From NCBI RefSeq assembly GCF_003148685.1, contig NZ_QGGR01000003.1, forward strand, positions 248,001 through 312,000: a stretch of DNA of 64,000 bases. Direction: 5' to 3'. Origin of the DNA: Actinoplanes xinjiangensis (GTDB lineage Bacteria > Actinomycetota > Actinomycetes > Mycobacteriales > Micromonosporaceae). The translations under genes were made by a program, and so were the position numbers. A model generated the notes under the pieces. That model did not search any database and had not been told where the DNA came from. It saw only the letters and a list, made by a program, of their open reading frames with translations. Below, in pieces: positions 1 through 64,000 of the stretch (its first letter is position 1; each line of letters begins with the position of its first letter).

Positions 1-1226
1 ACCTCGGCCTCGTCGCTGACCCGGCCGAGCTTGATCAGCTTGAGAATGTAGGCCAGGGCCGCCGCGACGATGAAGGAGTAGACCGTGACGAGGGCGCTTC
101 CCTCGAACTGGCGCAGGAGCTGGGTGGCCCCGCCGCCGTAGAAGAGACCGTTGCTGGCGTTGAGGATCTTCTCGTCGGTGATGCCGGCGTTGACCGAGTC
201 GGTGGCGAAGAAGCCGATCGCCAGGGAGCCGATCCAGCCGCCGACGAAGTGGACGCCGACCACGTCGAGCGAGTCGTCGTAGCCCAGCTTGTACTTCAGG
301 CCGACGGCCAGGGCGCAGAGCACACCGGCGACGAGGCCGATGATGATCGCTGGGACCGGCTCGACGAAACCACAGGCCGGGGTGATGGCGACCAGGCCGG
401 CGACCGCGCCGGAGGACGCGCCGACCAGGGTCGGCTTGCGGTCCCGGATCCACTCGACGGCGACCCAGCCGACGAGCGCGGCGCCGGTGGCGACCTGGGT
501 GTTGATGAAGGCGATGACGGTGGTGCCGTCGACGGTCAGCTCGGAGCCGGCGTTGAAGCCGAACCAGCCGAACCACAGCAGGCCGGCGCCGAGGGCGACG
601 AACGGCACGTTGTGCGGCCGCATGTTGTCCTTCGGCCAGCCGATCCGCTTACCGAGGACCAGCACCAGCGCCAGGGCCGCGGCACCGGCGTTGATGTGGA
701 CCGCGGTACCACCGGCGAAGTCGAGCGCCCGGATCGTGGTGCCGATGAAGCCGCCACCCCAGACCATGTGCGCGACCGGGATGTAGACGATGGTGAACCA
801 GCCCACGGCGAAGAGGACCCAGCCGCCGAACTTGAGGCGGTCCGAGACCGCGCCGCTGATCAGGGCGACGGTGATGATCGCGAACATCATCTGGAAGACG
901 AGGAAGGCGTACGTCGGGATGCCGGTGTTGGCACCGAAGAACAGCCACTCCTCGGTGATCTTGGCCGCGTCGGCGCCCAGGTAGTCGAAGTTGCCGATGA
1001 TGTTCTGCAGGCCGGTGCTCTCGTTGACCCCGAAGGCGAGACTGAAGCCGTACAGAATCCACAGAACGCTGATGAGCCCCAGACACGAGAAGCTCATCAT
1101 CATCATGTTCAGAACGCCCTTGGACCGGTTGAGGCCACCGTAGAACAGCGCCAGACCCGGGGTCATGAGCAAAACGAGCGCAGACGACAGGAGCAACCAA
1201 GCGGTATTGCCGGTGTTGATCTCCAC
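1..1226 (-). CDS. amt: Ammonium transporter (Amt/MEP family), 3' end outside the window
   Basis: Integral membrane ammonium channel that brings ammonium into the cell. The visible 408 codons start at GTG 1226 behind a GAGGAGG ribosome site and read through the classic Amt features: MTPGLALFYGGL near residue 20, the first pore histidine in TAVHINAGAAAL, the conserved GWFGFNAGS segment, and the second pore histidine in VVGVHFVGGWIGS. About ten hydrophobic helices can be seen before the window ends, so the C-terminal tail is missing. In other actinobacteria amt is followed by glnK and glnD, which would lie outside this window. A candidate GlnR site lies about 115 bp upstream. Family assignment is certain from the motifs; regulation by nitrogen is inferred. 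Confidence 0.95.
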   Translation of the reverse strand, partial: MEINTGNTAWLLLSSALVLLMTPGLALFYGGLNRSKGVLNMMMMSFSCLGLISVLWILYGFSLAFGVNESTGLQNIIGNFDYLGADAAKITEEWLFFGANTGIPTYAFLVFQMMFAIITVALISGAVSDRLKFGGWVLFAVGWFTIVYIPVAHMVWGGGFIGTTIRALDFAGGTAVHINAGAAALALVLVLGKRIGWPKDNMRPHNVPFVALGAGLLWFGWFGFNAGSELTVDGTTVIAFINTQVATGAALVGWVAVEWIRDRKPTLVGASSGAVAGLVAITPACGFVEPVPAIIIGLVAGVLCALAVGLKYKLGYDDSLDVVGVHFVGGWIGSLAIGFFATDSVNAGITDEKILNASNGLFYGGGATQLLRQFEGSALVTVYSFIVAAALAYILKLIKLGRVSDEAE

Positions 1227-1341
1227 GCTGCCTCCTCTCGGAATAAGGTGTCCTCGCACACCGGACCTGGGGCAACGCCGCCTGTCGGCCGGTTCGGCGC
1301 GAAGCTTTCCGGCCTGCTGTTTCGAGCACGGTCTTCGCGCG

Positions 1342-1378
1342 ATTTCCGAGACGTCACGCGTTGTTTCCGACGTGTGAA
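1342..1378 (-). promoter_or_regulatory. Candidate GlnR box pair upstream of amt
   Basis: Read on the minus strand, the site shows TTCAC-n6-GAAAC-n5-GTGAC-n6-GAAAT. The known actinobacterial GlnR element is two half sites of the form GTNAC-n6-GAAAC. The second pair fits with one mismatch (GAAAT) and the first with one mismatch (TTCAC). The central spacer is 5 rather than 6. It sits 116-152 bases upstream of the amt start, which suits activation under nitrogen limitation. Binding is inferred. Confidence 0.6.
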
Positions 1379-1464
1379 GAAAACCTCACAGTCCGCAAGG
1401 AGACCGGCTCTGAGCTGCCACGATATAGCCGGTTTCGCCCCGATCGCAGCGCTTTACCGCTAGG

Positions 1465-2262
1465 TCAGCGCAGTGCGTACTCGAGGGTGTGGCGCTCGTA
1501 GTCGAGCAGCCGCAGATCGCGCATCGGACGGCGCAGATGGCCCTTGTGCACGATCCGGACGAACGCCGGGTCGCCGGCCGCCGCCATCCGCCGGATGCCC
1601 TCGACGTGGTCGACGATCCGCTTACGGATGGTCCGCACCAGCCGGTGCCGGTCCCGCGGGATCAGACCGTACGCGTCGGCGAACAGCCGGAGGCGACGAG
1701 GCCGGTTCGGCCGCTTCCAGCCGAGGGTGTAGGAGTCCCGGTCGCTGAACAAAGGCACCCAGGTCCAGGCCGCATAAGCCACGTCGTAGAGCCGTGAGCC
1801 GGGCGACGCCAGATCGAAATCAATCAGTGCGAGGGTGCCGTCCGGACGCCAGACCACGTTGTGCGGGGCGGCGTCGTGGTGGCAGATCACCTCGGTGTCC
1901 GGCGGGGGCGGCCCGAAGGAGCGCCAGACCGCGCCGGGCGGGGGGACGAAACCGTACTGCGCGTCGTGGAACATCCGCAGCATGGTGCCGACGGTGACCA
2001 GCGCCTCCTCGGTCACCCAGTGCGGGGCCAGCGGATACTCCCCGCACTCGCCATCCAGATAGGAGAGGACCTCCCGGCCCTTCTCGTCCATGCCGAGAGC
2101 GTGCGGCGAGCCGGTGAAGCCGACCCGCTCCAGGTGCAGCAGAAGAGCGTGCACGGACGGTGTCCACGGCCCCGCGTTGCGCCGGACCGTGTCGCCGATC
2201 CGGGAGACCGTGGAGACGTTGCCACCGTGCAGCGGAATCTCGCGCAGCGGCTCCTGCGTCAC
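1465..2262 (-). CDS. Aminoglycoside phosphotransferase-fold (APH) family kinase
   Basis: A 265-residue small-molecule kinase of the APH/choline kinase fold. The Brenner-type catalytic loop is visible as CHHDAAPHNVVW (residues about 150-161), followed by the metal-binding segment LALIDFDLASPG. The next segment, RLYDVAYAAWTWVPL, is typical of this family. The ATG start is followed by a hydrophilic N-terminus and no signal peptide, so the protein should be cytoplasmic. The substrate cannot be told from sequence; family members phosphorylate aminoglycosides, homoserine, choline or sugars, and many are not resistance genes. It lies between ftsY and amt on the same strand but about 90 bases from ftsY. 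Confidence 0.85.
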   Translation of the reverse strand: MTQEPLREIPLHGGNVSTVSRIGDTVRRNAGPWTPSVHALLLHLERVGFTGSPHALGMDEKGREVLSYLDGECGEYPLAPHWVTEEALVTVGTMLRMFHDAQYGFVPPPGAVWRSFGPPPPDTEVICHHDAAPHNVVWRPDGTLALIDFDLASPGSRLYDVAYAAWTWVPLFSDRDSYTLGWKRPNRPRRLRLFADAYGLIPRDRHRLVRTIRKRIVDHVEGIRRMAAAGDPAFVRIVHKGHLRRPMRDLRLLDYERHTLEYALR

Positions 2263-2352
2263 TCACGGCCTCCCAGGCAAAGACGACACCCATCCAACCG
2301 CCCCACCCACGCCCGTAAGACAGTAAGGAAAGGGCCTGCTCCTGCCGGAAGC

Positions 2353-3534
2353 CTACGCGTCCGAGCCAACGAGGGCCTCGACGAAGGCGGCCGGCTCGAA
2401 CGGGGCCAGATCGTCCGGGCCCTCGCCGAGACCGACGAGTTTGACCGGGATCCCCAGTTTGCGCTGCACGGCGATGACGATGCCGCCCTTGGCCGTGCCG
2501 TCCAGCTTGGTCAACACCACACCCGTGACATCCACCACCTCGGTGAACACCCGGGCCTGTTCCAGACCGTTCTGCCCGGTCGTCGCGTCGAGCACGAGCA
2601 GGGTCTCGTCGACCGGGCCGTGCTTCTCCACCACCCGCTTGACCTTGCCCAGCTCGTCCATCAGGCCGACCTTGTTCTGGAGGCGGCCGGCAGTGTCGAT
2701 GAGCACCGTGTCCACGCCCGTGTCGATACCCCGTTTCACCGCGTCGAAGGCCACGCTGGCCGGGTCGCCGCCCTCCGGGCCGCGGACGGTCTCGGCGCCG
2801 ACCCGCTCACCCCAGGTCTGGATCTGGTCGGCCGCGGCGGCCCGGAACGTGTCGGCGGCGCCGAAGAGCACGCTGCCGCCGTCACCGATCAGCACCCGGC
2901 CGATCTTGCCGCAGGTGGTGGTCTTGCCGGCCCCGTTGACGCCGACGACCAGGACCACGGCCGGCCGGCCGTCGTGCGGTGCGGTCCGCAGGCTGCGGTC
3001 CATGCCCGGCTCCAGGGCCGAGACCAGCTCCTCGATCAGCTGCTCGCGGACCCCCGCCACCGTCCGGGTGCCGAGGATCCGGACCCGCTCGCGCAGCCGC
3101 TCGACGATCACCTGGGTCGCCTCGATCCCGACGTCCGCGGTGATCAGGCTCTCCTCGATCTCCTCCCAGTCCTCCTCCTCCAGGTGGTCCCGGGAGAGGA
3201 CGGTGAGCAGGCCACGGCCGAGCGCGCTCTGGGAACGGGCCAGGCGGGCCCGCAGCCGGACCAGACGGCCGGCGGACGGCTCCGGCTTCTCGAGAGCGGG
3301 CGGCTCCTCGACGACGGGAGCGGGCGGCTCCTCGACGACGACCTCCGCGGGCCGCTCGATCAGGGGAGGGAGCTCCTCCTCGACCGGGACCGTCGGCGGG
3401 CGCTCCAGGGTGGTGGTCGAGCCCTTGGCGGGCGGCGGCGGAAGATCGCGACGGCGCATCTTCGGCACCACCAGTCCGACCGCGCCCACGACCAGGACGA
3501 CGAGCAGAATCACTGCGGCGACCACGTATTCCAT
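2353..3534 (-). CDS. ftsY: Signal recognition particle receptor FtsY
   Basis: SRP receptor GTPase (393 aa) that docks ribosome-SRP complexes at the membrane. The chosen ATG at 3534 begins MEYVVAAVILLVVLVVG, an N-terminal membrane anchor seen in actinobacterial FtsY; an upstream in-frame extension to 3657 looks non-coding. An acidic Pro/Glu-rich linker follows, then the NG domain: the four-helix N region, G1 GVNGAGKTTTCGKIGR, G2 DTFRAAAADQIQ, G3 DTAGR, and G4 TKLDGTAKGG. The C-terminus ends PVKLVGLGEGPDDLAPFEP, the usual closing motif. Length and motifs are normal. Neighbours smc and amt match the conserved actinobacterial order. Confidence 0.97.
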   Translation of the reverse strand: MEYVVAAVILLVVLVVGAVGLVVPKMRRRDLPPPPAKGSTTTLERPPTVPVEEELPPLIERPAEVVVEEPPAPVVEEPPALEKPEPSAGRLVRLRARLARSQSALGRGLLTVLSRDHLEEEDWEEIEESLITADVGIEATQVIVERLRERVRILGTRTVAGVREQLIEELVSALEPGMDRSLRTAPHDGRPAVVLVVGVNGAGKTTTCGKIGRVLIGDGGSVLFGAADTFRAAAADQIQTWGERVGAETVRGPEGGDPASVAFDAVKRGIDTGVDTVLIDTAGRLQNKVGLMDELGKVKRVVEKHGPVDETLLVLDATTGQNGLEQARVFTEVVDVTGVVLTKLDGTAKGGIVIAVQRKLGIPVKLVGLGEGPDDLAPFEPAAFVEALVGSDA

Positions 3535-3674
3535 GCCCGAATCCTGACAGATGACCCGTGCGGCCGTGGCGGAGGCCGTGCACTGGCGATTCCGGCCCGG
3601 ATTGACGGAGGATGGGACGCTCTTTGTAACGGCGTGGAGGGATCCCCAATGCGGCACTACCCCGGCGCCATCCG

Positions 3675-5354
3675 GTGACCGCTCAACTACTCATCGGACC
3701 GGTGCTGCGCAGGGTCGACGGCGACCGCGCGACCCTGTGGCTGGAGACCAGCGAGCCGGCGCAGGCTCGGGTCGAGGTGGACGGCGCGGGCGCCGGATCC
3801 GCACCGACTTTCTCGGCGTACGGCCACCACTACGCGATGGTCACGGTCGACGGCCTCGCACCCGACTCGGCGAACCCGTACCGGTTGTTTCTCGACGACC
3901 GGCAGGTCTGGCCCGAGGAGGACTCCGAGTATCCGGCCCCGGTGATCCGCACCCGGGCCGCCGACGACGCCGGCCAGCCGGTCAGCCTCATCTTCGGCTC
4001 CTGCCGGAAGGGCACCCCGCAGGTGAGCGGGCGCTGGCTGCCGCCGGACGCGCTGGACGCGTTCTCCCGGCGGCTGATGACCGATCCGGAGACCCGGCCC
4101 GACCTGCTGGTGCTGCTGGGCGACCAGGTGTATGCCGACGAGACCTCCCCCAAGGTGCGCCGGTTCCTGCGCAGTCGCCGGCGCAACGGTCACCAGGGCC
4201 CGACCGACCAGGTCGTCGCCTTCGAGGAGTACACGAAGCTCTACCTGGAGTCGTGGCGGGACCCGGAGGTGCGCTGGCTCTTCTCCACCGTGCCGAGCGT
4301 GATGATCTTCGACGATCACGAGCTGATCGACGACTGGAACACGTCCGCCTCCTGGCGCACCGACATGGCCGCCCAGTCGTGGTGGCGGGAGCGGATCTCC
4401 GGCGGCCTGGCCTCTTACTGGATCTACCAGCATCTGGGCAACCTGAGCCCGGACGAGCTGGCCGCCGACCCGCTATTCCGGAAGGTGGCGGAGGCCGAGG
4501 ACGCCACCGACCTGCTGCGCGAGTTCGGGCTGCGGGTGGACGAGCCGGAGTCCGCGGAGAACACCGATGTGCCGTACCAGTGGAGTTTCGCCCTCGACGT
4601 GGGCCGGACCCGGCTGGTCGTGCTGGACAACCGCTGCAACCGGGTGCTGACCCCGGGCGCGCGGGCGATGCTGCCGGCCGCCGAGTGGAACTGGTTCGTC
4701 GACCGGGCCCACGGCGACTACGACCACCTGGTGGTCGGTTCGTCGCTGCCGTGGCTGATGCCGCCCGCCATCCACTACCTGGAGGCGTGGAACGAGCGGA
4801 TCGCCGAGTCGTCGCATCCCCGGGCGGCGGCCTTCGGCGAGAAGGTGCGACGGACCTTCGACCTGGAGCACTGGGCCGCGTTCGGCAAGTCCTTCGCGGC
4901 CCTCGGCGAGCTGTTCCGGCGGCTCGGCGAGGGTGGTCCGGAGGCGCCCGGCCATCGGGTGGGCGCGGGTGGGGCGTACCGTGCGCCGGCCTCGATCAGC
5001 GTGCTTTCGGGTGACGTTCATCACTCGTATGTGGCGCGGGCCGACCTCGGTCACGCCATGACGACCCCGGTCTACCAGCTGACCTGCTCACCGATCCACA
5101 ACGAGGTGCCGCTGCCGCTACGGCCGCTGATGCGGGTGGCCTGGTGGCCGGGGGTGGTCCACTCGGTGCGCGCGCTGGCCCGGACGGTGTCGGTGCGCAA
5201 GCCGGCGCTGCGCTGGAAGAAGCTGGCCGGGCCGTACTTCGGCAACGCGGTCGCCACCCTGCGGCTGGACGGCGCGGTCGCCACCGCCCGCATCGAGGGC
5301 ACCACCAAGGACGGCGCCCTGCACGACGTCGCCTCGGTCGACTACCACGCCTGA
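3675..5354 (+). CDS. PhoD-like alkaline phosphatase / metallophosphatase family protein
   Basis: A 559-residue calcineurin-like phosphoesterase of the alkaline phosphatase D family. An N-terminal beta-sandwich (residues 1-95, with LIGPVLRRVDGDRATLWLET) precedes the metal site: GSCRKGTP, LVLLGDQVYADE, FDDHELIDDWN, and later SVLSGDVHHSYVAR, which give the Asp, His and Asn metal ligands. Start GTG 3675. No signal peptide or twin-arginine motif is visible, so unlike classic secreted PhoD this one may be cytoplasmic. It is transcribed away from ftsY with a 140-bp gap and ends at a strong hairpin shared with the convergent HAD gene. The substrate is unknown. Confidence 0.88.
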   Translation: MTAQLLIGPVLRRVDGDRATLWLETSEPAQARVEVDGAGAGSAPTFSAYGHHYAMVTVDGLAPDSANPYRLFLDDRQVWPEEDSEYPAPVIRTRAADDAGQPVSLIFGSCRKGTPQVSGRWLPPDALDAFSRRLMTDPETRPDLLVLLGDQVYADETSPKVRRFLRSRRRNGHQGPTDQVVAFEEYTKLYLESWRDPEVRWLFSTVPSVMIFDDHELIDDWNTSASWRTDMAAQSWWRERISGGLASYWIYQHLGNLSPDELAADPLFRKVAEAEDATDLLREFGLRVDEPESAENTDVPYQWSFALDVGRTRLVVLDNRCNRVLTPGARAMLPAAEWNWFVDRAHGDYDHLVVGSSLPWLMPPAIHYLEAWNERIAESSHPRAAAFGEKVRRTFDLEHWAAFGKSFAALGELFRRLGEGGPEAPGHRVGAGGAYRAPASISVLSGDVHHSYVARADLGHAMTTPVYQLTCSPIHNEVPLPLRPLMRVAWWPGVVHSVRALARTVSVRKPALRWKKLAGPYFGNAVATLRLDGAVATARIEGTTKDGALHDVASVDYHA

Positions 5355-5395
5355 CGAGACCGGCCCCGGCGTGATCGCCGGGGCCGGTTCGTCAG
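5352..5395. terminator. Bidirectional hairpin between convergent genes
   Basis: ACCGGCCCCGGCG (5359-5371) pairs perfectly with CGCCGGGGCCGGT (5376-5388) across a TGAT loop, extended outward by CTGACGA/TCGTCAG. There is no U-run. It lies between the ends of the phosphatase and the HAD gene. Confidence 0.7.
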
Positions 5396-5427
5396 TCGCC
5401 GAGGTGGGGCGGGCCGGCACGGTGGGA

Positions 5428-6042
5428 TCAGGCCGGCAGATCGAGAGCCTTGCGCAGATACGGTACGTGTTCCGGCCCCGTCCACCGGTATCCGGAGAGC
5501 CCGGCCGACCGCGCGCCACGGATCACCCGATCGTCGTCGTCGACGAAGAGGACGTGCTTGGGCAGCACCCTGAGCTGGAGGCAGGCCTGCTGGAAGAACT
5601 CCGGGGCGGGCTTGTGCACCTTCAGCTCCCAGGAGCTGAGCACCATGTCGACCTCGTCGGTGAGCCCGAGCGCGTCCAGATCGGGGCGCAGGCGGTCGGT
5701 GGCGTTGGTGGCGATCGCGACCTTGCGGCCGCCGGCCCGCACCTCGCGGACGAAGGCGAGCACCTCGGGGTCGACCTCGCCGCGGTAGGACTGCCACTCG
5801 GCCACCGCGGCGGCGGCCTGCCCGGCGTCCAGGGGCAGCCGGTCGGCGACCAGCCTCATCCACTCGGCGTCGGTGATCTCGCCGGCCATGGCGGGCCGGT
5901 AGATGTCCCACGACATCGCCGTCTCCAGCAGCGCGGCGGGTTTGAGGCCGTATCCGACCTCGACGGCGATCATCGGGGCCGGGTCCCAGCGGCGCAGCAC
6001 GCCGTCCAGGTCGATCATCAGGGCCTGGGCGCGGTCGCGCAT
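5428..6042 (-). CDS. HAD-superfamily hydrolase (subfamily IA-like)
   Basis: A 204-residue haloacid dehalogenase fold hydrolase. Motif I is ALMIDLDGVLRRWDP (nucleophile Asp near residue 12), motif II is VAIATNATD, the Lys of motif III falls in WELKVHKPAPEFF, and motif IV is VLFVDDDDRVIRGARSAGL. The insert between motifs I and II is a small helical cap, as in subfamily IA phosphatases. It starts 9 bases after the smc stop and is likely co-transcribed with smc. Substrate unknown; family members are phosphatases or phosphonatases. Confidence 0.88.
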   Translation of the reverse strand: MRDRAQALMIDLDGVLRRWDPAPMIAVEVGYGLKPAALLETAMSWDIYRPAMAGEITDAEWMRLVADRLPLDAGQAAAAVAEWQSYRGEVDPEVLAFVREVRAGGRKVAIATNATDRLRPDLDALGLTDEVDMVLSSWELKVHKPAPEFFQQACLQLRVLPKHVLFVDDDDRVIRGARSAGLSGYRWTGPEHVPYLRKALDLPA

Positions 6043-6051
6043 GTGGTTCCT

Positions 6052-9000
6052 CTACTCCTCCGGATCGGGGACGAGGCGCTGGCTGATCACCTGGGTGACG
6101 CCGGCGCGCATCGTGACGCCGTACAGGGCGTCCGCGACCTCCATCGTCCGTTTCTGGTGCGTGATGATGAGCAGCTGGCTCTTCTCGCGCAGCTGTCGGA
6201 AGAGGGTAATCAACCGGCCCAGGTTCACGTCGTCGAGGGCCGCCTCCACCTCGTCCATGATGTAGAACGGCGACGGCCGGGCCCGGAAGATGGCACACAG
6301 CATGGCCACCGCGGTCAGCGAGCGCTCGCCACCGGAGAGCAGCGACAGCCGTTTGATCTTCTTGCCCGGCGGGCGGGCCTCCACCTCGACGCCGGTGGTG
6401 AGCATGTCCTCCGGGTCGGTCAGCACCAGCCGGCCCTCACCGCCGGGGAAGAGCACCTGGAAGACGGTCTGGAACTCCCGCGCGGTGTCCTCGAACGCCG
6501 ACGTGAAGACCTCCAGGATCCGTTCGTCGACGTCCTTGACCACGGTGAGCAGGTCCTTGCGGGTGGCCTTGAGGTCCTCGAGCTGGTCGGAGAGGAATTT
6601 GTACCGCTCCTCCAGGGCCGCGAACTCCTCCAAGGCGAGCGGGTTGACCTTGCCGAGCAGGGTGAGGTCACGCTCCGCCTTGTTGGCCCGCTTCTCCTGG
6701 GTGGGCCGGTGGAACGGGGCGGGCTCAGGTTCCGGCCTGCCGTCCTTCTCGGCCAGCGCCACCTCCGCCTGGGTCGGCGGTACCAGCTGGTCCGGGCCGT
6801 ACTCGCTGATCAGCGTCTCGACGTCGAGCGAGAAGTCCTCGGCGGCCTTCGCCTCCAGCTGCTCGATCCGCATCCGCTGCTCGGCGCGGGCCATCTCGTC
6901 GCGGTGCACCTCGCTGGTGAGCCGCTCCAGCTCCGACAGGAGGCGCTTGGCGTGGGCCCGTACCTCCTGGAGCTCGGCCTCCCGGCTGGTCCGCTCGCTG
7001 GCGATCCGGTCGCGGCGCTCGGCCGCGGCGGCCAGCGAGACGGCGACGTGTTCCAGGGCCGCGGCAGCGCCGTGCGCGACGGCGCGGGCGATCTCGGCGC
7101 CGCGGGCCCGGGCCGCCCGCCTCGCGGCGGCCCGTTCCCGGGCCTGCCGTTCCTGGGCGGCCTGGCGCAACAACGAGTCGGCGCGGCCGGCGATCGACGA
7201 GACACGTTCCTCAGCGGTACGGACCGCCAGCCGTACCTCCATCTCGTTCTGCCGGGACTGGGGCACGAGCGCGGCGAGCCGGTCGCGTTCCTCGGTGGAC
7301 GGCTCCTCGTCGAGCGGGGTGTCCTCGGCCAGGCGCAGCCGTTCCTCCAGCTCGGCGACCCGCATCAGGTCGGCTTCGCGGGCCGCCTCGGCCTTCTGCC
7401 GGGAGGCGCCGAGCCGCTCGCTCTCCGCCTTGGCGGACCGGGCGGCGGCACCCAGCTCGGCCAGTCGGCGGGCGGCCGCGTTGCGCTCGCCCTCGGCGGC
7501 CCGCTTGGCCTGGGCGGCGACGGCGACCGCCTGCTTGAGTTCGGCGACCTCGGCCCGGGCGGCGCCGAGCTGCTCCTTGACCTCGGTGATGGTCTGTTCG
7601 GCGACGGCCCGTCTCGCCTTGGCCTCGTCGACCGCGGCCTGGACCTCGATGTAGCTGGTCGCCTTCGCCGAGCCACCGGCCGCCGCGTAGGTGCCGAGCA
7701 GGTCGCCCTCGGGGGTGACCGCGCGCAGCTCGCTGTTGGTGGCGATCAGGGCGGCGGCCGCGGCCAGGTCCGGGACGATCACCACGTCACGCAGCGCCCG
7801 GTGGACGGCGGGCCGGATCTGCTCCGGGCAGTCGACCACCTCGGGCGCCCAGACGGCGCCCTCCGGCAGGTTCGGCCGCAGGCTGGCGAGCGACCCCTGC
7901 ATGCCGGGCCCGGCGGATCCGGCGACCACCAGGTCGGCCCGGCCGGCGTCAGCGATCTTGAGGGTACGCATCGCCTCGATCGCCTCGTCCACACCGGACA
8001 GGGCGACCGCGTCGGCCAGCCCGCCCAGGGCGGCGGCGAGTGCGACCTCGTGACCGGGGCGCACGCTCAGCAGCGACGCGAGGCTGCCGAGCAGGCCGGG
8101 CACCTGACCGGCGCGGGCCAGCAGCGCCCCGGCGCCGTCCTTGCGCTTGAGGCCCATGGCGAGGGCTTCCTCGCGGGCCTTCCAGCTGGCCGCGTCCTTC
8201 TCGGCGGCCCGCTCGGTGTCGTTGAGTTCGCGGACCACGGCCGCGGCCCGGTCGTGGGCGGCCACCGCCTCGTCGTGCCGCGCGTCGAGGTCGGCGTTGT
8301 CCCGGTCGGCCTCGGTGGACTCGGCCGAGACCAGGTCGACCTCGGCCTGCGCGGCCTCGGCCCGCATCAGCGCGTCCTCGTGGGCGATCGCCAGGCGCTC
8401 GATCTCCTCGGCGGCGCTGGTGGTGCGGGCGCGGGCCGCGTTCACGTTGCCGGTGAGCTTGGCCAGACCCTCGCGGCGGTCGGCGATCGCCTTGGCGGCG
8501 GCCCGCAGCTCCCCCTCGGCGGCGGCCAGCTGGCGTTCCTGTTCCTGCCGGTGCTCGACCGCCTCGGCCAGCCGCATCTGGTCCTCGGTGAGGGCCTCGC
8601 GCAGCTCCTCCTCCTGCTCCCGGACCCGTTCGGCCTCGGCCTCGAGCATCTCCGGGTCGCGGCCGGGACGTTCGTCGTCGGGGGTGGCGGCCAGGTGCCG
8701 CAGCCGTTCGGTGGCCAGTTGCTCGGTCGACCGGAACCGTTCCTGGAGGGTGGACAGCCGGTACCAGGCGTCCTGTGCGGCCTGCAGTAACGGCGCGTCC
8801 TCGGCGTGCGCGAACTCCAGGTCGGCCAGCATCTGCTGGACCTCGCGGTTCTCCTCCTCGACCTGGCCGCGGCGCTCCCGCATCGCCGACTCGTCGGCGA
8901 TCTCCTTGTCCAGGGTGCTGCGCAGGGTGTGCAGGTCGTCGGCGAGCAGCCGCAGGCGGGCGTCGCGCAGGTCGGACTGGATGCCGGCGGCGCGGCGGGC

Positions 9001-9633
9001 CACCTCGGCCTGCCGGCCGAGCGGCTTCAGCTGCCGCCTCAGCTCGGTGGTCAGGTCCCCCAGGCGATTCAGGTTGACCTGCATGGCGTCCAGCTTGCGG
9101 ATCGCCTTTTCCTTGCGTTTGCGATGCTTGAGTACGCCCGCCGCCTCCTCGATGAAGGAACGGCGGTCCTCGGGCTTGGCGTGCAGCATGGCGTCGAGCC
9201 GGCCCTGCCCGACGATGATGTGCATCTCCCGGCCGATGCCGGAGTCGCTGAGCAGCTCCTGGATGTCGAGCAACCGGCAGGAGTTGCCGTTGATCTCGTA
9301 CTCGCTGGCGCCGTCCCGGAACATCCGGCGGGTGATCGACACCTCGGTGTAGTCGATCGGCAGGGCACCGTCGTTGTTGTCGATCGTGAGCGTCACCTCG
9401 GCGCGGCCCAGGGGCGCGCGGCCGGCCGTACCGGCGAAGATGACGTCCTCCATCTTGCCGCCGCGTAGCGCCTTGGCGCCCTGCTCGCCGAGAACCCAGG
9501 CGATGGCGTCGACGACGTTGGACTTGCCGGAGCCGTTCGGCCCCACCACGCAGGTGATGCCGGGCTCCAGCCGCAACGTGGTGGCGGAGGCGAAGGACTT
9601 GAAGCCCTTGACCGTCAGGCTCTTGAGGTGCAC
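6052..9633 (-). CDS. smc: Chromosome segregation ATPase SMC
   Basis: Full-length SMC condensin subunit (1193 aa). Walker A is VVGPNGSGKSNVVDAIAWV near residue 32, followed by a long heptad-rich coiled coil (about residues 165-480), the hinge domain (about 495-650, with glycine-rich GLLGSLASLLSVRPG), the returning coiled coil to about 1000, the ABC signature LSGGERSLTAVAMLC, and Walker B FYIMDEVEAALDDVN. With ScpA/ScpB it extrudes DNA loops and helps segregate chromosomes. Neighbours ftsY and amt fit the conserved order, but mutM, which often lies next to smc apart from a small acyP gene, is here separated by a 5-kb accessory segment. A terminator lies upstream, so smc probably has its own promoter in 9634-9717. 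Confidence 0.98.
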   Translation of the reverse strand: MHLKSLTVKGFKSFASATTLRLEPGITCVVGPNGSGKSNVVDAIAWVLGEQGAKALRGGKMEDVIFAGTAGRAPLGRAEVTLTIDNNDGALPIDYTEVSITRRMFRDGASEYEINGNSCRLLDIQELLSDSGIGREMHIIVGQGRLDAMLHAKPEDRRSFIEEAAGVLKHRKRKEKAIRKLDAMQVNLNRLGDLTTELRRQLKPLGRQAEVARRAAGIQSDLRDARLRLLADDLHTLRSTLDKEIADESAMRERRGQVEEENREVQQMLADLEFAHAEDAPLLQAAQDAWYRLSTLQERFRSTEQLATERLRHLAATPDDERPGRDPEMLEAEAERVREQEEELREALTEDQMRLAEAVEHRQEQERQLAAAEGELRAAAKAIADRREGLAKLTGNVNAARARTTSAAEEIERLAIAHEDALMRAEAAQAEVDLVSAESTEADRDNADLDARHDEAVAAHDRAAAVVRELNDTERAAEKDAASWKAREEALAMGLKRKDGAGALLARAGQVPGLLGSLASLLSVRPGHEVALAAALGGLADAVALSGVDEAIEAMRTLKIADAGRADLVVAGSAGPGMQGSLASLRPNLPEGAVWAPEVVDCPEQIRPAVHRALRDVVIVPDLAAAAALIATNSELRAVTPEGDLLGTYAAAGGSAKATSYIEVQAAVDEAKARRAVAEQTITEVKEQLGAARAEVAELKQAVAVAAQAKRAAEGERNAAARRLAELGAAARSAKAESERLGASRQKAEAAREADLMRVAELEERLRLAEDTPLDEEPSTEERDRLAALVPQSRQNEMEVRLAVRTAEERVSSIAGRADSLLRQAAQERQARERAAARRAARARGAEIARAVAHGAAAALEHVAVSLAAAAERRDRIASERTSREAELQEVRAHAKRLLSELERLTSEVHRDEMARAEQRMRIEQLEAKAAEDFSLDVETLISEYGPDQLVPPTQAEVALAEKDGRPEPEPAPFHRPTQEKRANKAERDLTLLGKVNPLALEEFAALEERYKFLSDQLEDLKATRKDLLTVVKDVDERILEVFTSAFEDTAREFQTVFQVLFPGGEGRLVLTDPEDMLTTGVEVEARPPGKKIKRLSLLSGGERSLTAVAMLCAIFRARPSPFYIMDEVEAALDDVNLGRLITLFRQLREKSQLLIITHQKRTMEVADALYGVTMRAGVTQVISQRLVPDPEE

Positions 9634-9717
9634 GGATCTCCGGAGGGTCGTCTGCGTTCGTCTGCTGGGTGGCAGGCTACCCGCCGATCACCGCCGAGAC
9701 GGGAATCACGTGGCGAG

Positions 9718-9762
9718 AAAAAAGCTGCGCGCCGCCACGGAAGTGGAGGCGCGCTTTTTCTC
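9718..9762 (-). terminator. Intrinsic terminator, effective in both directions
   Basis: GCGCGCC (9728-9734) and GGCGCGC (9749-9755) enclose a second stem CCAC/GTGG capped by a GGAA tetraloop. Seven A (9718-9724) on one side and five T (9756-9760) on the other give U-runs for both strands, strongest for the minus strand. It ends the small coiled-coil gene at 9838-10032 before smc begins. Confidence 0.9.
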
Positions 9763-9837
9763 TGGTGCATCTATGGTGCGAGGGGATGTGACGCCGGATG
9801 GCTACCCCGCAGTACCGCCCGGCATCGGGTGGGGGCC

Positions 9838-10032
9838 TCAGGTCAGAGCGGGCTCGGTGAGCCGTGCGAAATCGTCCGCTTCCACGGCCGCCGCCGCTAG
9901 ACGATCATTCTCCGCCTGGAGACGGGTGACCTCGAACTCGAGGGCCTGAACCCTGGAGCGCAGTCGGGTGACCTCGTCGAGGAGGCGCCGGTCGGGCGCC
10001 GCACCTACGTGGCCAAAGAGGGCCTTCGCCAT
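9838..10032 (-). CDS. Small coiled-coil protein of unknown function
   Basis: A 64-residue protein beginning MAKALFGHVG. After a short N-terminal segment, residues about 15-50 form a leucine-zipper-like coiled coil (heptads through RLRSRVQALEFEVTRLQAEN), and the tail ends DDFARLTEPALT. The ATG lies behind AAGGAG at a normal distance, and an intrinsic terminator follows the stop. These support a real gene. It appears to be one of the short conserved actinobacterial hypotheticals. A role as an adaptor or oligomerisation partner is only a guess. Confidence 0.75.
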   Translation of the reverse strand: MAKALFGHVGAAPDRRLLDEVTRLRSRVQALEFEVTRLQAENDRLAAAAVEADDFARLTEPALT

Positions 10033-10756
10033 CGTGACTCCTTGTGACGCGCTGCGTCGATTTTGGGTGGTGCGCTGTCTTTTATCGCTGCCGGAAGAGC
10101 CGGCCAGCGTGGCGCCCTTTCACGCACCCGAGCGGTTCGGTGCGCAGTGAACCTCATGCGAACCGACACACCACATGCTCACGGGCACGCGTGAGCGCAG
10201 AAACCCGCCAATGAAACTGCGGGGCTCTTTATGGTGCAAGACCTCAGACCACGGTTGAACCGAGGCATGAGTGGGCGCGACTGGCGACAACTCCATAGTC
10301 CGCTGATACCCATCCGCCGTCAAGCCGAGGGGGTGCCGGTTGCGCGCGCGAGTCAAGTGAATCACGCCACCAAGGCACCTCAGGGGTATCCCACCAGGTC
10401 TTATACATCTTTCGCGGGCATGTCGATCTCGTCAAGAGGGGTCCGTTTTCGCAAGATCCGACGTACTCGGGTGCGCTCGTCCCCTTCCGTACGGCCGGCC
10501 GGCGCCCAATGTCGTACGGAGGGTCTCCGGCACGGGACTCCGGGTCACCGGACGCCGTTCCGGGGATGGTGGCGCGACGGATCGACGAGCGGGGCCGACG
10601 CGGGCGGCACGGAGCCCGCCATCTCGGCTCGCACGTCGTGGCCTTTCGGGCAAAAACGGGCAAACACGGCTGACAAATAGTGCTAAAAGGTACGTAATTG
10701 TGTCGCCTAGCCGACATGCTCCAGCAACTTCGCCGGTTTGTCTCGTTGCCTCCAGC
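10033..10756. promoter_or_regulatory. Long non-coding upstream region of the exopolysaccharide-like operon
   Basis: About 720 bp with no convincing gene: six-frame reading gives only short, poorly started frames. Near its right end TGACAA (10671-10676) and GTAATT (10694-10699) are spaced by 17, a plausible housekeeping promoter, preceded by the direct repeat CGGGCAAAAACGGGCAAAC. If this promoter is used, transcription begins close to 10706. The size of the region suggests regulated expression, but no known riboswitch could be matched by eye. Confidence 0.45.
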
Positions 10757-12280
10757 GTGAATCCGACCCCGTCGCGCGAGCGCATCTGTCTGCTCACCGG
10801 CGGCGGGTACCCGTACCGGCGGGACGCCCTCGGAGGATGGTGCCGGACCCTCGTCGAGGGGCTGCGCCGGTTCCGCTTCGAGTTGCTGACCGTCACGGAC
10901 CGTGAACTACCGTCCGCACCCGCGTACCCGCTCCCGTTCAATGTCGGCTCCGCGCACGCCGCCGCGCTGGGCCGGGACCCGGCCCGTGCCGAACGGCGGC
11001 GCGGCCCGGTGCCCGACGGTGCGGCCGATGCCGCCGCCCTGCTCTGCCGCGGTCTGCTCGCCGACGAGACACCGGTCACCGCCCTGTTCGCCGACGGCCT
11101 CCGGCGCCTCACCGGGCTCTGCCCGCCCGGCGACGACACCGACCCGCTGGCCGCGCTGCCGCTCACCGACGCCCTCCAGGACGCCTGGCGGCAACGACCG
11201 GCGCACACCGCCGACGGCACGCCACTGCCCCGGCTCAGCGTGCGCGACGCACGGACCGCGGCCACGCTGCTCCGCCACGCCCTGCGCGCCGTCACCGTGC
11301 CGGTGCCCGAGGTCGAACTCGTCCACTGCGTCGGCGGCACCACCCCGCTGCTCGCCGCGCTCGCCGGCCACTGGCGCGCCGGCACGCCACTGCTGCTCAC
11401 CGAGGCGCGCGCCGCCGTACCCCGGCAGCGGCCCGCCGAGGACCGGCTGTCCCCCAGCGTCCGCACCGTGCTGCGGCGGTTCCGGATCGCCGTCGCCCGC
11501 ACCGGCTACACCGAGGCCGAGCTGATCGCGCCGCTCAGCACCTACCACCACGGATGGGCCCTCGGCCACGGCGCGGCGCCCACCCGGCTCGTCCAGGTGC
11601 CCGCCGGCGTCGACCCGCGCGAATACCCCGGTGCCGCCGAGGTCGCCGAGACCCCCACCGTCGTGTGGGCCGGCAGCGGCGGCCCCGACAGCGGACTCGG
11701 CCTGGTGCTCGAAGCGTTCACCGAGGTCGCCGCCGCCGTCCCCGGTGTGGTGCTGCACCTCGTCGGCGTCACCGCCGCCCACGAGGAGCACTGTGCCGAA
11801 CAGATCGAGCGGACCGGGCTGGGGCGGACCATCCGGCTGCACCCGCTGCCCGCCGACCCCCGCGACCGGTACACCGTCGGCCAGGTCGTCGCGCACGTCC
11901 CCGGGCCCGCCGACCCGCCGTACCGGCTCGTCGAGGCCATGATGTCCGGCCGCGCCGTCGTCGGCGTCGACGTCGGGCCCGCCGCCGAGACCCTCGGCGC
12001 CACCGGGATCCTCGTCCCCGCCGGCGACCCGTCCGAACTCGCCATCGCCATCGTCGGCCTGCTCCGCGCCCCCGGGCGACGGCGAGCCCTCGGCGATGCC
12101 GCCCGCCAGCGCGCCCTCAGCCACTTCACCGTCGACCGGGTCGTCCGGGTGTACGGCGCGCTCTACACCGACCTGGCCGCGCCACCCCCGGCGACGGCCT
12201 TCGAACTGGCGCTCACCGTTCCCGCGCCCCGCACCACGACGCCGGCCACCGTGCGCTGGCTCACCCGGGAGACCTCATGA
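10757..12280 (+). CDS. PelF-like GT4-family glycosyltransferase
   Basis: A retaining glycosyltransferase of the GT-B fold (507 aa from GTG 10757). The N-terminal segment RICLLTGGGYPYRRDALGGW and the following FELLTVTD and FNVGSAHAAAL match the DUF3492 N-domain of PelF, the cytoplasmic polymerase of Pel (GalNAc-rich) exopolysaccharide. The middle has a VHCVGG...LLLTEAR stretch comparable to PelF's HS...LLTEHG. The C-domain carries VVWAGSGGPDSGLGLVLEAF and RLVEAMMSGRAVVGVDVG. The first glutamate of the usual E-x7-E motif is not present, and the TEH histidine is Ala, so activity may be altered. An in-frame GTG at 10700 would lie at the predicted transcription start, so 10757 is preferred. The stop overlaps the next ATG. 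Confidence 0.75.
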   Translation: MNPTPSRERICLLTGGGYPYRRDALGGWCRTLVEGLRRFRFELLTVTDRELPSAPAYPLPFNVGSAHAAALGRDPARAERRRGPVPDGAADAAALLCRGLLADETPVTALFADGLRRLTGLCPPGDDTDPLAALPLTDALQDAWRQRPAHTADGTPLPRLSVRDARTAATLLRHALRAVTVPVPEVELVHCVGGTTPLLAALAGHWRAGTPLLLTEARAAVPRQRPAEDRLSPSVRTVLRRFRIAVARTGYTEAELIAPLSTYHHGWALGHGAAPTRLVQVPAGVDPREYPGAAEVAETPTVVWAGSGGPDSGLGLVLEAFTEVAAAVPGVVLHLVGVTAAHEEHCAEQIERTGLGRTIRLHPLPADPRDRYTVGQVVAHVPGPADPPYRLVEAMMSGRAVVGVDVGPAAETLGATGILVPAGDPSELAIAIVGLLRAPGRRRALGDAARQRALSHFTVDRVVRVYGALYTDLAAPPPATAFELALTVPAPRTTTPATVRWLTRETS

Positions 12281-14451
12281 CCATCACACCGCGCGGGAAC
12301 GCCACCACACGTACCGCCCGCAACCGCATCCGCCGCCGGCAGAACCAGAACGCCGCCGGGGAACCCCGCCACGCCGCACCCGGCCAGCCCGAACTCGCCC
12401 CGCCGCGACGGCGGGGCGGACGGCACGCCGCCGACGAGCCGGTCCCGGACGACACCACGGCCGCCGCGGACACCGACGTCGCATTCCCGGCGCCGGCCTG
12501 GAACCCGTGGGCCACCAGCACACGGCAGGCGCTGCCGGCCGGGAGCACCGGCCCGCTCGGGGACCCGGGGGTGGTGGACCGCCGGAGCCTGTGGGCGGCA
12601 CCCGAGGACGAGAGACACCGGGGCGGTCGGAACGCCTGGGCGGAGAACACCCCCGCGACAGGGTGGGCGGAGCCGGCCGGCGGGGACTTCACCCCGCTGA
12701 GCGACTGGACCGACCACACCGGCGTGAACGTCGTGCCGCACGGCATCCGCGACGACGGCGCCGTCCCGGCCGGCGGCTGGACCGACCACACCGGTGTGAA
12801 CGTCCTGCCCTACGGCATCCGGGACGACGGTGCCGTCCCGGCCGGCGGCTGGACCGACCACATCGGGCCGAACGCCCGGGCCGACGACGCCTGGGCCGGC
12901 GGCACCGGCACGGCGGGTGGCTGGGGTGATCCGGCCGGGGGTACCGGTGGGTGGGCCGACACCTCCGAACGCCGGGCCGAGATCGGTTCGGCCGGGTCCG
13001 GGCCCTCGGGAGCGGCGGGGGCCGACGCCGTGGACGCGTACGTCGACGAGTTGTGGCGCGCACTCGACGATGGGGAACCGGACGACGAGGAGGCCTCTTG
13101 CGCCGATGGTGGGGGGCGTGGTTCGTACCGTCGCAGGGGTGTCAAGGACCGCCGGAAAGCGGGACGGCGGCACATCGGCCGCTGGTCGCATGCGCGGCGG
13201 ACGCGAAGCGGCTATCTGAACGCCGCCATGGTCCGGTGTGGGCTCTACCTCGGCGCGCTGAGCGTCGCGATCGCCGCCGCCGAACCGCTCGGCCGGGTGG
13301 CGTGGCCGGTGCCCGCCGTGATGGTCCTGCTCGGATGGACCGCCGCCCAGGGCCTGACCAGCATCGGAGTGACCGTCACCGGCCGTGGTGGGCCGGCCGC
13401 CGCGGCCCGCACCGTCGGCGCCGGGTTCGCCGCGGTCGTCGGGCTCTGGTGCGCGCTCGTGTGGATCGCGCCGGACGCCCTCCTCGGTCCGAACCGCCTG
13501 CTCGCCGCGACCGCCGGCGTCGGCGGGCTGGTCACCCTCGCCACCGTCACCGCCGCGCTCGTCACCCGGGCCGAAGGTGTGATCGCCGGCTGGTACGTGC
13601 CGTGCTGGCTGCTCGCCGCCGCCGTCATGGCCGACGCCGCCGGAGTCCCCGAAGCCGCCGCCGTCCCGGTGCAGACACTGCTGCCGGCGGCGATGGTGGC
13701 GGTCGCCGTCCGGGCGTTCCGTCCCGCGCTGCTGCCCGCCTCGGCGACCCGCACCAGGCGCCCGGCATCCGCCGCCGGCGACCCGCGGGTGAGCGCCGCC
13801 CCCGTCCGCGGGCAGCGTGCCGTCTCCGCCGGCACCCGCCCGGGGAGGTTCACCGCCGCCGACCGCCGGCGGGCGTTCGCCTACCTGATCATCGGGGCCG
13901 CGCAGGCGGTGTCCGTGGTCCTGCTGTGGCGCGGCGGCCCGGCCGTCATGCCACTGCCCGCCGCCCTGCCGCTGCTGCTCGCCGTGCCACTGCTCGAAGG
14001 ACTGATCGGCTGGCACACCGACCGGCTCAACGCCGGTCTGGACTCCGCCGAGACGCCCGAGGAGTTCGACCGGCACGTACGCAACGTCACCGCCATCACC
14101 CTGGCCGGGCTGCTGCCGCCACTCGTCGCCGGGTGCGCGCTGCTGGTCGCCGCGTACCGGCTGCCGTACGGGTTCTCGGCCGTCCCCGGCGCCCGGGAGG
14201 CCGTTCTCGCACTCGCCGCCGCCACCCTGCTCGGCGGGGTGTTCGCGGTCACCTTCCTACTGGCCGCACGCACCCGGCACGGGATCGCCGCGACCCTCGC
14301 CGCCATCCCGCCCCTGGCCGCCGCCGTGCTGGCGGTGGCCGCCCCACCGGCCGGGCTCCTGCCCGCCGCCGTCGCGGTACTCGCCGCGACCCATCTGGCC
14401 GGCCTGCTCATCGTCGCCCTGACCGCCGCCGACCTACGGAGGACGCCGTGA
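12277..14451 (+). CDS. Large multi-pass membrane protein with repetitive N-terminal region (PelG-like position)
   Basis: A 724-residue protein in two parts. Residues 1-310 are low in complexity and probably disordered, and hold two near-identical 24-residue units (from about residues 144 and 168, each starting WTDHTGVNV and ending GAVPAGG) plus a degenerate third unit. Residues about 312-722 hold roughly twelve hydrophobic helices, with a polar loop WHTDRLNAGLDSAETPEEF between helices 8 and 9. Twelve helices next to a PelF-like enzyme recall PelG, the MOP-family Pel transporter, but direct similarity is weak by eye, so the assignment rests on topology and position. It overlaps its neighbours by ATGA and GTGA, so the three genes form one translationally coupled unit. 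Confidence 0.7.
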   Translation: MTITPRGNATTRTARNRIRRRQNQNAAGEPRHAAPGQPELAPPRRRGGRHAADEPVPDDTTAAADTDVAFPAPAWNPWATSTRQALPAGSTGPLGDPGVVDRRSLWAAPEDERHRGGRNAWAENTPATGWAEPAGGDFTPLSDWTDHTGVNVVPHGIRDDGAVPAGGWTDHTGVNVLPYGIRDDGAVPAGGWTDHIGPNARADDAWAGGTGTAGGWGDPAGGTGGWADTSERRAEIGSAGSGPSGAAGADAVDAYVDELWRALDDGEPDDEEASCADGGGRGSYRRRGVKDRRKAGRRHIGRWSHARRTRSGYLNAAMVRCGLYLGALSVAIAAAEPLGRVAWPVPAVMVLLGWTAAQGLTSIGVTVTGRGGPAAAARTVGAGFAAVVGLWCALVWIAPDALLGPNRLLAATAGVGGLVTLATVTAALVTRAEGVIAGWYVPCWLLAAAVMADAAGVPEAAAVPVQTLLPAAMVAVAVRAFRPALLPASATRTRRPASAAGDPRVSAAPVRGQRAVSAGTRPGRFTAADRRRAFAYLIIGAAQAVSVVLLWRGGPAVMPLPAALPLLLAVPLLEGLIGWHTDRLNAGLDSAETPEEFDRHVRNVTAITLAGLLPPLVAGCALLVAAYRLPYGFSAVPGAREAVLALAAATLLGGVFAVTFLLAARTRHGIAATLAAIPPLAAAVLAVAAPPAGLLPAAVAVLAATHLAGLLIVALTAADLRRTP
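12706..12921 (+). repeat. In-frame 72-bp tandem repeat inside the membrane protein gene
   Basis: Unit boundaries are marked by TGG codons at 12706, 12778 and 12850, exactly 72 bp (24 codons) apart. The first two units differ at a few third positions and two or three residues; the third diverges after 10 residues. Confidence 0.8.
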
Positions 14452-15005
14452 AAACCCTGTTCCCCCCGTACGCCCACCCGTCGCCCGAGCTGGAACTGGA
14501 CGCCGACACCTGGATCGTCCGCGAACAGCCCGGCGACCGCCGCACACTCCACCAGTCACTCGGCCGCATCGACCTGGACTGGGGCAGCCGTTCCCTCGCC
14601 GACGTCCTCGCCGACGTCGACGCCTGGCGTGCCGACGGGGTCGAGGGACTGTTCCTCGACCGTGCGCCGGCCGGCTCGGGAGGAGTGGGCCCGGTCGCCC
14701 TGACCGTCCGCCTCGCCGCCCGGCGCGGCCTGCACCGGGTCGTGCTCAATCCGGGGGTGCCGACGCATCCGCTCTACCGGGACCTCGGTGTGCGGATCTG
14801 CACCTTCGAAGGACCGTGGTCGGCCTATCAGAGCTGGGACGGCGACGGGGTACGACCCGGCGACGGCCACATCGTGCACGGGGTGCCCGCGCCGTTGCTC
14901 ACCGCCGCCCGCCGCCTGATGGGCCGGCGGGGAGCCGGGTTCGGGCTGGCCACGGACGCCGGCCCCCGGGTGGCCGCGACCCCCGCCCCGGCCACTCCCG
15001 GCTGA
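14448..15005 (+). CDS. Short spherulin-4-like (GH135-type fold) protein
   Basis: A 185-residue protein starting at a GTG that overlaps the previous stop. It opens TLFPPYAHPSPELEL, and its core is LDWGSRSLADVLADVDAWRA followed by DGVEGLFLDRAP. This matches the spherulin-4 pattern (Y-x-P near the N-terminus, then GxRxLADVxADIDxY and VDGIFLDE). Spherulin-4 proteins include fungal Sph3, a GH135 galactosaminidase tied to galactosaminogalactan, a polymer chemically close to Pel. This copy is shorter than Sph3, has no signal peptide, and has Arg where DE is usual after FLD, so it may be a non-catalytic or cytoplasmic version. Context suggests a role in the same polysaccharide pathway. Confidence 0.6.
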   Translation: MKTLFPPYAHPSPELELDADTWIVREQPGDRRTLHQSLGRIDLDWGSRSLADVLADVDAWRADGVEGLFLDRAPAGSGGVGPVALTVRLAARRGLHRVVLNPGVPTHPLYRDLGVRICTFEGPWSAYQSWDGDGVRPGDGHIVHGVPAPLLTAARRLMGRRGAGFGLATDAGPRVAATPAPATPG

Positions 15006-15018
15006 GCCGGCCCGCGGT

Positions 15019-15054
15019 GTGGAGTCGCGCGGAACAGGTACGGCGCGACTCCAC
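15019..15054. terminator. Hairpin between convergent spherulin-like gene and mutM
   Basis: GTGGAGTCGCGC (15019-15030) pairs perfectly with GCGCGACTCCAC (15043-15054) across a 12-base loop. There is no U-run. It lies in the 61-bp gap between two gene ends. Confidence 0.65.
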
Positions 15055-15066
15055 CCGACCGGCTCG

Positions 15067-15918
15067 TCAGACGGCTTTCCGGGGCCGGGGCTGGCAGCGG
15101 GGACAGCTGAAGCTGGAGCGGTTCATGAACTGCTCGCGCCGGATGACGGCACCGCACCGGTGACAGGGCTCGTTCTCGCGGCCGTAGGCGTTGAGGGAGC
15201 GGTCGAAGTAGCCGCTCTCGCCGTTGACGTCGACATACAGCTCGTCGAAGCTGGTGCCGCCGGCGACGATCGCCTCGCCGAGGACGTCACGCACGTGGCC
15301 CAGCAGGCGGGCGACGGCCGGCCGGGTGAGCTGATCGGTGGGGCGGGTGCCATGCAGTCCGGCACGCCACAGGGCCTCGTCGGCGTAGATGTTGCCGACA
15401 CCGGAGATCAGGGTCTGGTCGAGCAGGGCGCGTTTGACCTCGGTGTGCCGGCCGCGCATGCGGGCGTTGAAGGCCTCGTCGTCGAAGAGCGGGTCCATCG
15501 GGTCCCGGGCGATGTGCGAGATCTCGTCGGGCAACTCGGCGCCGCCCTCGGAGACCGACAGGCCGCCGAACGTGCGCTGATCGACGAACCGCAGCTGGGG
15601 TCCACCGTCGGTGAAGGTGAACCGGACCCGCAGATGTTTCTCGTCGGCCGCGTCGGCGGGCTGCATCAGCAGCTGGCCGGACATGCCGAGGTGACCGATG
15701 ACGGCGTCCCCGGAGTCGAGCGGCAGCCACAGATATTTGCCACGACGGGAGACGTCCAGCACGGTACGCCCGGCGAGGACGGCGGCGAAGTGGGCGTCGC
15801 CGGGCAGGTGCCGGCGGATCGCGCGCGGGTGCAGCACCTCGGCGGTGGCGATGGTGCGGCCGGTCACCCACTTCGCCAGGCCCATGCGGACGGTCTCGAC
15901 CTCGGGAAGTTCGGGCAC
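15067..15918 (-). CDS. mutM: Formamidopyrimidine-DNA glycosylase MutM/Fpg
   Basis: Base-excision repair enzyme (283 aa) that removes 8-oxoguanine and cuts the strand. The GTG start at 15918 gives [10 protein letters not shown] immediately after the initiator, placing the catalytic Pro2 and Glu3 at the mature N-terminus. The beta-hairpin lysine is in [11 protein letters not shown]. The helix-two-turn-helix contains [14 protein letters not shown], and the C-terminal zinc finger is CHRCG...CPRCQ. An upstream in-frame extension to 16164 is not needed. It is the last gene of a long minus-strand run that includes plsX, rnc and a glycosyltransferase. Confidence 0.97.
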
Positions 15919-15929
15919 TTCACGGTCCT

Positions 15930-17105
15930 TTACAACGTGTACGGCCAGACGGTCACCAGGTAGGCGCCGTACCAGAGACCGAACAGCGCCCACGCGGTGA
16001 TCGACAGGACCGCGACCCGGGGGCGGGCGCGGGCGGCCGCCACTACGGCGGGCAGCAGCGTCAACAGTACGGGCAGCAACAGCCGCGGCTTGGAGTGGTA
16101 GAAGCCGGCCTGGCCGTAGACGAGGATCATCGCGACCACGCCGTAGACGGCGATCGGGAGCCACGGTTTCCCGGCCAGCGCCACCCCGGCCGCGGCGAGT
16201 GCCGCCAGCAGGATCAGCGCGACGCTCATCGGGACCCAGCCGTCGCCGGAGCGCAGCGTGGTCCAGAGGAACTTCCCGGTGCTGGCGCCGTAGTCGAACG
16301 AGGTGCCCCAGCCCGCGGTCTGGATCTTGAACCAGGCGGTGAGGTCACCGACCCGGTAGGCGACCCAGCCGAGGTAGAGCGGCACCCCGGCGAGCGCGAC
16401 CGCGGCCGCGGTGAGCGGCTTCCACGTCGGCTGGCCGTCGTGCTGGTCGTCGCGCCTGAGGGCGAGCAGCGCGGCCACGGCGAGACCGAGCGCGGCGGCG
16501 GCACCGGTGGGCCGGCTCAGCGCGGTGAGCAGACCGAGCAGGCCGGCCGCCCACCAGACCCGGCGGTGCGCGGCGACGAACATGCCGGCGACGAGGGCGA
16601 TGAAGAGGCTCTCCGAGTACGCCATGGACAGCACCACGGAGGCCGGGGCCGAGCAGCAGATCGCGACCAGGGCCCAGCCGGCCCGCTTACCGTAGAGCGA
16701 CGATCCCAGCAGGTGCAGGGCGATCGCGGCACAGACGGAGGCGAGCCAGGCCACGGTGAGGGCGGCCACACTCGGGTCGATGCCGATGGCGGCACCGAGC
16801 CGGATGAGCATCGGGTAGACCGGGAAGAAGGCGAGTTCGTTGCCTTCGAGCTGACCGGAGGCGCCGTAGGTGTAGCCCTCCGGATAACCGTCCATGGCGA
16901 CCCGCAGGAACCAGCCGGCGTCCCAGATGAGGAGCCGTTCCCAGAGCGAGCGGGGCTCGGCGACACCGCCGTTCAACCACCAGATCATCACGAGCTGGCC
17001 GACCCGGGTGGCGGCGAGGATCCCGACCGCCGCGCCGATGCCGTTCAGCCCGCCCGCTCTGTCCCACAGATCTTCCTTGGTGGGAGTCTCTGTGAGAGCG
17101 GTCAT
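15930..17105 (-). CDS. PIG-V-like mannosyltransferase family membrane protein
   Basis: A 391-residue polytopic membrane protein with roughly ten helices. Near the N-terminus [21 protein letters not shown] fits the WD-x3-Y/F...GY signature of PIG-V/GT-C mannosyltransferases, and [15 protein letters not shown] matches the following FFPLYP signature. Later [13 protein letters not shown] and [13 protein letters not shown] are also typical. The enzymes use polyprenyl-phosphate mannose on the outer face of the membrane; the acceptor here is unknown. The ATG at 17105 overlaps the rnc stop (ATGA), and the stop is 11 bases before mutM, so all three are co-transcribed. Confidence 0.82.
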
Positions 17106-17827
17106 GACTCGGTCTTCTCGGACTGCTCCGTCAAGGTCCGCCACGCCGCGGCGGCGGCCCGCTGCTCGGCCTGCTTCTTGCTGCGGCCCTCGGAGCCGCC
17201 GTACCGCTCGCCGGCGACGACCACCCAGGCAGTGAACGTCTTCGCGTGATCCGGGCCGGAATCCTCGATCTCGTAGTCCGGCACGCCCAGGCCCAGCGCC
17301 GCGGTCAGCTCCTGGAGGCTGGTCTTCCAGTCCAGCGCGGCGCCCCGGCCCGCCGACTCGGCCATCAGCGGGTCGAACAGCCGGTGGATCACCTCGCCGG
17401 CGATCTCCAGCCCGTGCTCCAGATAGATCGCACCGAGCAGGGCCTCCAGAGTGTCGGCCAGGATGCTCGCCTTGTCCCGTCCGCCGGTGGTCTCCTCGCC
17501 CTTGCCGAGCAGCAGATGCGGGCCGAGACCCTCCGGGCCCAGGCCCCGCGCCACGTCGGCCAGCGCGTGCATGTTGACCACGCTGGCCCGCAGCTTGGCG
17601 AGCTGCCCCTCGGGCAGGTCCGGGTGGTTGTGGAAGAGAGCGGACGTGATCACCACGCCGAGGACCGAGTCGCCGAGGAACTCCAGGCGCTCGTTGGTCG
17701 GCAGGCCGCCGTTCTCGTAGGCGAACGAACGGTGGGTCAGTGCGCGTTCCAGCAGCTCCGGCTTGAACGGCACCCCGAACGCCTCCTCCAGCGGTTCAGT
17801 GGAGGGGCGACGACGCTTGTCAATCAT
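17102..17827 (-). CDS. rnc: Ribonuclease III
   Basis: Double-strand-specific endoribonuclease (241 aa) for rRNA and mRNA processing. The catalytic domain has the RNase III signature [15 protein letters not shown] and the second acidic site in [17 protein letters not shown]-terminal dsRNA-binding domain follows (about residues 165-235) with [19 protein letters not shown] and [14 protein letters not shown]. Length is normal. It overlaps plsX upstream and the mannosyltransferase downstream by 4 bases each. Confidence 0.98.
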
Positions 17828-18813
17828 GCGATACCTCGCTGAGCGCTCAGAGAATCGGCGATCGCCGCGACCGAGTTGCGGCGGTGCAGGTCGGCCGCGA
17901 GCGCGATGCCCGCGGCGAGATCCGGACCGGTGGCCGCGCCGTGGCAGACGACGACCGTGCCGGAGACGCCGAGCAGCAGCGCCGCCCGGGCCGGTGGATC
18001 AGTGTTCCGGGAGGGCGGGCCGGACAGCGCGTACGCCGTTTCCAGCCCTTTGAGCAGGACATTTCCAGTGAATCCGTCGGTCACCACGACGTCGGCGGCC
18101 CGGCCCAGCACGATGTCGCTGCCCTCGACCAGGCCGGCGTAACGGGCACCGCCCGGCAACGGCAGGTCGACGAGCTGGGCGGGCAGGGCCCGGCGCAGGC
18201 GGTCGCCCTTGCCGGGCTCGGTGCCGATGGTGAGAAGCCCCACACGGGGTGTGGGCATGCGAAGAACGATCGAGGCGTACGCCGCACCGAGCCGGGCGTG
18301 CCACGCGAGGGTCTCCTCGTCGGGGTCGACGGACGAACCCACGTCGAGCAGGACGAGACGGCCGGCGGCCGTGGGCAGTACGGCGGTCAGCGCGGGCCGG
18401 CGGACTCCCGGCCAGCGACCCAGTTCCCGGGCGGCGGAGAGCACCGTGGCCCGGGTGTCACCGGCGGAGACGAGGGCGTCGGCACGGCCCTCGGCGAGGG
18501 CGCGCACCGCGGCGCCGACGGCATCGGCCGGGGCGGGGACGGTGGTGATGCGGCGGCGGTCGCCCGGTTTCAGGGCGGCCAGAACCGAGTCGGCGGCATC
18601 AGCCGGGCCGACCAGCGTCAGGTGCAGGGCCGGGTCTGCCTTGCAAGCACGCAGAGCGCCGTCAACCACGACGGCGGGAGCCTGGTCCCCGCCGAGGAGG
18701 TCGACGGCGATCCGCGCGGTGCCCGGCTCCCCGACAGTGCGCTGTCCAGGAGCCGTGGCACCGGTGGTTCGCCACCGCTCGGGCACGACCCGCCCGATGA
18801 TCGGGCGCGTCAC
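17824..18813 (-). CDS. plsX: Phosphate acyltransferase PlsX
   Basis: Makes acyl-phosphate from acyl-ACP for phospholipid synthesis. The 329-residue protein begins with about 32 non-conserved residues, then [20 protein letters not shown], the PlsX opening, and later [20 protein letters not shown], the family signature. The internal segment [25 protein letters not shown] is the usual DxGA...P region with Ser for Ala. Position between rpmF and rnc is the standard actinobacterial arrangement. The true start may lie slightly downstream of 18813. Confidence 0.9.
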
Positions 18814-18822
18814 GCGGCGACG

Positions 18823-18996
18823 TCAGACCTCGAGGACCTGGCGGCCGTTGTAGGTGCCGCAGACCGGGCAGGCGGCGTGCGGCAGCTTCGGCGACTTGCA
18901 CTGGGAGCAGGCCGCGGTAACCACCGCGGTCGCCTTCCAGTTCGCCCGGCGCGAGCGGGTGTTGCTGCGCGACATCTTGCGCTTGGGGACGGCCAC
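18823..18996 (-). CDS. rpmF: 50S ribosomal protein L32
   Basis: A 57-residue ribosomal protein read directly from the sequence: GTG start at 18996, [20 protein letters not shown] at the N-terminus and a zinc ribbon [18 protein letters not shown] before the stop at 18823. It ends NGRQVLEV. It sits 9 bases from plsX and 5 from the upstream DUF177 gene, the classic yceD-rpmF-plsX order. A zinc-binding (Cys-plus) form of L32. Confidence 0.97.
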
Positions 18997-19001
18997 GGTT
19001 C

Positions 19002-19565
19002 CTACTCCTTGTTGTTTGACAGGTTGCGCAAAGCGGCCCAGCGGGCGTCGATCTCCTCGTGGCTGTGGTCAGCCGGAAGGTCGTCGAAGTGCACCCCGCA
19101 GTCGGGGCACAACCCTGGGCAGTCCGGGCGGCAGAGCGGATTGGTCGGCAGCATCAGGACGATCGCGTCCCGAATCGCCGGCTCCAGGTCCAGCAGGTCG
19201 CCCTGCATCCGGCCGACCTCGTCGGAGTCGGTGGTCTCCTCCGTGGTGCTGTCCGCGTAGGCGAACAACTCCGCGATGGAGATCACGAACGACTTGTCGA
19301 TCTCGTTGAGGCAACGCCCGCACTCGCCGGTGAGCGAGCCCGTGGCGGTGCCACTGACGTAGACCCCCTCGGAGACCGACGTCATGCTCATGTCGAGCGT
19401 GAGGTCGGACCCTGACGGAACCGAGATCAGTTCCAGGCCGAGGTCCGCCGGGGCCGGCACCACCCGATTCAGGGCACGCGTCGCACCAGGCTGCCGCGGC
19501 AGTTTCGTCGTGTCGACGACCAGCGGTTGCCTGGGGTCCAGGTGGCTCTGTGGTGACTTGGGCAT
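19002..19565 (-). CDS. DUF177 / YceD family protein (large-subunit rRNA accumulation factor)
   Basis: A 187-residue protein directly before rpmF. It holds [15 protein letters not shown] and the C-terminal cysteine set [16 protein letters not shown], both hallmarks of DUF177. In E. coli the relative YceD and in plants DUF177A are needed for 23S rRNA accumulation. The ATG start gives [19 protein letters not shown]. The link to ribosome assembly is known for the family and fits its coupling to L32 here. Confidence 0.93.
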
Positions 19566-19640
19566 CGTTATTCCTCAGCCATGGTAGGCCGACCGAAAAC
19601 ATTACCTGAGCTTGTAGGACGTCGTCGAATCGGCCCCGTC

Positions 19641-20138
19641 TCAGAAGGGGAGCGGCCGCTCGGCATCCTCACCCTGGAAGGTGCCGATCTCGCGCAGCGC
19701 ATGCATCTTGTCACGCCCACGCTCGATCGATGCCAGCGCCCGGGTCAGGAACTGCTCGAAGTTGGCCAGCGCGGTGTCGACGTAGTCGTCGACCTCCTCA
19801 CGCAGCCGCTGTGCCTCGGTCCGTGCCTCGGCGATGATCCGTGCGCCCTCGTGCTCGGCCGAGACCGTGATCTCGTTCACCGAGACCAGGCGGGCGTGCT
19901 CGCTCTCGCCCTCGCTGACGATCCGGTCGGCCTCACGCCGGCCGGCGTCGACGATCCGGTCCCGCTCGTCCAGGACCGCGGCCGCCTTGCGCAGCTCCGA
20001 GGGCAGCTCGGCGCGAAGCTCCTCGAGCCGCTCGATCATCTCGCCGCGGTCGAACATGAAGTTCGTCCGCGACATCGGCACGGAGCGCGCGTCCTGGACG
20101 AGCTCGATGAGCTCGTCGATACGGTCGAGCGGATCCAC
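19641..20138 (-). CDS. sepIVA: SepIVA-like DivIVA-domain cell division protein
   Basis: A 165-residue coiled-coil protein. It begins MDPLDRIDELIELVQDA and has a basic helix followed by heptads (about residues 40-120: IERLEELRAELPSELRKAA, then READRIVSEGESEHARL). It lies between coaD and DUF177-rpmF; its mycobacterial relative Rv2927c (SepIVA) is found near the same genes and is needed for septation and polar growth. The function here is inferred from similarity and conserved location. Confidence 0.85.
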   Translation of the reverse strand: MDPLDRIDELIELVQDARSVPMSRTNFMFDRGEMIERLEELRAELPSELRKAAAVLDERDRIVDAGRREADRIVSEGESEHARLVSVNEITVSAEHEGARIIAEARTEAQRLREEVDDYVDTALANFEQFLTRALASIERGRDKMHALREIGTFQGEDAERPLPF

Positions 20139-20203
20139 CGGTGCCTCACTCCCGTCGTCGAACCGCCACCCAGCGTGGTGCGATCACGTTACTGCCAAGC
20201 CGC

Positions 20204-20683
20204 CTAATTCTGCTTCAACCGGCCCACCAGGCGAGCCAGCACATTGTCCGGCAGGTACGACGAGGCGTCGCCACCCCACTTGACCACGTCCTTGACCAGG
20301 CTGGAGGACAGGAACGAGTAGAGCGGGTTGGTCGGCATGAAAAGCGTCTCCACACCGGAGAGCCCGATGTTCATCTGCGCCATCTGCAACTCGTAGTCGA
20401 AGTCGCTGACCGCCCGCAGGCCCTTGACCACGACCGCGGCACCCTGCGCCCGGCAGAAGTCGACGAGCAGGCCGTGGAAGGACGCGACCCGCACGTTGCC
20501 GTACTGCGCCGTCGCCTCGCGGAGCATCTCCATGCGCTCCTCGATGGTGAACAGCCCGGTCTTCGACTGGTTGATGAGGACTCCGATGATGACCTCGTCG
20601 AAGAGCCGGCTGGCCCGTCCGATGATGTCGAGGTGCCCGTTCGTGACCGGGTCGAAGGAGCCTGGACACACCGCTCGTCTCAT
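20204..20683 (-). CDS. coaD: Pantetheine-phosphate adenylyltransferase
   Basis: Penultimate step of coenzyme A synthesis, adenylating 4'-phosphopantetheine. The ATG at 20683 gives MRRAVCPGSFDPVTNGHLDI with the T/HxGH nucleotidyltransferase motif; a six-codon upstream extension is possible. VVKGLRAVSDFDYELQMAQ and the C-terminal SSSLVKDVVKWGGD (ISSSxVRE-type) motifs are present. 159 aa, normal length. It overlaps rsmD by 4 bases. Confidence 0.97.
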   Translation of the reverse strand: MRRAVCPGSFDPVTNGHLDIIGRASRLFDEVIIGVLINQSKTGLFTIEERMEMLREATAQYGNVRVASFHGLLVDFCRAQGAAVVVKGLRAVSDFDYELQMAQMNIGLSGVETLFMPTNPLYSFLSSSLVKDVVKWGGDASSYLPDNVLARLVGRLKQN

Positions 20684-21243
20684 GATCGGCGACCGTACCA
20701 AAGCGTGGTCTCGCCATAACGCCGGGTACGGTCCCCAGCTAGACCGTCCACCCAGCTCAGCGGCTCACCGCGAGTGGACCGCTCGAAAATCACCACGGCG
20801 TCCGGCGACAGCCATCCGTTGGCCACCAGCTCCTCCTGCACGGTCGTGATCTCGTCGTCGCCCAGCGCGTACGGCGGATCGGCGAAGACCACGTCGTACG
20901 GTCCGCCCGCCGGCGGGTCCGCGAGCGCCTGCAACACCTTGCCGGTGACCAGTTTGGCCGCCGGGCCGACCCGGAGGGCGACGATGTTGTCCCGGATGGC
21001 CCGGGCCGCCTTGCCGTCCGCCTCGACCAGGAGCGCGTGCGCGGCACCCCGGGAGAGCGCCTCGAGTCCTATCGCGCCGGATCCGGCGTAGAGGTCAGCG
21101 AACCGCGTGTCCGACAAATCGGTCATGGTGTCGAGAGTGCTGAAAAAGGCTTCCCGAACACGGTCCGATGTGGGCCTGGTGTGCGCGCCCGGCGGAGCCG
21201 ACAGCCGCCGGCCGCCGTGTGCGCCCGCGATAATCCTTGTCAT
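20680..21243 (-). CDS. rsmD: 16S rRNA (guanine(966)-N2)-methyltransferase RsmD
   Basis: Methyltransferase of 187 aa. The chosen ATG 21243 gives MTRIIAGAHGGRRLSAPPG, the family opening. The SAM-binding loop is FADLYAGSGAIGLEALSRGA, and the catalytic motif is VFADPPYAL. The upstream frame to 21312 is not conserved in character. It is the first gene of the rsmD-coaD pair. Confidence 0.96.
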   Translation of the reverse strand: MTRIIAGAHGGRRLSAPPGAHTRPTSDRVREAFFSTLDTMTDLSDTRFADLYAGSGAIGLEALSRGAAHALLVEADGKAARAIRDNIVALRVGPAAKLVTGKVLQALADPPAGGPYDVVFADPPYALGDDEITTVQEELVANGWLSPDAVVIFERSTRGEPLSWVDGLAGDRTRRYGETTLWYGRRS

Positions 21244-21555
21244 CACAGGGGACGCTACTTCACCAGCCCCGAGGGGCCACCGTGGCGTGAACTTTTCCCT
21301 CCCCATGGGCACTGCGGGCGACGCTACGGTTCCGTTCAGTGCAGCGAAGATCTCGAATCTGCAACAACAGCATTAGCGGACGCTGAGACGTTTCTTTGAT
21401 CTCCTGAAGTGACTATGGTCGGGCGACGTTGCGGTGGCGTTCTATCGTCCCCGCCGATGACGCGGGGAGGCGTCGTCGCAGACTCGCTCAATCCACCAGC
21501 GACTGCTGCTGTTCTCCTCGCGCGCTCCTTTACTACCCCCTATACAGGAGATGGC
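21244..21555. promoter_or_regulatory. Divergent upstream region of rsmD and the first LPXTG gene
   Basis: A 312-bp region without a gene. It must carry promoters for both directions. CCCCGC/GCGGGG can form a small hairpin near 21449-21467. No clear -35/-10 pair or operator was recognised by eye. Confidence 0.4.
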
Positions 21556-22557
21556 GTGAACGTGTCCAAGTCCCCGCTCCGCCGGGTGTCCGCCCTCGCC
21601 GCCGGGTCCCTCATCGGGCTCGCCGGCGTCGCGGTGTTCGCAACCCCGGCCTTCGCCCACCACAGCACGATCGCGGGCGATGCCAACTGTGTGGACGGCA
21701 ACTGGGTCGTCGACTGGACGGTCAACGCCATCGGTGACGGCCGCAGCCCCAACCAGACCGCCACGTTCACCACGGTGGACGCGCTTCCGGCCGGCACCTC
21801 GCTGAGCAACAAGAACCTCGTCGTCGACGGCGCGCCCGTGCCTGCCGGCGTGCCGATCACCTCGCAGCAGATCGTCCCCGGCGACGCCAAGCAGGCCTCG
21901 CTGACCGTCGTGGCCAAGTGGAACGACCCGTCGTACTTCGACGGCAAGCCGGCCACCGGCAACGTCACCTTCAAGGGCGAGTGCAAAGAGACCGAGAAGC
22001 CGCCCACGGACGAGCCGAGCACCCCGACCGACAAGCCGAGCACCCCGTCGGAGGAGCCCAGCACCCCGTCGGAGGAGCCGAGCACCCCGTCCGAGGACCC
22101 GAGCGTCCCGGCCGAGAACCCGAGCACCCCGCCGCTGGAGATCCCGGAGGACGTCCCGGCCGAGCCGATCCTCGAGATGGACTGCGACACCATCTCGATC
22201 GGCGTCGACAACACCAACAACTCGACCCCCTTCACCATCGAGTACGAGACCAGCAAGGGCGAGAAGCGCACCCTGGTCGTCAAGCCCGGTGAGTCGAAGG
22301 CCGAGAAGTTCAGCGCCACCGAGGGCTTCTCGGTCAAGGTGACCTTCACCGTCGAGTTCAAGGGCGTCAAGTACTCCAGCTCCACCGACGTCCCGTGGAC
22401 CGAGCCGGCCGAGGGCTGCGACGACGGTGAGGGTGGCGGCCTGCCCGTCACCGGTGCCGCCGCGGGTGGCGTCGCCGCCGGCGCCGCGGGCCTGCTGGCC
22501 ATCGGTGGCGCGCTGTTCTTCGTCGCTCGCCGCCGCAAGGTGAAGTTCACCGCCTGA
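21556..22557 (+). CDS. LPXTG-anchored cell-wall surface protein
   Basis: A 333-residue secreted protein. GTG 21556 is preceded by AGGAG at 5 bases. The signal peptide ends AVFATPAFA before HHST. The mature part starts with a domain of about 125 residues, then a Pro/Ser/Thr/Glu spacer of five imperfect PSTPSEE-type units (about residues 152-195), then a beta-rich domain opening MDCDTISIGVDNTNN and closing at WTEPAEGC. The sorting signal is LPVTG, followed by a hydrophobic helix and the tail FVARRRKVKFTA. It should be anchored to peptidoglycan by a sortase. Shares its cysteine-bounded domain type and tail with the next gene. Function unknown. Confidence 0.88.
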   Translation: MNVSKSPLRRVSALAAGSLIGLAGVAVFATPAFAHHSTIAGDANCVDGNWVVDWTVNAIGDGRSPNQTATFTTVDALPAGTSLSNKNLVVDGAPVPAGVPITSQQIVPGDAKQASLTVVAKWNDPSYFDGKPATGNVTFKGECKETEKPPTDEPSTPTDKPSTPSEEPSTPSEEPSTPSEDPSVPAENPSTPPLEIPEDVPAEPILEMDCDTISIGVDNTNNSTPFTIEYETSKGEKRTLVVKPGESKAEKFSATEGFSVKVTFTVEFKGVKYSSSTDVPWTEPAEGCDDGEGGGLPVTGAAAGGVAAGAAGLLAIGGALFFVARRRKVKFTA

Positions 22558-22593
22558 TCAAGGCTGGCACCACCTGACAACAGCACCAACCGG

Positions 22594-22624
22594 GGGCGCG
22601 TCGAATCTGATTCGGCGCGCCCCC
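22594..22624 (+). terminator. Hairpin between the two LPXTG genes
   Basis: GGGGCGCG (22594-22601) pairs with CGCGCCCC (22617-22624), extended inward by TCGAAT/ATTCGG with one G-U pair around a CTG loop. No U-run follows, so it may be a weak terminator or an mRNA-stabilising element. Confidence 0.6.
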
Positions 22625-22651
22625 GCCCCATTTCCCCTCAACGGAGAACAG

Positions 22652-23893
22652 ATGAACAAAACCCCTCGCGGGCGTCGTGTCCTGGCCGTCCTGGCCGGCG
22701 CGCTGCTCGGCCTGACGGCCTTCGCGAACCCTGCCGGCGCCACCCCACGCGGCGCCGACAAGCCCTACCTGTTCACGCACACCTTCACCATCGACGGCGG
22801 CATCGCGACCGCCACGATCACCCCCAACAAGGATCTGGACGTCGCCGAAGAGGTCACCCTGGTGTCCTACTTCGCGCCGAAGCCCCAGTTCGCGACGCCG
22901 CAGTACGTCTTCGAGAGCAAGACCGGCACGCTGAAGGAGAAGAACGGCGTCGTCACCCTCGAGGTCGCGGTTCCGGACTGCAACACGCAGGTGGACCTCT
23001 TCTTCGGTGGCCAGGACGACGTCATCGACCCGCTGGACGGCACCGAGTACTACGGCGACCGGAAGCTGGGCGAGAAGAAGGGCACCGGTTCCCGCTCGCA
23101 GGGCCCGGCCGGCTGGTTCAACGGCGGCAGCAAGGCCTGTGTGCAGCCGGCCGTGCAGCCGGTGGCGCAGTGCGACGGCACCGTCGACCTGCAGCTGAGC
23201 AACAACGGCAAGCTGAGCAGGTACGACGTCGAGTTCCGGGTCACCGGCACCGGCTTCGACAAGACCGTCAAGGTCGCCGCCGGCAAGGGCGAGACCGTCG
23301 AGGTCCCGGCCGGCGCCGGCGAGATCAAGGTGACCGCGCCCGGCCTGCCGGACTTCACCTACAGCTGGTCGCGCCCGGAGACCTGCGTGCCCACCGCCGG
23401 GGGCGAGAACGACTGCAAGACCGTCACGATCACGGTGACCAACCCGGAGGGCAACACCCCGGCCAAGGCCGAGGTGAAGTACGGCTCCGAGACCAAGACC
23501 ACGACCGTCGCCCCGGGCGTCTCGGAACTGGTCACCTTCCCGGCCGGTACGGCCACCACGGCCACCGTGACCTACCCGGAGATCACCGGCACCACGCCGG
23601 TCACCGTCCAGGTCAAGAAGGGCGAGTGCTCCGAGCCCAGCCCGAGCGCGTCGGTCTCCACCAAGCCGACCGACGACCCGTCGGAGAGCCCGTCGGCCAC
23701 CCCGTCCGGGACCGTCTCGACCAGCACCAGCCCGGTCGCCACCACCCCGGTCGCCGGTGACGGCGGGGACCCCGAGCTGCCGCTGACCGGGTCCGCCGTC
23801 GCCGGTGTCGCGGGTGGCGCGTTCCTGCTGCTCGTCGCGGGCGCCGTGCTGTTCATCCTGGCCCGTCGCCGCCGGGTGAACTTCACCGCCTGA
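22652..23893 (+). CDS. LPXTG-anchored cell-wall surface protein, paralogue of the preceding gene
   Basis: A 413-residue secreted protein with the signal sequence MNKTPRGRRVLAVLAGALLG, cleaved after NPAGA. An N-terminal domain of about 135 residues is followed by two related beta-domains that each open with a Cys (CDGTVDLQLSNNGKL; NDCKTVTITVTNPEG) and close with a Cys (RPETC; KKGEC). A Ser/Thr/Pro spacer leads to LPLTG, a hydrophobic helix and LARRRRVNFTA. The last residues are nearly the same as in the upstream protein, suggesting one duplicated family and one sortase. An ATG with AACGGAGA upstream supports the start. Confidence 0.88.
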   Translation: MNKTPRGRRVLAVLAGALLGLTAFANPAGATPRGADKPYLFTHTFTIDGGIATATITPNKDLDVAEEVTLVSYFAPKPQFATPQYVFESKTGTLKEKNGVVTLEVAVPDCNTQVDLFFGGQDDVIDPLDGTEYYGDRKLGEKKGTGSRSQGPAGWFNGGSKACVQPAVQPVAQCDGTVDLQLSNNGKLSRYDVEFRVTGTGFDKTVKVAAGKGETVEVPAGAGEIKVTAPGLPDFTYSWSRPETCVPTAGGENDCKTVTITVTNPEGNTPAKAEVKYGSETKTTTVAPGVSELVTFPAGTATTATVTYPEITGTTPVTVQVKKGECSEPSPSASVSTKPTDDPSESPSATPSGTVSTSTSPVATTPVAGDGGDPELPLTGSAVAGVAGGAFLLLVAGAVLFILARRRRVNFTA

Positions 23894-23898
23894 GTCCT

Positions 23899-23945
23899 GT
23901 CCGGGCGCGGTCGGCAGTCGTCAACGGCTGCCACCGCGCCCGGAC
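23899..23945. terminator. Hairpin between convergent LPXTG gene and recG
   Basis: GTCCGGGCGCGGT (23899-23911) pairs perfectly with ACCGCGCCCGGAC (23933-23945); an inner GGCAG/CTGCC stem extends it. No U-run. It closes both convergent genes. Confidence 0.75.
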
Positions 23946-23949
23946 GAGA

Positions 23950-26124
23950 TCAGCCCTTCTCCAGATACTCGGCGCGGTCCTCGTCGACCAGCGCCGCGAC
24001 CGAGGCCGCCAGTGCCGGATGCCGGGTGAGATCGGGGTCGTCGCCGATCAGCGCGGACGCCTCCGCCCGCGCCTCCTTGATCAGCTTCTCGTCGCGGAGC
24101 AGCGACAGCAGCCGCAGATGCGAATGCTTACCGGACTGCGACGCGCCCAGCACGTCCCCCTCGCGGCGCTGCTCCAGATCGATTTCGGACAGCTTGAAAC
24201 CGTCGGTCGTCGAGGCCACCGCGTCCAGCCGCTCCCGCGCCGCCGATCCCTCGACCGCCTCGGTGTGCAGCAGGCAGATGCCCGGCGCCGACCCCCGGCC
24301 CACCCGGCCCCGCAGCTGGTGCAGCTGCGACACCCCGAACCGGTCGGCGTCCAGAATCAACATCACCGTCGAGTTGGGTACGTCCACACCGACCTCGATG
24401 ACCGTGGTCGCCACCAGCACGTCCAGGTCACCGGCGGCGAACGAGCGCATCACCGCGTCCTTCTCGTCCGGCGGCATCCGGCCGTGCAGCATCGCGATCC
24501 GCAGGCCCTTCAGATACTCGTCGCGCAGCAGCGGCAGCACCTCGGTCACCGCCAGCGACGGGCGCCGGGACGGCTCGTCGTCCTTCGGTGGCGTCTCCTC
24601 GTCCTCGCCGATCCGCGGGCACACCACGTACGCCTGATGCCCGGCCCGCACCTCCTCGGAGATCCGCACCCACGCGCGGTCCAGGTAGGCCGGTTTCTCC
24701 AGGGCCGGGATGACGTGCGAGGCGATCGGCGACCGGCCGCGCGGCAGCTGCGACAGCACCGACGTCTCCAGGTCGCCGTAGACGGTCATCGCCACCGTCC
24801 GCGGAATCGGCGTCGCCGTCATCACCAGCACGTGCGGTGGCCGCTCCGCCTTCGCCCGCAGCGCGTCCCGCTGCTCCACCCCGAACCGGTGCTGCTCGTC
24901 CACCACCACCAGGCCGAGATCTTTGAAGTCGACCCCCTCGTACAGCAGCGCATGGGTGCCCACGACGATGCCGGCGGTCCCGTCGGCGACCTTGGCCAGC
25001 GCCGCACGCCGGGCCGCCGCCCCCAGCGAACCGGTGACCAGGGTGAGCTGCGTGCCCTCCGGGTCACCGTCCAGCTCACCGGCCCGGCCCAGCGCGCCCA
25101 GCTGGGCGGAGATGCCGCGGAAGTGCTGGGTGGCCAGCACCTCGGTCGGCGCCAGCAGCGCGGCCTGCCCGCCCGCGTCGACCACCTGCAACATCGCGCG
25201 TACCGAGACGAGGGTCTTGCCGGAACCCACCTCACCCTGGAGCAGCCGGTGCATCGGGTGCGGGCGGGCCAGATCCGCCGCGATCTCCTCCCCCACCTCC
25301 CGCTGCCCCTCGGTCAGCTCATACGGCAGACCCGCGTCGAACTTCACGAGCAACCCGGCGTCGGCGCGGGGCCGGGCGGTGCCGGGCGCCGCGGCCGCCC
25401 TCGCCCGCCGTTGCACGAGCGTCAGCTGTACGGCGAACGCCTCATCCCACTTCAGCCGATGCTTCGCCGAGTACAGCGACGGCTCGGAGGCCGGCCGGTG
25501 GATCTCCCGCAGCGCCGTCCCGATACCCACCAGGTTCCGGGTCGCCCGGATCTCCGCCGGCATCGGATCGTCCGGCGGCTGGAAGGTGTCCAGCAGCGTC
25601 CGCACACACTTGGCGATCACCCAGGTCGGCACCGCCTGCGCCGCCGGATAGACCGGGATCAGCGCCCCCGCGAACTCCTCGATCTCCGCGGCGGCGTCGT
25701 CCTTCGTGGCGCCCGTGCTGAGCAGCTGATAGGCCGGGCCGTTCAGCTGCCGCTTGCCACGGAACTCGGTCACCTTGCCGGCGAACAGCCCCCACACGCC
25801 CTTGCGCAGCTCCCGCTCCCGCCACGCCTGATTGAAGAACGTGCACGTCAGCGTCGCGCCCGAGCCGTCACCGATGGTCACCTCCAGCATGTTGCCGCGG
25901 CGCTGCCGCATCGGCTTCACACTCATGCCCTGCACCTGCGCCAGCACGGTGACCTGCTCGTCCACCTCGAGGCTGCGCAGATCGGTGTGCTCGCCACGCT
26001 GGTCGTAGCGCCGTGGGAAGTGATAGATCAGGTCACCGGCCGTACGCAACTCCAGGTGGTCCTCCAGCGCCTTGGCGGTCTTCGCCCCCAGCACCTTGGT
26101 CAACGGGGTGTCGGTCGTGGTCAT
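23950..26124 (-). CDS. recG: ATP-dependent DNA helicase RecG
   Basis: Branch-migration helicase (724 aa) that rescues stalled replication forks. An N-terminal wedge/OB domain (about residues 45-170) precedes the SF2 motor: motif I LLQGEVGSGKTLVSVRAML, motif Ia LLAPTEVLATQHF, motif II VVVDEQHRFGVEQRDAL (DEQH box), motif III LVMTATPIPRT, and the C-terminal LHQLRGRVGRGSAPGICLL with the RecG TRG region ending EQRREGDVLGASQSG. ATG 26124 overlaps the stop of the upstream fakA-like gene, so the two are coupled. Confidence 0.98.
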   Translation of the reverse strand: MTTTDTPLTKVLGAKTAKALEDHLELRTAGDLIYHFPRRYDQRGEHTDLRSLEVDEQVTVLAQVQGMSVKPMRQRRGNMLEVTIGDGSGATLTCTFFNQAWRERELRKGVWGLFAGKVTEFRGKRQLNGPAYQLLSTGATKDDAAAEIEEFAGALIPVYPAAQAVPTWVIAKCVRTLLDTFQPPDDPMPAEIRATRNLVGIGTALREIHRPASEPSLYSAKHRLKWDEAFAVQLTLVQRRARAAAAPGTARPRADAGLLVKFDAGLPYELTEGQREVGEEIAADLARPHPMHRLLQGEVGSGKTLVSVRAMLQVVDAGGQAALLAPTEVLATQHFRGISAQLGALGRAGELDGDPEGTQLTLVTGSLGAAARRAALAKVADGTAGIVVGTHALLYEGVDFKDLGLVVVDEQHRFGVEQRDALRAKAERPPHVLVMTATPIPRTVAMTVYGDLETSVLSQLPRGRSPIASHVIPALEKPAYLDRAWVRISEEVRAGHQAYVVCPRIGEDEETPPKDDEPSRRPSLAVTEVLPLLRDEYLKGLRIAMLHGRMPPDEKDAVMRSFAAGDLDVLVATTVIEVGVDVPNSTVMLILDADRFGVSQLHQLRGRVGRGSAPGICLLHTEAVEGSAARERLDAVASTTDGFKLSEIDLEQRREGDVLGASQSGKHSHLRLLSLLRDEKLIKEARAEASALIGDDPDLTRHPALAASVAALVDEDRAEYLEKG

Positions 26125-27992
26125 TCGACTCCTGCCAACAGGTGGTAACGGGGCTGGCCGCCCGCGTAGCACTGCACCTCACTGAACGGCCACGCGCGGT
26201 GGACGTGACCCTTCAGAACGTCCTCGAACCCGGGCGGGGCGTCCGCGCCCAGCACCAGCGTCACCAACTCGCCGCCGCCGCCGAGCATCCGGTCCAGCAG
26301 ACGGCGGCTCACCTCGGCGACGTCCCGGCCGATCACGTGCACCTCGCCGTCGACCAGACCCAGCAGGTCACCGGCGCGGCACTGGCCGGCCACCGTGAAC
26401 GCGTCCCGCTGAGCGGTGCACACCTCGCCGTACCGGCAGGCGCCGGCCGCCTCGGCCATCGCGATCACGTCCTCGGCGAACGGGCGCTGCACGTCCCGCA
26501 CGGCCAGGGCGGCGAGCGCCTGCACCGGCGACCGGGTCGGGACGACGCTCACCCGTACCCCCGTGGTCTCCGCCTCCCGGGCCGCCGAGACCGCGACCGC
26601 ATGCGTGTTCGCGTCGTTCGGCAGCAGCACCACCGAACGGGCGCCGGTCTCGTGCACGGCCGCCAGCATCTCCGCGATCGACGGATTACGGTCCACGACG
26701 ACGGCCCCCTCCGCCTCGAACAACGCCGTGAGCCCGTCGCCGGCGGCGACGACCACGGCGCCGCGCTGATCACTTCCGGTCCGTCGTTCCTCAAGGGGGG
26801 TGACGTTTATCCGGTACGGCCGACCGGCCCCGATACCGGCCTCGATCGCCGGGCCGATCTCGGTGACATGAACATGCACGTTCCAGGTCGGCGGATCCCC
26901 GTCCCCGGTCCCCACGACGACCAGCGAGTCCCCCAGCCGGTCCAGCGTCACCCGAAGCCGCTCGACGGCGTCCTCGGTGGCGTCCAACAGGTACTGCACC
27001 TCATACCCATACCCCGAACACCCCGCGTCCCCTGCCGCACTCGCACCGTGCCCGCCAGCCCCGCCTGCCGCGCCGAAGCCGTCCGCCGTCGTCCGCTCGG
27101 GCGCCCTACCGCTCGCCGAATGCTCACCCACCACGTCGCCGGCGGATGCCGGGCCGATTCCCCGTGAACGGCCGAGAGTCCCGGCACCGGCTTCCCCCGC
27201 CTGAGCCAAGGAGTCGCTATCGCCGTCGACCGGCTGGCCCGCAGTGTCGAGCGCGTGGGCCAAGGCGCCGCCGGTGCCGACCGCGCCGGCCGAGACGTCG
27301 CCGGTGGCAACCGCATGAGCGCAGCCGTCGTCGCCGGTGTCGACCGCCTTGACCAAGGCGTCGAGCAGCAGGCAGAGGCCGCGGCCACCGGCGTCGACCA
27401 CACCCGCGTGCGCGAGGACGGGAAGCTGCTGCGGTGTGCGCGCCAGTGCCTCGGTGGCGGCCCGCGCGGCCGCCCGCGCGACGATGACCAGATTGTCGGA
27501 TCTGATCCGGCCGGCGGCCTCCGCCGCGGCCGCCACCACCGAGAGCACGGTGCCCTCGACCGGGCGGGCCACTGCCGCGTAAGCCGCATCCGTCGCCATC
27601 CGCAACGCCCGGGCCAGCTCACTGCCGCGCACCGCGACCCCGCCGGCGAAGGTGTCGGCCATGCCCCGCAGGATCTGCGAGACGATCACGCCCGAGTTGC
27701 CACGCGCCCCCAGCAGAGCGCCCCGCGCCATCCGCCGCATGAGCCCCGCCACACCGTCGTCACCGGAGCGGTCCCGCCCGCCGTCATCGGCACCCGGACC
27801 CCCCTCACGGCCGCCGGACGACCCCAGCGCCTCGTGGGCGGCGGTCAGGGTGAGGACCAGGTTGGTGCCGGTGTCACCGTCGGGCACCGGGTAGACGTTC
27901 AGGTCGTCGATCTCACGCTGATGGGCCCGAAGCGCCTCGAGCCCACCATCACACCAGCGGCGTACCGCGGCGGCATCGAGGGTCTCCAGCAC
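26121..27992 (-). CDS. DAK2/DhaL-domain protein, FakA-like (YloV family)
   Basis: A 623-residue protein of the fatty acid kinase A family. The DhaL nucleotide domain has DDLNVYPVPDGDTGTNLVLT, ARGNSGVIVSQILRG, and DAGGRGLCLLLDALV. The C-terminal part carries the EDAVERLRVTL, VHVHVTEIG and VVLLPNDANTHAVA segments of the FakB-docking region. Between them, about residues 220-330 are an Ala/Gly-rich low-complexity insert not normally found in the family. FakA phosphorylates fatty acids held by FakB. Position between rpmB and recG is the standard one. The two-gene unit with recG overlaps by ATGA. Confidence 0.88.
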   Translation of the reverse strand: MLETLDAAAVRRWCDGGLEALRAHQREIDDLNVYPVPDGDTGTNLVLTLTAAHEALGSSGGREGGPGADDGGRDRSGDDGVAGLMRRMARGALLGARGNSGVIVSQILRGMADTFAGGVAVRGSELARALRMATDAAYAAVARPVEGTVLSVVAAAAEAAGRIRSDNLVIVARAAARAATEALARTPQQLPVLAHAGVVDAGGRGLCLLLDALVKAVDTGDDGCAHAVATGDVSAGAVGTGGALAHALDTAGQPVDGDSDSLAQAGEAGAGTLGRSRGIGPASAGDVVGEHSASGRAPERTTADGFGAAGGAGGHGASAAGDAGCSGYGYEVQYLLDATEDAVERLRVTLDRLGDSLVVVGTGDGDPPTWNVHVHVTEIGPAIEAGIGAGRPYRINVTPLEERRTGSDQRGAVVVAAGDGLTALFEAEGAVVVDRNPSIAEMLAAVHETGARSVVLLPNDANTHAVAVSAAREAETTGVRVSVVPTRSPVQALAALAVRDVQRPFAEDVIAMAEAAGACRYGEVCTAQRDAFTVAGQCRAGDLLGLVDGEVHVIGRDVAEVSRRLLDRMLGGGGELVTLVLGADAPPGFEDVLKGHVHRAWPFSEVQCYAGGQPRYHLLAGVE

Positions 27993-28167
27993 GCGAAAAT
28001 CGTACTAACCACCCCTGACAATCGCCGGGCACGCACCCCTGACCGGGGGCGATTAGCTGTCCCCCCAGCGAATCGGGTAGGCTCGGCGAGTTGCCTGGGC
28101 GTTGCTTCCCTGGGCGCCTCCAAATCCTTGGAGCAGGTCAGTTTCGAATCACACCCAGGAGTATCCC

Positions 28168-28359
28168 GTGGCTAGCGTGTGCGACGTCTGTGGCAAGGGA
28201 CCGGGCTTCGGCCACAACGTGTCCCACTCGCACCGGCGGACCAACCGCCGCTGGAACCCGAACATCCAGTCGGTGCGCACCCCGGCCGGTGGCGGGACCA
28301 CCAAGAAGCTCAAGGTCTGCACCTCGTGCATCAAGGCCGGCAAGGTTGTTCGCGCCTGA
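28168..28359 (+). CDS. rpmB: 50S ribosomal protein L28
   Basis: A 63-residue ribosomal protein: GTG start at 28168 behind [25 protein letters not shown] at the N-terminus, then [16 protein letters not shown] and [14 protein letters not shown]. The two CxxC pairs (CDVC, CTSC) show the zinc-binding form. It is transcribed divergently from the fakA-recG pair and followed by a strong terminator. Confidence 0.97.
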
Positions 28360-28380
28360 TCGAGCTTCAACAGGCCAGTT

Positions 28381-28418
28381 CGAATAGCCGCTGAACCTTC
28401 GGGTTCAGCGGCTATTCG
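28381..28418 (+). terminator. Strong hairpin after rpmB
   Basis: CGAATAGCCGCTGAACC (28381-28397) pairs perfectly over 17 bp with GGTTCAGCGGCTATTCG (28402-28418), with a TTCG-type tip. Only a short T-rich run follows (GTTTCCC). Confidence 0.85.
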
Positions 28419-28595
28419 CCGTTTCCCGCCAGCCTTACCGGCCCTCATACGGCGCCCGCAAGCCGAACCCGAACGGCCACCCCGAACCGAACTTCGGGCC
28501 CGACCGCAGGCAAGACCCTCCACCTGACAGCCGATCCTGTCGGGCAGATCACCCTCCGCACCTTGAGCAACGCCGAACACCAGCCCATTCCTCAC

Positions 28596-28963
28596 GGCTG
28601 GCCCTCACCGCTGCCTCAAGACCCCGGAAACAGCAGCCAGAACCAGCCAGCCCCTCACAGCTGGCTCCCACCGCTGCCTCAAAGCCCCGGAAACAGCGGC
28701 CAGAACCAGCCAGACGTTCACGGCTGGTTCCCACCGCTGCCTCGAAGCCCCGGAAACAGCGGTGCGAACCAGCCAGACCCTCACGGCTGGCCCCCACCGC
28801 TGCCTCAAGACCCCGGAAACAGCAGCCAGAACCAGCCAGGCGTTCACGGCTGGCTCCCACCGCTGTCTCACGGTCCCGGAAACAGCGGTGGGAACCAGCC
28901 AGACCATCACGGCTGGCTCTCACCGCTGTCTCAAAGCCTCGGAAACAGCGGTGGGAGCCAGCC
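28596..28963. repeat. Tandem array of six 63-bp palindromic units
   Basis: GGCTGG (or AGCTGG) recurs at 28596, 28659, 28722, 28785, 28848 and 28911, exactly 63 bp apart. Within each unit the left arm (GGCTGGxTCCCACCGCTG) is the inverse complement of the right arm (CAGCGGxxxGAACCAGCC), separated by about 16 bases that include CCCCGGAAA, so each unit can form a hairpin. Because 63 is divisible by three, both strands stay open with 21-residue repeats; codon pattern and lack of a good start argue against coding. The same palindrome occurs singly at 33393 and 45451. The array lies between the convergent ends of rpmB and the GNAT gene. Confidence 0.92.
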
Positions 28964-29076
28964 GGAGGCTCGCGGACGGCCATGAGCGGCGTCTCGGGCG
29001 GGGGCGGTCGGAGTGGGGGGCGGGATCGGCGGGAGTCGCCGGTGGCGCTGAGTGGGCAGGTTCTGGCAGGGGGCGG

Positions 29077-29535
29077 TCAGAGAGGCTTGCCGAAGGAGAG
29101 GACGTCCGCGTGGTCCTTGTAGTAGCCGAAGTCCTCGACCCGGGTGTAGCCGGCCGACTCGTAGAGGGCGATCGCCTCCGGTTGGCGGTCCCCCGTCTCC
29201 AGGATGACCCGGTGGCAGCCGGCCTCGCGGGCTGACTCCTCGATGCGGGAAAGCATCCGGCGGGCCACGCCCCGGCCCCGGGCGGCCTTGGTGGTGAACA
29301 TGCGCTTGAGTTCGGCGTCGTCGCCGTGGCGCCGCCAGCCGGCGCTCGCGACCAACTCCTCACCGAGGACGGCCACCAGGAACGCGCCCTTGGGCGGAGT
29401 GAAGTCGGCGCCCGAGATGGGGGTGTCGTCGCCGCTGCCGCCATAACGCTCGGACAGGTCGCGCATGTTCTCGGCGACGAGCGCCTGCACTGCCGGGTCG
29501 TCGAAGTCCGCAGTGATGATCTTGATGTCCTGCAC
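29077..29535 (-). CDS. GNAT-family N-acetyltransferase
   Basis: A 152-residue acetyltransferase. The acetyl-CoA motif A is ELKRMFTTKAARGRGVARRM (Q/RxxGxG/A form), and motif B is HRVILETGDRQPEAIALYES followed by AGYTRVEDFGYY. The ATG start gives MQDIKIITADFDDP. The substrate is unknown; similar proteins act on small amines or amino acids. It has its own upstream region of about 240 bp and converges on the palindrome array. Confidence 0.88.
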   Translation of the reverse strand: MQDIKIITADFDDPAVQALVAENMRDLSERYGGSGDDTPISGADFTPPKGAFLVAVLGEELVASAGWRRHGDDAELKRMFTTKAARGRGVARRMLSRIEESAREAGCHRVILETGDRQPEAIALYESAGYTRVEDFGYYKDHADVLSFGKPL

Positions 29536-29778
29536 GCCGCAAGATTAGCCAGCACCACGCGCAAGCAGCCAGACGGCCTCCGGAGCCAGGGGCCACAACC
29601 ACCGGACGTCTGCCAGCCACCGAACCACCCCTCACCACCGCACACCCAGAGCCGGCGCGCCGACCGCCACCGAGCACGGTTCCCGGCCGCCGACGCCCGC
29701 GCGGAAGGGGCGGGCGGCCGAAGCGGCGGCGGGAGCAGGCGACGGAAACGGCTGGGCGGCGGGTGACGGGTGGTGGGG

Positions 29779-30717
29779 TCAGCGGAAGTGGTCCCAGCCG
29801 GAGCCGCCGGTCCAGGGTTTCTGGTCGACGGTGACGCCCTCGCCGTCGTGGACGGTGCCGATGGGGCGCCAGTGTGGCGGCAATGCGGTGCCCGGCGGGA
29901 ACGTCGCCGCCAGCGGGTGGTCGTCGCCGCCGGCGAGGAGCCACTGGTACGGGTCGACGCCGAGGGCCTTGGCCGCGTCCCGCATCTGGTCGGGCAGGTC
30001 GAAGGCGTCCCGGTGCACGTCGATGGCGACGGTGCTGGCCGTGGCGACGTGCCCGAGGTCCTGGAGCAGGCCGTCCGACACGTCGATCATCGAGGTGGCT
30101 CCGAGTCGTGCCGCCTCCGGACCGGACGCGTACGGGACGGCCGGCCGGCGGTACGCGTCCACGAGCAGTTTGGGCGTACGGAATCCTCGGGAGAGAACGG
30201 TGAGGCCGGCGGCCGCGTGACCGATCCGGCCGGCGAGAGCGAGGGTGTCGCCGGGTCTGGCGCCGTTACGCTGGACCGGTGCCATGCCGCCGAGGTCGCC
30301 GAGGGCGGTGACCGCGATCGTGAGGGTCGGGCTGGCGGAGGTGTCGCCGCCGACGACGACGGCGCCGACGAGCCCGGCTTCGGCGGTGAGCCCGTCGGCG
30401 AGCCCTTCGGCCCAGGTGACGTCGAGCCCGACGGGTACGCAGAGGGCCACGAGCAGGGAGGTGGGCCGGGCGCCCATGGCGGCGATGTCGGCGAGGTTGG
30501 CGGCGGCGGCCCGGTGGCCGACGTCGGTGGCGCCGCACCAGTCGCGGCGGAAATGGCGTCCTTCGACGAGCACGTCGGTGGAGGCGACCACCCGTCCGTC
30601 GGGTGCTCTGACCACGGCGGCGTCGTCGCCGGGGCCGATCAGGGTGCTTTCTCCGATGCCGAGCCGGGGAACGATTCGGCCGATCAGCCCGAATTCACCG
30701 GCCTCTGCGATGCTCAC
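29779..30717 (-). CDS. thiL: Thiamine-monophosphate kinase
   Basis: Makes thiamine diphosphate from thiamine monophosphate. A 312-residue PurM-fold enzyme with the opening GEFGLIGRIVPRL, the metal/nucleotide motif IGPGDDAAVV, STDVLVEGRHFRRDW, NLADIAAMGARP, VVGGDTSASP, and the C-terminal SMIDVSDGLLQDLGH and LLAGGDDHPLAAT. All are diagnostic of ThiL. It is divergent from the AsnC-like gene. Confidence 0.96.
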   Translation of the reverse strand: MSIAEAGEFGLIGRIVPRLGIGESTLIGPGDDAAVVRAPDGRVVASTDVLVEGRHFRRDWCGATDVGHRAAAANLADIAAMGARPTSLLVALCVPVGLDVTWAEGLADGLTAEAGLVGAVVVGGDTSASPTLTIAVTALGDLGGMAPVQRNGARPGDTLALAGRIGHAAAGLTVLSRGFRTPKLLVDAYRRPAVPYASGPEAARLGATSMIDVSDGLLQDLGHVATASTVAIDVHRDAFDLPDQMRDAAKALGVDPYQWLLAGGDDHPLAATFPPGTALPPHWRPIGTVHDGEGVTVDQKPWTGGSGWDHFR

Positions 30718-30815
30718 GTCTAAGTCCTTCGATGGTGGCGTCCCGCTGCCGGGTCACTTCGTACGGTAGTTTCACGACCGGGGATCACCGACGAAGTGGT
30801 GGATTGGAGTCGATC

Positions 30816-31049
30816 GTGGTCCAGGCATACATCCTCATTCAAACGGAGGTCGGTAAGGCCCGTGACGTGGCCGCCGCGATCGAGAAGATACCGGGGGTAG
30901 TGCGTGTCGACGCGGTGACCGGTCCGTATGACGTGGTCGTGCTGACCGAGGCGCACACGGTCGACGAGTTGGGTGGACTGATTGTGAGCAAGGTCCAGTA
31001 CGTTCCGGGCATCACGCGGACGCTCACCTGCTCCGTGGTAAACCTCTGA
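30816..31049 (+). CDS. Stand-alone Lrp/AsnC ligand-binding domain protein
   Basis: A 77-residue protein that consists only of the RAM/AsnC_trans_reg ligand-binding domain: VVQAYILIQTEVGKARDVAA, then GVVRVDAVTGPYDVVV, and C-terminal VPGITRTLTCSVVNL. There is no DNA-binding helix-turn-helix. GTG 30816 is preceded by GGAG at 6 bases. Such single-domain proteins bind amino acids and may act by joining full Lrp proteins. It is coupled to the next gene (2-bp gap). Confidence 0.88.
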   Translation: MVQAYILIQTEVGKARDVAAAIEKIPGVVRVDAVTGPYDVVVLTEAHTVDELGGLIVSKVQYVPGITRTLTCSVVNL

Positions 31050-31051
31050 CT

Positions 31052-31678
31052 ATGGTGGATGTGGTTACGCCGAAAAAGGCACCGGAGAAGGACCCGGCCA
31101 GGAGGGCCGCCGCTCTGTGGGCGACGGTGGTGGCCGTTCCGGTGACACTGATCGTCGGCGTGGTCGCTTTCCTTACTATCATGCCGGAAAATCCGGACAA
31201 AACCGAAAAAACGGCCATTCCGGTTCCATCTACTCCGGTGGTGATGGACGCGCCGAGGCTCGACGAGCGGACCGCACGGGTCTGTCTCGCGGTTACGTCC
31301 CAGCTGCCGGAGAAGATCCGCGATCTGCCCGGCCGGCAGGTGACCGCCGGCCCGGAGCAGAACGCCGCCTACGGTGAGCCTCCGGTCACGGTCTCCTGCG
31401 GCGTGCCGCAGCCGATCATGTGCACCACTCCGGAGGACACCACTCCCGGCTGTGTCGCCATGGACACCGAGCTGCTGATCATGAACGACGTCTGCTGGTA
31501 TGCGGCCCCCGGCGCCGACGCGGCCACCATCACCACGATGGACCGCGAGGTCGCCGTGCGGGTGACCGTGCCGGGGTCGTATGAGAATCCGGCGCAGTGG
31601 GCGAACGAGTTCTCCGACACGGTCGTCGCGACGGTCAAGTCGAAGGCGGCCGGCACGATGCCGAGCGGCTGCGAGTAA
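31052..31678 (+). CDS. DUF3515 membrane-anchored protein
   Basis: A 208-residue protein with a short cytoplasmic N-terminus, one membrane helix (about residues 22-45, LWATVVAVPVTLIVGVVAF), and an external domain with four cysteines (residues about 70-208; ARVCLAV, TVSCGVPQ, PIMCTT, NDVCWY). DUF3515 is typical of actinobacteria and commonly sits next to thiL and ddl, as in M. tuberculosis Rv2980. Function unknown; the location suggests an envelope role. Confidence 0.85.
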   Translation: MVDVVTPKKAPEKDPARRAAALWATVVAVPVTLIVGVVAFLTIMPENPDKTEKTAIPVPSTPVVMDAPRLDERTARVCLAVTSQLPEKIRDLPGRQVTAGPEQNAAYGEPPVTVSCGVPQPIMCTTPEDTTPGCVAMDTELLIMNDVCWYAAPGADAATITTMDREVAVRVTVPGSYENPAQWANEFSDTVVATVKSKAAGTMPSGCE

Positions 31679-31699
31679 CCGGGCCGCGAGTAACCGCGG

Positions 31700-32794
31700 T
31701 CAGTGCAGGCCGGTGCCGCGGCGCAGAGCCGTCCGGATCAGCCGGTCCACGACCTTGGGGTATTCCAGGCCGGTCGCCGCCCACATCCGCGGGAACATCG
31801 AGTTCGGTGTCATCCCCGGCATCGTGTTGATCTCGTTGAGGAAGACCTCGCCGGCCTCGGTCACGAAGAAGTCGACCCGGGCCAGGCCGGCGCAGTCCAG
31901 CGCGGTGAAGGTGCGCAGCGAGTATTCGCGGATCTGCCTCGTCACCTCGGCGGGCAGCTCGGCGGGGACCGTGTAGCGGCCGCCCACCAGGTACTTCGTC
32001 TCGAAGTCGTACCATTCGACGTCGTCGATGTGGATCTCCGACAGCACCGACGCCTCCGGCTCGCCACCGGCCTCGCCCTCGAGCACCCCGCACTCGATCT
32101 CCCGGCCCACGATGGCGGCCTCGACCAGCACCTTCGGATCGATCTCGCGGGCCACGGCGACGGCGTCGTCCAGGTCGGCCCAGTCGGTGACCTTGGTGAT
32201 GCCCAGCGACGACCCGGCCCGGGACGGCTTCACGAAGACCGGAAGGCCCAGTCGCTCCCTGTCGGCCCGGGACAGCGAGACCCCGGCGCGGAGCACCGCG
32301 TACGGCCCGACCGGAATGCCCTCGGCGGCCGCCAGCTTCTTGGTGAACTCCTTGTCCATGGCCGCCGCCGACGCGAACACGTTGGCACCCACGTACGGGA
32401 TACCGGCCATCTCCAGCATGCCCTGGATGGTGCCGTCCTCCCCGTACGCGCCGTGCAGCACCGGGAACACCACGTCCACACCGGCCAGCTCGGACACCCC
32501 GTCGGTCGGCTCCCGCACGATCAGGTCGGCGGAGGTCGGGTCGGCGGAGAGCACCACCGCGGTGCCGGAGTCCGCGGTGACCTCCGGCAGTCTCCGCCCA
32601 CTGATCGCCAGCTGAGACGTGTCACCCGAAGCGAGGACCCAGCGCCCCTCACGGGTGATTCCGACCGGGACCACCTCGTACTGATCCGGGTCCAGAGCGC
32701 CCAGGATCGCACCGGCGCTGACACAGGAAATGGCGTGCTCAGTGCTGCGACCGCCGAAAACGATCGCGACGCGGGTCTTGCGGTGGGACGTCAC
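31700..32794 (-). CDS. ddl: D-alanine--D-alanine ligase
   Basis: Makes the D-Ala-D-Ala dipeptide of peptidoglycan. A 364-residue ATP-grasp enzyme: VAIVFGGRSTEHAISCVSAG at the N-terminus, HGAYGEDGTIQGMLEMAGI, FVKPSRAGSSLGITKV, and C-terminal LARVDFFVTEAGEVFLNEIN with the metal-binding NTMPGMTPNS. MEMAGIPYVGANVFASA in the middle marks the ordinary D-Ala:D-Ala type region; nothing indicates a depsipeptide (vancomycin-resistance) ligase. It converges on DUF3515. Confidence 0.97.
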   Translation of the reverse strand: MTSHRKTRVAIVFGGRSTEHAISCVSAGAILGALDPDQYEVVPVGITREGRWVLASGDTSQLAISGRRLPEVTADSGTAVVLSADPTSADLIVREPTDGVSELAGVDVVFPVLHGAYGEDGTIQGMLEMAGIPYVGANVFASAAAMDKEFTKKLAAAEGIPVGPYAVLRAGVSLSRADRERLGLPVFVKPSRAGSSLGITKVTDWADLDDAVAVAREIDPKVLVEAAIVGREIECGVLEGEAGGEPEASVLSEIHIDDVEWYDFETKYLVGGRYTVPAELPAEVTRQIREYSLRTFTALDCAGLARVDFFVTEAGEVFLNEINTMPGMTPNSMFPRMWAATGLEYPKVVDRLIRTALRRGTGLH

Positions 32795-32913
32795 TTCTCT
32801 CTGTGCCTTCCAGCTAGCGGGCGTACCGGGGGTGACCCTACTCTGCGTAAGCCGACTTGGGGATTCGTGACAGCCCCGTTGAGAACGTGCAAGGCAGGGA
32901 GGACGAAGCGTTC

Positions 32914-33381
32914 ATGGCTCCAGCACTCCACGTGATCGCCGGCCCGGGGCCGGGTCAGCTGGCGACGATGGCCCGTCCGGCGGAAGAGCCGTGGTCACCG
33001 CAGGAGCTGGACGCGCTCGCGAGAGCCGGCGTGCAGGTACTGGTTTCGTCGGCCGCACCCGGCCCGGACACCGCGGGCATCGAGGTGGTGCCGTTCCCGG
33101 CGCCCGCACCGGCGGTGGACGCCACGTCGGCCCCGTCGGCGAAGGAGATGCAGCAGGAGGCGAAGCAGGTCGTCGCCCTCGCCATCCGGCTGGCCCGTGA
33201 GGTTCGCGCGGGCCGGTTCGTGGTCACCCAGGCGGCCGCCGACAACGGCCGCTCGACGCTGCTGGCGACGATGACCCTGGCTCTGCTCGGCATCCGCCCC
33301 GGCGAGGCACTGCGCCGTACCGCGCCGGGCGGCGGCATCGCCCCCGACTGGCTGCACGACTTCGTCGCCACCCACGGCTGA
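32914..33381 (+). CDS. Tyrosine/dual-specificity phosphatase-like protein with degenerate P-loop (probable pseudophosphatase)
   Basis: A 155-residue protein with the small DSP fold pattern: an opening strand LHVIAGPGPGQLATM, WSPQELDALARAGVQVLVSS, and the loop region RFVVTQAAADNGRSTLLATM. In active enzymes this loop is HCxxGxxRS; here His is Gln, the nucleophile Cys is Ala and the Gly is Asp, while Arg-Ser remain. The helix after the loop (LLGIRPGEALRR) is normal. It therefore probably binds but does not cleave phosphate esters. A real, active paralogue is at 62177. It lies between ddl and the gpsA operon on the other strand. ATG 32914 follows GGGAGG at 12 bases. Confidence 0.65.
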   Translation: MAPALHVIAGPGPGQLATMARPAEEPWSPQELDALARAGVQVLVSSAAPGPDTAGIEVVPFPAPAPAVDATSAPSAKEMQQEAKQVVALAIRLAREVRAGRFVVTQAAADNGRSTLLATMTLALLGIRPGEALRRTAPGGGIAPDWLHDFVATHG

Positions 33382-33392
33382 GAGTGGTCCCC

Positions 33393-33445
33393 GGCTGGTT
33401 CCCACCGCTGTCTCAGCGGCGCTGAGACAGCGGTGCGGGCCAGCC
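33393..33445. repeat. Single copy of the dispersed palindrome (same family as 28596-28963)
   Basis: GGCTGGTTCCCACCGCTG (33393-33410) with TCTCAGCG forms a long inverted repeat with CGCTGAGACAGCGGTG and GGGCCAGCC, a near-perfect stem of about 25 bp around a 2-base tip. It fills the gap between the convergent ends of the pseudophosphatase gene and the zinc-ribbon gene. Confidence 0.9.
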
Positions 33446-33452
33446 GGACGTA

Positions 33453-33812
33453 CTACGCGGTGAACGTCTGGGGCAGGGCCCCGGAGTCCCAGAGTTTGTC
33501 CAGGTGGGCCAGGAAACCGGTCAGGCTGCGTTCCAGCTCGCGGCGTTCGGCCGTGGTCAGGGTGGCCAGCGGATCGGAGAAGATCAGCCCCTCCGGGTGC
33601 CGGGCGCGGGTGCCCACGAACTTGTCGCAACCGCCGCACCAGACGTAGCTGACGAGCGTCGGCCGTCTGGCGTTCTCCGGCGCCGTGAAGTAGGCGCGCA
33701 GCCGCCGCTCGCCGCACCCCGGGCAGACCCGCTCCCCCGGCTCGGTGAAGAAGCTCGACCCCTGGGTCAGGGCCGCCACCTCGTCACCGCTGAAGCTGCT
33801 CCACGCCGTCAC
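33453..33812 (-). CDS. Small zinc-ribbon protein of unknown function
   Basis: A 119-residue cytoplasmic protein. Two cysteine pairs, ERVCPGCGERR and YVWCGGCDKFVG, about 29 residues apart, form a probable zinc ribbon. The C-terminal half is helical (TLTTAERRELERSLTGFLAHL). The GTG start at 33812 overlaps the stop of the preceding PLP enzyme (GTGA), making it the fourth gene of the plsC-gpsA operon. The family was not recognised. The start rests mainly on the overlap. Confidence 0.7.
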   Translation of the reverse strand: MTAWSSFSGDEVAALTQGSSFFTEPGERVCPGCGERRLRAYFTAPENARRPTLVSYVWCGGCDKFVGTRARHPEGLIFSDPLATLTTAERRELERSLTGFLAHLDKLWDSGALPQTFTA

Positions 33813-34909
33813 GCGGAGAGGGCCGCGGTGATGTCGGCGAGCAGGTCGGCGGTGTCCTCGATGCCACAGGAGAACCGCACGAACCCGGGCGGCGTGTCGT
33901 CGCCCCACTGCGCGCGCCGGTCGGCCGTCGTGTGCACCCCGCCGAACGAGGTGGCCGCGAACACCAGCTTCGCCGCCGACACGAACCGCCCGACCCGCTC
34001 GGCCGAGCCGAGGTCGAACGACACCACCCCGGGGATCCGCCGCATCTGCGCCGAGGCGATCGGGTACGACGGGTCGGACGGCAGCCCCGGCCAGCGCACC
34101 CCGGTCACGTCGGGCCGGGAGAGCAGCAACTCGGCGACCGCCGCCGCGTTCGTGGTCTGCCGGGCCAGCCGCAGGTCGAGGGTGGCGATCGACCGGTGAG
34201 CCAGCCACGCGTCAAACGCACCGGGCACGGCACCGGTCTGCTTGCGCCAGGTCTCCACCCTGGCGAGCAGCGACGGGTCGGTCGCCGACACGTATCCGAG
34301 AAGGACGTCGGAGTGCCCGGTGAGCGCCTTGGTCCCGGAGGCGACGACCAGGTCCGCCCCGAGCGCCAACGGGTTCTGCCCGAGCGGCGTCGCCGTCGTG
34401 TTGTCCACCGCCACCAGCGCCCCGGCGGCGTGTGCGGCGGCGGACAGCGCCCGCACGTCGCACACGTCGAGTCCCGGGTTGGCCGGCGTCTCCAGGAGCA
34501 CCAGCCGTACGCCGGTGAAATCGGGGTAGGGCCCGGCCGTCGGCACCGGCAGCCAACGTACGCCGAGATCACGCAGGAAACCGTCGGCGAACGCCCGTAC
34601 CGTGAAATAGCCGTCCGAGGGGATCGCCACGGTGTCGCCGGTCCGCAGAACGGCGAGGAGAAGCGCCGTGATCGCGGCCTGGCCGCTGGAGAAGACCAGC
34701 GTCGGCCCGCCTTCGAGGGCGCCGATCGCCGCCTCCAGCGCCTGCCGGGTCGGGTGCTCGGTGCGGGCGTAGCCGTTCTCCCCCGGCCCGGTGACCGGGT
34801 CGAGGTGGTAGGGCGCGGCGAACACCGGCCCGGGCAGGAACGGCTCGCCGACCTCCGGTGCGGGCAGGCCGGCGTGGACGGCTCGGGTGCCGTCAGAGAA
34901 AACACTCAC
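33809..34909 (-). CDS. Cystathionine gamma-synthase/lyase-family PLP enzyme
   Basis: A 366-residue trans-sulfuration PLP enzyme. Typical segments are TRAVHAGL at the N-terminus, [71 protein letters not shown] and the PLP lysine in [18 protein letters not shown]. The last third includes [11 protein letters not shown]. The start GTG 34909 overlaps the gpsA stop. Members make or break cystathionine or eliminate sulfur from cysteine or methionine; which reaction is used here is not clear, as the usual STTKY is STKA-like. Confidence 0.88.
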
Positions 34910-35898
34910 TCGGGTTTCATCTCCCGTGTCATCAACAGTTTGACCGCGATGCGCGGGTCCACCCCTTCGTGGCACACGCGCTCCACCTGCTCGACGATCG
35001 GCATCTCGACGCCGTTCGCCCGGGCGAGGTCGCGGATGGACAGGCAGCTCTTGACGCCCTCGGCGGTCTGCCGGGTGGCGGTCTGCGCCTGTTCGAGGGT
35101 CTCGCCGCGGCCCAGGTGCTCACCGAACTTACGGTTGCGGGCGAGCGGCGACGAGCAGGAGGCGACCAGGTCGCCGAGGCCGGCCAGACCGGCGAAGGTG
35201 AGCGGGTCCGCGCCGAGCGCGACACCGAGGCGGGCGGTCTCGGCGAGCCCGCGGGTGATCAGCGAGGCCCGGGTGTTGTCGCCGAGACCGAGCGACACCG
35301 CCATGCCGTACGCCAGCGCGATCACGTTCTTGCAGGCGCCGCCGAGCTCGCAGCCGATCACGTCGTCGCTGGTGTACGGCCGGAAGTAGGGCGTGGCCAG
35401 GGCGTGCTGGACCTGTTTGGCGCGGCCCTCGTCGGAGCACGCCACCACGGTCGTGGTGGGCTGCCCGGCGGCGATCTCCGGGGCCACGTTGGGGCCGGAG
35501 ACGACCACCACCCGATCCGGGGCGACGCCGGCGGTCTCGATGATCACCTCGCTCATCCGTTTGAGGGTGCCGAGTTCGATCCCCTTCATCAGGGAGACGA
35601 CGGTGGAGTCGGCGGGGAAGAGCCCGGCCCAGTCGGCGAGGTTGCCCCGCAGGGTCTGCGACGGCACGGCGATGGCGATCAGCTCGGCCGCGCTGACCGC
35701 CTCGGCCAGATCGGTCGTGGCGGTCACGCTCTCCGCGAGGCGGACGCCGGGCAGCGAACCCTCGTTGCCGTGGCGTTCCCGGATCTCGGTGGCGACGGCT
35801 TCCCGCCGCGCCCACATGGTCACCGACGATCCGGCGTCACCGAGCACCTTGGCGAATGCCGTGCCCCAGGATCCGGATCCGATGACGGCGGCCTTCAT
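34906..35898 (-). CDS. gpsA: Glycerol-3-phosphate dehydrogenase [NAD(P)+]
   Basis: Makes sn-glycerol-3-phosphate for phospholipids. The 330-residue protein begins with the dinucleotide site [19 protein letters not shown], then [18 protein letters not shown], the active lysine region [16 protein letters not shown], and [23 protein letters not shown] 35898 overlaps the plsC stop by 4 bases. The coupling plsC-gpsA puts glycerol phosphate supply and acylation in one unit. Confidence 0.97.
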
Positions 35899-36620
35899 GG
35901 CGCTTCCTCCGAGGTTGTGGCCCGTCGTACGGGCCGGTCGTAGAGCGCCGGCGCTTCGCCGTCGCGGATCTCGCCGAGCAGATCCCGGACATCCAGCATG
36001 ATCTTCTCGGTCATCTCTTCCAGCACCGCCCGGCTCGGTTCGAGGCCGGCCCACCGGCTGAGGTCGACCGGCTCGCCGGTGGTCACGGTGACGTGCGTAC
36101 GGCGCAGCTTGAGCCGGTTGGTACGCGGGTCGAAGACCGCCTGCGCCCCCCAGTTCGCGATCGGAACCACCGGGGCTCCGGTGAGCAGGGCGAGCCGGGC
36201 CGCGCCGGTCTTGCCGCGCATCGGCCACAGATCGGGGTGCCGGGTGGTGGTGCCCTCCGGGTAGATCACCACGGCGCCGCCCTCACGCAGCGCCTCGACC
36301 AGGCTGTCCAGCGACTTCACCGCCTCCACACTGCCCCGTTCGACCGGGATCTGCCGGGTCTTGGTCAGCAGGAACCCGATGACCGGCACCTTCCAGACAC
36401 TGGCCTTACCCAGGAACCGCGGCCAGCGCCCGGACCGGTAGAGGTAATGGGCGACGACGAGCGGGTCGAAGTGCGACACATGATTGGGAACGAGGATGAC
36501 CGGGCCGGTGGCCGGGACACGCTCCTGCCGCAGCCAGGTCTTGCTCGTCAGGGCCGTCATGACGGGGAGCACCAGCATCACCGCGACACGCTGCCAGAAG
36601 CCGAGCCTGAGCTGTGTCAT
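35895..36620 (-). CDS. plsC: 1-acyl-sn-glycerol-3-phosphate acyltransferase (PlsC-like)
   Basis: A membrane-associated acyltransferase (240 aa from ATG 36620). Motif I is [11 protein letters not shown] (HX4D), motif II is the PVERGS region, motif III is [10 protein letters not shown] and motif IV is [12 protein letters not shown] hydrophobic N-terminal helix ([19 protein letters not shown]) anchors it. A longer reading to 36686 is possible but lacks character. It is the first gene of the plsC-gpsA-PLP-zinc ribbon operon. Confidence 0.93.
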
Positions 36621-36778
36621 GGCGTCCCCCGTCCCTCGAACGGCGACGTCACCGCCGCCCCCCTCGTTCACCTGCGACGAAATCATGCCCGCTCAGGTCC
36701 CGCCGGACCAGGCAGGGGTCTTTCGAATCACGTGTGTGCGGGCCCCGGACGCGGCATTCGTTCGGGCAGGATGGTCGG

Positions 36779-37417
36779 GTGCAGATGTGGACGGCGGTGA
36801 TCCCGGTCAAACGGCTCGGAGTGGCGAAGACGCGACTGCGTGGCGCCGTGCCGGCCGACCGTCATCCGGAGCTGGCTCTCGCCATGGTCCGCGACACCGC
36901 GGCCGCGGTGCTGGCCGCCGCCTCGGTGGCCGAGCTGCTGGTCGTCACCGACGACCCGCAGGTCGGGGCGGCGGTGCGGGAGCTGGGCGCCCGGGTGGTG
37001 GCCGATCCGGGCGGCGGGCTGAACGCGGCGATGCGGTTCGGTGCGGACGAGACGGCCGGCCTGTCCGTGCATCGGGCGGTGCTCGCCGGTGACCTGCCGG
37101 CCCTGCGGCCGGAGCAGCTGGACGAGGCGCTGAGCCGGGTTTCCGGGCGGGCGTTCGTGCCGGACGCGGCGGGCATCGGGACGGTGCTGCTGGCCGCGCC
37201 GGCCCGGTGGGCGCTCCAGCCCCGGTTCGGCGGCCCGTCGGCGGCGGCGCACGCCGAGTCGGGGGCGGCGCTGCTGCGCGGCGACTGGCCGGGCCTGCGG
37301 CAGGACGTGGACACCGCGGCCGACCTGGAGGCGGTGCTCGGGCTGGGCGCGGGCGAGCGGACCTGCGGGCTGCTGCGCGAGCTGGGCCGCGCCACGGCGT
37401 GCGCACCGGCCGCGTAA
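36779..37417 (+). CDS. cofC: Phosphoenolpyruvate/2-phospholactate guanylyltransferase (F420 biosynthesis, CofC/FbiD)
   Basis: Small GT-A-type nucleotidyltransferase of 212 aa that activates the three-carbon phosphoester in coenzyme F420 synthesis; actinobacterial versions (FbiD) use phosphoenolpyruvate. The N-terminal motif AVIPVKRLGVAKTRLRGAVP and VLAGDLPALRPEQLDEAL with DLPAL are characteristic. Position beside gpsA and ppk matches M. tuberculosis Rv2983. The start is GTG 36779; an ATG two codons later is also possible. Divergent from plsC. Confidence 0.92.
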   Translation: MQMWTAVIPVKRLGVAKTRLRGAVPADRHPELALAMVRDTAAAVLAAASVAELLVVTDDPQVGAAVRELGARVVADPGGGLNAAMRFGADETAGLSVHRAVLAGDLPALRPEQLDEALSRVSGRAFVPDAAGIGTVLLAAPARWALQPRFGGPSAAAHAESGAALLRGDWPGLRQDVDTAADLEAVLGLGAGERTCGLLRELGRATACAPAA

Positions 37418-37535
37418 GACGAGCCCGACCGTCCCGCAGGCGGGCACCGGCCGCGGAGGACGAGTCCGGCCGTCCCGCAAACGCGCACCGGCCCGTATGA
37501 CGGGCCGGCCGCGGAGGACGGGTAGCGTCCGTCCC

Positions 37536-37733
37536 ATGCAGGGCACGATCGCGACTTTCGACACAGCTACCCGTACCGGCACGTTGCTGCTCGACGACGG
37601 CACCCCGCTGGAGTTCGGCGCGGAGGCGTTCCAACGCTCCGGCCTGCGGCTTCTTCGTCTCGGCCAGCGCGTGACGGTGGAGTCTGACGCGACCGGTGTG
37701 GTGTGGCGGGTGTTAATTCCCGGAGTGGCTTGA
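37536..37733 (+). CDS. Cold-shock-like small OB-fold protein
   Basis: A 65-residue protein starting ATG 37536 with MQGTIATFDTATRTGTLLLD. The pattern of a basic GTI-x-F-D opening, then GAEAFQRSGLRLLRLGQRVT and VTVESDATGVV resembles a divergent cold-shock domain, but the RNP1 motif KGFGFI is replaced by TGTLLLD. It lies just before ppk. A role as a nucleic-acid-binding protein is possible but not shown. Confidence 0.65.
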   Translation: MQGTIATFDTATRTGTLLLDDGTPLEFGAEAFQRSGLRLLRLGQRVTVESDATGVVWRVLIPGVA

Positions 37734-37788
37734 AGTGATCATCCGCTAGTTCGTTTCACGTTTCTCCGGAAGCGGCAATGATGGACCC

Positions 37789-40137
37789 ATGACGACCCCG
37801 CCCCGGATTCCCGAGACCCGCCGGCGTGGCCCCAACGGCCGCTTTCTGCCCCGCCCCGAGTCGGCAGAGACGCAGCAGTTGATCGAGGCCCCCGACCCCG
37901 CCCCGGAGGCGGCGGCTCTCGATTCCGATCCGGAGGCCACCGAGCGCGAGGTGACGGAGCTCGCCACGAGCGAGATGGTCGCCGAGCTCAACACCGCCGA
38001 TCCCGACACCACCGATCTCAGCGCCGCCGACATCGACGACGGCGACGAGGACGAGGAGCCCGGCTACGAGCTGCCCGAGGACCGCTTCCAGAACCGGGAG
38101 CTGTCCTGGCTGGACTTCAACGCCCGGGTGCTGGCCCTCGCCGAGGACCCGGGGACGCCGCTGCTGGAACGTGCCAAGTTCCTGGCGATCTTCGCGAGCA
38201 ACCTGGACGAGTTCTACATGGTCCGGGTGGCCGGGCTGAAACGGCGGCTGAGCGCGGGCCTGCCGATGCGCGGTGGTGACCGGTCCCCGCTGCGCCACCA
38301 GATCGAGATGATCACCGAGCGGACCACCGACCTGGTGACCCGGCACTCGGCCTGCTTCTCCGACGAGGTGCGGCCGAAACTGGCCGCGGAGAGCATCGAG
38401 CTGGTCTCGTGGAAGGAGCTGAACGCCGCCGAGCAGGGGCGGTTGCGGACCTTCTTCCGCGAGCAGGTCTTCCCGGTCCTGACCCCGCTCGCGGTCGATC
38501 CGGCGCACCCGTTCCCGTACATCTCCAGCAAGTCCTTGAATCTCGCCGTCGCCCTTCGTTATCCGGACGGTGACGCGCCGGAGCTGTTCGCCCGGGTCAA
38601 GGTGCCGAACAACGTGCCGCGTTTCGTGACCGTGCAGAACGACAGCCGCGGCATCCGGTTCCTCCCGGTCGAGGAGCTGATCGCGGTCCACCTGAGCCAG
38701 CTGTTCCCGGGCATGCAGATCCTGGAGTGGCACCTGTTCCGGGTGACCCGCAACGCCGAGCTGGAGGTCGACGAGGACCGCGACGAGGACCTGCTGCAGG
38801 CCCTGGAGCGGGAGCTGGCGCAGCGCCGGCTGGGTCCGCCGGTCCGGCTCGAGGTGGCTGCCTCGATCAGCGACCACGTGCTCGACCTGCTGGTCCGCGA
38901 GCTCGACATGGACAGTCACGACGTGCTGCGGGTGCCCGGTCTGCTCGACCTGTCGTCGCTGTGGCAGGTCTACGGCGAGTGCGACCGTGACGACCTCAAG
39001 GACCGTCCGTTCGTTCCGGCGACCCACCCGCATCTGGCCGACGGCGAGGTGCCGCGCAGCGTGTTCAACCGGCTGCGCGAGTCCGACATCCTCGTGCACC
39101 ACCCGTACCACTCGTTCTCGACGAGCGTGCAGCGCTTCATCGAGCAGGCCGCGGCCGACCCGCTGGTGCTGGCGATCAAGCAGACCCTGTACCGCACGTC
39201 CGGTGACTCGCCGATAGTCGACGCCCTGGTCGACGCGGCCGCCGCGGGCAAGCAGGTGGTGGTCCTGGTCGAGGTGAAGGCCCGGTTCGACGAGGTGGCC
39301 AACATCGCCTGGGCACGCACCCTGGAGCGGGCCGGCTGCCACGTCGTCTACGGCCTGGTCGGCCTCAAGACCCACTGCAAGACCTCCCTGGTGGTACGTC
39401 AGGAGGGCAACCAGATCCGGCGCTACTGCCACATCGGCACCGGCAACTACCACCCGAAGACCGCCCGGCTGTACGAGGACTTCGGCATGCTGACCGCCGA
39501 CCCGGAGGTGGGCGCCGACGTCACCGACCTGTTCAACGTGCTCACCGGGTACAGCCGGCAGACCACCTACCGCCGGCTGCTGGTGGCCCCGCACGGGGTG
39601 CGCAAGGGCCTGCTGGAGCGGGTCGAGGAGCAGGCCCGGATCGCCCGGGAGGGCGGCGAGGCGCTGGTGCAGTTCAAGGTGAACTCGCTCGTCGACGAGA
39701 AGACCATCGACGCGCTCTACCGGGCCTCGCAGGACGGGGTCAAGGTGGACCTGATCATCCGGGGCATGTGTGCGCTGCGCCCCGGTGTGCCCGGCCTGTC
39801 GGAGAACATCCGGGTCCGCTCGATCGTCGGCCGGTTCCTGGAGCACTCGCGGGTGTTCCGGTTCGGGCCGGGCGCCGACGCCGAGTACTGGATGGGCTCC
39901 GCCGACCTGATGCACCGCAACCTGGACCGCCGGGTCGAGGCTCTGGTCAAGGTGACGCTGCCGTCGGCCCGCGAGGAACTGCGGAATGTGCTGGAACTGT
40001 CGATGGCGGAGACCACCGAGGGCTGGGACATGGACGCCGACGGCCTCTGGCATCGCAACCAGGGCACTCCGGGCCGCCCCCAGGTGCATCTCCAGGCGGC
40101 GATGCTCCGGCGCATCATCGGCAAGAAGAACGCCTGA
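37789..40137 (+). CDS. ppk: Polyphosphate kinase 1
   Basis: Makes long-chain polyphosphate from ATP. The 782-residue protein has an acidic N-terminal extension of about 95 residues not found in E. coli PPK, then [40 protein letters not shown], and the catalytic histidines in [16 protein letters not shown] and [17 protein letters not shown]. The C-terminal segment [20 protein letters not shown] is also typical. It is followed 12 bases later by mutT1, the same pair as Rv2984-Rv2985. Confidence 0.97.
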
Positions 40138-40149
40138 GAAACGCCGTTG

Positions 40150-41028
40150 ATGACAGACGTGGAACGTGCGGCCGGCGGGGTCCTCTACCGCCGCGCCGGC
40201 GATCGGGTCGAGGTGTGCCTGGTGCACCGCCCGCGCTACGACGACTGGAGCCTGCCCAAGGGCAAACTGGCCGGCGGTGAACACCCGCTGGCCGGGGCCC
40301 TGCGGGAGGTCGAGGAGGAGACCGGCGCCGCGGCCGTCCCCCAGCTGCGGCTGCCGGACACCGACTACGTGCTGCCGGACGGCCGGCCCAAGAACGTGGC
40401 GTACTGGCTGATGGCGGCCGCCTCGGACGGGCCCGTGCTGGACACCGCCGAGGTGGACGAGCTGGCCTGGCTGCCTCTGGCGGAGGCGGCCGCGCGGTGT
40501 ACGTACCCCGATGAGAGAACCGTCCTCGCCGGAGTCGCCGCGCTGCCGCCGGTGACCGCGGTGGTCGCGCTGGTCCGGCACGCCCGCGCCGGGGAGCGTA
40601 AGAAATGGGCCGGGCGCGACGAGCTGCGGCCGATCGATCCGGTCGGTGCGAAGCAGGCGGACCGGATCGCCGCCCTGCTCACCACGCTGCGCCCGCGCCG
40701 GCTGGTGGCGGCGACGCCGCTGCGGTGCACGCAGACGCTGGAGCCGCTGGCGGCGGCGCTCGGCGACCGGCCGATCGTCCGGGACGCGGCGTTCGCCGAA
40801 CCGGCCCGGCCCGAGGAGGTGCCGGCCCGGGTGGCCGCCGCGCGGGCCCGGCTGGCCGAGCTGCGCGGCTTCGAGCGGGTCGTGGTGTGCAGCCAGGGCA
40901 AACTGATGCCGCACCTGCTGGCGTCGCTGCTCGGCGAGGCCGATCACCGGCCCTTCAAGACACCCAAGGGCGACGGGTGGTTGCTGACCTGGTCCGGCGA
41001 GACGTTGCTGGGCGCTTCGCGGCTGTGA
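40150..41028 (+). CDS. mutT1: NUDIX hydrolase fused to SixA-like histidine phosphatase (MutT1-like)
   Basis: A 292-residue two-domain protein. The N-terminal NUDIX domain has the box GKLAGGEHPLAGALREVEEE in the form GX5EX7REVEEETG. The C-terminal phosphatase domain opens VALVRHARAGERKKW, a RHG-type motif with RHA. In mycobacteria the relative MutT1 hydrolyses 8-oxo-GTP and diadenosine polyphosphates. It follows ppk closely (12 bases, likely one operon). The ATG at 40150 is preferred over a TTG one codon earlier. Its 3' end overlaps a small gene on the other strand. Confidence 0.93.
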   Translation: MTDVERAAGGVLYRRAGDRVEVCLVHRPRYDDWSLPKGKLAGGEHPLAGALREVEEETGAAAVPQLRLPDTDYVLPDGRPKNVAYWLMAAASDGPVLDTAEVDELAWLPLAEAAARCTYPDERTVLAGVAALPPVTAVVALVRHARAGERKKWAGRDELRPIDPVGAKQADRIAALLTTLRPRRLVAATPLRCTQTLEPLAAALGDRPIVRDAAFAEPARPEEVPARVAAARARLAELRGFERVVVCSQGKLMPHLLASLLGEADHRPFKTPKGDGWLLTWSGETLLGASRL

Positions 41029-41416
41029 CGGTACGGTGCGCGGGCGCGTCGGCCCGCCAGTGACCGATCAGGTCGCCGGTGAGCCAGCGGGCCTGCCACA
41101 GCTCGTCCCGGCGCGGCTCCCAGTCCCGGTAGGGCAGCAGCGCCAGCCGCCAGCTGAGGACCCCGGCCAGGTACCAGCCGTACAGCGGCACCGCCCCGGC
41201 CAGCCCGTCCATCCGCCGGTACGAGCCGTAGGGGGCGCCCACCGCCACGGCCAGGCCCGACCAGCCGCAGGTGATCAGCCAGTCCAGCACCGGCCACCCG
41301 GTGGCGTCCTCGGCCAGGTCGCCGAGTGTCCATCCGGGCACGACCGCGACCGTGAACAGCGCCGCGGCGATGCCGGCGCGGCTGGTCAGGCCACGTGGCC
41401 TCGATCCTCGCTGCAT
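40955..41416 (-). CDS. Small hypothetical membrane protein overlapping mutT1 3' end
   Basis: A 153-residue frame with two or three hydrophobic stretches (ALFTVAVVPGWTLG; VLDWLITCGWSGLAVAVG; AVPLYGWYLAGVLSWRLAL) and a basic C-terminus. The last 74 bases run antisense to the end of mutT1. The ATG at 41416 has no strong ribosome site. Hydrophobic pattern and codon use in the first 120 residues support a gene; the C-terminal part over mutT1 is less secure. Family not recognised. Confidence 0.45.
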   Translation of the reverse strand: MQRGSRPRGLTSRAGIAAALFTVAVVPGWTLGDLAEDATGWPVLDWLITCGWSGLAVAVGAPYGSYRRMDGLAGAVPLYGWYLAGVLSWRLALLPYRDWEPRRDELWQARWLTGDLIGHWRADAPAHRTVTAAKRPATSRRTRSATTRRPWVS

Positions 41417-41463
41417 GATGCGGACGGTAGGGCGGCCGGACGGGGCCGCGCCGGAACACCGAA

Positions 41464-41492
41464 AAGGCGTCCACCGTACGGGTGGACGCCTT
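41464..41492 (-). terminator. Terminator of hup
   Basis: AAGGCGTCCACC (41464-41475) pairs perfectly with GGTGGACGCCTT (41481-41492). On the minus strand the hairpin is followed by a short T-run (CCTTTTCGG). Confidence 0.85.
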
Positions 41493-41506
41493 CGGTCTGC
41501 CGTGGA

Positions 41507-42271
41507 TCAGCGGCTGCGGCGGGGTGACGCCGCGCGTGCGGGCGCCGGGGCCGGAGCAGCCGTCTTGCGGGCGGTCCGCTTGGCCGCCGGAGCAGCCTTC
41601 GCGGTCTTGGCCGCCTTCGTCGTCTTGGTCGCCGGGGCGGTCTTGGTCGCCTTCGGCGCCGTTGCGGTCTTGGTCGCCGCCGCCTTGGTGGCGGTGGTCT
41701 TCTTGGCCGCCGTAGTGGTGGCCGCCGCGGTCTTCTTCGCCGCGGCGGTGGTGGTCGCCGTCTTCGCCGGCGTGGCCTTGGCCGTCGTCGTCGTCGACTT
41801 CTTCGCGGCGGCCGTGGTCTTCGTGGCCGCCGCCTTGGTGGCGGTGGTCTTCTTCGCCGCCGTGGTCTTGGTGGCCGCCGTCGTCTTGGCCGCCGCCGTT
41901 GTCTTGGTGGCCGCCGCCGCCTTGGTGACCGGGGCCGCCTTGGTGGTGGTGGCCGCCTTGGCGGAGGCCTTCTTCACCGCGGCCGCCTTGGCCGGCTTTC
42001 CGCTCGCGACCAACTCGCGGAATGTGTTGCCGACCTTGAAGACCGGGACCGACGTCTTCTTCACCTTGACCGGTTCGCCGGTTCGCGGATTACGCGCGAC
42101 CCGCGGATTACGGACCCGCTTCTCCCAGGAACCGAATCCGGTGAGTGCCACTCGGTCGCCCTTGGCGACAGCGTTCTGCACTTCACTGATGAACGCGTCG
42201 AGCGCCAGGGTCGCGGTCTTCTTGTCGCCCAGCTTGACTGCGAGCGCCTCGATGAGCTCGGCCTTGTTCAC
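41507..42271 (-). CDS. hup: HU-family nucleoid protein with long Lys/Ala-rich tail
   Basis: Nucleoid-associated protein of 254 aa. Residues 1-90 are a complete HU domain (MNKAELIEALAVKLGDKKTA, GFGSWEKRVRNPRVARNPRT with the DNA-intercalating RNPRTG arm, and VFKVGNTFRELV). Residues about 100-254 are a histone-H1-like tail of repeated Ala/Lys/Thr units (such as KTTAATKTTAAKK). This two-part form is the actinobacterial HupB/HupS type and is expected to compact and protect DNA. The tail is longer than that of mycobacterial HupB (total 214 aa). Divergence in repeat number between strains is likely. Confidence 0.96.
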   Translation of the reverse strand: MNKAELIEALAVKLGDKKTATLALDAFISEVQNAVAKGDRVALTGFGSWEKRVRNPRVARNPRTGEPVKVKKTSVPVFKVGNTFRELVASGKPAKAAAVKKASAKAATTTKAAPVTKAAAATKTTAAAKTTAATKTTAAKKTTATKAAATKTTAAAKKSTTTTAKATPAKTATTTAAAKKTAAATTTAAKKTTATKAAATKTATAPKATKTAPATKTTKAAKTAKAAPAAKRTARKTAAPAPAPARAASPRRSR

Positions 42272-42381
42272 GGTTTCCTCCCGGACGTGAGAACTGGCCC
42301 GTCACGGGCCATTCTGCGCGCACGGTATGCCCTGTGACCTGGTTACAGAAACATTCAGGGGAAAAAACCGTTGTGTCCCAA

Positions 42382-42423
42382 CGAATTCGCCCCTGCCGGG
42401 TGACCCGGGCAGGGGCGAATTCG
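42382..42423 (-). terminator. Strong hairpin after leuD
   Basis: CGAATTCGCCCCTGCC (42382-42397) is the inverse complement of GGCAGGGGCGAATTCG (42408-42423), a 16-bp perfect stem. On the minus strand a T-rich stretch (CGGTTTTTTCCCC) begins about 15 bases beyond it. Confidence 0.85.
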
Positions 42424-42432
42424 ACGGCGGAG

Positions 42433-43023
42433 CTAAAGGACGACGACCGGCTTGAAAGCGGGGCGGCCGTTCTCGTACGCGGTAATCGCTTCCTCATGCC
42501 GCAGTGTCAGTCCGATGTCGTCGAGGCCCTCCATGAGGCGCCAGCGACTGAAATCGTCGATCGGGAAGCCGTATGCGGCGTCGTCGACGCGGACCACGCG
42601 GCCCTCCAGGTCGACGGTGATCTCCTTCTCCGGCTCCGACTCGGCCAGGTCCCAGAGGCTCTCCACGACCTTCTGGTCCAGCTGGATCGGCAGCAGGCCC
42701 TCCTTGAGGGAGTTGCCGCGGAAGATGTCGCCGAAGCGGGAGGCGATGACCGCCTTGAAGCCCCAGTCGCGCAGCGCCCAGACGGCGTGCTGCCGGGACG
42801 AGCCGGTGCCGAAGTTCGGCCCGGCGACCAGGATGGTCGCGCCCTCGTGCCGAGGTCGGTTCAGCACGAAGTCCGGGTCCTCCCGCCAGGCGTTGAAGAG
42901 GCCGTCCTCGAAGCCGGTCCGGGTGACCCGCTTCAGGTAGACCGCCGGGATGATCTGGTCCGTGTCCACGTCGGAACGGCGCAGCGGCATGACCTTGCCG
43001 CTGTGGGTGACGAACTTGTCCAT
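42433..43023 (-). CDS. leuD: 3-isopropylmalate dehydratase small subunit
   Basis: Leucine pathway. The 196-residue subunit has [53 protein letters not shown] (GxGSSRE-like substrate loop) and [20 protein letters not shown]. It forms the swivelling domain of the LeuCD isomerase. It starts 13 bases after leuC and ends at a strong terminator, so leuCD is a two-gene operon. Confidence 0.97.
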
Positions 43024-43036
43024 GACTCTCCCCTAC

Positions 43037-44491
43037 TCAGAGGTCGGAGGGGGCGGCCAGCCGGCCGACCACGGCGGTGGCGGCGGCGACCTGCGGCGAG
43101 ACCAGGTGGGTGCGCCCACCCTTGCCCTGCCGGCCCTCGAAGTTGCGGTTGGAGGTGGAGGCGGCACGCTGGCCGGGGCTGAGCGTGTCCGGGTTCATAC
43201 CCAGGCACATCGAGCAGCCGGCGAACCGCCACTCGGCGCCGGCCTCGGTGAACACCTTGTCCAGGCCCTCGGCCTCGGCCTGCTCCCGCACCAGGTAGGA
43301 GCCCGGCACGATCATCATGCGTACGCCGTCGGCGACCTTGCGGCCCCGGATGACGTCGGCGGCGGCGCGCAGGTCCTCGAGGCGGCCGTTGGTGCACGAG
43401 CCGACGAAGACCACGTCCACCGGGACCTCGCGGAACGGGGTACCGGGAGTGAGGTCCATGTAGTCGAGGGCGCGCTGGGCGGCGCCGCGCTCGACCTCGT
43501 CGAGGAAGTCCTCGGGGCTGGGGACGACGCTGTTCAGCGCGGCGCCCTGACCCGGGTTGGTGCCCCAGGTGATGAACGGGCTGATCGCCGAGGCGTCCAG
43601 GATGATCTCGGTGTCGTACTCGGCGTCCGCGTCGGTGGCGAGAGTCTTCCAGTACTCGACCGCGGCGTCCCACTGCTCGCCCTGCGGGGCGTGCTTACGG
43701 TCCTTGAGGTACGCGAACGTGGTCTCGTCCGGCGCGATCATGCCGGCCTTGGCGCCCCACTCGATCGACATGTTGCAGATGGTCATCCGGCCCTCCATGG
43801 AGAGCTTCCGGATGGCCTCGCCGCGGTACTCCACGATGTGGCCGTTGCCGCCGCCGGTGCCGGTCTGCGTGATCAGCGCGAGAATCAGGTCCTTCGCGGT
43901 GACACCCTCGCCCAGCTCGCCGACGACCGTGACGGCCATCGTCTTCGGCTTGGCCTGCGGCAGCGTCTGGGTGGCGAGCACGTGCTCGACCTCACTGGTG
44001 CCGATGCCGAAGGCCAGCGCGCCGAACGCGCCGTGGGTCGCGGTGTGCGAGTCGCCGCAGACGATCGTCATGCCGGGCTGGGTGAGCCCCAGCTGCGGGC
44101 CGATCACGTGCACGATGCCCTGGTTGACGTCGCCCAGCGGCCGGATCTCCACACCGAACTCGGCGCAGTTCTTGCGCAGGGTCTCGATCTGCGTCCGCGA
44201 GACCGTGTCGGTGATCGTGAGCAGGTCACCGCGGCGGGTGTTGAACGCGGGGTCCGCATACCCGGTCGGGGTGTTGTGGTCCTCCGTCGCGAGCGTGAGG
44301 TCGGTACGGCGGACCGGGCGACCGGCCATCCGCAGACCGTCGAACGCCTGCGGGCTGGTGACCTCGTGCAGGAGATGCAGGTCGATGAAGAGCAGGTCCG
44401 GCTCGCCCTCGGCCGTGCGCACCACGTGGTCATCCCAGACCTTCTCGGCCAGGGTCCTGGGTTTCCCGCTCTGGGGAGTGACTCCCACCAT
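43037..44491 (-). CDS. leuC: 3-isopropylmalate dehydratase large subunit
   Basis: [4Fe-4S] aconitase-family subunit of 484 aa. Visible are [12 protein letters not shown], the [16 protein letters not shown] start of the domain, [38 protein letters not shown] and [21 protein letters not shown] with the CxxC cluster ligands, and [11 protein letters not shown]. The first ten residues ([10 protein letters not shown]) are less conserved. A TAGGAT hexamer lies 6 bases before the ATG on the minus strand, so the mRNA may be leaderless. Divergent from ndgR. Confidence 0.97.
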
Positions 44492-44497
44492 CTGGAC

Positions 44498-44514
44498 ATC
44501 CTAAATTCTGGAAT
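44498..44514 (-). promoter_or_regulatory. leuC -10 element and candidate NdgR operator
   Basis: On the minus strand TAGGAT (44503-44498) matches a -10 hexamer 6 bases from the leuC ATG. Overlapping its upstream edge is the inverted repeat ATTC-TG-GAAT (44505-44514). IclR-type NdgR proteins are known to control leuCD in streptomycetes, and the divergent arrangement fits. The operator assignment is inferred. Confidence 0.45.
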
Positions 44515-44540
44515 GTATGTTTCGGCTTGTGGGACACAGT

Positions 44541-45227
44541 ATGAGCGGTGTAGGCGTTCTCGACAAGGCGGTTGTCATCCTCGCCGCATGTGTCGACGGC
44601 GCCAGCCTTGCCGAGTTGGTCGAACGCACCAAGCTGCCGCGGGCGACCGCACATCGCCTGGCCCAGGCCTTGGAGATCCATCGGATGCTGGTGCGTGACA
44701 CTCAAGGAAGATGGCGTCCGGGCCCACGATTGGGCGAGTTGGCCAACGCCGCACCGGACGTTCTGCTGACCGCCGCCGAACCCCTGCTGTCCGCACTTCG
44801 GGACGCCACCGGTGAGAGTGCTCAGCTCTACCTGCGCCGTGCCGATGAGCGTATCTGCGTCGCCGCCGCCGAACGCGCGAGTGGTCTTCGCGACACCGTG
44901 CCGGTCGGCTCGGTGCTCCCGATGGTCGCCGGCTCGGCCGCACAGATCCTGCTCGCGTGGGAGCCCCCCGAGGCCGTGATGCCGCTCCTGCCGCGCTGCA
45001 AGTTCACCGGCCGCACCCTCGCCGAGGTCCGCCGCCGCGGCTGGGCCCAGAGCGTCGCCGAACGCGAGCCCGGTGTGGCCAGCGTCTCCGCGCCGATCCG
45101 GGACCGGACGGGCCGGGTCATCGCGTCGATCTCGATAAGCGGTCCGATCGAGCGCCTCGGCCGCCGCCCCGGCGAACGGCACGCGATGGCCGTCGTCCGC
45201 GCCGGACAGCGCCTCTCCGGCCTCTGA
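44541..45227 (+). CDS. ndgR: IclR-family regulator of leuCD (NdgR-like)
   Basis: A 228-residue transcription regulator. The N-terminal winged helix has VGVLDKAVVILAACVDG, RTKLPRATAHRLAQALEIHR, and the IclR effector domain follows with LLSALRDATGESAQLYLRR, GSVLPMVAGSAAQILLAW and SVSAPIRDRTGRVIASISIS. It is divergent from leuC, the standard arrangement of NdgR/AreB in actinobacteria, which respond to leucine or related amino acids. ATG 44541 is preferred over an upstream ATG because the conserved SGVGVLDKA follows it. Confidence 0.92.
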   Translation: MSGVGVLDKAVVILAACVDGASLAELVERTKLPRATAHRLAQALEIHRMLVRDTQGRWRPGPRLGELANAAPDVLLTAAEPLLSALRDATGESAQLYLRRADERICVAAAERASGLRDTVPVGSVLPMVAGSAAQILLAWEPPEAVMPLLPRCKFTGRTLAEVRRRGWAQSVAEREPGVASVSAPIRDRTGRVIASISISGPIERLGRRPGERHAMAVVRAGQRLSGL

Positions 45228-45256
45228 CCCTCCGCCTTCCCCCCTTTCCTCCCGGT

Positions 45257-45290
45257 CCGCCCCGCGATTCCGCGGGGCGGCCTGTCTTTT
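45257..45290 (+). terminator. Intrinsic terminator of ndgR
   Basis: CCGCCCCGCG (45257-45266) pairs perfectly with CGCGGGGCGG (45271-45280) across ATTC, followed by CCTGTCTTTT. Confidence 0.88.
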
Positions 45291-45321
45291 CCCCCGCACC
45301 CATGGCCTTTCAACGGTGTCG

Positions 45322-45412
45322 CGCCCGGGGTCGGCTCCCGAACCGACTCCCGGACCGGCTTGCGGACCGGCTTGCGGACCGGCTCCCGGACCGGCTCCGG
45401 GGCCGGCTCCCT
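45322..45412. repeat. Short GC-rich tandem repeat
   Basis: About eight imperfect copies of a 10- to 12-base unit of the form GGACCGGCTTGC or GGACCGGCTCCC run through this non-coding stretch. Origin unknown. Confidence 0.7.
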
Positions 45413-45450
45413 GCCGGTGAAGGCGCTCGGCGACGTCACCGCCACCCCCG

Positions 45451-45503
45451 GCTGGTTCTCACCGCTGTCTCGAGCGCGCTGAGACAGCGGTGAGAACCAG
45501 CCG
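45451..45503. repeat. Single copy of the dispersed palindrome, perfect 22-bp arms
   Basis: GGCTGGTTCTCACCGCTGTC followed by TC (45451-45472) is the exact inverse complement of GAGACAGCGGTG followed by AGAACCAGCC (45482-45503), around a 9-base centre. It lies between the convergent ends of ndgR and the lactonase-like gene. Same family as the elements at 28596-28963 and 33393-33445. Confidence 0.95.
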
Positions 45504-45551
45504 CGTCCGCCTTTCGCCTTGCGTGCCCGGCCGCGCCTGCGGATCCCTGGG

Positions 45552-46223
45552 TCAGGGGGTCCAGACGGCGTTGTCGTGGGCGAAGACGATCCGGCGGGGG
45601 TCGTGGGCCAGCAGGGTCTCGATCCAGGATGGAGGTGTGCCGATGCCGGTCCGGTGTGCCAGCGCGTCGTACGTGAACGCGGTCGCGTGGTCATGGCTCT
45701 GCCCCGCCACGATCACCGTGCCGTCGGCGGCGATGACCACCACGGACTGGTGACCGTCGGTGTGGCCCGGGGTCGGCACGATCCGCACGCCGGGCAGAAT
45801 CTCCGCCTCGCCGTCCAGTTCCTCGTAACGGGCACCGGCATGGTCGACGAGTTCCGGCAGCGTGTGCCCTTCGACGGTACGGGCCAGCGCCAGTTCCGCC
45901 CGCTGCGCGAAGATCGGTCGGCCGGCCAGGTCGGGATTTCCTCCACAGTGGTCGAAGTGCAGGTGACAGTTCACGACGTACCGAATGTCGTCGATCCTCG
46001 TCCCCGCCGCGGCGAGGGCGTCGCCCAGAGGAACCCGTCGCGGCTGATAGTGGCGGTCCACGTCCGGGTGGCTGCCCATACCGGTGTCGACCAGGATCCG
46101 CCCCGCCGGATGGTCGATGAGATACCCGAGCGTCGGCTCCACCCGAGCTACACCGGTCCCGGTCTCCTCGCCCGGCCGGACGAACCATCCGAAGTCGACT
46201 CGCCGAATCGTGATCTCGCTCAT
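45552..46223 (-). CDS. Metallo-beta-lactamase fold hydrolase (AHL lactonase-like family)
   Basis: A 223-residue MBL-fold enzyme. Metal ligands are in YVVNCHLHFDHCGGNPDLAG (HxHxDH), TPGHTDGHQSVVV and the final DNAVW. The opening ITIRRVDFGWFVRPGEE and YLIDHPAGRILVDTGMG are like those of the N-acyl homoserine lactonase family. True substrates in actinobacteria may be other lactones, such as gamma-butyrolactones; this is inference. The ATG at 46223 is the real start; an upstream extension runs into a tandem repeat and is not coding. Confidence 0.9.
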   Translation of the reverse strand: MSEITIRRVDFGWFVRPGEETGTGVARVEPTLGYLIDHPAGRILVDTGMGSHPDVDRHYQPRRVPLGDALAAAGTRIDDIRYVVNCHLHFDHCGGNPDLAGRPIFAQRAELALARTVEGHTLPELVDHAGARYEELDGEAEILPGVRIVPTPGHTDGHQSVVVIAADGTVIVAGQSHDHATAFTYDALAHRTGIGTPPSWIETLLAHDPRRIVFAHDNAVWTP

Positions 46224-46299
46224 CGCCGAAGTATCAATGCCCCGACAGGGCGGGAGCCCTGAAATCTCCGCCCAGCAGAACAGCACGGGGCCAACTGTC

Positions 46300-46630
46300 G
46301 ACGTGGCGCCGGACAAGCAGCGTGCGGCCCACCGGCGGCGTGCGCCGGAAATGCAGCATGCGGCCCACCGGCGGCGTGCGTCGAAAGAGCAGCATGCGGC
46401 CCACCGGCGGCGTGCGTTGAACGCAGTATGCGGCCCACCGTCGGCGCGAACCGAAAACACCGGATGCAGCGCCGTCGGCATACACCGGAAACATGGCCCG
46501 CGGCGCATCGTCGGCGTGCGCCGGAAACGCAGCATGCGGCCCACCGTCGACGCGAGCCGAAAACACAGCACACGGCCAACCGTTGGCGGGCGCCAAAAAC
46601 AGAGGAGGCGGCGCACCGTCGGCATGTGGC
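46300..46630. repeat. Diverged minisatellite of about 36 bp
   Basis: TGCGGCCCACCG recurs at 46323, 46359, 46395, 46429 and 46535, with diverged copies between and after, giving a period of 34-36 bp and roughly nine units. It lies in the upstream region of the lactonase-like gene and before a tRNA, and has no convincing coding sense. Confidence 0.85.
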
Positions 46631-46639
46631 GGGAACGCA

Positions 46640-46677
46640 GATCGGCCCGCACCGTCACCGATGCGGGCCGATCTTTT
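46640..46677. terminator. Hairpin 3' of the first tRNA-Glu
   Basis: GATCGGCCCGCA (46640-46651) pairs perfectly with TGCGGGCCGATC (46662-46673). A TTTT run follows on the plus strand; on the minus strand it lies directly after the tRNA, with the A-tract side adjoining the tRNA. A similar hairpin follows the second tRNA-Glu. Confidence 0.75.
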
Positions 46678-46681
46678 CTGG

Positions 46682-46754
46682 TAGTCCCGAAGGGATTCGA
46701 ACCCTCGCTACCGCCTTGAGAGGGCGGCGTCCTAGGCCGCTAGACGACGGGACC
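46682..46754 (-). tRNA. tRNA-Glu (CTC)
   Basis: 73 nt. Read on the minus strand the acceptor GGTCCCG pairs with CGGGACT (one G-U), the anticodon arm is CCGCC-CTCTCAA-GGCGG with anticodon CTC, and the T arm is GAGGG-TTCGAAT-CCCTT. No encoded CCA. Identical in sequence to the copy at 47470. Confidence 0.96.
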
Positions 46755-46914
46755 AGAACTTTCCATTCACCGCCCGGTTGCGGCGGCGGACTGAACTCTA
46801 TCAGCACTCCGCCCGCAGCCGAAATCGGATATCCACCCACCTCAGCAGGGGTGACCCGGGCCACTGAACACCCACACACCCCACCCGCGGGCCGTTGCCC
46901 AAACCCTCCATCGC

Positions 46915-47255
46915 CGCTTCGAAGGGTGCGTGGTGACGGCGCCTCGAAGGGCGTGGTGACGGCGCCTCGAAGGGCGTGGTGACGGCGCCTCGAAGGGCGC
47001 GGGGTGACGGCGCTCAGCGGTGGGCGGAGTGAGGGCGCCTCGAAGGAGGCGGGCCGACCGCGCTCAGAAGGGCGCGGGGCGATGGCGCCTCGAAGGAGGC
47101 GGAACGACGGCGCTCAGAGTGGCGCGGAGCGATGGCGCCTCGACGGTGCAGGGTGACCCCGCCCGCAAGACGTGGGGCGGACCCGCCTCGAAGGTGTCGG
47201 GTGAACGCGCTCAGAGGGGCGCGGAGCGACGGCACCTCGAAGGAGGCGGGGCGAC
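46915..47255. repeat. Minisatellite between the two tRNA-Glu genes
   Basis: Starts with four near-identical 23-bp units (GGCGCCTCGAAGGGCGTGGT plus GAC, at 46938, 46961, 46984) and then becomes longer, diverged units that alternate GGCGCCTCGAAGG and GGCGCTCAGA. No gene is seen between the tRNAs (46755-47469); this repeat fills half of it. Confidence 0.85.
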
Positions 47256-47433
47256 GACAGGTGGCGGCTTGCGATCTGCGGTGACCGTCGCATCCGCCCG
47301 GCGGGCGCGTTTCGGGCGGGAGTGCCGCCTGCCTCGCGCGGGAGCCACGGGCGTCGATCGTTGCGGTTGCGGGAGGTGTGGCTCGTACCGCTGCATGGTT
47401 GGTGAGAAGTGAGCGGGAGTGCCGGAATGCGAA

Positions 47434-47461
47434 ACGGCCCGCATCAGTTGACGCGGGCCGT
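47434..47461 (-). terminator. Hairpin 3' of the second tRNA-Glu
   Basis: ACGGCCCGC (47434-47442) pairs perfectly with GCGGGCCGT (47453-47461). The core is close to the hairpin after the first tRNA-Glu copy, suggesting the tRNA and its 3' hairpin were duplicated together. Confidence 0.7.
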
Positions 47462-47469
47462 CCTCGATG

Positions 47470-47542
47470 TAGTCCCGAAGGGATTCGAACCCTCGCTACC
47501 GCCTTGAGAGGGCGGCGTCCTAGGCCGCTAGACGACGGGACC
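47470..47542 (-). tRNA. tRNA-Glu (CTC), second copy
   Basis: 73 nt, identical to 46682-46754 across the whole gene. The duplicated copy is followed by tRNA-Gln upstream on the same strand, 50 bases away, so Gln and Glu tRNAs are probably transcribed together. Confidence 0.96.
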
Positions 47543-47592
47543 AGAACACGCTGACTGCTTCCAGCACTGCCCTTCCCGGGGGAAGGACTGCG

Positions 47593-47664
47593 CTGGGGTA
47601 CCAGGACTCGAACCTAGACTAGCTGAACCAGAATCAGCCGGGCTGCCAATTACCCCATACCCCA
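47593..47664 (-). tRNA. tRNA-Gln (CTG)
   Basis: 72 nt. Minus-strand reading: acceptor TGGGGTA paired with TACCCCA, discriminator G, anticodon arm GCTGA-TTCTGGT-TCAGC with anticodon CTG, T arm with GGTTCGAGTCC. First gene of the Gln-Glu(-Glu) tRNA group. Confidence 0.95.
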
Positions 47665-47727
47665 TTTGGCCCGGCTTGCCGCGCCGTGGAGAACTTTACC
47701 CGAGGCCACCCGGGCCGCCAAATCGGG

Positions 47728-48525
47728 TTACCTAAATAGATCCGCGTGACGGCGCACCCACTCGGCGTAGTTCATCGCAGGGCGGTTGAGCAGGGTGGCC
47801 ACGGTCGGCAGGGCGGGCTGCGGGTGTTCGGCGAGTTGCGCGAGGCCGTCCAGATACCAGTCGCCGAACTCGCCCATCAGCTCGCGGTAATGGGCGACCG
47901 CGGCGTCGCCGGTCAGCTCGACGTAGGTGAGATCGCGGCCGAGTTCCGCGCCGATCAGGGCGACCTGTTGCCGCCGGCTGAGGGTCTCGGGGCCGGTCAG
48001 TTCGTAGGAGCAGCCGTAGTGGTCCTCGGAGAGCAGCAGCCGGGCGGCGATCGCGGCGATGTCCTCCTGGGCGATCGGCGCATTGGCCGCGTCGCCCCAC
48101 GCGTCGCGAACCTCGTCACCGGCTCTGATCTGCGGTGCCCAGCTGGTGCTGTTGGCCATGAACTCGCCCGGCTCCAGGTGGGTGAACGGGACTCCGGACG
48201 CCTCCACGGCGTCCTCGATGACCTGCCAGTGCAGGCCTTTCACCCCGGCCAGGTCGACGATGTGGCGCACGCCGGCGTCGCGTGCCGCGCGGCAGACGTC
48301 GAAGGCGGTGGGGCGGTGCGGGGCCAGATACATCTTGTCGACGCCGTCGAGTGCCGCGGCGAGGGTGTCGGGCCGGTTGAAGAAGCCGGTCGCCACCTCG
48401 ACGCCGGGTGGCAGTGCGGCCCGGACCGGGTCGACGGTGAAGGCCCGCACCTCGGCGGCGCCGAGCAGCTCGTCGACGACCATGCGGCCGATGTTGGCGG
48501 TGGCGCCGGTCACCAGGATGCGCAT
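47728..48525 (-). CDS. NmrA-like NAD(P)-binding oxidoreductase
   Basis: A 265-residue atypical SDR protein. The N-terminus MRILVTGATANIGRMVVDEL holds the GxxGxxG site. FTHLEPGEFMANSTSWAP and the YELTGPETLSRRQQVALIG segment are typical of the NmrA/NAD(P)-binding group with substrates such as quinones or with redox-sensor roles. Start ATG 48525; an extension to 48573 would cross the shared operator. Divergent from the TetR gene and probably its target. Confidence 0.88.
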   Translation of the reverse strand: MRILVTGATANIGRMVVDELLGAAEVRAFTVDPVRAALPPGVEVATGFFNRPDTLAAALDGVDKMYLAPHRPTAFDVCRAARDAGVRHIVDLAGVKGLHWQVIEDAVEASGVPFTHLEPGEFMANSTSWAPQIRAGDEVRDAWGDAANAPIAQEDIAAIAARLLLSEDHYGCSYELTGPETLSRRQQVALIGAELGRDLTYVELTGDAAVAHYRELMGEFGDWYLDGLAQLAEHPQPALPTVATLLNRPAMNYAEWVRRHADLFR

Positions 48526-48534
48526 TCTCGTACT

Positions 48535-48560
48535 CCCTACGGAAAGTCTTTCCCGTAGGG
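48535..48560. promoter_or_regulatory. Inverted repeat, likely TetR operator
   Basis: CCCTACGG-AAAG (48535-48546) and CTTTC-CCGTAGGG (48548-48560) form an almost perfect palindrome (one extra C) between the NmrA gene and the TetR gene. This is the standard arrangement for a divergently acting TetR repressor. Confidence 0.7.
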
Positions 48561-48571
48561 TATACGGAATC

Positions 48572-49276
48572 ATGGAGAACTACCCACTGCTCTGGCGCAG
48601 AAGCCGGCCCGCGAAGAAGGCCGCCGGGCGCCCGCCCCGGCTCACCGTGGACGCCGTGGTGGCCGCCGCGATCCGGATCGCCGACGCGGACGGCCTGGAT
48701 GCGGCCTCGATGGCGCGGGTCGCGGCGGATCTCGGAGTGGCGACGATGACGCTCTACAGCTACGTGCCGTCCCGCGCCGATCTGGTCGCGCTGATGGTCG
48801 ACGAGGTGCTGCTGGCGCGGCGGCTGACCGCAACGGCGGAGACCTGGCGCGAGCGGGTCGGGCTCTTCGCGGAACGGACCCGGGGGATGTATGCGGCGCA
48901 CCCGTGGCTGACCGAGGTGTCGCTGGTCCGGCCGCCGCTCGGGCCGGGGACGATGGCCGAGCGGGAGTTCCTGATCGCCACGATGGCACTGGCGGGCGTG
49001 CCGACCGCGGCCGTCAACCGGGCGTCGCTGGCGGTGACCGCGTACGTCTACGCCTTCGCCCGCGAGGCCGGCGAGGACGCGCGCCTCAGCCGGGCCAGCG
49101 GCCAGTCCACCGAATCGTGGTGGCACGAGCGGGGCGAGTTCTGGGAGAAGTGGTTCGACGTCGAGGCGTATCCGGCGATGACCGCCCTGTGGAACGCGGG
49201 CGGATTCGAGGACCAGGCCGTGTTCGATTACGGCCTGGTCCTGATCCTGGACGGGATCGAACGGTCAGTCGAGTGA
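48572..49276 (+). CDS. TetR-family transcriptional regulator
   Basis: A 234-residue regulator. Helix-turn-helix at about residues 25-65: LTVDAVVAAAIRIADADG, LDAASMARVAADLGVATMTL, YSYVPSRADLVALM. The C-terminal domain, with WRERVGLFAERTRGMYAAHPWL, resembles the TetR_C group with tetracycline-type pocket. ATG 48572 lies 12 bases past the candidate operator. It should repress the divergent NmrA gene and itself. Its 3' end overlaps the FAH gene by 12 bases. Confidence 0.93.
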   Translation: MENYPLLWRRSRPAKKAAGRPPRLTVDAVVAAAIRIADADGLDAASMARVAADLGVATMTLYSYVPSRADLVALMVDEVLLARRLTATAETWRERVGLFAERTRGMYAAHPWLTEVSLVRPPLGPGTMAEREFLIATMALAGVPTAAVNRASLAVTAYVYAFAREAGEDARLSRASGQSTESWWHERGEFWEKWFDVEAYPAMTALWNAGGFEDQAVFDYGLVLILDGIERSVE

Positions 49277-50071
49277 GACGACCGGGTTACGCAGTTCGCC
49301 GATGCCCTGGATGCTGACCGACACGGTGTCGCCCGGGGTGATCCGGCTGACTCCGGCCGGCGTGCCGGTCAGGATGACGTCGCCGGGCAGCAGCGTCATG
49401 ACGTGCGACACGTACGAGATCAGGCTCGGAATGTCGAAGACCATGTCCTTGGTCCGCCCGATCTGGCGCACCTCCAGGTTCGCCGGGTCGCGGCCGACCT
49501 CGCAGCGCACCTCGATGTCGCTGACGTCCAGCCCGGTGACGATCCACGGGCCGATCGGGCAGAACGAGTCGAAGCCCTTGGCCCGGGTCCACTGCGGGTC
49601 CTTGCGCTGGAGGTCGCGGGCGGTCACGTCGTTGCCGCAGGTGTAGCCGAAGATCGCCTTCTCGGCGCCGGCCCGGTCGACGCGGCGGGCGCCGCTCGCG
49701 CCGATCACGACGGCGAGCTCGGCCTCCTCCTCGACGTGCTGGGTCACACTCGGGATGCGGATCGCGTCGTTCGGCCCGATCACCGAGGTGGACGGCTTGA
49801 TGAAGATCAGCGGCTCCTTGGGCACCTCGTTGCCCATCTCGGCGGCGTGGTCGGCGTAGTTGCGGCCGATCCCGATCACCTTGCTGGAGAAGATCGGGGC
49901 GAGCAGCCGGACGTCGGCCAGCGCCCACCGCTGGCCGGTGAAGCGCACCTCGTTGAAGGGGATGCTGTCGATCTCGGCGACCGTCAGTCCCGAGGAGCTG
50001 TCGCCCTCGACGACGCCGAACGACACTCCACCAGGGTGGACAAAACGGGCGAAGCGCACGGGGATTCCCAT
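49265..50071 (-). CDS. Fumarylacetoacetate hydrolase family protein
   Basis: A 268-residue FAH-fold enzyme. VIGIGRNYADHAAEMGN, IFIKPSTSVIGPNDAI, HVEEEAELAVVIG with the metal-binding EEEAE, FGYTCGNDVTARDLQRKD, and the end ILTGTPAGVSRITPGD are all family hallmarks. Members hydrolyse or decarboxylate diketo acids; the substrate is unknown. The homologous position (Rv2993c) in mycobacteria is next to gltX, which is not present here. ATG 50071 or GTG 50059 could start it. Confidence 0.92.
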   Translation of the reverse strand: MGIPVRFARFVHPGGVSFGVVEGDSSSGLTVAEIDSIPFNEVRFTGQRWALADVRLLAPIFSSKVIGIGRNYADHAAEMGNEVPKEPLIFIKPSTSVIGPNDAIRIPSVTQHVEEEAELAVVIGASGARRVDRAGAEKAIFGYTCGNDVTARDLQRKDPQWTRAKGFDSFCPIGPWIVTGLDVSDIEVRCEVGRDPANLEVRQIGRTKDMVFDIPSLISYVSHVMTLLPGDVILTGTPAGVSRITPGDTVSVSIQGIGELRNPVVSLD

Positions 50072-50097
50072 CTCTAGCGGTGCTGGCGCCTCAAAAT

Positions 50098-50340
50098 CTA
50101 CGCCGGTCGCGACTCCGTACCGAGTCGCGGGAACGGCTCCAGCGAGAACACCACCTCGACCGGCACCTCGAAATAGGTGCAGATGCGCAGTGCCAGGTGC
50201 AGGCTCGGGCTGAACTCGCCGCGCTCCAGGTAACCCACGGTCTGGTAGTGGACCCCGAGAGCGTCGGCGAGTTGCCGCCGCGAGATGCCGCGCTCCGCGC
50301 GCAACATCGCGATCCGGTTGTACGTGATCTCGCTGCCCAT
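50098..50340 (-). CDS. XRE-family helix-turn-helix regulator
   Basis: An 80-residue protein with the HTH_XRE pattern: IAMLRAERGISRRQLADALG followed by VHYQTVGYLERGEFSPSLHL and the last helix ALRICTYFEVPVEVVFSL. No effector domain. It is the last gene of the ABC transporter operon (7-base gap from the permease) and probably controls it. A GTG/ATG start is unambiguous (ATG 50340). Confidence 0.92.
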   Translation of the reverse strand: MGSEITYNRIAMLRAERGISRRQLADALGVHYQTVGYLERGEFSPSLHLALRICTYFEVPVEVVFSLEPFPRLGTESRPA

Positions 50341-50347
50341 GGCTCCC

Positions 50348-51163
50348 TCAGATGACCCGGGCCATCGCCCGTTCCCGACGGGCCGCCACCAGAGAGCCGG
50401 ACTCCCGGCGCGCCATCCGCCGCAGAATACGCGGAGCCAGGGCCAGCCCGATCACGGCCCAGAGTCCCAGCACCGCCGCCACGGCCAGGCGCTGCTCCGG
50501 CTCACCGGGCAGAAAGGCGGACCGCAGCCCGGAGCCCATCCAGTACATCGGAAAGACCTTGGAGACACCCTGCACCCAGCCCGGCAGCACCGAGTGCGCG
50601 TAGAAGACCCCGGAGATCGCGGTGAGGGCGATCACCGGCAGCATCAGGATCGCGGCACCGCGGGCGCTCTGGAAGAACGACCCGAGAACGGCGCCGGCCG
50701 GCAGGAGGGCGAGCATGATCAGCGGCGTCAGCCAGAGCAGAGTCACCCAGGTGTCGACGTCGAACCGCAGCCCGTCGACCATGAGGGCCCCCGGCGCGAG
50801 GGTCACCACACAGGTGATCACCATGACACCGGCCACCAGCACGATCTTGCCGATCAGGTAGCCGGTCATGCCGTTCGGCGTGGCCTTGGCCCGCAGGAGG
50901 GTGCCGTCCTCCCGGTCCATCGTCAGATACTGCGCGGTGGAGGTCAGGCCGCTGATCACCAGCATCAGGGCCAGGGAACTGACCAGGCTGTAGGCGCCGA
51001 GGGACACCTCCGAGCCGGGCACGTCGTCGTCTCTGCTCAGGTACAGCCAGCCGAGCAGAAGGGCGACCGGGAACAGGTAGCCGAAGATGTCGCTGACGTT
51101 CGTCACGGTGTGCCGCAGCTCGATCAGGCCTCGGCGCAGACCGATACGGATCAACCGGCTCAT
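50348..51163 (-). CDS. ABC-2 type transporter permease
   Basis: A 271-residue membrane protein with six hydrophobic helices and the usual ABC-2 permease topology. An amphipathic N-terminus (RLIRIGLRRGLIELRHTVTN) is followed by helix 1 near FGYLFPVALLLGWLYL and by the conserved helix region PVIALTAISGVFYAHSVLPG before the last helices. It pairs with the ATP-binding protein whose stop it overlaps (ATGA). Probable exporter of a drug, peptide or lipid; substrate unknown. Confidence 0.9.
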   Translation of the reverse strand: MSRLIRIGLRRGLIELRHTVTNVSDIFGYLFPVALLLGWLYLSRDDDVPGSEVSLGAYSLVSSLALMLVISGLTSTAQYLTMDREDGTLLRAKATPNGMTGYLIGKIVLVAGVMVITCVVTLAPGALMVDGLRFDVDTWVTLLWLTPLIMLALLPAGAVLGSFFQSARGAAILMLPVIALTAISGVFYAHSVLPGWVQGVSKVFPMYWMGSGLRSAFLPGEPEQRLAVAAVLGLWAVIGLALAPRILRRMARRESGSLVAARRERAMARVI

Positions 51164-52053
51164 GACCCCTCCGCCTCACGGACCAGCTTCATATACGTCT
51201 CCTCCAGGCTGGCCCGGCGCACCTCGAGGTCACCGACGGCCGCACCGTGCTGCTGGAACAACTCCCGCACGAACTTGGTGGCGTCGACGTCGGAGTGCAC
51301 GAACCGCCGGCCGTCCTGCGTCCAGCGCACCTCGGCCTCACCGGCCACCTGACGGGACAGCTCGTCGGCCGAGCCGCTCGCCACGATCCGCCCCTTGGCC
51401 AGGATCAGGATGCGATCGGCGAGTTTCTCCGCCTCGTCCAGGTCGTGCGTGGTCAGCAGCACCGTCGTCGAATCGAGATCGGTCATCCGGTGGATCAGGT
51501 CGTGGAAGTCGCGCCGCGCCTCCGGGTCGAACCCGACCGTCGGCTCGTCGAGGAAGAGCAGGTCGGGTCGGCCGACGATCCCGATGGCCACGTCGAGACG
51601 CCGCCGCTGACCGCCGGAGAGCCGGCCGATGACGCTGCCGGCCGCAGCGGTGAGGCCCACCACCTCGAGAAGCTCGTCGATCACCCAGGGCCGCCTCTTG
51701 TCCGGAGTGGAGAAGGCGGCGTAGTAGGCCCCGAGGTGGGCGAGCAGCTCCCGGACCCGCCATTTGCTGTGGTCACGCCAGGACTGCAGGACCACGCCGA
51801 GCCGGGCCCGCCACGCCTCGCCACCGTCGGCCGGATCGACGCCGAGCACCCGGACATCACCCCCGGACCGCATCCGGAAGCCCTCCAGGATCTCGATCGT
51901 GGTCGTCTTGCCCGCGCCGTTCGGCCCGAGGAGCACGACCACCTCGCCCGGCGCCGCCGAGAATTCGACGCCGGACAGCACTTCCCTGTCGCCGTAACGC
52001 ATGCGGAGGTCACTGACCTCCATCACCGGCGTGTCGACCAAGGTCCCCAACAT
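51160..52053 (-). CDS. ABC transporter ATP-binding protein (drug-export type)
   Basis: A 297-residue ATPase: Walker A LLGPNGAGKTTTIEILEGF, Q-loop LGVVLQSW, signature LSGGQRRRLDVAIG, Walker B LLFLDEPTVGFDPEARR and H-loop LLTTHDLDEAEKLADRI. The C-terminal extension of about 70 residues is typical of the DrrA/CcmA group. The ATG at 52053 is chosen because -10 element GATAGT (52068-52063) would start the RNA near 52055, which makes the mRNA nearly leaderless; longer (52083) and shorter (52023) starts are possible. First gene of the ABC operon. Confidence 0.92.
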   Translation of the reverse strand: MLGTLVDTPVMEVSDLRMRYGDREVLSGVEFSAAPGEVVVLLGPNGAGKTTTIEILEGFRMRSGGDVRVLGVDPADGGEAWRARLGVVLQSWRDHSKWRVRELLAHLGAYYAAFSTPDKRRPWVIDELLEVVGLTAAAGSVIGRLSGGQRRRLDVAIGIVGRPDLLFLDEPTVGFDPEARRDFHDLIHRMTDLDSTTVLLTTHDLDEAEKLADRILILAKGRIVASGSADELSRQVAGEAEVRWTQDGRRFVHSDVDATKFVRELFQQHGAAVGDLEVRRASLEETYMKLVREAEGS

Positions 52054-52073
52054 ATCCAGGACACTATCAAATA

Positions 52074-52091
52074 TGTAGTACATCTACTACA
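52074..52091. promoter_or_regulatory. Palindromic operator before the ABC operon
   Basis: TGTAGTA (52074-52080) and TACTACA (52085-52091) form a perfect inverted repeat around CATC, just upstream of the -10 element. It would suit binding by the XRE protein encoded at the end of the operon, by analogy with self-regulated transporter operons. Confidence 0.6.
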
Positions 52092-52186
52092 CATCAATGT
52101 ACGTCTCTCATGCCACATTCGGTGGTGCAACTCATTCGCGCCAAACGGTGATCGTGTTGATCGCCTCGGCTAGATACATTGGTGCG

Positions 52187-53128
52187 ATGGGGATCAAGCA
52201 GGTGAGGGCACTCACCACCACGCTGCCCTCGGTTACCTGGATTCCCCTCGCCCGGGCGCACTCCGAGCGCGCCGACCAGATGACCGCGGGCCACCGCGCC
52301 CGCCGGGCGACGGGCGAGAAGCATGCCATCGAAGATTTTCTCTACGACTACTACGGGACCCGCCCGTCGCTGATGCGCCGCTGGCACCCCGGCGTCGGCA
52401 CCGGCCTGTCAGCGGCCCCCGACGGCCTGGCCGAGCACGCCGGGTGGAAGTTCTACATGTCCTACCCCGACGGTGTCGTCACCCTCGATCAGGACGCGTT
52501 CATGCACGCCCGCGCCGAGAGCGTGCGCTACATCCACGGCCTGCTCACCGCGACCGCGTCCCGGCCGGTCTTCTCCGGCTGCTTCGGCCTGCACGAGTGG
52601 GCGATGGTCTACCGCGACACCGAGCACCGGCACGAGCTGCCGCTGCGCCTCGGCCAGGCCGGCACCAACGAGGTGGTCGAGCAGCACAGCATCCGCTGCA
52701 CCCACTACGACGCGTTCCGGTTCTTCACGCCCGAGGCGGTCGGCCTCAACCGGTTGCAGCCGACCCGCGCGACCCAGGTCGACCTCGACCAGCCCGGCTG
52801 CCTGCACGCCGCGATGGACGTGCACAAGTGGGCGCAGAAACTCGGTCCCGCCGTGCCCGGCGCCCTCGCCCTGGACTGTTTCGCCCTGGCCGGCGAGATC
52901 CGCCTGCTCGACATGCAGGCCAGCCCCTACGACCTGACCTCCTACGGCCATCCCCCGGTCAAGATCGAGACCGCGGAGGGCAAGGCGGAGTATGTGGCAC
53001 GCCAGCGCGAGCTGGCCCGCCGGGCGGCCGGCCTGCGCAGCCGCCTCATCCGCGTCTGCGAGGCCCTGCTCGGCGCGGACGCCGCCGCGCAGAACCGCGA
53101 GGCGGTCGCACCCTTCAACCAACGCTGA
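52187..53128 (+). CDS. Conserved actinobacterial protein often labelled 3-methyladenine DNA glycosylase
   Basis: A 313-residue soluble protein. Conserved-looking stretches are WIPLARAHSERADQMTAGH, EKHAIEDFLYDYYGTRPSLM, RRWHPGVGTGLSAAP, CFGLHEWAMVYRD, and the region after it with DLDQPGCLHAAMDVHKWAQK. Databases commonly attach the label 3-methyladenine DNA glycosylase to such proteins, but no helix-hairpin-helix or AlkA motif is visible, so the label is doubtful. ATG 52187 is chosen over an upstream ATG at 52097 that overlaps the operator of the ABC genes. Confidence 0.7.
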   Translation: MGIKQVRALTTTLPSVTWIPLARAHSERADQMTAGHRARRATGEKHAIEDFLYDYYGTRPSLMRRWHPGVGTGLSAAPDGLAEHAGWKFYMSYPDGVVTLDQDAFMHARAESVRYIHGLLTATASRPVFSGCFGLHEWAMVYRDTEHRHELPLRLGQAGTNEVVEQHSIRCTHYDAFRFFTPEAVGLNRLQPTRATQVDLDQPGCLHAAMDVHKWAQKLGPAVPGALALDCFALAGEIRLLDMQASPYDLTSYGHPPVKIETAEGKAEYVARQRELARRAAGLRSRLIRVCEALLGADAAAQNREAVAPFNQR

Positions 53129-53156
53129 GATCTTCTGGTACGGAGTGAGCGCGCCC

Positions 53157-53390
53157 CGGCGCCAGGCGACGTCCGCACTCCGCGCCAGTCGACGTCCGCG
53201 CCCCGCACCAGTCGACGTCCGCACTCCGCGCCAGTCGACGTCCGCGCCCCGCGCCCCGCGAAGTCCGCGCTCCGCGCCAGTCGACGTCCGCGCCCCGCGC
53301 CAGGCGAAGTCCGCGCCCCGCGCCAGGCGAAGTCCGCACTCCGCGCCAGGCGAAATCCGCACTCCGCGCCAGGCGACGTCCGCGCCGCAC
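53157..53390. repeat. 23-bp minisatellite
   Basis: About ten imperfect copies of a 23-bp unit GACGTCCGCxCyCCGCGCCA plus GTC; the first GAC starts fall at 53168, 53191 and 53214. Variants carry GAAGTCC or GAAATCC. Not divided by spacers, so not CRISPR. Confidence 0.9.
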
Positions 53391-53604
53391 CGACCTCGCC
53401 GTCCGACATCGTCGCCCGGCCACGACAGGCGCACACAATCGCCGATCGTGAGATCTCACCCACGCCATCACGACGACCGGCGCACACAGAACCGTGATCG
53501 TGGACGCCCACCCACGCCATGACGACGGCCAGAGCACACATACCCGCAATGTGTGCTCCGGTCGTCGACGCCGGCTCCCGAAGATCTGTCGAGGTGGGGG
53601 TCTG

Positions 53605-53745
53605 CGCCCACCCGGGACTGCGCCCGCCCGTCCGGGACCCGACCGAGGACTGCGCTCGCTCGTCCGGGACCCGACCCGGGACTGCGCTCGCCCGTCCGGG
53701 ATCCGACCCGGGACTGCGGTCGCCCGTCCGGGATCCGGCGCACCG
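53605..53745. repeat. 32-bp minisatellite
   Basis: GACTGCG begins at 53616, 53648, 53680 and 53712, an exact 32-bp period. The unit has the shape GACTGCGCTCGCCCGTCCGG plus GACCCGACCCGG. Four complete units plus ends, all well conserved. Confidence 0.92.
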
Positions 53746-53795
53746 TCCCATCGCGAAGCGTCACAGGACCGGGTGACGGAACGCGGACGGCGCGG

Positions 53796-54233
53796 TCAGT
53801 CGTCGGTGTCCCGGCGGTTGCGTTTCGTCTGGCCGCGCCGCTTCTTCTCGGCGATACGGCGCTCGACCGACCCACGGGTCGGCTTGGTAGCGCGGCGGGC
53901 CCGCGGTGGTGCCGCGACGGCGCCGGCGATCAGGCCGGCCAGGCGCCCCGCGGCGGCCTCCCGGTTCCGCAACTGGGACCGGTGCTCGGCGGCGATGACA
54001 GTGATCACACCCTGCACCAGCCGCGCACCGAGTCGTTCGGCGGCACGCTCCTTGAGCATCGGGGGCAGCAGGTCGGAGCCGAGCACGTCCCACGACAGCT
54101 CGACCCTCGAATCGGTGGTGTTGACGCCCTGACCACCGGGGCCGCTCGCGCGGGAGAAGCGCCACGAGAGCTCGGCCGCCGGGATGGTCAGGCGGTCGTT
54201 CACCCGTACGTCCTCAAGCACGCCGCCCAGCAT
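53796..54233 (-). CDS. arfB: Peptidyl-tRNA hydrolase ArfB (YaeJ), ribosome rescue
   Basis: A 145-residue release-factor-like protein. The catalytic GGQ motif is in SRASGPGGQGVNTTDSRVEL, and the C-terminal tail is a basic, ribosome-mRNA-channel-binding segment (PTRGSVERRIAEKKRRGQ). The opening LTIPAAELSWRFSRASG is typical. It frees ribosomes stalled on mRNA without a stop codon. Not coupled to its neighbours. Confidence 0.95.
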   Translation of the reverse strand: MLGGVLEDVRVNDRLTIPAAELSWRFSRASGPGGQGVNTTDSRVELSWDVLGSDLLPPMLKERAAERLGARLVQGVITVIAAEHRSQLRNREAAAGRLAGLIAGAVAAPPRARRATKPTRGSVERRIAEKKRRGQTKRNRRDTDD

Positions 54234-54286
54234 CGCACCCGGCCATGATCACGCGCCACGCAGTAAAGCCGGAATCGTGCCCGGCA

Positions 54287-54391
54287 GGCCGGGATCGCGG
54301 GCGACGCAGTCGCCACACACAGGTCGGGATCGCAGGCGACGCAGTCGCCACACACAGGTCGGGATCGCAGGCGACGCAGTCGCCACATACA
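54287..54391. repeat. 35-bp tandem repeat upstream of the M16 gene
   Basis: GGyCGGGATCGCxGGCGACG recurs at 54287, 54322 and 54357, a 35-bp period, three units. The last ends 16 bases before the GTG start of the M16 peptidase, so it covers the promoter region of that gene. Confidence 0.9.
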
Positions 54392-54407
54392 GGGCAAGAT
54401 TGGTCGG

Positions 54408-55721
54408 GTGACGTCACCATCCGCACCGGTCGCCACGACCGGGTATCCGTGGCCCATCGAAACCACGCAGCTCGCGAACGGTCTGCGCGTCGTCGTCAGT
54501 GAGGACCGCACGGCGCCCGTCGTCTGCGTCAACCTCTGGTACGACGTCGGCTCCCGGCACGAGCCGCCAGGCCAGACCGGGTTCGCGCATCTCTTCGAGC
54601 ATCTGATGTTCGAGGGTTCGCAGCACGTGAAGAAGACCGAGCACATGAAGCTGGTCCAGGGCAACGGCGGCTCCCTGAACGCGACCACCAACCCGGACCG
54701 GACGAACTACTTCGAGACGATGCCGTCCGAGCATCTGGAGCTGGCGCTCTGGCTGGAGGCGGACCGGATGGGCGGTCTGGTCCCGGCGCTCACCCAGGAG
54801 ACGCTGGACAACCAGCGCGAGGTGGTCAAGAACGAGCGGCGCCAGCGGTACGAGAACGTGCCCTACGGTGACGCGTGGCTGCGCCTGCTGCCGCTGCTGT
54901 ACCCGGAGGGGCACCCGTACCACCACTCCACGATCGGGTCGATGGAGGACCTGAACGGGGCCGCCCTGGACACCTTCAAGGCCTTCCACCAGCAGTACTA
55001 CGCGCCGAACAACGCGGTCCTGACGGTCGTCGGCGACGCGGCGGCGGCCGAGGTGTTCGCGCTGGCCGAGAAGTACTTCGGCGCGATCGCCACGGTTCCG
55101 GACATCCCGGCGGCGCCGGACGGCACCCTGCCGGGCCCGGCGGAGCAGGCGGTACGCGAGACGGTCACCGCGAAGGTGCCGGCCCCGCGGATCTACCTGT
55201 CGCACCGCACGTACCCGTTCGGCACGGCCGGGTACGACGCGGTCACGGTGCTGGCGACGGTGCTCGGCAACGGCCGGGGCAGCCGGCTCTACCAGCGGCT
55301 CGCCGACGGCGCCCGGATCGCCCAGCCGGACTACATCGGGGCGTACGGGGTGGATCTGGCGCACGCGCCCGCCCCGCTGATCATCACGGCCACCGCGAAG
55401 GACGGCGTCGACCTGGAGACGCTGGAGGCGGGCCTGGCCGAGGTGGTGCAGAGCCTGATCGACGAGCCGGTGGGCGAGGACGAGCTGAACCGGGCGAAGG
55501 CGCTGCTGACCACCTCGTGGTGGCGGGGTGTGTCGACGGTGTACGGCCGGGCCGACCTGCTGGGGCGGTACACGACCCAGTTCGGTGACCCGGCGACCGC
55601 CGCCGACCGGCTGCCGAAGTGGCTGGCGGTCACGGCCGAGGACGTCACCGAGGCGGCCCGGCACGTGCTGCGTCCCGAGTCCCGCGTCACCCTCACCTAC
55701 GTTCCCGGGGAGCCGTCATGA
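54408..55721 (+). CDS. M16-family zinc metallopeptidase (catalytic partner)
   Basis: A 437-residue pitrilysin-fold peptidase with the inverted zinc motif HLFEH in PPGQTGFAHLFEHLMFEG and the distal Glu in RREVVKNERRQR-like context (QREVVKNERRQRYENVP). The second half carries the helical repeat of the fold. It overlaps the next gene, an inactive M16 protein, by ATGA; the two would form an alpha-beta heterodimer like mitochondrial processing peptidase. Start GTG 54408. No signal peptide, so cytoplasmic. Confidence 0.92.
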   Translation: MTSPSAPVATTGYPWPIETTQLANGLRVVVSEDRTAPVVCVNLWYDVGSRHEPPGQTGFAHLFEHLMFEGSQHVKKTEHMKLVQGNGGSLNATTNPDRTNYFETMPSEHLELALWLEADRMGGLVPALTQETLDNQREVVKNERRQRYENVPYGDAWLRLLPLLYPEGHPYHHSTIGSMEDLNGAALDTFKAFHQQYYAPNNAVLTVVGDAAAAEVFALAEKYFGAIATVPDIPAAPDGTLPGPAEQAVRETVTAKVPAPRIYLSHRTYPFGTAGYDAVTVLATVLGNGRGSRLYQRLADGARIAQPDYIGAYGVDLAHAPAPLIITATAKDGVDLETLEAGLAEVVQSLIDEPVGEDELNRAKALLTTSWWRGVSTVYGRADLLGRYTTQFGDPATAADRLPKWLAVTAEDVTEAARHVLRPESRVTLTYVPGEPS

Positions 55722-57058
55722 GCCTCGTCACCACCCGACCGGGCGCCGGCTCGGCCCGGCCGTACGCCTTCCCGGCGATCCGGCGGGTCACCGCCCACGG
55801 CGGCACGGTCATCGCCGCCCACATGCCGGGCCAGATCCTGGCCAGCGCGCTGCTGCTGCTGGACGCGGGCGCGGCCCGGGAGACCGACGGCCGCGAGGGT
55901 ACGGCCACCGTGCTCGCCAAGTCGCTGGAGGAGGGCACCCGTAGGCGTGACTCGGCGGCGTACGCGCTGGCGCTGGAGAGTCTCGGCGCGGAGCTGTCCC
56001 CCGGGGTCGACTGGGACACCTTCCGGGTCGGCGTGTCGGCGCCGGGACCGCTGCTGGCCGACGCCGTGCGCCTGGCCGCGGAGGCCGCGCGTACGCCGAA
56101 GCTGGACCCGGAGGACGTGGCCCGGGTCCGCGACGACGAGGTGACCGCCCTGCGGATGGACTGGGCGCAGCCGGGTCCACGGGCCGACGCCGCGCTGCGG
56201 GCCGACCTGTTCGGCGCCGACGGGCGGTACGGCCGGCCACTGCACGGCGATCCCACCTCGGTGGCCGCGGTGACCGTCGACGACGTGCTCGCCTTCCACG
56301 AGGCCTGGCTGCGGCGGCCGGGGGTGCTGCTGGTCGCCGGCGATCTGGACGCGCTGGACCTGGCGGCGCTGGCCGAAGCCGCGTTCGAGGGCACCTCCGG
56401 CGACCCGCTGGAGCAGACCGGGCCGCTGGGGGTGGTGCTGCCGGCACGACGGCGCACGATCCTGGTGGACCGGCCGGACTCGGTGCAGTCGACGCTGCGG
56501 CTGGGGCACCGGGCGCCGGAGCGGGCCACCCCCGACTACGTGCCGATGACGCTGGCGGCGACGGTGCTGGGCGGCGCGTTCACGTCCCGGCTCAATCACC
56601 TGATCCGCGAGGTGAAGGGGTACACGTACGGGATCCGTGGGTCGTACGCGATGACCCGCCGCTGGGGCCGTTTCGAGGTGGCGGCCGGGGTGCAGACCGC
56701 GGTGACCGCCCCGGCGATCCGTGACACCCTCGGCGAGATCGCGCGCACCCAGGCGGAGGGCATCACCGAGGACGAGCTGGAGGTGGCCCGTTCCTGGCGG
56801 GCCGGCCAGCTGTCGGTGGAGATGCAGACGCCGGGTGCCATCGCCGGTGCGCTGAGCACCCTGGTCGTGCACGGTCTGCCGGACGACTACTACGCGACGC
56901 TGCGCCGGGAGTATCTGGAGGCGACCGTCGAGCAGGTGTCGAAGGCGGCGGCCGAGCATCTGTCGGTGGACGCCCTGACCTTGGTGGTGGAGGGCGACGG
57001 CGCGGCGATCCGGGCGGAGCTCGCCGAGTTCGGCGAGGTCGTCGACTCGACGATCTGA
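55718..57058 (+). CDS. M16-family protein lacking the zinc site (non-catalytic partner)
   Basis: A 446-residue M16 relative. Where the active partner has HxxEH this one reads GREGTATVLAKSLEEGT, so it cannot bind zinc. The C-terminal glycine-rich ELEVARSWRAGQLSVEMQTP and the LNHLIREVKGYTYGIRGSYA substrate-binding stretch are present. As with other actinobacterial pairs it should support substrate handling in the heterodimer. Translationally coupled to the active gene. Family certain, role inferred. Confidence 0.9.
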   Translation: MSLVTTRPGAGSARPYAFPAIRRVTAHGGTVIAAHMPGQILASALLLLDAGAARETDGREGTATVLAKSLEEGTRRRDSAAYALALESLGAELSPGVDWDTFRVGVSAPGPLLADAVRLAAEAARTPKLDPEDVARVRDDEVTALRMDWAQPGPRADAALRADLFGADGRYGRPLHGDPTSVAAVTVDDVLAFHEAWLRRPGVLLVAGDLDALDLAALAEAAFEGTSGDPLEQTGPLGVVLPARRRTILVDRPDSVQSTLRLGHRAPERATPDYVPMTLAATVLGGAFTSRLNHLIREVKGYTYGIRGSYAMTRRWGRFEVAAGVQTAVTAPAIRDTLGEIARTQAEGITEDELEVARSWRAGQLSVEMQTPGAIAGALSTLVVHGLPDDYYATLRREYLEATVEQVSKAAAEHLSVDALTLVVEGDGAAIRAELAEFGEVVDSTI

Positions 57059-57102
57059 CGACGGACGGGGTGTGCGATCACACGGTCGCGCACCCTGTCG
57101 TG

Positions 57103-57130
57103 CGCCTAGCTGTCATGGTTCAGCTAGGCG
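57103..57130 (+). promoter_or_regulatory. Perfect 10-bp palindrome before a small gene
   Basis: CGCCTAGCTG (57103-57112) and CAGCTAGGCG (57121-57130) surround TCATGGTT, 13 bases before the ATG at 57144. It can act as an operator or as the start of an mRNA hairpin close to the ribosome site. Confidence 0.55.
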
Positions 57131-57143
57131 TACGCTGTCACCC

Positions 57144-57425
57144 ATGACGCGCATCGGATACAGCCTTCCGAAGGATCTCCTGCGACGCATGGCCGCCCGG
57201 GCGGAGGCCGAGGGCCGGGCCGAGGGGCGGCTGATCGGCATGATCGGCGCGCTGTTCCATGTCCTCAAGGCACGCGGTGTCGAGATCTCCGGGGAGACCC
57301 GTGACACCATCCGGGGCTGCAAAGACCCTGCTCAGGTCTATCGCTGGGTCAGACGGGCGGCGACCGCGAACCGGGTGGAGGATCTGGGCGGCCCACTCGC
57401 CCGCCGACCACCGTCGATGATGTGA
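57144..57425 (+). CDS. Small protein resembling the C-terminal tail of Rpn/transposase-like families
   Basis: A 93-residue protein starting MTRIGYSLPKDLLRRMAARA. Residues about 19-93 (EAEGRAEGRLIGMIGALFHV, then VLKARGVEISGETRDTIRGC, then KDPAQVYRWVRRAATANRVE) match the pattern of the C-terminal region of many actinobacterial Rpn-like (recombination-promoting nuclease) proteins, where it follows a long linker. The nuclease domain itself is absent. It may be a stand-alone accessory piece. Function unknown. Confidence 0.55.
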   Translation: MTRIGYSLPKDLLRRMAARAEAEGRAEGRLIGMIGALFHVLKARGVEISGETRDTIRGCKDPAQVYRWVRRAATANRVEDLGGPLARRPPSMM

Positions 57426-57477
57426 CGTGAGCCGCGTTGCCCCTTCATGGTGGCAGCCTGCGGATACCGTCGCCGCC

Positions 57478-58473
57478 ATGACGATCACCGACGCGCCACC
57501 TGCGGCACGCCCGGTCGGGCGCCGACGCATCGTGTGGACCGTTCTGTTCTGGTTGTCGCTGGTCCCGGCGGCGATCTGGCTCGTTGCGCGTACGTTCGGC
57601 TGGGACGCCGGCTTCTGGGTCCAGTTGCTGGCCTTCACGCCGTACGTCGCGATATGGACCCTGATTCCCGCCCTCGGTGCCCTGATCACCCGCCGGTGGG
57701 CCGCCGCCGCGGTGGCGGTCCTGATCGCCGCCGGTTTCGCGACGGCGACCGTGCCGCGGGTCCTGGCCGACGGTGACAAGGGTCCGTCGACCGGCGTCGA
57801 GCTGCGGGTGATGACGTCGAACATGCTGTTCGGCGGCGCCGACGCCGGCGAGATCGTCGCGCTGGTGCGCGACAACCGGATCGACGTGCTGGCCGTGCAG
57901 GAGTTCACCGAGCGCGGGCAGCAGGCGCTGAAGGCGGCCGGGCTGGAGCAGCTGCTGCCCTTCAACCAGCTGGCGCCGGAGTGGGGTGCGAGCGGCTCCG
58001 GCCTCTACTCGCGTTACGACTTCGCCGAGCAGGCGTCGCGCCGCAACGACGGCGGCTTCCAGCAGGCGCACGCGGTGGTGCAGGTGCCGGGCGCCGGGAC
58101 GGTCTATGTCGAGTCGGTGCACCCGCTCGCCCCGGCGAGCCGGGACATGGTCCCCGGCTGGGCCGCCGACCTGGGCGACCTGGTGCCGGCCGCCGGGGGG
58201 CTGCCGAAGATCCTGATGGGCGACTTCAACGCGACGCTGGACCACCGGCCGCTGCGCGACCTGATCGACACCGGCTACCGGGATGTCGCGGACGCCGTCG
58301 GGAAGGGCTGGATCGGCACGTGGGGTCCCTACGACGGCGACCCGATCCCGCCGGTCACCATCGACCACGTGTTGGCCGACGACCGGATCGGGGTGAAAGA
58401 TGTCCAGGTGCACAGTGTGAAGGACTCCGATCATCGCGCGGTGATCGCCTGGCTGGTCGTCCCGGCCGCATGA
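57478..58473 (+). CDS. Membrane-anchored endonuclease/exonuclease/phosphatase-fold protein
   Basis: A 331-residue protein with three N-terminal membrane helices (about residues 20-90) and an EEP-fold domain: VMTSNMLFGGADAGEIVAL, VLAVQEFTERGQQAL, ESVHPLAPASRDM, KILMGDFNATLDHRPL, and final SDHRAVIAWLV with the catalytic DH. The Asn, Glu, Asp and His metal-dependent residues are all in place. The catalytic part is probably outside the cell. The substrate may be DNA or lipid phosphates; unknown. Coupled to the next gene by ATGA. Confidence 0.88.
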   Translation: MTITDAPPAARPVGRRRIVWTVLFWLSLVPAAIWLVARTFGWDAGFWVQLLAFTPYVAIWTLIPALGALITRRWAAAAVAVLIAAGFATATVPRVLADGDKGPSTGVELRVMTSNMLFGGADAGEIVALVRDNRIDVLAVQEFTERGQQALKAAGLEQLLPFNQLAPEWGASGSGLYSRYDFAEQASRRNDGGFQQAHAVVQVPGAGTVYVESVHPLAPASRDMVPGWAADLGDLVPAAGGLPKILMGDFNATLDHRPLRDLIDTGYRDVADAVGKGWIGTWGPYDGDPIPPVTIDHVLADDRIGVKDVQVHSVKDSDHRAVIAWLVVPAA

Positions 58474-59009
58474 CCGACATCGCGATCCGGTTGATCAGCC
58501 CCGTCGACGCCGCGGAGATGGCGGCCCTGCTGCGCGCCAACCGGGAGCACCTGGCCCCGTGGGATCCGCTGCGCGAGGAGAGCTACTACACCACCGAGGG
58601 CCAGTGGCAGATCATCTCCGACGCGCTGCGGGCAGGTAACGCCCTGCCGCACGCGATCGTCGAGGGCGGCCGGATCATCGGCCGGGTCAACCTGTCGAAC
58701 GTGGTGCACGGTGCCTTCCAGTCGGCGAACCTGGGTTACTGGGTGGACGCGTCCGCCGCGGGGCGCGGCGTCGCGAGCACCGCTGTCGCGGCGGTGGTCG
58801 AGGCGGCGTTCCTCACCTACGGTCTGCATCGGGTCGAGGCGGGCACGATGCTCCATAACGTACGGTCGCAGCGCGTCCTCGAACGCAACGGCTTCGTCCG
58901 CTTCGGGATGGCGCCCCGGTATCTGAAGATCGCCGGTGACTGGCAGGACCACTACCTGTTCCAGCTGCTCTCGGAAAACTGGCTGGCCGCCCGCGAGGGG
59001 GCTGTCTAG
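58470..59009 (+). CDS. GNAT-family N-acetyltransferase (RimJ/RimL-like)
   Basis: A 179-residue acetyltransferase. LRANREHLAPWDPLREESY is the RimJ-type opening. ANLGYWVDASAAGRGVASTA and HRVEAGTMLHNVRSQRVLER followed by NGFVRFGMAPRYL are the acetyl-CoA motifs. Substrate could be a ribosomal protein N-terminus or other amines. Coupled to the EEP-fold gene by a 4-base overlap. The Thr attenuator begins 10 bases after its stop, so its transcript may continue into it. Confidence 0.92.
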   Translation: MTDIAIRLISPVDAAEMAALLRANREHLAPWDPLREESYYTTEGQWQIISDALRAGNALPHAIVEGGRIIGRVNLSNVVHGAFQSANLGYWVDASAAGRGVASTAVAAVVEAAFLTYGLHRVEAGTMLHNVRSQRVLERNGFVRFGMAPRYLKIAGDWQDHYLFQLLSENWLAAREGAV

Positions 59010-59012
59010 CAT
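59007..59012 (+). promoter_or_regulatory. Candidate -10 element for the Thr leader
   Basis: TAGCAT lies 7 bases before the first ATG of the leader peptide. If used, the RNA would begin at or next to the AUG, making the leader peptide mRNA leaderless, a pattern known for other actinobacterial attenuators. No good -35 is visible. Confidence 0.4.
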
Positions 59013-59019
59013 CGTCGGC

Positions 59020-59082
59020 ATGATGCTCAGCTCGAACACGACGACGCCGGGAAGACCCGGCGCCGAGTCGATGCCGAGCTAG
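59020..59082 (+). CDS. Threonine-rich attenuator leader peptide
   Basis: A 20-residue open frame, MMLSSNTTTPGRPG followed by AESMPS, with three consecutive ACG Thr codons (59038-59046). It is directly followed by nested stem-loops and a terminator-like hairpin, then by a threonyl-tRNA synthetase-like gene. This is the standard make-up of ribosome-mediated attenuation: when charged tRNA-Thr is scarce the ribosome stalls on the Thr codons and changes the RNA fold. Inferred from sequence; a very close match to expectation. Confidence 0.82.
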   Translation: MMLSSNTTTPGRPGAESMPS

Positions 59083-59121
59083 AAGCGACGACGCAGCCCC
59101 GGGCGACATGCCCGGGGCTTT
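59045..59121 (+). terminator. Attenuator stem-loops and terminator before the ThrRS-like gene
   Basis: Stem 1: CGCCGGG (59045-59051) with CCCGGCG (59056-59062), right after the Thr codons. Terminator: AGCCCCGGGC (59095-59104) with GCCCGGGGCT (59110-59119) and T-rich end TTTGT. CCCGG (59056-59060) can instead pair with CCGGG (59099-59103), giving an antiterminator. Stalling on the Thr codons would block stem 1 and favour this alternative, letting transcription continue. Confidence 0.78.
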
Positions 59122-59156
59122 GTCGTCCGGGGTCCCCGAAACGAGGGAGACCCACG

Positions 59157-60377
59157 ATGTCCATCGATCACCGCAGGCTCGGCCGGGAGCTGAACCTGTT
59201 CGACTCCGACCCGCTGATCGGCGCGGGACTGCCGTTCTGGCTGCCGGCCGGCGCGGCCGCGCGCCACGAGGTGGAGTCCTACCTGTACGACCTGGAGCGG
59301 CGCGCCGGATACCGCCACGTGTATTCGCCGGCTCTGGGCAAACGCCGGATGTACGAGCTGTCCGGCCACTGGCACAACTTCGCCGACGACATGTTCCCGC
59401 CGATGCGCGTCGGTGAGGACGAACTGGTGCTGCGGCCCAGCCTGTGCCCGCATCACGCGCTGATCTTCCGGTCCCGCGGCCGGTCGTACCGTGATCTGCC
59501 GTTGCGGATCGCCGAGCTGGGGCCGATGTACCGGGCCGAGCGGTCCGGCGTGGTCGGCGGCCTGTCCCGGGTACGGTCGATGCTGCTCAACGACGCGCAC
59601 ATCTTCTGTGCCGAGGAGCAGGCGGGCGCCGAGGTGGCCGGGGTGCTGGCGCTGATGCGGCAGGCACACGCCGCGCTCGGCATGGGCCCGGTCTCCTACC
59701 GGCTGTCACTGCGCGGACCGGGAAAGCGGTACGGCGGGGACGACGGCTCGTGGGCACGTGCCGAGGAACTGCTGCGCGGGGCGCTGGCCGACGCCGGCGT
59801 CGAGTACGTCGCGGTGCCCGGTGAGGCCGCGTTCTACGGCCCGAAGATCGACATTCAGGTCGCCGATCCGTCCGGCCGCGAGTGGACCCTCGCGACCGTG
59901 CAGATCGACTACCACCAGCCGGAACGGTTCGAGCTGGAGTACGCCGACCGCAGCGGCGGACGGGACCGGCCGGTGATGGTGCACCGCAGCCTGGCCGGCT
60001 CGATGGAGCGACTGTTCGGGCACCTGATCGAGGTGCACGAGGGCGCGTTCCCGGTCTGGTACGCACCGGTCCAGCTCGCGGTCCTGCCGGTCGGCGCGGA
60101 CCAGGATGCGGCGGCTCGCGGGTTCGCCGCGTCGGCCGCCGGTCTTCGGGTGGAGGTGATCCACGACGGCTCGGTCGGTGCCCGCATCCGGGACCACCAC
60201 AGGGTTCCGTACCTCGCGGTCATCGGTGCCCGCGAGGCCGCATCCGGCGAGGTGGCCCTCCGGCTGCGGGACGGCAGCCGGCTGGACCCGATGCCCGGGG
60301 CGGCGGCGATCGAACTGATCGAGGCCGCCGCCCGGGACGAGCGTCAGGCCGGAGCGGAGGTACGGGCCAGACCGTAG
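59157..60377 (+). CDS. Short threonyl-tRNA synthetase-like protein lacking editing domain
   Basis: A 406-residue class II synthetase core. The usual bacterial ThrRS has about 640 residues; the N-terminal TGS and editing (N2) domains are absent and the frame starts ATG 59157 behind GAGGGAG. Present: motif 1 region RHEVESYLYDLERRAGYRHV; motif 2 in YRAERSGVVGGLSRVRSM; zinc ligands Cys (PSLCPHH), His (NDAHIFC) and His (MVHRSLAGSMERLFG); and an anticodon-binding domain (VWYAPVQLAVLPVGADQD). It can therefore be a working ThrRS without proofreading, or serve a special role such as antibiotic resistance or stress. It is controlled by the preceding Thr attenuator. Its last 34 bases overlap cimA. Confidence 0.88.
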   Translation: MSIDHRRLGRELNLFDSDPLIGAGLPFWLPAGAAARHEVESYLYDLERRAGYRHVYSPALGKRRMYELSGHWHNFADDMFPPMRVGEDELVLRPSLCPHHALIFRSRGRSYRDLPLRIAELGPMYRAERSGVVGGLSRVRSMLLNDAHIFCAEEQAGAEVAGVLALMRQAHAALGMGPVSYRLSLRGPGKRYGGDDGSWARAEELLRGALADAGVEYVAVPGEAAFYGPKIDIQVADPSGREWTLATVQIDYHQPERFELEYADRSGGRDRPVMVHRSLAGSMERLFGHLIEVHEGAFPVWYAPVQLAVLPVGADQDAAARGFAASAAGLRVEVIHDGSVGARIRDHHRVPYLAVIGAREAASGEVALRLRDGSRLDPMPGAAAIELIEAAARDERQAGAEVRARP

Positions 60378-61930
60378 GTGAGAGCGTCGACGAGAGCCGT
60401 CCAGCTGGCCTCGACGATGTTCTCGTGCACACCGACGGTGGTCCACTCGCGGTTGTGGTCGCTGGTCTCCAGGAGCACCCGGGTGACCGCGTTGGTGCCG
60501 TGGCTGCCCTCCAGGATCCGCACCTTGTAGTCGGTCAGCTCGAACGACTTGAGGTGCGGGTAGTGGCCGGTCAGCGCGGTACGCAGCGCCTCGTCGAGGG
60601 CGTTGACCGGGCCGTTGCCCTCGGCCGTGGCGATCACCCGTTCGCCGCGGACCCGCACCTTCACGGTCGCCTCGGAGATGACCGTGCCGTCCTCCCGGTG
60701 CTCGACCAGCACCCGGTACGACTCCAGGGTGAACGGGCGGGCCACGTCGGCGCCGGGCAGCTCACTGCGTACCAGCAGCTCGAACGAGGCGTCCGCGGCC
60801 TCGAACGACCAGCCGGTCGCCTCCAGGTCCTTGACCTTGCGGGTGACCTTCGTCAGGGTGTCCGGGTGGCCGGCCAGGTCCAGTCCGAGCTCACGGCTCT
60901 TGAGCTCGATGCTGGCCCGGCCGGCCATCTCCGTCACCAGGATCCGCATGTCGTTGCCCACAACCGCGGGGTCGATGTGGTTGTAGAGCAGCGGATCCAC
61001 CTTGATCGCGCTCGCGTGCAGCCCCGCCTTGTGAGCGAACGCCGCGGCCCCGACATAGGCCTGGTGGGTGTCGGGGGCGATGTTGGCGATCTCGGCGAGC
61101 GCGGTGGAGACCCGCGTCGCCTTCTCGAGGCATCCGTCCGGTAGGACCTTCAGCCCGAGCTTGAGTTGCAGGTTGCTGACGACGGCGAACAGGTCGGCGT
61201 TGCCGGGTCGCTCGCCGTACCCGTTGGCCGTGCACTGGAAGTGCCTGACGCCCGCCTCGACGGCGGCGACCGTGTTCGCGACCGCACAGGCGGTGTCGTT
61301 CTGGCAGTGGATGCCGAGCTGGTCCGCGCGGACCCCGGTCCTCTCCACCAGCGAGGCGATCGCCTTGGTGATCATCGACGGAAGCATGCCGCCGTTGGTG
61401 TCACACATGACCACCCGCTCGGCGCCCGCCTCGAACGCGGCCTTCACCACCGACGCGGTGTACTCCGGGTCGTAGCGGAACCCGTCGAAGAAGTGCTCAC
61501 AGTCGACGAACGCACGCCGCCCGTTCGCCACCAGGTGCCGCACCGTGTCGCGGACCATGGCCAGGTTCTCGTCGCCGGTGGTGCGCAGCGCCCGCTCCAC
61601 GTGCCGGATGTCGGATTTCGCGACCACGCAGACCACCGGGGTGCCGGCGTCGAGCAGCGCCTTGACCTGGGCGTCCCGGGTCACGTCGACACCCGCCTTG
61701 CGGGTCGAACCGAACGCGACCAGGACCGCGTGTTTCAGGTCCAGCTCGGTCTTCGCCCGTTCGAAGAACTCGGTGTCCTTGGGCATGGCGCCCGGCCAGC
61801 CGCCCTCGATGAACCCCACACCGAACTCGTCCAGCAGGCGCGCGACCGCGAGTTTGTCGGCGACCGTGTAGCTGATTCCCTCGCGTTGCCCGCCGTCGCG
61901 CAGCGTCGTGTCGAACACCTGGTAGTCCAT
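60344..61930 (-). CDS. cimA: (R)-citramalate synthase
   Basis: Condenses acetyl-CoA and pyruvate to start the threonine-independent route to 2-oxobutyrate, the isoleucine precursor. The 528-residue HMGL/IPMS-like enzyme has MDYQVFDTTLRDGGQREGIS, VMCDTNGGMLPSM, GIHCQNDTACAVANTV, HFQCTANGYGERPGNADL, and a C-terminal LeuA-type regulatory domain. ATG 61930 is chosen since an extended frame to 61972 would start inside the attenuator. It is preceded by a branched-chain amino acid attenuator on the same strand. Confidence 0.95.
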   Translation of the reverse strand: MDYQVFDTTLRDGGQREGISYTVADKLAVARLLDEFGVGFIEGGWPGAMPKDTEFFERAKTELDLKHAVLVAFGSTRKAGVDVTRDAQVKALLDAGTPVVCVVAKSDIRHVERALRTTGDENLAMVRDTVRHLVANGRRAFVDCEHFFDGFRYDPEYTASVVKAAFEAGAERVVMCDTNGGMLPSMITKAIASLVERTGVRADQLGIHCQNDTACAVANTVAAVEAGVRHFQCTANGYGERPGNADLFAVVSNLQLKLGLKVLPDGCLEKATRVSTALAEIANIAPDTHQAYVGAAAFAHKAGLHASAIKVDPLLYNHIDPAVVGNDMRILVTEMAGRASIELKSRELGLDLAGHPDTLTKVTRKVKDLEATGWSFEAADASFELLVRSELPGADVARPFTLESYRVLVEHREDGTVISEATVKVRVRGERVIATAEGNGPVNALDEALRTALTGHYPHLKSFELTDYKVRILEGSHGTNAVTRVLLETSDHNREWTTVGVHENIVEASWTALVDALTYGLARTSAPA

Positions 61931-61970
61931 CGGGGAAAGTCCTTTCGATCGGTCATCCACGAGCCACAAC

Positions 61971-62000
61971 AAAAAGACCCCCCGCGGATGCGGGAGGTCT
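61971..62000 (-). terminator. Attenuator terminator before cimA
   Basis: On the minus strand AGACCTCCCGC pairs with GCGGGGGGTCT (one mismatch) followed by TTTTTGTTG. It lies between the leader peptide stop and the cimA ATG, in the right place for an attenuator. Confidence 0.85.
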
Positions 62001-62028
62001 GCGCGTCGACGAGGAGTCAGTCGGCGCG

Positions 62029-62073
62029 CTAGGTGCGAATAATCAGCACGGAGTGGGTCATGTCCCGAAGCAT
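62029..62073 (-). CDS. Branched-chain amino acid leader peptide for cimA
   Basis: A 14-residue open frame MLRDMTHSVLIIRT with consecutive Val-Leu-Ile-Ile codons, or a 10-residue frame from the second ATG (62061). A ribosome stalled on GTG CTG ATT ATT when isoleucine, leucine or valine is short could alter folding and prevent the downstream terminator. The composition and position match leader peptides of ilv/leu attenuators. Confidence 0.8.
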   Translation of the reverse strand: MLRDMTHSVLIIRT

Positions 62074-62176
62074 GCCACGCGCCGCCACGGGATGAGACGG
62101 AAATCCACTTGATGAGACGGCGAGAGTGACGAAATCGACGGGTGGAGCAGTCGCCGTCGCCGGTTAGGTTGGGACC

Positions 62177-62923
62177 GTGGTCGCCGAATCGTATTCACGC
62201 AATCTGCCGTTCTCGAAGGCGTACAACTTCCGGGACGTCGGCGGTTACGCCGGCCTCGACGGGCGCCGCGTCCGCTGGCGGCGGCTGTTCCGCGCCGACT
62301 CCCTGCACCGGATGCACGAGGCCGACGGCGAGGCGTTCGCCGCCCTCGGCATCCGCACGGTGATCGACCTGCGCCGCGAGTTCGAGGTGCAGAAGTTCGG
62401 CCGGGTCGCCGAGGAGCACGGCGTCGACTACCGCAACCTGGTGATCCGGCACGTCGACTGGGAGGAGGTCGAGCACTCCGCGGACACGGTCCACGAGCGC
62501 TGGCTGGCCGACCGCTATCTCAACTTCGCCGAGGACGGCCGCGAGGGCATCGCCGGCTCACTAAAGGTCATCGCCGACCCGGCGGCCGGCCCGGTCGTGG
62601 TGCACTGCATGGCCGGCAAGGACCGGACCGGCACGGTGTGCGCGCTGACGCTGTCCCTGCTCGGCGTGTCCGACGAGGACATCGCCGCCGACTACGCCCT
62701 GACCACCGAGGCGATGCGCCCGCTCACCGAATACCTGCTGCGCGCCAGCCCTGAGGCGGTCAAGGGCAACGAGCACATGTTCGACTCCCCCGCCGAGGCG
62801 ATGCACTTGTTCCTCGACGACCTCCGCGCCCTGCACGGCTCGGTCGAGGCCTACGCCAAGGACATCGGCCTCACCGACGACGACCTGCAATCGCTGCGGT
62901 CCCATCTCCTCACCGACATCTAG
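62177..62923 (+). CDS. Protein tyrosine/dual-specificity phosphatase (active type)
   Basis: A 248-residue phosphatase of the lipid/tyrosine group. The P-loop is VVVHCMAGKDRTGTVCAL (HCxxGKDRT), which is the form of the DSP3/PtpB-like enzymes. The N-terminus NLPFSKAYNFRDVGGYAG is the family opening. Active-site Cys and Arg are both present, unlike the pseudophosphatase at 32914. GTG 62177 is the start. Divergent from cimA; substrate unknown. Confidence 0.92.
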   Translation: MVAESYSRNLPFSKAYNFRDVGGYAGLDGRRVRWRRLFRADSLHRMHEADGEAFAALGIRTVIDLRREFEVQKFGRVAEEHGVDYRNLVIRHVDWEEVEHSADTVHERWLADRYLNFAEDGREGIAGSLKVIADPAAGPVVVHCMAGKDRTGTVCALTLSLLGVSDEDIAADYALTTEAMRPLTEYLLRASPEAVKGNEHMFDSPAEAMHLFLDDLRALHGSVEAYAKDIGLTDDDLQSLRSHLLTDI

Positions 62924-63097
62924 CGGATGACGACCGGCCGCTGAGTGGTCAGGGACGGATACGCCCCGGCGGACGCGCTGGGATCTGGACGGACCTCGGC
63001 GGTCGCGGTGTAGTGCGGGACGGGTGGGTGCGTTTGTCGGCGCTCCCACCCGTACCGAAAAAGTGCGGTGACCCTGTGGAAAGGGTGACCGGACCGG

Positions 63098-64000
<903 letters not shown>

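Follow-up and report, generated by a model that had tools for sequence, protein, structure and literature searches.

The window analyzed here, 64,000 nucleotides of the 10.8 Mb genome of Actinoplanes xinjiangensis (Actinoplanes group), carries a unit of three forward-strand genes in the interval between smc and fpg, encoding in order a PelF-like protein, a membrane protein, and a spherulin. The unit and the features around it are as follows.

6052..9633, minus strand: SMC, the conserved upstream flank (Pfam)
10701..10716, no strand: inverted repeat TGTCG-N6-CGACA (TGTCGCCTAGCCGACA), its end lying 40 bases upstream of the PelF-like start; TGTCGCCTA plus GAC is identical in 15 aligned sequences
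10757..12280, plus strand: PelF-like (DUF3492) GT4 protein, 507 aa, with donor-site residues replaced (AGSGGPDSGL, PADPPYRLVEAMM, TEAR)
12277..14451, plus strand: membrane protein, 724 aa, with a low-complexity N-terminus of ~300 aa, repetitive in part, followed by a predicted MOP/MATE-like helical domain (residues ~308–724)
14448..15005, plus strand: Spherulin-4 (Sph3-like) protein, 185 aa, modeled as a barrel of eight strands, with no helix following strands 1 and 2; signal peptide predicted to be absent
15067..15954, minus strand: Fpg (formamidopyrimidine-DNA glycosylase), the conserved downstream flank, start approximate (Pfam)

An ATGA overlap joins the PelF-like ORF to the membrane ORF and a GTGA overlap joins the latter to the spherulin ORF, bearing out the translational coupling that the initial annotation had described. 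A GTG at 10700 offers an alternative start for the PelF-like gene; we favor 10757 because CTG or TTG stands at the 10700 position in some relatives. Neighboring genes typed with Pfam (3675–18813) include PhoD, HAD, SMC, Fpg, PIG-V-like, RNase III, and PlsX-like genes and no Pel gene, PelD, PelE, and PelA-type (PelADA) genes included, in agreement with the earlier remark that PelA/D/E-like genes are not adjacent. Between smc and the unit lies a small conserved gene (MAKALYGHV..., 9841–10032, minus strand), with 80–91% identity to its homolog at locus L103 across 24 same-genus loci.

The inverted repeat occurs as a single exact copy in the window genome, is kept in relatives, and is a possible operator. 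A wider regulon was rejected, as allowing up to 2 mismatches gave 19 genome matches versus 23 for the reversed control. A link to sporangium control through the TcrA box was likewise discarded (9 sites versus 9.5 expected, none upstream of the three-gene unit).

The PelF-like protein has lost donor-site residues

The first protein matches DUF3492 in Pfam with an E-value of 4.9e-14 (53.2 bits against a cut-off of 23.3) and stands above the cut-off for three Pfam glycosyltransferase families (Glyco_trans_1_4, 52.7 against 27), which confirms its annotation as a PelF-like glycosyltransferase by family. It fails the 100-bit cut-off of the NCBIfam PelF equivalog at 41.6 bits, while the Asanoa PelF from the same locus scores 181.9 bits. 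Ten relatives divide around this cut-off, with six above (L121, L113, L052, L064, L104, L107) and four below (L103, L111, L051, L068). The motif changes described below are not all-or-none, since Phytohabitans L107, in which Gln replaces the Arg, remains above the cut-off at 143.6 bits.

GT4 enzymes rely on an Arg, a Lys, and a Glu at the UDP-sugar site, the Glu belonging to the motif called EX7E. PelF proteins of full operons carry GRIDPLKDL, SEG.PYT..EAM, and EHG.YLRE, and the window protein has AGSGGPDSGL, ADPPYRLVEAM, and EAR..VPR at the same positions; in the alignment to relatives, the Arg, Lys, and Glu are thus replaced by Ser, Ser, and Ala. The available text of PMC10185581 proposes R325, K330, and E405 of P. 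aeruginosa PelF as UDP-glucose sites. We mapped these sites through nine intact relatives, in which the spacings are 5 (R-K) and 82 (R-E) compared with 5 and 80 in P. aeruginosa PelF, itself outside the alignment.

Of 55 named smc-fpg loci that contain PelF, 47 have jointly lost the Arg, the Lys, and the first Glu of EX7E, as have all 25 same-genus loci read, some genomes being counted in both sets. All three are retained in six of the 55 (four Asanoa, Micromonospora sp. CPCC 205371, and one metagenome-assembled genome [MAG]); Phytohabitans suffuscus retains two (Lys and Glu), and the PelF of P. flavus is truncated. Full-operon rows retain them throughout (20/20, one row lacking the EHG stretch in the alignment), and the PelF motifs are intact in 20/20 class-level loci. 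The second Glu of EX7E persists in 54/55 named rows, the remaining row being truncated. The altered motifs are themselves conserved, with 7/10 and 11/17 columns invariant versus 140/507 overall (P = 0.006 and 0.0013), in segments picked after viewing an alignment of close kin and with part of motif 2 (EAM.SG) also present in intact relatives. The EHG segment displays no excess conservation (3/10 columns invariant). The contacts of the Arg and Lys might instead be made by a glycine-rich loop. We infer from these substitutions that PelF-like activity has been lost, and the 507-residue protein, a probable pseudo-glycosyltransferase, probably has another job because the residues that it should need are gone.

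The membrane protein has a predicted MOP fold

The second protein had been placed in the PelG position. By sequence this finds no echo: Pfam gave no match at E 0.1, NCBIfam none at E 1, and the PelG family PF16933 matched neither the protein nor the locus in a search that recovered 2/14 control genomes; comparison with solved structures returned one row of 34 residues (E 0.98). The predicted structure agrees better with the assignment. The modeled part (last 417 residues, pLDDT 88.3) contains 12 long helices; WzxE is the first Foldseek row for this domain and the only one below 0.001 (E 7e-4), and a MATE structure aligns with a Z-score of 18.6 (RMSD 5.3 over 362 residues), compared with 9.4 for the first MFS row. 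The model thus points to a MOP-superfamily (MATE/Wzx) fold without a PelG sequence match.

A domain delineated by eye in the first 75 residues (~LEA.GI.D..A...YG...VFAL) is present in Asanoa, Phytohabitans, Spirilliplanes, and several full-operon homologs. It is missing from the Actinoplanes rows, and the window match begins at profile position 57, not 5. At the class level, many genomes of one genus (g85) match this domain briefly (profile ~5–76), seemingly in other proteins. The N-terminus of the window protein contains a repeated stretch, WTDHTGVNV..GIRDDGAVPAGG (~12700–12880); the corresponding region of relatives contains different repeats and varies in length from a few residues to several hundred. 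An ARAGORN tRNA-Gly call (12484–12563, minus strand) within the repetitive 5′ part of the gene is probably spurious.

The spherulin resembles fungal Sph3

The third protein scores 34 bits against PF12138 (Spherulin4; cut-off 30.2), covering profile positions 64–170 of 239. Its model (pLDDT 88.6) has eight strands and no helix of at least 4 residues after strands 1 and 2, and its best structural matches are Aspergillus Sph3 (Foldseek E 1.2e-6; 5C5G/5D6T, Z 18.2, RMSD 2.6 over 174 residues). The hydrolase domains of GH191, Ega3, and PelA follow at Z 10.9–12.2, no better than unrelated barrels. Profile and predicted fold together point to GH135/Spherulin4, as initially annotated; for this protein and its partners, the profile searches and models gave no better match to an unrelated family. 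A 16-row spherulin alignment found no match among solved structures by sequence, and a wider alignment (A7) recovered Sph3. The protein is predicted to be cytosolic, since strand 1 starts at the coupled start and leaves no room for a signal peptide.

We take the catalytic residues of Sph3 to be Asp-166, Glu-167, and Glu-222. The window spherulin retains the aligned Asp and the third Glu and has Arg at the Glu-167 position, where Glu is also absent from 7/8 full-operon and other relative rows. Among 106 smc-fpg spherulin rows (some genomes represented twice), 104 keep the Asp; the third Glu has become Asp in 36 and Ala in 2. Judged from these residues, hydrolysis by the window protein seems possible; for some relatives it is in doubt. 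The glycosyltransferase and spherulin residues are both altered at L111 and L112.

The unit is conserved at the smc-fpg locus

A PelF-like ortholog was listed in 35/35 same-genus genomes (51–93% identity, some in two pieces), with no internal stop in any of the 35 matches; in 24 same-order genomes the best match had an E-value of 1.6e-11 over residues 174–501. In 25 same-genus loci the unit adjoins fpg and, where covered, smc, with a gap to fpg that is sometimes at least 2 kb. The membrane gene is absent from three of these 25. Actinoplanes thus keeps the three-gene unit whole or in part.

The named loci, collected by spherulin profile search, all belong to Micromonosporaceae, mainly Actinoplanes, Paractinoplanes, and allies. 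Spherulin is present in 66/66 because it was the query, loci without it being uncounted. PelF, membrane protein, and spherulin occur together in 50/66, a wide co-occurrence that argues against chance. PelF and spherulin alone are found in 5/66 (Actinoplanes sp. TFC3, RD1, Symbioplanes lichenis, Winogradskya humida, and Phytohabitans flavus with its truncated PelF) and spherulin without the other two in 11/66 (six Dactylosporangium, two Planosporangium, Micromonospora pattaloongensis, and two MAGs). The spherulin profile matches 91 of 200 sampled family genomes, or 21/44 by genus. A CAP-domain gene precedes the unit in 29/66 named loci; in the window the best CAP match was no better than E 0.3. 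At locus L110, a GH114-like gene (9252–9851) follows the smc-fpg spherulin, so the ancestral unit may have had GH114.

Averaged over columns, identity in same-genus alignments amounts to 85% for spherulin (16 rows), 59% for PelF (16), and 31% for the membrane protein (14). To gauge selection, we compared the window with 10 relatives (10 pairs, NG86), restricting the membrane gene to its last 400 codons, and obtained dN/dS values of 0.13–0.32 for PelF, 0.19–0.48 for the membrane domain, and 0.04–0.19 for spherulin. All three genes are under purifying selection, strongest on spherulin, and the upper value for the membrane gene allows partial relaxation. Conservation and dN/dS together rule out chance or a pseudogene.

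Relation to full Agd3-type operons

At the class level, the membrane family was matched in 30/296 genomes, several only over a short stretch. Twenty loci with long matches (of 44 listed) have an adjacent intact PelF in 20, Agd3 in 18, spherulin in 18, and GH114 in 11, counts that flank limits may lower for some genes. These full operons are of the agd3 operon type set out in the available text of PMC7229062. The order glycosyltransferase, membrane protein, spherulin is found in the window and its relatives, and some full operons have other genes before spherulin.

Of 35 same-genus genomes, 16 have a second, full-type PelF (15 loci read), and these 16 also carry Agd3. In the window genome, DUF3492 and Spherulin4 match once each; neither GH114 nor Agd3 (CE18) was detected in it, the Agd3 search being positive in both control genomes as well as in those 16. 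Agd3 was sought by protein search with positive controls, since the PF25116 profile matched nothing anywhere. Genomes G068 and G172 have an smc-fpg spherulin without PelF at the locus and a full operon elsewhere, so their spherulin could be acting in trans; such a partner is missing from the window genome.

In a PelF tree of 58 rows, the 28 smc-fpg proteins are split from the 30 full-operon proteins with SH-aLRT support of 99, in a quick search that flagged three branches as long and four rows as unusual in composition. Motif states on this tree require at least three changes, partial changes counted.

A proposed retired and repurposed synthase

Our best explanation, to which we assign a probability of about 0.5, is that the unit is a catalytically retired, repurposed descendant of a bacterial Agd3/Pel/GAG operon. 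The ancestor would have been an actinobacterial Agd3-type Pel/GAG operon (Agd3 - PelF - MOP exporter - Spherulin-4 - GH114), a copy of which, without Agd3, would have come to reside in the smc-fpg interval of Micromonosporaceae. The canonical synthase role would have ended in the Actinoplanes lineage: alignments and a model show PelF there without the Arg and Lys that bind the nucleotide sugar and without the first Glu of EX7E, the exporter without its N-terminal domain, and the spherulin without two of the barrel helices. The unit would then no longer polymerize, its activity having given way to a new job in which pseudo-PelF and the cytosolic Sph3-like barrel may be binding partners of a glycan or a lipid-linked sugar on the inner side of the MOP protein. 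More tentatively, and with the odds somewhat against it, we propose that this conserved Actinoplanes pseudo-synthase (pseudo-glycosyltransferase, MOP protein, and cytosolic Sph3-like barrel) acts as a sensor or gate for a glycan intermediate.

Both a complex among the three proteins and a ligand are putative. A three-part complex is weakened by the loci that have PelF and spherulin but no membrane gene, and we propose spherulin as the core of the unit because it alone survives loss of the other two genes. Against retirement, the PelF-like protein still exceeds three Pfam glycosyltransferase cut-offs, and the spherulin may still hydrolyze, since its Asp is retained and so, in the window, is its third Glu.

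The Pfam scores would also fit an active transferase that uses another donor (a lipid-phosphate sugar, for instance) and in which AGSGGPDSGL forms a new phosphate loop. The conservation of the altered motifs and the near-universal second Glu of EX7E favor such an enzyme, and lipid-linked substrates would be a natural fit for a partner with a MOP fold. However, full-operon proteins have an acceptor-side EHG..YLRE motif that is also replaced here, and we consider this reading unlikely. Less probable again is slow decay of a redundant operon copy, in which only spherulin would have been retained, for a separate job. Decay would fit the recurrent lack of PelF and membrane genes, the three or more motif changes, the lowest dN/dS in spherulin, and the full operons of G068 and G172 where spherulin could act, but uninterrupted PelF frames in all 35 same-genus matches and the low PelF dN/dS speak against it. 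Least probable is a minimal Pel-like synthase along the lines of the initial annotation, in which PelF would polymerize GalNAc or a sugar like it, with export by the MOP protein and trimming by spherulin: families and gene order fit, and the scheme may hold in Asanoa, whose copies at the locus retain all tested residues, but the window and 25/25 other same-genus loci lack the Arg, Lys, and first Glu, the protein falls below the PelF cut-off, GH114 and Agd3 are undetected in the window genome, and the membrane gene, or both partners of spherulin, can be absent.

Annotation by family name, which would imply a Pel/GAG exopolysaccharide capacity across this sporangium-forming actinomycete group, is probably wrong. 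If the unit is repurposed, its loci would form a natural series in which a synthase becomes something else: intact in Asanoa, altered in Phytohabitans and Actinoplanes, and reduced to spherulin in Dactylosporangium. It would also be a candidate, open to testing, for a role of PelF-like and Sph3-like proteins other than catalysis.

Comparison with known systems

In the open-licence PMC literature, we found neither a PelF/spherulin unit in Actinoplanes nor reuse of Pel/GAG parts as a non-synthetic device. The imp, wps-1/2/3, and gsf clusters of Actinoplanes missouriensis (PMC12691653, PMC13390465) are likewise glycan genes of this genus, studied there by deletion, but the available text describes them as Wzx/Wzy or GtrA type, and the words PelF and spherulin are absent from the main texts. 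Gram-positive loci with only pelF and pelG recognized appear in the available text of PMC7112194. Like the Gram-positive pelDEADAFG operon, as presented in the available text of Whitfield et al. 2020 (PMC7112168), the window unit has a PelF-like glycosyltransferase adjoining a membrane protein of predicted MOP fold; unlike it, the unit has no PelD, PelE, or PelADA among the tested neighbors, leaves PF16933 unmatched, and fails the PelF cut-off. The spherulin has fungal Sph3 (GH135, 5C5G/5D6T) as its top structural match (Z 18.2) and differs from it in its predicted cytosolic location, in the missing helices after strands 1 and 2, and in the residue after the aligned catalytic Asp, which is Arg rather than Glu.

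Also close are the Actinobacterial agd3 operons, already published with a glycosyltransferase, a multi-spanning membrane protein, Agd3, and sometimes spherulin-4 (Bamford et al. 2020, available text of PMC7229062). The window unit shares with these Pel/GAG-like operons a cytoplasmic glycosyltransferase, a multi-spanning membrane protein, and the Spherulin-4 that some of them contain, with homologs in the same order. It differs from the operons as described there in having no adjacent Agd3, GH114, or epimerase, in the apparent loss of the glycosyltransferase donor residues and the membrane N-terminal domain, in its shortened spherulin, and in its fixed smc-fpg position. The conserved gene set is of a known kind, and what is new is its form, which is apparently retired from catalysis.
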